Shown here: positions 1 to 10,836 of the stretch, one piece after another
Position numbering within the stretch: the first letter of the stretch is position 1
Layout of the letters: each line of letters opens with the position of its first letter
Translations under genes and position numbers: made by a program
The notes under the pieces: model-generated
The model's database searches: none
What the model was told of the DNA's origin: nothing
The model's input: the letters and a program-made list of their open reading frames with translations, nothing else
DNA from: Pseudomonadota bacterium
GTDB lineage: Bacteria > Myxococcota > Myxococcia > Myxococcales > Myxococcaceae
Direction: 5' to 3'
Assembly: GCA_023424585.1 (NCBI GenBank)
Contig: JAFADT010000030.1
Coordinates: 1-10,836, forward strand
DNA length: 10,836 nt

Positions 1-2
1 AT

Positions 3-1259
3 CCATGGCCGGCGGATCCGGTGACGGACTATTCGGACCGCTACGGCATCGGCAAGGTGAAGTCGGTGGGCATCGACCTGGGCAAGAACATCTGGGTGCT
101 GGACGGCGCCCGCGTCGGCGTGGTGCGCGCGGACACGCAGAAGCTGGTCTGGGTGGCGGGGCCCGTGGGCCAGGCGGCGGAGGGGCAGTCCTCCACCGTC
201 ATCTGCGGCGGCGAGGCGGGCCGCGCCTACGTGGGCTACAGCGCGCCGGACCTGGACGTGGATCCGGAGTACCCCGGGCTGCACACCAACTTCATCGTCA
301 CCGCGAAGCCCTGCGAGAGGCCGGTGAACGACCAGACCTGCTACCCGTTCAGCGCGCGCCGGCTACAGCTCTACAAGCAGGGCGACGTGGACGCGGTGAA
401 GCTGGACGCCAGCGGGCAGGTCACCCTCGAAAGCCACATCAACCAGTCCCGCCGCGCCAACACCGACGCGGACGGCACGCCCTTCATCCAGACGGGCCCG
501 AGCGTGGTGGACGGCGTCAGCCTGGGCATCCGCAACAGCAACGACCACCACTTCGACGAAGACCGCGCCATGCTCAGCTGCGCGTCCGTGCTGCGCGGCC
601 CCAACAAGGGCGACGTCTTCTTCGGCACCAACCACGGCGTCGTGCGCCTCCGGGGCCTGACGTACAACGCCCACCGGCACCCGGTGTGGTTCGACGCGAG
701 GGGCTCGCAGTACGCCGGCTACACCTACGGCCTGGGCATCTCGCCGGAGGGGGACGTGCTCATCGCGAACGACTGGAACTTCGGCACCGTCACGCCCGAC
801 ACGAAGCTGGAGACCTGGGACGACACCCTCAGGTCGGACATCAACCAGCAGAAGGTGAAGTCCTCCTATCTCCCGGAGGTCAACTCGCAGGCGGACTTCG
901 ACGAGTGGCGCGGCTTCCAGCAGACCACCGACGGGAAGTACTACCTGGGCAGCAAGTCGCTGGGCCTGTGGGAGATGACCATCCTCTCCGCCACCAACCC
1001 CTTCCAGAAGGGCACCCGCGTCGGCGCGGACGTGTCCGCGCTCGGCAACGTCAACAGCCTGGCCTCCACCCAGGATGGCTCGCTCTTCATCGGCACCAAC
1101 GCGGGCGGCCTCTACCGGCTGACCCCGGCCAAGACGCTGGAGAAGGTGGCGGGCGTGCGCGGCAACAAGGTGCTCCAGCTGGTGTACGACGGCTCCGGCA
1201 CCTCCGGCATGCTGCTGGTGCTCACCTCCGAGGGCCTGACGGTGCTGCGCGGCTACTAG
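3..1259 (+). CDS. Beta-propeller-like secreted protein, 3' part (5'-truncated by window edge)
   Basis: The reading frame is open from the first bases of the window (residues PWPADP precede a GTG at 21) to TAG at 1257-1259, giving 418 visible residues. The gene therefore almost certainly starts upstream, and GTG 21 is only an internal codon. The protein has repeated short beta-strand units of the type GDVFFGTNHGVVRL, GKYYLGSKSLGLWEM and GSLFIGTNAGGLYRL. These are spaced like blades of a propeller of the two-component-regulator-propeller or WD/NHL kind. Several cysteines in the middle (ICGG, KPCERP, QTCYPF, LSCAS) suggest an exported, disulfide-containing protein. No enzyme motif was seen. It is probably a periplasmic or cell-surface binding protein, but substrate and partners cannot be read. 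A strong hairpin follows 13 bases after the stop. I am confident that it is coding and moderately confident of the propeller fold. Confidence 0.8.
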   Translation, partial: PWPADPVTDYSDRYGIGKVKSVGIDLGKNIWVLDGARVGVVRADTQKLVWVAGPVGQAAEGQSSTVICGGEAGRAYVGYSAPDLDVDPEYPGLHTNFIVTAKPCERPVNDQTCYPFSARRLQLYKQGDVDAVKLDASGQVTLESHINQSRRANTDADGTPFIQTGPSVVDGVSLGIRNSNDHHFDEDRAMLSCASVLRGPNKGDVFFGTNHGVVRLRGLTYNAHRHPVWFDARGSQYAGYTYGLGISPEGDVLIANDWNFGTVTPDTKLETWDDTLRSDINQQKVKSSYLPEVNSQADFDEWRGFQQTTDGKYYLGSKSLGLWEMTILSATNPFQKGTRVGADVSALGNVNSLASTQDGSLFIGTNAGGLYRLTPAKTLEKVAGVRGNKVLQLVYDGSGTSGMLLVLTSEGLTVLRGY

Positions 1260-1271
1260 CAGGTCCCACCC

Positions 1272-1308
1272 TGACGCCGGGATGCTGCGCATGTCGCACC
1301 CGGCGTCA
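1272..1308 (+). terminator. GC-rich hairpin, probable terminator of the propeller gene
   Basis: Perfect 10-bp arms, TGACGCCGGG (1272-1281) and CCCGGCGTCA (1299-1308), enclose a 17-nt interval that can form a further 4-bp stem (TGCG/CGCA at 1286-1289 and 1295-1298). The hairpin begins 13 nt after the stop codon. No T-run follows, so it is not a textbook intrinsic terminator. Its position and stem length make termination or 3'-end protection the likeliest role. Confidence 0.6.
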
Positions 1309-1418
1309 CGGCGGCGCGGCGCCCGCCTGGAAGGCGCGGAAATGTTCGGGAAGGAGGCCCGGTTCTGCTTCCGCCCCCTTGCCTTCGCTCGAGCGGGCAG
1401 GCGGACCGGCCCCCGGGC

Positions 1419-1448
1419 TTCACGGCCCTCGGGATCGCTCTCTACAAT
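1419..1448 (+). promoter_or_regulatory. Sigma-70-like promoter of the metallophosphoesterase gene
   Basis: TTCACG (1419-1424) and TACAAT (1443-1448, five of six matches to TATAAT) are 18 nt apart. The -10 lies about 30 nt upstream of the ATG at 1480, which implies a short leader containing GGAGGAA at 1464-1470. This placement supports ATG 1480 rather than the longer in-frame ORF that begins inside the upstream hairpin. It is inferred from the sequence pattern only. Confidence 0.5.
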
Positions 1449-1479
1449 CGCCCTCGCCCCACCGGAGGAATCCGAACGC

Positions 1480-2385
1480 ATGCGCCTGAAACTCGCCCGC
1501 CGCCGTCACGCCGCTGGTGCCACCTCCTCCCTCGCCATCTCCGAGGCAGTGGAGCCCCACGGCCGCAACGAGCTCCAGGCGCGAGGCCCCGACCCCTTCC
1601 GGCCGGACCGGCGCCTGCGCTGGCGGGACCACTTCGTGCTCACCGAGCACCTGCTCCAGCTGGACAGCATCCACCCGGAGCATGACGGCCTGCGCATCGC
1701 GCAGCTGTCGGACGTGCACGTGGGCCAGGCGACCTCCGACGTGCGGATCCGCCGCGCGGTGGCCGCGGTGAACGAGGCGGCGCCGGACCTGGTGTTCCTC
1801 ACGGGCGACTACGTCACCCACAGCCCCAAGCCGCTGCCGCGCGTGCGCCAGCTGCTCCAGGGGCTCAACGGCCCCGTCTTCGTGGTGATGGGCAACCATG
1901 ACCACTGGGTGGACGTGCCCTACCTGCGCGCGGGCTTCGAGGACCTGGGCTACACGGTGCTCCAGAACGAGCACCGCGTGGTGCACGTGAAGGGCGCGCC
2001 GGTGACGGTGCTGGGCATCGACGACGGGCTCACCGGCATGGCGGACGTGGAGGCCACCTTCCGGGGCGCGCCAACGACCGGCACGCGGCTGGTGCTGGCC
2101 CACACGCCGCCCACCGCGGAGCAGCTGCCCGCGCACGCGGGGCTGGTGCAGTTCTCCGGGCACACGCACGGCGGGCAGTTCATCGTGCGAGGCCTCACCG
2201 AGGCCATCTTCCGCCGCGCGGGCCAGCCCTACATCCGCGGCCACTACCGGGTGAACGGCAACCACCTGTACGTGAACCAGGGGCTGGGCTTCGGCTTCGG
2301 CGGTCCGTACCTGCGCCGGGGCAGCACGCCGGAGGTCGCCTTCTTCACCCTGCGCACCCCGCAGGCCGCCCACGTCGGGACCTGA
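1480..2385 (+). CDS. Calcineurin-like metallophosphoesterase (YkuE/LpxG-type)
   Basis: This 301-residue two-metal phosphoesterase has the full motif set in order: SDVHVG (Asp78, His80), TGDYV (Asp110), MGNHDHW (Asn139, His140), LAHTP (His208) and SGHTHGGQ (His228, His230). The C-terminal NHLYVNQGLGFG stretch and RRGSTPEV are typical of the YkuE-like branch. Family members hydrolyse phosphomonoesters or diesters. Some act at the membrane on lipid precursors (LpxG on UDP-2,3-diacylglucosamine), but the substrate here is not determinable. The first 60 residues are basic and show no clear signal peptide or membrane helix. ATG 1480 was chosen because it has GGAGGAA 9 nt upstream and a promoter just before that. 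A longer in-frame ORF from 1282 would put 66 arginine-rich residues in front and would start inside a hairpin. The gene is monocistronic and convergent with doxX, leaving a 24-nt gap. Confidence 0.88.
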   Translation: MRLKLARRRHAAGATSSLAISEAVEPHGRNELQARGPDPFRPDRRLRWRDHFVLTEHLLQLDSIHPEHDGLRIAQLSDVHVGQATSDVRIRRAVAAVNEAAPDLVFLTGDYVTHSPKPLPRVRQLLQGLNGPVFVVMGNHDHWVDVPYLRAGFEDLGYTVLQNEHRVVHVKGAPVTVLGIDDGLTGMADVEATFRGAPTTGTRLVLAHTPPTAEQLPAHAGLVQFSGHTHGGQFIVRGLTEAIFRRAGQPYIRGHYRVNGNHLYVNQGLGFGFGGPYLRRGSTPEVAFFTLRTPQAAHVGT

Positions 2386-2391
2386 TGCCAC

Positions 2392-2427
2392 GGCGCGCCC
2401 GCGCGTCCTTCAGCGCAGGGGCGCGCC
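2392..2427. terminator. Bidirectional hairpin between convergent genes
   Basis: GGCGCGCCC (2392-2400) pairs perfectly with GGGCGCGCC (2419-2427). Inside it GCGC (2401-2404) pairs with GCGC (2413-2416), leaving a 2-nt bulge and an 8-nt loop. It begins 7 nt after the phosphoesterase stop. It contains the last codons of the DoxX gene, whose TGA (complement of 2410-2412) sits at the loop/stem edge. No T-run is present on either side, so a bidirectional terminator or insulator is inferred from position and symmetry. Confidence 0.55.
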
Positions 2428-2847
2428 CAGCTTCATGCCGCCCAGGGAGCTCTCGCGCTTCTTGCGCGACAGGCTGAAGGGGCCGGGCCCGAAGTAGACG
2501 ATGAGCAGGGCGCCTCCCGCCATGGAGAGGTTCTTCATGAAGTGGATGAGGTTGTTCTGGGCCTGGACCGGATCATCCATCTTCCAGAAGTGATGGACCA
2601 TGAAGGCGGCCGCCACCAGGAACACGGCGAGCATGGCCGCGCCCAGGCGGGCGAAGGTGCCCAGCAGGACGCACAGCCCCCCCACCACCAGCACCCCGCC
2701 GGACACCAGCACCGCCAGCCGTGCGTCGGGCACACCGGACGCCTGGGCGTAGGCCGTGAGGGCCTGGAGCTGGATGAAGTGATTGAGCCCGCTGGTGATG
2801 AAGATGACCGAGAACAGCAGTCGTCCCAGCGGTGCGAGCAGCCCCAT
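2410..2847 (-). CDS. DoxX-family integral membrane protein
   Basis: This 145-residue protein has four hydrophobic segments, at roughly residues 5-25, 43-63, 68-85 and 107-121. It opens with the typical DoxX pattern LLFSVIFITSGLNHF and has HHFWKMDD followed by NNLIHFMKNLSMAGGAL near the third and fourth helices. The length is normal for the family. DoxX proteins are inner-membrane proteins. Some are subunits of thiosulfate:quinone oxidoreductase and others are linked to oxidative or thiol stress, so a specific reaction cannot be assigned. The start was set at the ATG complementary to 2845-2847 because GGAGGT lies 5 nt upstream. The frame continues 60 codons further upstream, but that part is Pro/Arg/Gly-rich and crosses the intergenic repeats. 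The gene is divergent from the redox-sensor operon, with 218 bp between them, so shared control is possible. Confidence 0.85.
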   Translation of the reverse strand: MGLLAPLGRLLFSVIFITSGLNHFIQLQALTAYAQASGVPDARLAVLVSGGVLVVGGLCVLLGTFARLGAAMLAVFLVAAAFMVHHFWKMDDPVQAQNNLIHFMKNLSMAGGALLIVYFGPGPFSLSRKKRESSLGGMKLGAPLR

Positions 2848-3065
2848 GGATGACCTCCGTGCCTCCGACGTGTCCCCCCGCAACGCGGACGGGTGGGTGT
2901 CATTCTCCAGATACGCACGGCCGGGCGGGCGGACAGCCGGCCCCCGCTCCCCTGCCCGTTCCCCAGGCGGGCGGACCGCCGGTCCGTCCCCGGGGTGACG
3001 CACCGGCGGGCTGCGACAACACGCCACAGTGCGCCGGAGCGGGGGGACGCTAGGGTGGCCACGCC
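2848..3065. promoter_or_regulatory. Divergent regulatory spacer with direct repeat and dyad
   Basis: This 218-bp spacer lies between doxX (-) and the redox-sensor operon (+). A 17-bp word, GGCGGGCGGACMGCCGG, occurs at 2924-2940 and again at 2966-2982 with one mismatch. The copies are 42 bp apart, about four helical turns. The second copy runs into a perfect dyad, CGGACCG-C-CGGTCCG (2972-2986). A loose match to the degenerate RegA/PrrA-type pattern GCGNC-Nx-GNCGC is present at 3031-3050 (GCGCC, 10 nt, GACGC), but such matches are common by chance in DNA this rich in GC. No convincing -35/-10 pair was found for either direction. A regulatory role is inferred. Confidence 0.45.
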
Positions 3066-3956
3066 TTGAGCACCTCCATCCTGGCCCTCCTGAGCGCCGC
3101 GCTCCTCCTCGCCCCCGCGTCCGCGGCGTGGGCCTGCGCGAGCTGCGCGTGCGGGGACCCCACCCTCACGTCCATGGGCGGCGAGCAGCCCTTCGAAGGG
3201 CGCCTGCGGCTGTCCACGATGCTGCGCGCGTGGGGCCACACGGAGGGCGTGGCGGGCGTGGACGCGCAGCGGCTGCGCGAGCTGCGCATGGACGTGGCGG
3301 TGGCGTACGCGCCCAGGCCCTGGCTGGTGCTGGCGGTGAACCTGCCGCTCCAGGCGCGCGAGGTCCAGGACGTGAGCCTGGGGTTCGAGCGCGGCTGGGG
3401 GCTGGGCGACATCGACGTGAGCGCGAAGGCGTTCGTGTGGAAGGACAAGGAGTTCTCGCCGGACCAGCTGCTCAGCGTGGTGGGCGGGGTGAAGCTGCCC
3501 ACCGGCCCCCGGCTGCGCGCGCGGGACGGGACGGCGCTGGGCATCGACGCGCAGCCCGGCAGCGGCTCCGTGGATCCGATGGCGGGGCTGGCGTGGCAGG
3601 GCTTCCGGGGCAGCTGGTCGTTCCTCGCGAGCGCCCTGGGCTTCCTGCCCTCGCGCGGGCGCGACGACTATCGGCTGGGCGCGTCGGTGCGCACGCAGGT
3701 GGCGGCGCAGTATCAGCCGTCGCCCACCTGGGCGGTGCGCCTGGGCGTGGACACCCGGGCGGAGAAGGCGCCGGACACGAACGGCACGCCGGAGGAGTCC
3801 GGCGGAGGCTTCATCGCCTACGCGTCGCCGGACCTCCTCTTCAGCCCGGGCATGGACGTGGTGGTGCAGGCCGGGGTGCGCATCCCCGTCGTCAACCAGC
3901 TGCGCCGGGTGTCGTCCACGCCCATCGCGGTGCTCTCGCTCGCGTACGACCTGTGA
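3066..3956 (+). CDS. Exported beta-barrel-like protein with CxxCxC motif
   Basis: The protein has 296 residues. A signal peptide (residues 1-20, hydrophobic core ILALLSAALLLAPASA) is followed by WACASCACGDPTLTSMG, which holds Cys24, Cys27 and Cys29. The rest alternates amphipathic strands with turns (RMDVAVAYAPRPWLVLAVNL, GDIDVSAKAFVW, MDVVVQAGVRIPVV) and ends in a strand, AVLSLAYDL. This resembles an outer-membrane barrel of the transporter or phenol-degradation MetA-like class, but I do not recognise a named family. The only usable start is TTG 3066: an in-frame TAG lies at 3051 and no ATG/GTG precedes the signal peptide. The upstream AGGGTGG is a modest ribosome site. It is the first gene of the four-gene operon, and its TGA overlaps the next ATG by one base. 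The clustered cysteines may bind metal or form disulfides. Confidence 0.75.
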   Translation: MSTSILALLSAALLLAPASAAWACASCACGDPTLTSMGGEQPFEGRLRLSTMLRAWGHTEGVAGVDAQRLRELRMDVAVAYAPRPWLVLAVNLPLQAREVQDVSLGFERGWGLGDIDVSAKAFVWKDKEFSPDQLLSVVGGVKLPTGPRLRARDGTALGIDAQPGSGSVDPMAGLAWQGFRGSWSFLASALGFLPSRGRDDYRLGASVRTQVAAQYQPSPTWAVRLGVDTRAEKAPDTNGTPEESGGGFIAYASPDLLFSPGMDVVVQAGVRIPVVNQLRRVSSTPIAVLSLAYDL

Positions 3957-4699
3957 TGCTCCGCGCCGCGCGTCTGGGATGGCTGGGATGGCTGTGCATG
4001 CTGAGCGCGTGTGGCGAGCGCGTGGATGGCATGACCGTCACGCTGGGCCTGGAGCACCGGGCCGCCGCGCAGGGCATGCAGGCGGCGGGCGGCGACCGGT
4101 CCTTCACGCGCGCGGACGGCCAGGTGCTCACGCTGACGCGCGGCTACGTGGCGCTGGGCAGCGTGGAGCTGAGGCCGTGCGAGGAGGCGCTGGGCTGGCG
4201 GCTCTTGAAGGCGCTGTCGCCCGTTGGAACCGCGCACGCGCACTCGGTGGGGTCGCCGTTGAAGCTGGGCGTGCCGCACGTGAGCGGGCTGGAGCGGCCG
4301 GACGGGGACGTGCTGACGCTGGGCACGGTGCGGCCTCCGCCGGGGCGCTACTGCCGGGCGCGGCTCACCTTCGAGCCCGCGGACGCGGACGCGGAGGGGC
4401 TGCCGGGCGCGGACAGCGGCGTGGACATGAGGGAGCGCACGCTGTGGCTGGAGGGGACGCGGGTGCCCGCGGGGGGCGGTGAGCCCCAGCCGTTCCGGCT
4501 GGTGACGTCCAACGTGGCCACGGTGGACGTGGTGCTGGACGGGCTGACGCTGTCCGAGGAAGAGCCGGCGGCCGAGCGCACCTTCGCGCTCGCCTGGGAC
4601 ACGTGGCTGGCCACGGTGGACCTGGAGTCCCCCGACGCGGCGGCGGCGGCGCTGGACACGGTGGCCCGCTCCGTGGCGATGTCCTCCGCCACGCCATGA
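3956..4699 (+). CDS. Putative lipoprotein of unknown function (His/Cys-containing)
   Basis: The protein has 247 residues. A short signal sequence with the lipobox LSAC gives lipidated Cys19, with Gly20 and Glu21 following. The mature part is mostly beta-rich. It contains GYVALGSVELRPC (Cys75), a His-containing turn THAHS-like at TAHAHS (His94, His96) followed by KLGVPH (His108), and PPPGRYCRARLTF (Cys133), then a C-terminal TFALAWDTWLATVDLE. Cys75 and Cys133 could form a disulfide, and the HxH could bind a metal. The overall plan recalls small envelope metal-associated lipoproteins, but I cannot place it in a named family. The ATG overlaps the upstream TGA by one base (TGATG). The gene's own TGA overlaps the regB-like ATG by four bases, so translation is coupled on both sides. 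It is probably anchored in the outer or inner membrane facing the periplasm, as a possible partner of the barrel protein or of the sensor kinase. Confidence 0.75.
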   Translation: MLRAARLGWLGWLCMLSACGERVDGMTVTLGLEHRAAAQGMQAAGGDRSFTRADGQVLTLTRGYVALGSVELRPCEEALGWRLLKALSPVGTAHAHSVGSPLKLGVPHVSGLERPDGDVLTLGTVRPPPGRYCRARLTFEPADADAEGLPGADSGVDMRERTLWLEGTRVPAGGGEPQPFRLVTSNVATVDVVLDGLTLSEEEPAAERTFALAWDTWLATVDLESPDAAAAALDTVARSVAMSSATP

Positions 4700-6003
4700 C
4701 GCCATCACCGCGGCCCTCCTCCGAACCCTCGCTCCGCGCCCGCATCAACCTGGTGTGGCTGTTGCGGCTGCGCTGGGGCGTGCTGGTGGGGCAGGCGGTG
4801 CTGGTGGCGGTGGCGGCGTGGGGCCTGAAGCTGGTGCTGCCGGTGCCCGCGCTGGTGGCGCTGCTGGGTCTGGAGGCGGTGACGAACGCGGCGGTGCGCG
4901 CGGGGCTCGCCAGGGCGCGGCCGGTGGCGGAGGCGGCCATCTTCGGGCTGATGCTCTGGGACACGCTGGTGCTCACGGGGCTGCTCGCGCTGAGCGGTGG
5001 CACGCACAACCCCTTCACCACGCTGTACCTGGTGAACGTGGCGCTGGGCACGGTGCTGCTGCCGCCGCGCCGCACGTGGGCGATGCTGGGCGTCACGCTG
5101 GTGGCGTTCGGGTCGCTGTTCGTGTTGCAGGACGTGACGCTGCCGGGGCTGGAGCGGCCGGACCACGCGGAGCTGATGCGGCTGCACCTGAGCGGCATGT
5201 GGGTGGCGTTCGCGGTGGCGGCGGGCTTCATCGTGTATTTCATCCAGCGCGTGACGCGAGCCCTGGCCCGGCGTGAGCAGGAGTTGGAGCAGGCGAGGGC
5301 AAGGCACGCGAGGCAGGAGAAGGTGGCCTCGCTGGCGACGCTGGCGGCGGGCGCGGCGCATGAGCTGTCCACGCCGCTGTCCACCATCGCGGTGGTGGCG
5401 AAGGAGCTGGAGCGGGCGCTCGCGGCATCACAGACATCTGAGTCAGTGAGAGAGGATTTGAGGCTCATCCGCCAGCAGGTGGACCGCTGCCGGGACGTGC
5501 TGGTGCAGATGTCCGCGGACGCGGGTCAGACGACGGGCGAGCCCTTCCAGCCCATCCCGCTGGAGCGGCTTGTGGAGGAGACGCTGTCGGAGCTGACGGG
5601 CCGCGAGCGGGTGCGGGTGGATGTGCCGGAGGCCCTGAGGACACAGCGGGTGCACGGACCGCCGAGAGCGCTCGCGAGGGTGCTGCGGGGGCTGGTGAAG
5701 AACGCGCTCCAGGCAACGCCCGCGGGCCGGGGCGTGGAGCTGCGGGCGCTGCCGGAGGGCACGGGCGCGCGGCTGGAGGTGCGCGACGAGGGCCAGGGCA
5801 TGCCAGAGGCGGTGCTGACACGCGCGGGAGAGCCGTTCTTCACGACGAAGGCGCCGGGCGAAGGCATGGGGTTGGGCTTGTTCCTGGCGCGCTCGCTGGC
5901 GGAGCAGTTGGGAGGCTCCCTGGAGCTGCGCTCGAAGGCGGGGGAGGGCACGACGGCGAGCCTGAGCCTGCCGGGCGAGGGCGCGAAGGAAGCGGCGGCA
6001 TGA
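4696..6003 (+). CDS. regB: RegB/PrrB-type redox sensor histidine kinase
   Basis: The protein has 435 residues. The N-terminal half has about six membrane helices (residues ~22-48, 49-68, 78-99, 107-122, 128-144, 167-184). Between them lies GGTHNPF (101-107), which matches the GGxxNPF quinone-site motif of RegB. A coiled linker (186-208) leads to the H-box AAGAAHELSTPL, with His222 as the predicted phosphorylation site. The redox box RCRDVL follows, with Cys265, equivalent to the redox-active cysteine of Rhodobacter RegB. The ATP-binding core has VKNALQ (Asn336), RDEGQGM (Asp364), FFTTK and GEGMGLGL. In this family the kinase autophosphorylates when the ubiquinone pool and cysteine state signal low oxygen or reducing conditions, and it passes the phosphate to RegA. 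The ATG at 4696 overlaps the previous stop (ATGA), and the gene's own stop overlaps the regulator's ATG in the same way. Identification rests on the two family-specific motifs and the adjacent RegA. Confidence 0.9.
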   Translation: MTPSPRPSSEPSLRARINLVWLLRLRWGVLVGQAVLVAVAAWGLKLVLPVPALVALLGLEAVTNAAVRAGLARARPVAEAAIFGLMLWDTLVLTGLLALSGGTHNPFTTLYLVNVALGTVLLPPRRTWAMLGVTLVAFGSLFVLQDVTLPGLERPDHAELMRLHLSGMWVAFAVAAGFIVYFIQRVTRALARREQELEQARARHARQEKVASLATLAAGAAHELSTPLSTIAVVAKELERALAASQTSESVREDLRLIRQQVDRCRDVLVQMSADAGQTTGEPFQPIPLERLVEETLSELTGRERVRVDVPEALRTQRVHGPPRALARVLRGLVKNALQATPAGRGVELRALPEGTGARLEVRDEGQGMPEAVLTRAGEPFFTTKAPGEGMGLGLFLARSLAEQLGGSLELRSKAGEGTTASLSLPGEGAKEAAA

Positions 6004-6557
6004 GCACGGTCCCGGTGGATCAGCGTCCCAGCCTGTTGCTGGTGGACGACGACAGCACGCTGCGCGAGCGCCTGGCGAGGGCCTTCCGCGAGCGCGGCTG
6101 GGACGTGACGACGGCGGGCAACCACGACGAAGCCATGGCGGCGGCGCGGCGCGAATCACCGGAGTACGCGGTGGTGGATCTGCGCATGCCGGGCCACAGC
6201 GGGCTGGAGCTGGTGCGCGACCTGCTGGCGGTGGATGCGTCCACGCGAGTCATCGTGCTGACGGGCTACGGCAGCATCTCCACGACGGTGGACGCCATCC
6301 GGCTGGGAGCGGTGAACTACCTGCCGAAGCCCGCGGACGCGGACGACATCCTGGCGGCGTTCGCGCGGGCGGAGGAAGCACCGAACGTCGCGGCGCCGGA
6401 GACGCTCCAGGCGCCGTCACTGGCGCGAGCGGAGTGGGAGCACATCCACCGCGTGCTCGCGGACAGCGCCGGCAACATCTCCGAGGCCGCCCGCAAGCTG
6501 GGCATCCACCGCCGGTCGCTCCAGCGGAAGCTCCAGAAGTACCCGCCGTCGCGCTGA
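6000..6557 (+). CDS. regA: RegA/PrrA-type response regulator
   Basis: The protein has 185 residues, the normal RegA size. The receiver domain (11-120) has the acidic pocket VDDD (Asp16-18), phospho-acceptor Asp60 in VVDLRMPG, Thr88 in VLTGYGS and Lys110 in LPKPAD. A short Ala/Pro linker is followed by the C-terminal Fis-like helix-turn-helix, WEHIHRVLADSAGNISEAAR and the segment HRRSLQRKLQK (residues 146-180). This closely follows the conserved RegA pattern of WEHIxRV, NxSEAARxLxxHRRxLQR and KxxP. In the alpha-proteobacteria RegA is a global activator and repressor of respiration, carbon and nitrogen fixation and photosynthesis genes. The regulon here is unknown, and the exported proteins of its own operon are obvious candidates. 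It is translated from an ATGA overlap with regB and closes the operon. Confidence 0.9.
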   Translation: MSTVPVDQRPSLLLVDDDSTLRERLARAFRERGWDVTTAGNHDEAMAAARRESPEYAVVDLRMPGHSGLELVRDLLAVDASTRVIVLTGYGSISTTVDAIRLGAVNYLPKPADADDILAAFARAEEAPNVAAPETLQAPSLARAEWEHIHRVLADSAGNISEAARKLGIHRRSLQRKLQKYPPSR

Positions 6558-6581
6558 CGCCCCCTCTGGTCTTTCCAGCGC
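6551..6581 (+). terminator. Weak hairpin at the end of the redox operon
   Basis: GCGCTG (6551-6556) is complementary to CAGCGC (6576-6581) across a 19-nt loop. A small alternative stem, CTGG/CCAG, lies inside (6566-6569 and 6575-6578). It overlaps the regA stop codon and has no T-run. It may be a terminator, but it is short and could be fortuitous. Confidence 0.25.
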
Positions 6582-6631
6582 CAGTTGGGCTCGCCTACGA
6601 AGAGCTCACATTCCTCGCACCTGGAGGCTGG

Positions 6632-7084
6632 ATGCGTCACCGTTGACTCGTCGTCGCGTTGCTCTGGATATCGGCGGGCTGCGCCCACTCGAAGCGGGCC
6701 CCCGCGTCGGAGCCGCCCAGGTACGCGCACGTCCTCCGGAAGCCCCTGGCGGAGGCGCTCGCCGCCACGCACCAGCTCCTGGAAGCACAGGGCTACGCGT
6801 TCGAGGAAACGGAGGACCCCCACCAGCGCGTCACCACCTGGTCCGAGCCGGACCGGGCCGGCTCGCGCAGCGCCCGCCCCACAGTGGCCGCCCGCCCCGG
6901 CCTGAGCCCGTACCGCCAGCGCCGCGCCCCCTCCGCCACCGAGGGCCTCCAGGGCCTGCTGTACGTGGGGAAGCTCCCCCCCTCCCTGCCCGCCGTCCTC
7001 GGACCGCGAGCGGCGCCACCCTCCGACCCCGGCCAGGCCCCCCGGATGCCCGGCCGCCGCCAGCCGCTCCCGGGCGTCTTCTAG
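6632..7084 (+). pseudogene. Lipoprotein gene interrupted by an in-frame TGA at codon 5
   Basis: ATG 6632 has GGAGG 4 nt upstream (6623-6627) and reads M-R-H-R, then TGA (6644-6646). The same frame then continues LVVALLWISAGCAHS and runs open to TAG at 7082-7084. Reading through the stop gives a basic N-terminus, a hydrophobic core and an SAGC lipobox, which is a complete lipoprotein signal of about 17 residues. The best explanation is a nonsense change (for example CGA to TGA) in a real gene. The only later start is TTG 6659, which would give 141 residues without the basic n-region. G/C bias at third positions is kept to the end, which argues against a frameshift. The first half of the mature part (LRKPLAEALAATHQLLEAQGYAF) looks like the start of a small envelope-lipoprotein domain. 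The second half is Pro/Arg-rich and unrecognised. A sequencing error or reinitiation at the TTG cannot be excluded. Confidence 0.6.
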
Positions 7085-7097
7085 CGCTCCTGGAGGA

Positions 7098-7142
7098 TTG
7101 ACGGTACTTAACTTAGCGTTTAATCATTCACCTTCAAGTTAA
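7098..7142 (+). promoter_or_regulatory. AT-rich promoter with ArsR-type operator
   Basis: TTGACG (7098-7103) is a good -35. TTTAAT (7119-7124, five of six matches to TATAAT) lies 15 nt on, and TAATCA (7121-7126) lies at 17 nt. A perfect inverted repeat, TTAACTT (7108-7114) and AAGTTAA (7136-7142), places one arm between -35 and -10 and the other just past the -10, so a bound protein would block RNA polymerase. The 50 bases at 7101-7150 are 36 percent G+C, a sharp island in this sequence. AT-rich dyads are typical of ArsR/SmtB-fold repressors, and one is encoded in this operon, so autoregulation is inferred. Confidence 0.55.
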
Positions 7143-7170
7143 CGAATTCCATCCCCCAGGAGTCACCGCC

Positions 7171-7602
7171 ATGAAGCCCATTCCCGAGGACTGGCCGCGC
7201 ATCTCTTCCAGCCTCTTCTACGTGGACGCCCCCGCCGCCATCGACTGGCTGGAGCGCGCCTTCGGCTTCCAGACGCGCCTCAAGGTGGAGGGCGCGGACA
7301 ACACCATCGTGCACTCGGAGCTGGTCTACGGCGACGGCGTCATCATGGTGAACTCCTCCGGGCGCCACGGCCTCCACCAGAGCCCCCGGCTGCACGACGG
7401 CGTCAACACCCAGACCCTCATGGTCTACGTGGACGACGTGGACGCCCACTGCGCCCAGGCGCGCGCGGCCGGCGCCGTCATCCTCTCGGAGCCCGAGACC
7501 AAGAACTACGGCGACGACTGGGGCACCAACCGCACCTACGGCGCCCAGGACCTGGAGGGCCACCGCTGGTGGTTCACCCAGCGCGTCTCCGGGCCCAGGT
7601 AG
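7171..7602 (+). CDS. VOC-superfamily (glyoxalase/bleomycin-resistance fold, PhnB-like) protein
   Basis: The protein has 143 residues with the paired beta-alpha-beta-beta-beta architecture of the vicinal-oxygen-chelate fold. The first half is SSSLFYVDAPAAIDWLERAFGF, then VHSELVYGDGVIMV (His48, Glu50). The second half is MVYVDDVDAHCAQARAAGA, then GAQDLEGHRWWF (Glu129, His131). Length and motifs fit the PhnB/YdfO-like class. Members include lyases, dioxygenases and drug-binding resistance proteins, and the substrate cannot be read here. The ATG at 7171 has AGGAGT 7 nt upstream and follows the AT-rich promoter. It is the first gene of a three-gene unit with an ArsR regulator and an SRPBCC protein, which suggests a role in response to a small organic molecule. 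Confidence 0.85.
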   Translation: MKPIPEDWPRISSSLFYVDAPAAIDWLERAFGFQTRLKVEGADNTIVHSELVYGDGVIMVNSSGRHGLHQSPRLHDGVNTQTLMVYVDDVDAHCAQARAAGAVILSEPETKNYGDDWGTNRTYGAQDLEGHRWWFTQRVSGPR

Positions 7603-7614
7603 CCTCCCGCGCCC

Positions 7615-7977
7615 ATGGCTCCCCCGTCCGCGCTCGACCGCACCCTGGCCGCCCTCGCCGACCCCACGCGCCGGGGCGTCGTGGACCGGCTGCGCCGCCG
7701 GCCCCAGCCCGCTGGCGAGCTGGCCGCCGCGTTCGACATGAGCCCTCCGGCCATGTCCCGCCACCTGCGCGTGCTGCGCCAGACGGGGCTCGTGGAGGAG
7801 CGCATCGACGCGGACGACGCCCGCGTGCGCGTCTACTCGCTGCGCCCGGAGCCCTTCGCCGCCCTGCGCGGCTGGCTCGACGAGGTGGAGTCCTTCTGGG
7901 AGGACCAGCTGGGCGCCTTCAAGGCCCACGCCGAACGCACCCGCGCCACGAAGCCCTCCGGAGGCCGCAAGTCATGA
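7615..7977 (+). CDS. ArsR-family winged-helix transcriptional regulator
   Basis: The protein has 120 residues. The pattern LAALADPTRRGVVDRL (residues 11-26), followed by the helix-turn-helix AGELAAAFDMSPPAMSRHLRVLRQTGLV (33-60) and the beta-wing VRVYSLRPEPF (71-81), is diagnostic of the family. No cysteine is present, so it is not a thiol metal sensor of the classical ArsR/SmtB kind. It belongs instead with the YdfF-like group that is paired with SRPBCC proteins. The gene starts 12 nt after the VOC stop, with only a weak ribosome site, so it probably relies on coupling. Its stop overlaps the next ATG (ATGA). The likely target is the dyad at 7108-7142, making the operon self-regulated; this is inferred. 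Confidence 0.88.
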   Translation: MAPPSALDRTLAALADPTRRGVVDRLRRRPQPAGELAAAFDMSPPAMSRHLRVLRQTGLVEERIDADDARVRVYSLRPEPFAALRGWLDEVESFWEDQLGAFKAHAERTRATKPSGGRKS

Positions 7978-8459
7978 CCGCGGACCGCGCCCGCGTCACC
8001 ACCTTCGTCGCCGTGTCCCCGCTGGACGCCTTCGAGGTCTTCACCCAGGAGACCGACCTCTGGTGGAAGAAGGGCCCGCGCTACCGCGCCGTCCGGAACC
8101 CCCGCGGCGTCCTGCGCTTCGACCCGCCCGGCCCCGGCGGGCGCCTGCTGGAGTCCTTCGAGGAGGAGGTCTTCGAGATTGGCCGCGTGCTCGTCTGGGA
8201 GCCCGGCGCGCGGCTCGTCTTCCAGTGGCGCGCGACCCACTTCGCCCCCGGGGAGACCACCGAGGTCGACGTCCGCTTCGAGCCCACCTTCGGCGGCACC
8301 CGCGTCGTGCTGGAGCACCGGGGCTGGGACGCCATCCGCATGGACCACCCCGTGCGCCACGGCCAGGATGGCGCGGCCACCCTCGCGACGATGGGCCGCT
8401 GGTGGGGGGAACTCGTCACGCGCTACCGCCTCCACGTCGCGCGGCCCCGCCCCACGTGA
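7974..8459 (+). CDS. SRPBCC/AHSA1-domain protein
   Basis: The protein has 161 residues. The START/Bet v1-like helix-grip fold is suggested by VTTFVAVSPLDAFEVFTQETDLWWKKG at the N-terminus. The usual strand series follows (GRLLESF, EEVFEIGRVLVWEPGARLVFQWRA, TTEVDVRFEPTFGGTRVVLEHRGW), then a C-terminal amphipathic helix (GWDAI to WGELVTRYRLHV). AHSA1-type proteins bind hydrophobic ligands in a central cavity. Genes for them commonly lie next to, or fused with, ArsR regulators, where they are thought to bind the inducer. The ATG overlaps the arsR stop by four bases, giving strict translational coupling. The gene converges on the NGMTL lipoprotein gene, with 21 nt between stops. Confidence 0.86.
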   Translation: MTADRARVTTFVAVSPLDAFEVFTQETDLWWKKGPRYRAVRNPRGVLRFDPPGPGGRLLESFEEEVFEIGRVLVWEPGARLVFQWRATHFAPGETTEVDVRFEPTFGGTRVVLEHRGWDAIRMDHPVRHGQDGAATLATMGRWWGELVTRYRLHVARPRPT

Positions 8460-8463
8460 GACA

Positions 8464-8493
8464 CCCCGCGCCGCCCGCGCCTACGGGCAGGGG
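8464..8493. terminator. Possible hairpin between convergent genes
   Basis: GCCCG (8473-8477) and CGGGC (8484-8488) form a 5-bp stem with a 6-nt loop. An outer CCCC/GGGG pair (8464-8467 and 8490-8493) could extend it across internal bulges. The loop contains the stop codon of the minus-strand lipoprotein gene (complement of 8481-8483). There is no T-run. This is a weak candidate for a shared terminator. Confidence 0.3.
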
Positions 8494-9428
8494 CCGCAGT
8501 CCGCCGCGCAGCTGTCGGCCGTGTTGCCGCCGCCGCACTTCTCCGTCAGCTGGCACACGCCGTCGCCGCAGCGGTAGATGTCCTGGGGCAGCATGCGCGT
8601 GGTGACGGGCCGGTAGTTCACGCCGTTATACGTGCAGCGCGTGTAGTACGTCCGCGTGGCGTCCAGCGTGCAGTAGTACCGGCACGCGCCCACGTGCTTC
8701 ATGGGCTCGCACGACACGGTGTCACTCCAGGACGACAGGCCGCAGGTGCGCACCGTGCTCTCGTCGTAGTCCAGGTACGCGCCGTCGTTCGCCGCGAACA
8801 CGCCCTCGCCCGTGAAGAGGTTGCCGAAGAAGCACGCCTCCTTCTCGCTGTATGTATTCAGCTCGTCCGGGGTGTACGGCACCGCCCCGCCCGCCGCGTC
8901 GCGCCCCAGCAGGGAGATGTTCACGTGCACGCCATACTTGTTCGCGTGCGCCGCCAGGCACGCGCTCACCACCTGCTGCTCCGCCACCGTCGCCGGCTGC
9001 CCGCCCGCCCACCCCTGCGCCAGTCCCAGACTCCCATCCCAGGTGTAGCGCGCGCCCGTGGACGGGGACTGGTACGTCAGCGCCACCCCCGCCCCCAGCG
9101 AGCACTTCACCACGTAGCGCATCACCATGTCCGACAGCGCGGGATCCTGCTGGAACCAGGTCTGGAATGCGCTCGTGGACAGGGCCGTCGCCGTCAGGCC
9201 ATTCACCAACAGGCCATTCAGGGTCATCCCGTTCAAGGTCATTCCATTCAAGGTCATGCCGTTCAACGTCATGCCATTGGTGGAGGCGAGCGCCTCCGCG
9301 GACCGGCCCGTCACCACGTCCGAGCCTTCGTCGAGGGGAGCGCCACAGCCCACCAGGGCCGCGGCAAGACAGAGCGCCGTCCAGGGAGCGGAACGAAACA
9401 GGGCGTTGCGAGGGGGATTGCGCTGCAT
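8481..9428 (-). CDS. Cys-rich lipoprotein with tandem NGMTL repeats
   Basis: The protein has 315 residues. The signal sequence ends in the lipobox LVGC (Cys28). A low-complexity linker follows, then six five-residue units at 51-80: NGMTL four times, NGLLV and NGLTA. A globular region (about 85-285) carries nine cysteines. The C-terminal segment, CGDGVCQLTEKC then CAADCGPCP, adds five more within 28 residues and resembles the short disulfide-rich modules found at the ends of myxobacterial surface proteins. The many paired cysteines indicate an oxidised extracytoplasmic location. Asn-Gly-rich pentads of this kind recur in myxobacterial exported proteins, but I know no function for them. The ATG complementary to 9426-9428 has GGAGG 7 nt upstream. 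The frame extends 53 codons further, but that part lacks a signal and contains the upstream dyad. No enzymatic motif was seen. Confidence 0.82.
   Translation of the reverse strand: MQRNPPRNALFRSAPWTALCLAAALVGCGAPLDEGSDVVTGRSAEALASTNGMTLNGMTLNGMTLNGMTLNGLLVNGLTATALSTSAFQTWFQQDPALSDMVMRYVVKCSLGAGVALTYQSPSTGARYTWDGSLGLAQGWAGGQPATVAEQQVVSACLAAHANKYGVHVNISLLGRDAAGGAVPYTPDELNTYSEKEACFFGNLFTGEGVFAANDGAYLDYDESTVRTCGLSSWSDTVSCEPMKHVGACRYYCTLDATRTYYTRCTYNGVNYRPVTTRMLPQDIYRCGDGVCQLTEKCGGGNTADSCAADCGPCP
9189..9278 (-). repeat. Six tandem 15-bp units encoding N-G-x-x-x pentapeptides
   Basis: Exact 15-bp units at 9264-9278, 9249-9263, 9234-9248 and 9219-9233 (coding-strand order) each encode NGMTL. The units at 9204-9218 and 9189-9203 encode NGLLV and NGLTA. 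The four NGMTL units differ from each other at third codon positions, yet their peptide is identical, so the peptide and not just the DNA appears to be maintained. Confidence 0.9.
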
Positions 9429-9450
9429 AGGGCTGCCTCCGCGTGGGTGA

Positions 9451-9467
9451 CCGCACGGGCCGTGCGG
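9451..9467. promoter_or_regulatory. Perfect 17-bp dyad upstream of the NGMTL lipoprotein
   Basis: CCGCACGG-G-CCGTGCGG has 8-bp perfect arms around one central base. It lies 22 nt upstream of the lipoprotein start codon and just ahead of its GGAGG. It could be a repressor operator or a leader hairpin that affects translation. No clear promoter hexamers were found nearby, and the 193-bp spacer up to 9621 otherwise shows nothing distinctive. Confidence 0.4.
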
Positions 9468-9621
9468 TCTGATCAACCGGTAAACGCACTCCGACGAAGT
9501 GAGCAGCGCCCCTGCCCTCCCGGCCCATCCCCTTCGGTCCTTCGCACAACACGCGCGGCGTGCGGCGGCGGACGCTCCCTGCTTCACCGCATGGCGGCGA
9601 ACGCTGACCCCTTCCGAAAGA

Positions 9622-10836
9622 TCAGGCGGTTCGGGTCCGACCTCGGCCCGCCTTCGCCTTCGCCTTGGGGCGCGGCGGCCGAGGCAGCCGCACCGTGAAC
9701 GTCGTGCCGTCCTTCTGCGTCGACGTGACCTCCACCGTCCCCCCGTGCGCCTGGACGATCTCCTTCACGATGAAGAGCCCCAGCCCCAGCCCGCCGTGGC
9801 GCCGGCCCTGCTCGTGCGCCCGCTCGCCCTCGCCCTGGCGGAATGGATCGAACAGCCGCTCGCGCAGCTCCTCCGGGATGGGCGAGCCGGGGTTCTGCAC
9901 CTCCAGCACCTGGTGCTCGCCCTTCGCCCAGCAGCGCAGGAACACCGGCGCGTCCGGGCTGCCGTGCTCCAGCGCGTTGCCCACCAGGTTGGAGAGCACC
10001 TGCGCCAGCCGCTCCGCGTCCCACTCTCCTTCCGCCTTGCCGTCCACGTCCACCGCCACCGCGCGGTTCGGGTACGCCGCGGACAGCTCGTCCACCACCT
10101 GCTGGCACACCGCCCCCAGGTCCGTGGGGCCCTTGCGCAGCGGGATGCCGCCGGCCAGCCGGGCGCGCGTCAGATCCAGCAGGTCCGCGATCATGTTCCC
10201 CATGCGCGTCGCGGAGGACTCGATGCGCTGCGCGTGCTGGCGGTGCTGCTCCGGCGTGCACTCCAGCGGCCCCCGGCGCTTCTGCGCTCGCGCCGACAGC
10301 ACGATGGCGTTAAGCGGGTTGCGCAGGTCGTGCCCCAGGATGCCGATGAAGCGCTCGCGGAAGCGCGCCTCCTCCACCATCGTCTCCAGCTGGCGGGTGC
10401 GCTCGGTGACGTCCATCATGGAGCCAATCATCCGCACCGGACGCCCCTCATCGTCGCGCGCCAGCACGCCCCGGTCCAGCACGTGCGCCCAGCTGCCGTC
10501 CGCGCGCTGGAAGCGGTACTCCTCGCTCCACACGTCGCCCGTGGACGCGACGAACTCCACCAGCCGGTCCACCACCCGGTCCCGGTCCTCGTCGTGCACG
10601 CGCTCGCCCCACCAGCCCAGCTTGTGCTCCAGGATGGACGTGGCGTGGCCGAACGCGTCCCCCGTCCCCGGGTCCCACCGCACGCGGTCCGTGGCGAAGT
10701 GCCAGTCCCACAGCACGTCATGCGTGGCGCGCGTGGCCAGCCGGTAGCGCTCCTCCGCCTCGCGCAGCGCGCTCACCGTCTGCTCCGCCCGGGCCAGCGC
10801 CGCCTCCACCTCCTCCCGCGCCGCCCGCTCCCGCGC
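9622..10836 (-). CDS. PAS-domain sensor histidine kinase (5' end beyond the window)
   Basis: The frame is open to the right edge. The residues before GTG 10809 are ARERAAREE, a coiled coil that continues into the protein, so the true start lies outside and about 404 residues are visible. Counting from that GTG, a PAS/PAC domain covers about 20-137 (DVLWDWHFATDRVRWDPG, EEYRFQRADGSWAHVLDRG, RMIGSMMDVTER). The H-box is ILGHDLRNPL with His160. The ATP-binding core has LVGNALEHG (Asn278), VQNPGSPI in place of the usual DxGxG, DPFRQGEG and GGLGLGLFIVKEI. A basic tail, PKAKAKAGRGRTRTA, ends it. The GHDLRNPL H-box and NPG-type G1 box occur together in a common group of soluble PAS kinases. No membrane helix is visible, so this part is cytoplasmic. 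No response regulator is adjacent within the window. Signal and partner are unknown. Confidence 0.88.
   Translation of the reverse strand, partial: ARERAAREEVEAALARAEQTVSALREAEERYRLATRATHDVLWDWHFATDRVRWDPGTGDAFGHATSILEHKLGWWGERVHDEDRDRVVDRLVEFVASTGDVWSEEYRFQRADGSWAHVLDRGVLARDDEGRPVRMIGSMMDVTERTRQLETMVEEARFRERFIGILGHDLRNPLNAIVLSARAQKRRGPLECTPEQHRQHAQRIESSATRMGNMIADLLDLTRARLAGGIPLRKGPTDLGAVCQQVVDELSAAYPNRAVAVDVDGKAEGEWDAERLAQVLSNLVGNALEHGSPDAPVFLRCWAKGEHQVLEVQNPGSPIPEELRERLFDPFRQGEGERAHEQGRRHGGLGLGLFIVKEIVQAHGGTVEVTSTQKDGTTFTVRLPRPPRPKAKAKAGRGRTRTA

Follow-up and report, generated by a model that had tools for sequence, protein, structure and literature searches.

Our analysis of the window (the whole 10,836-nt stretch of DNA studied here) indicates that RegBA probably controls an envelope copper module consisting of P1, P2, MbnP, and MbnH, with P1 and P2 at the place that SenC holds in Rhodobacter. 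This reading is based on conserved linkage, a promoter box with fixed spacing, the barrel model of P1, and the RegB motifs that have been kept. RegBA, MbnPH, and PF13557 channels are already known; in the window, P1 and P2 stand where SenC would be. In a search of literature outside subscription journals, which did not pair RegA with MbnH, we found no link between RegBA and MbnPH.

The operon and its proteins

Four forward-strand genes, P1-P2-RegB-RegA, overlap by 1 nt (TGATG) and then twice by 4 nt (ATGA) according to the ORF coordinates. The initial annotation had described a coupled arrangement of an exported barrel-like protein, a lipoprotein, a RegB-type kinase, and a RegA-type regulator, and both the coupling, re-read from the window sequence, and the four identities were borne out. 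P1 (3066..3956, +), which begins with a TTG start codon, is an exported outer-membrane channel that carries a CxxCxCGDPTLT tail at its N-terminus. It reaches the gathering score of PF13557 (36.9 bits, cut-off 22 bits), and its predicted structure is a 12-strand barrel (mean pLDDT 90.5) of the COG4313/FapF type by PDB comparison. P1 differs from such channels in its conserved tail and in its setting, with MbnPH and RegBA as neighbors. It is unlikely, in our view, that P1 is a FapF-like secretion channel within the same module and under the same regulator, passing a polypeptide (MbnP, P2, or the copper forms of either) to the cell surface, in which case the output would be a surface or vesicle copper protein and not copper transport through P1. 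Cys24, Cys27, and Cys29 of the tail (3135..3152, +) are a candidate Cu(I) site judging from their conservation, as Cys24 and Cys27 are kept in 44 of 45 aligned homologue rows and Cys29 in 36 of 45.

P2 (3956..4699, +) is a lipoprotein whose lipobox cysteine, Cys19, is conserved in 26 of 26 divergent homologues and whose predicted fold may be MbnP-like, the closest structure being MbnP 7L6G. Its database neighbors share 99% identity, or 91% in Corallococcus exiguus and others, which places the window in Corallococcus or a very near relative. Both envelope proteins had been called unrecognized, which does not hold for P1, given its PF13557 match, but does for P2: at an E-value of 1, no Pfam family occurred in more than one of its 42 members and none fell below 0.03, and a PDB sequence search gave no useful match. 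We also considered P2 as a member of the MbnP family and rejected this at the sequence level, as no PF20243 match was found in the 42 members and no TIGR04052 match for the window's P2; sequence alignments with MbnP were weak (53.5% over 68 columns and 84.1% over 74), and a WxW motif that is invariant in 26 MbnP rows is absent from the window's P2. Cys75 and Cys133 are present in all 26 rows of the P2 alignment, and His96 (4241..4243, +), found in 25 of 26, is a candidate metal ligand by this conservation, although it lies in a low-confidence loop (pLDDT 55). Lipoprotein-sized ORFs that adjoin P1 in three other loci (L030, L042, and L046) matched no Pfam family.

The best NCBIfam match of the sensor kinase (4696..6003, +) is the RegB family NF033792 (262.5 bits, E 6.1e-78), below the curated cut-off of 350 bits, and that of the response regulator (6000..6557, +), which has a receiver domain (PF00072) and a Fis-type HTH (PF02954), is the RegA family NF033791 (180 bits, E 4e-53), below the cut-off of 250. 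Among the matches listed, no RegA in 193 Myxococcota genomes exceeded the NF033791 cut-off. At residue 101, RegB has the heptapeptide GGTHNPF (4996..5016, +), and GGxxNPF is found in 36 of 38 RegB homologues; the available text of PMC10525716 describes GGxxNPF as the quinone motif of RegB. The initial proposal that the module reports through the quinone pool stands to the extent of this one motif. Cys265 (5488..5490, +), the sole cysteine of the window's RegB and a cysteine in 35 of 38 homologues, has the same number as the redox cysteine of R. capsulatus RegB in PMC9147068. Between them, the two papers name these as quinone- and oxygen-sensing features. In RegA, Ser156 (6465..6467, +) occupies the position of the copper-responsive Cys156 of R. 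capsulatus, and across 37 homologues this residue is Ser in 18, Cys in 17, and another residue in 2. We take these positions to be equivalent, based on the peptide VYELCDR, found in PMC9147068, and on flanking residues that are presumed. As that paper describes a copper-promoted disulfide formed by Cys156, the serine in the window's RegA means that the R. capsulatus mechanism cannot work there.

The window shares with the alphaproteobacterial RegB/RegA systems (PrrBA, ActSR, and RegSR) and their senC the kinase-regulator pair, GGxxNPF, Cys265, and likewise an operon with a copper-linked envelope protein. It differs in having P1-P2 at the place of senC, Ser156 for Cys156, and a RegB and RegA that are both below the NCBIfam cut-offs. 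Group 1 RegBA has an invariant Cys156 before the HTH of RegA and a cotranscribed senC, and the window has Ser156 and P1-P2 instead. In Rhodobacter, SenC is tied to RegBA. SCO1/SenC (PF02630) was present in 20 of 21 genomes and came no closer than 285 kb to P1 on the contig that carries P1, which rules it out as a hidden neighbor of P1 in these genomes and agrees with the earlier suggestion that other exported proteins replace SenC.

Genomic neighborhood of P1 and P2

Searching the genome collection with a P1 alignment yielded 58 loci. Of these, 37 have RegB or RegA no more than 5 kb from P1, as do 15 of the 36 that remained without the close Corallococcus/Myxococcus/Pyxidicoccus/Citreicoccus group (22 loci). 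MbnP or MbnH was found within the same distance in 14 loci. In 7 loci P1 has partners of both kinds nearby, in 44 it has at least one kind, and in 14 it has neither, some of the last on short pieces. The order of genes is shuffled: the window and its relatives have P1-P2-RegB-RegA, while others have RegB-RegA-P1-P2 (L036, L037), RegBA divergent from P1 (L030, L042, L048), P2-P1-RegB (L027), MbnP-P2-P1-RegB-RegA (L051), or MbnP-MbnH-P1-lipoprotein-RegB-RegA (L032), and in L053, titled uncultured Pseudomonadales bacterium, RegBA-like genes are divergent from and adjoin MbnP-MbnH-P1-P2. Adjacency across loci of such varied order supports the conserved functional unit proposed initially. That the exported pair might occur mostly without regBA had been raised against such a unit; the pair lacks it nearby in 21 of the 58 loci. 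The metal theme of that proposal also gained support, as the copper-binding pair MbnP and MbnH accompanies P1-P2 in the 14 loci mentioned above and in gammaproteobacterial genomes. In L033, L034, and L040, P1 is followed directly by RegB-RegA, with P2 undetected between them. Two records with P1 are titled Comamonas sp. (L019) and Klebsiella pneumoniae (L043), but L019 resembles Myxococcus by content, which makes both labels doubtful.

We then surveyed 193 Myxococcota genomes, leaving out 10 weak second P2 matches and using thresholds of 270 bits or more for a strong P1 and an E-value of 1e-100 for MbnH. A strong P1 was found in 73 genomes, MbnH in 80, and both in 69, leaving 11 with MbnH and no strong P1 and 4 with the reverse (Fisher p 3e-35, ignoring kinship). 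P2 was present in 71 of the 73 strong-P1 genomes, in 67 within 5 kb, and MbnH was within 6 kb of P1 in 10 genomes, while another 10 have it within 20 kb. Every one of the 73 has RegA among the matches listed, and RegA lies within 6 kb of P1 in at least 50; distances to RegA are lower bounds, with 120 of 122 genomes listed, and G019 was tallied as RegA-less although RegB and RegA adjoin its P1. The exported pair thus also occurs away from RegBA: among the matches listed, 23 of the 73 have no RegA within 6 kb. Where RegBA is not nearby, MbnPH often is.

The neighbors MbnP and MbnH were identified by TIGR04052 and TIGR04039 above cut-off, and also by PF20243/PF03150. Starting from 43 of the 58 P1 loci, we obtained 42 genomes, and MbnH exceeded its cut-off in 33 of them. 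In four genomes (G062, G119, G123, and G129), P2 is 1.2 kb from MbnH with no P1 nearby. Of 229 gammaproteobacterial genomes, a sample centered on G036, which was itself found through P1, five (including G036) have P1 at 278 bits or more, in all cases 41-1096 bp from MbnH; MbnH exceeded the cut-off in 10, five of them without P1. In Corallococcus, mbnP and mbnH lie far from P1 or on a different contig. One genome (G009, L065) carries two complete MbnPH pairs plus a third that is reversed and divergent; an SCO1 gene lies within this mbnPH region, and the promoter box described below precedes two of the three pairs.

The pair itself is widespread and is known as the “metallo-mystery pair” (TIGR04052/TIGR04039, GenProp0940). 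MbnH reportedly enables MbnP to bind copper through kynurenine, a result ascribed to Manesis et al. in 2021, and TIGR04052, the MbnP family, carries a copper-binding name. The available portion of PMC3621798 describes the pair as conserved far beyond methanobactin producers, with a role that was unclear in 2013, and does so without P1, P2, or RegBA, and in PMC9426467 MbnPH-like genes are assigned to copper operons. Our results add that P1-P2 adjoin the pair in many genomes, that it has a promoter box in common with P1, and that the P2 model is closest to MbnP.

A promoter box common to P1 and mbnPH

Upstream of P1 is a RegA-like palindromic box, GCGACAACACGCCAC (3013..3027, +), that fits the pattern GYGRCANNNYGCCRC. 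A single match is unsurprising alone, as 0.20 are expected in the window by chance and 35 of 200 shuffles had one or more. The box is followed by a -10-like element, TAGGGT (3051..3056, +), whose T is 24 nt after the box and which is 9 nt before the TTG start, so the mRNA is possibly leaderless. All 11 Corallococcus loci examined have the same 15-nt palindrome upstream of P1, and four other loci have it upstream of MbnP; GYGRCANNNYGCCRC precedes 47 of 71 distinct P1 proteins and 13 of 32 MbnP proteins. In L001-L058 and the window (0.94 Mb), 31 of its 40 matches precede P1 and 3 precede MbnP. With one representative per 65% cluster, the box is found before 6 of 24 P1 and 4 of 19 MbnP genes, against 0.0008 expected. 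Of the upstream regions that have the box, 45 of 47 for P1 and 13 of 14 for MbnP show a TA that begins 24-25 nt after it. The strict form GYGRCAACNYGCCRC matched 83 times in 13 genomes, compared to 49 for a reversed control, at P1 in 11 and at MbnP in 9, as judged by eye.

Box and TA together, as a composite, precede P1 in 22 of 25 Myxococcia genomes (not G011, G012, or G122) and mbnPH, often unlinked to P1, in 24 of 25 (not G122). These genomes were selected for having both P1 and mbnPH. Some of these promoters had also served to refine the pattern, which gives the counts a degree of circularity, and the stronger evidence for the box comes from the mbnPH promoters that are unlinked. The composite is not enriched genome-wide, with 141 matches against 173 for the reversed control in the 25 genomes, or about six per genome. 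As to the regulator, PMC5506826 quotes an R. capsulatus consensus with which the window's box agrees at 14 of 15 positions. Chance matches to this consensus are frequent here (0.21 per 125 nt), and the study itself detected no RegA motif in the species that it dealt with. A site from R. capsulatus RegA ChIP in the accessible text of PMC5359404, GCGACAGGACGCCGC, fits GYGRCANNNYGCCRC. We consider it rather improbable that the box belongs to a regulator other than RegA: Archangium-type genomes do retain it with RegBA far away, but in length and half-sites it is similar to RegR and RegA sites from the literature, RegA is among the matches listed in all 73 strong-P1 genomes, and in the window the box precedes the operon that contains regBA itself.

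A proposed RegBA-controlled copper module and its alternatives

Because this element is common to the P1-P2-RegBA operon and mbnPH, the two probably work as one system. Positions 3013-6557 would represent one half of a RegBA-controlled copper module, and the mbnP-mbnH operon the other. RegB would sense quinone and thiol redox state, and RegA would bind the 15-nt box, in an activator-like position just upstream of the -10-like element, and switch on P1-P2-regB-regA and mbnPH jointly, so that one redox signal would set P1, P2, RegBA, MbnP, and MbnH together. The di-haem enzyme MbnH would mature MbnP so that it binds copper, in line with reports on both families elsewhere; P2, from its predicted fold, may be a second envelope copper partner, and P1 may provide an outer-membrane path for copper or a copper-loaded carrier, although it is presumptive both that myxobacteria move copper in this way and in which direction it would go. 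Such joint control would tie envelope copper supply or removal to respiratory redox state, like SenC-RegBA in Rhodobacter. The initial proposal was that the module may sense or handle a metal or redox compound in the envelope; the exported proteins look more like regulated outputs than like a sensor upstream of RegB.

It is improbable that RegBA, P1-P2, and mbnPH are co-regulated for envelope redox or peroxide chemistry and not for copper: MbnH is CCP_MauG-like and falls in the di-haem peroxidase group, RegBA is a redox system, and one genome has a further box before a c-type cytochrome lipoprotein, but MbnP belongs to a family named as copper-binding (TIGR04052) and is put in copper operons (PMC9426467). 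Old synteny or hitch-hiking without common function, with P1 as a generic PF13557 channel for hydrophobic compounds, is very improbable despite the reference to phenol degradation in the family name and the large share of close Myxococcaceae in the count (22 of 58 loci), as membership is constant while order and strand vary, the link recurs in Gammaproteobacteria, where weaker PF13557-like matches (90 bits or less) are not P1-type, and unlinked loci have the promoter box in common.

A narrower form of the copper-module reading, which we put forward tentatively, is that RegBA of Myxococcota is a dedicated switch for the four-protein module, in which the Cys-tailed channel P1 and P2, as a pared-down relative of MbnP, would be unrecognized members of the MbnPH system. 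If so, together with alphaproteobacterial SenC, the coupling of RegBA to copper would be a recurrent principle achieved through unrelated proteins, and the link between RegBA and copper handling would extend beyond a single lineage. A regulator, a promoter element, and two companions would also make the role of MbnPH outside methanobactin operons testable in Myxococcus xanthus, which is easily worked with in the laboratory.

Several minor observations concern the rest of the window and other box sites. A DoxX-family gene (2410-2847, -) is divergent from P1 and has its upstream region in common with it, and a member of the DoxX cluster is near P1 in 13 loci. Further downstream are VOC/glyoxalase, ArsR-type HTH, and AHSA1 genes in series (7171-8459), and a lipoprotein-like ORF (8481-9587, -) with a short tandem MTLNG repeat after the signal region, whose sole Pfam match is a weak lipid-attachment motif below cut-off. 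Most strict-box sites besides P1 and MbnP (loci L119-L168) fall within genes. Possible further targets, each in few genomes, are the c-type cytochrome lipoprotein and a BNR/Vps10-type protein. The former (1616-2461, -, with c-type cytochrome matches) has a box at 2501 and a TA before it in L149 of genome G003, and the latter, a secreted propeller protein, is preceded by box and TA in L219, L220, and L221 (G113, G136, and G149), at sites that are 50-90 kb from P1.
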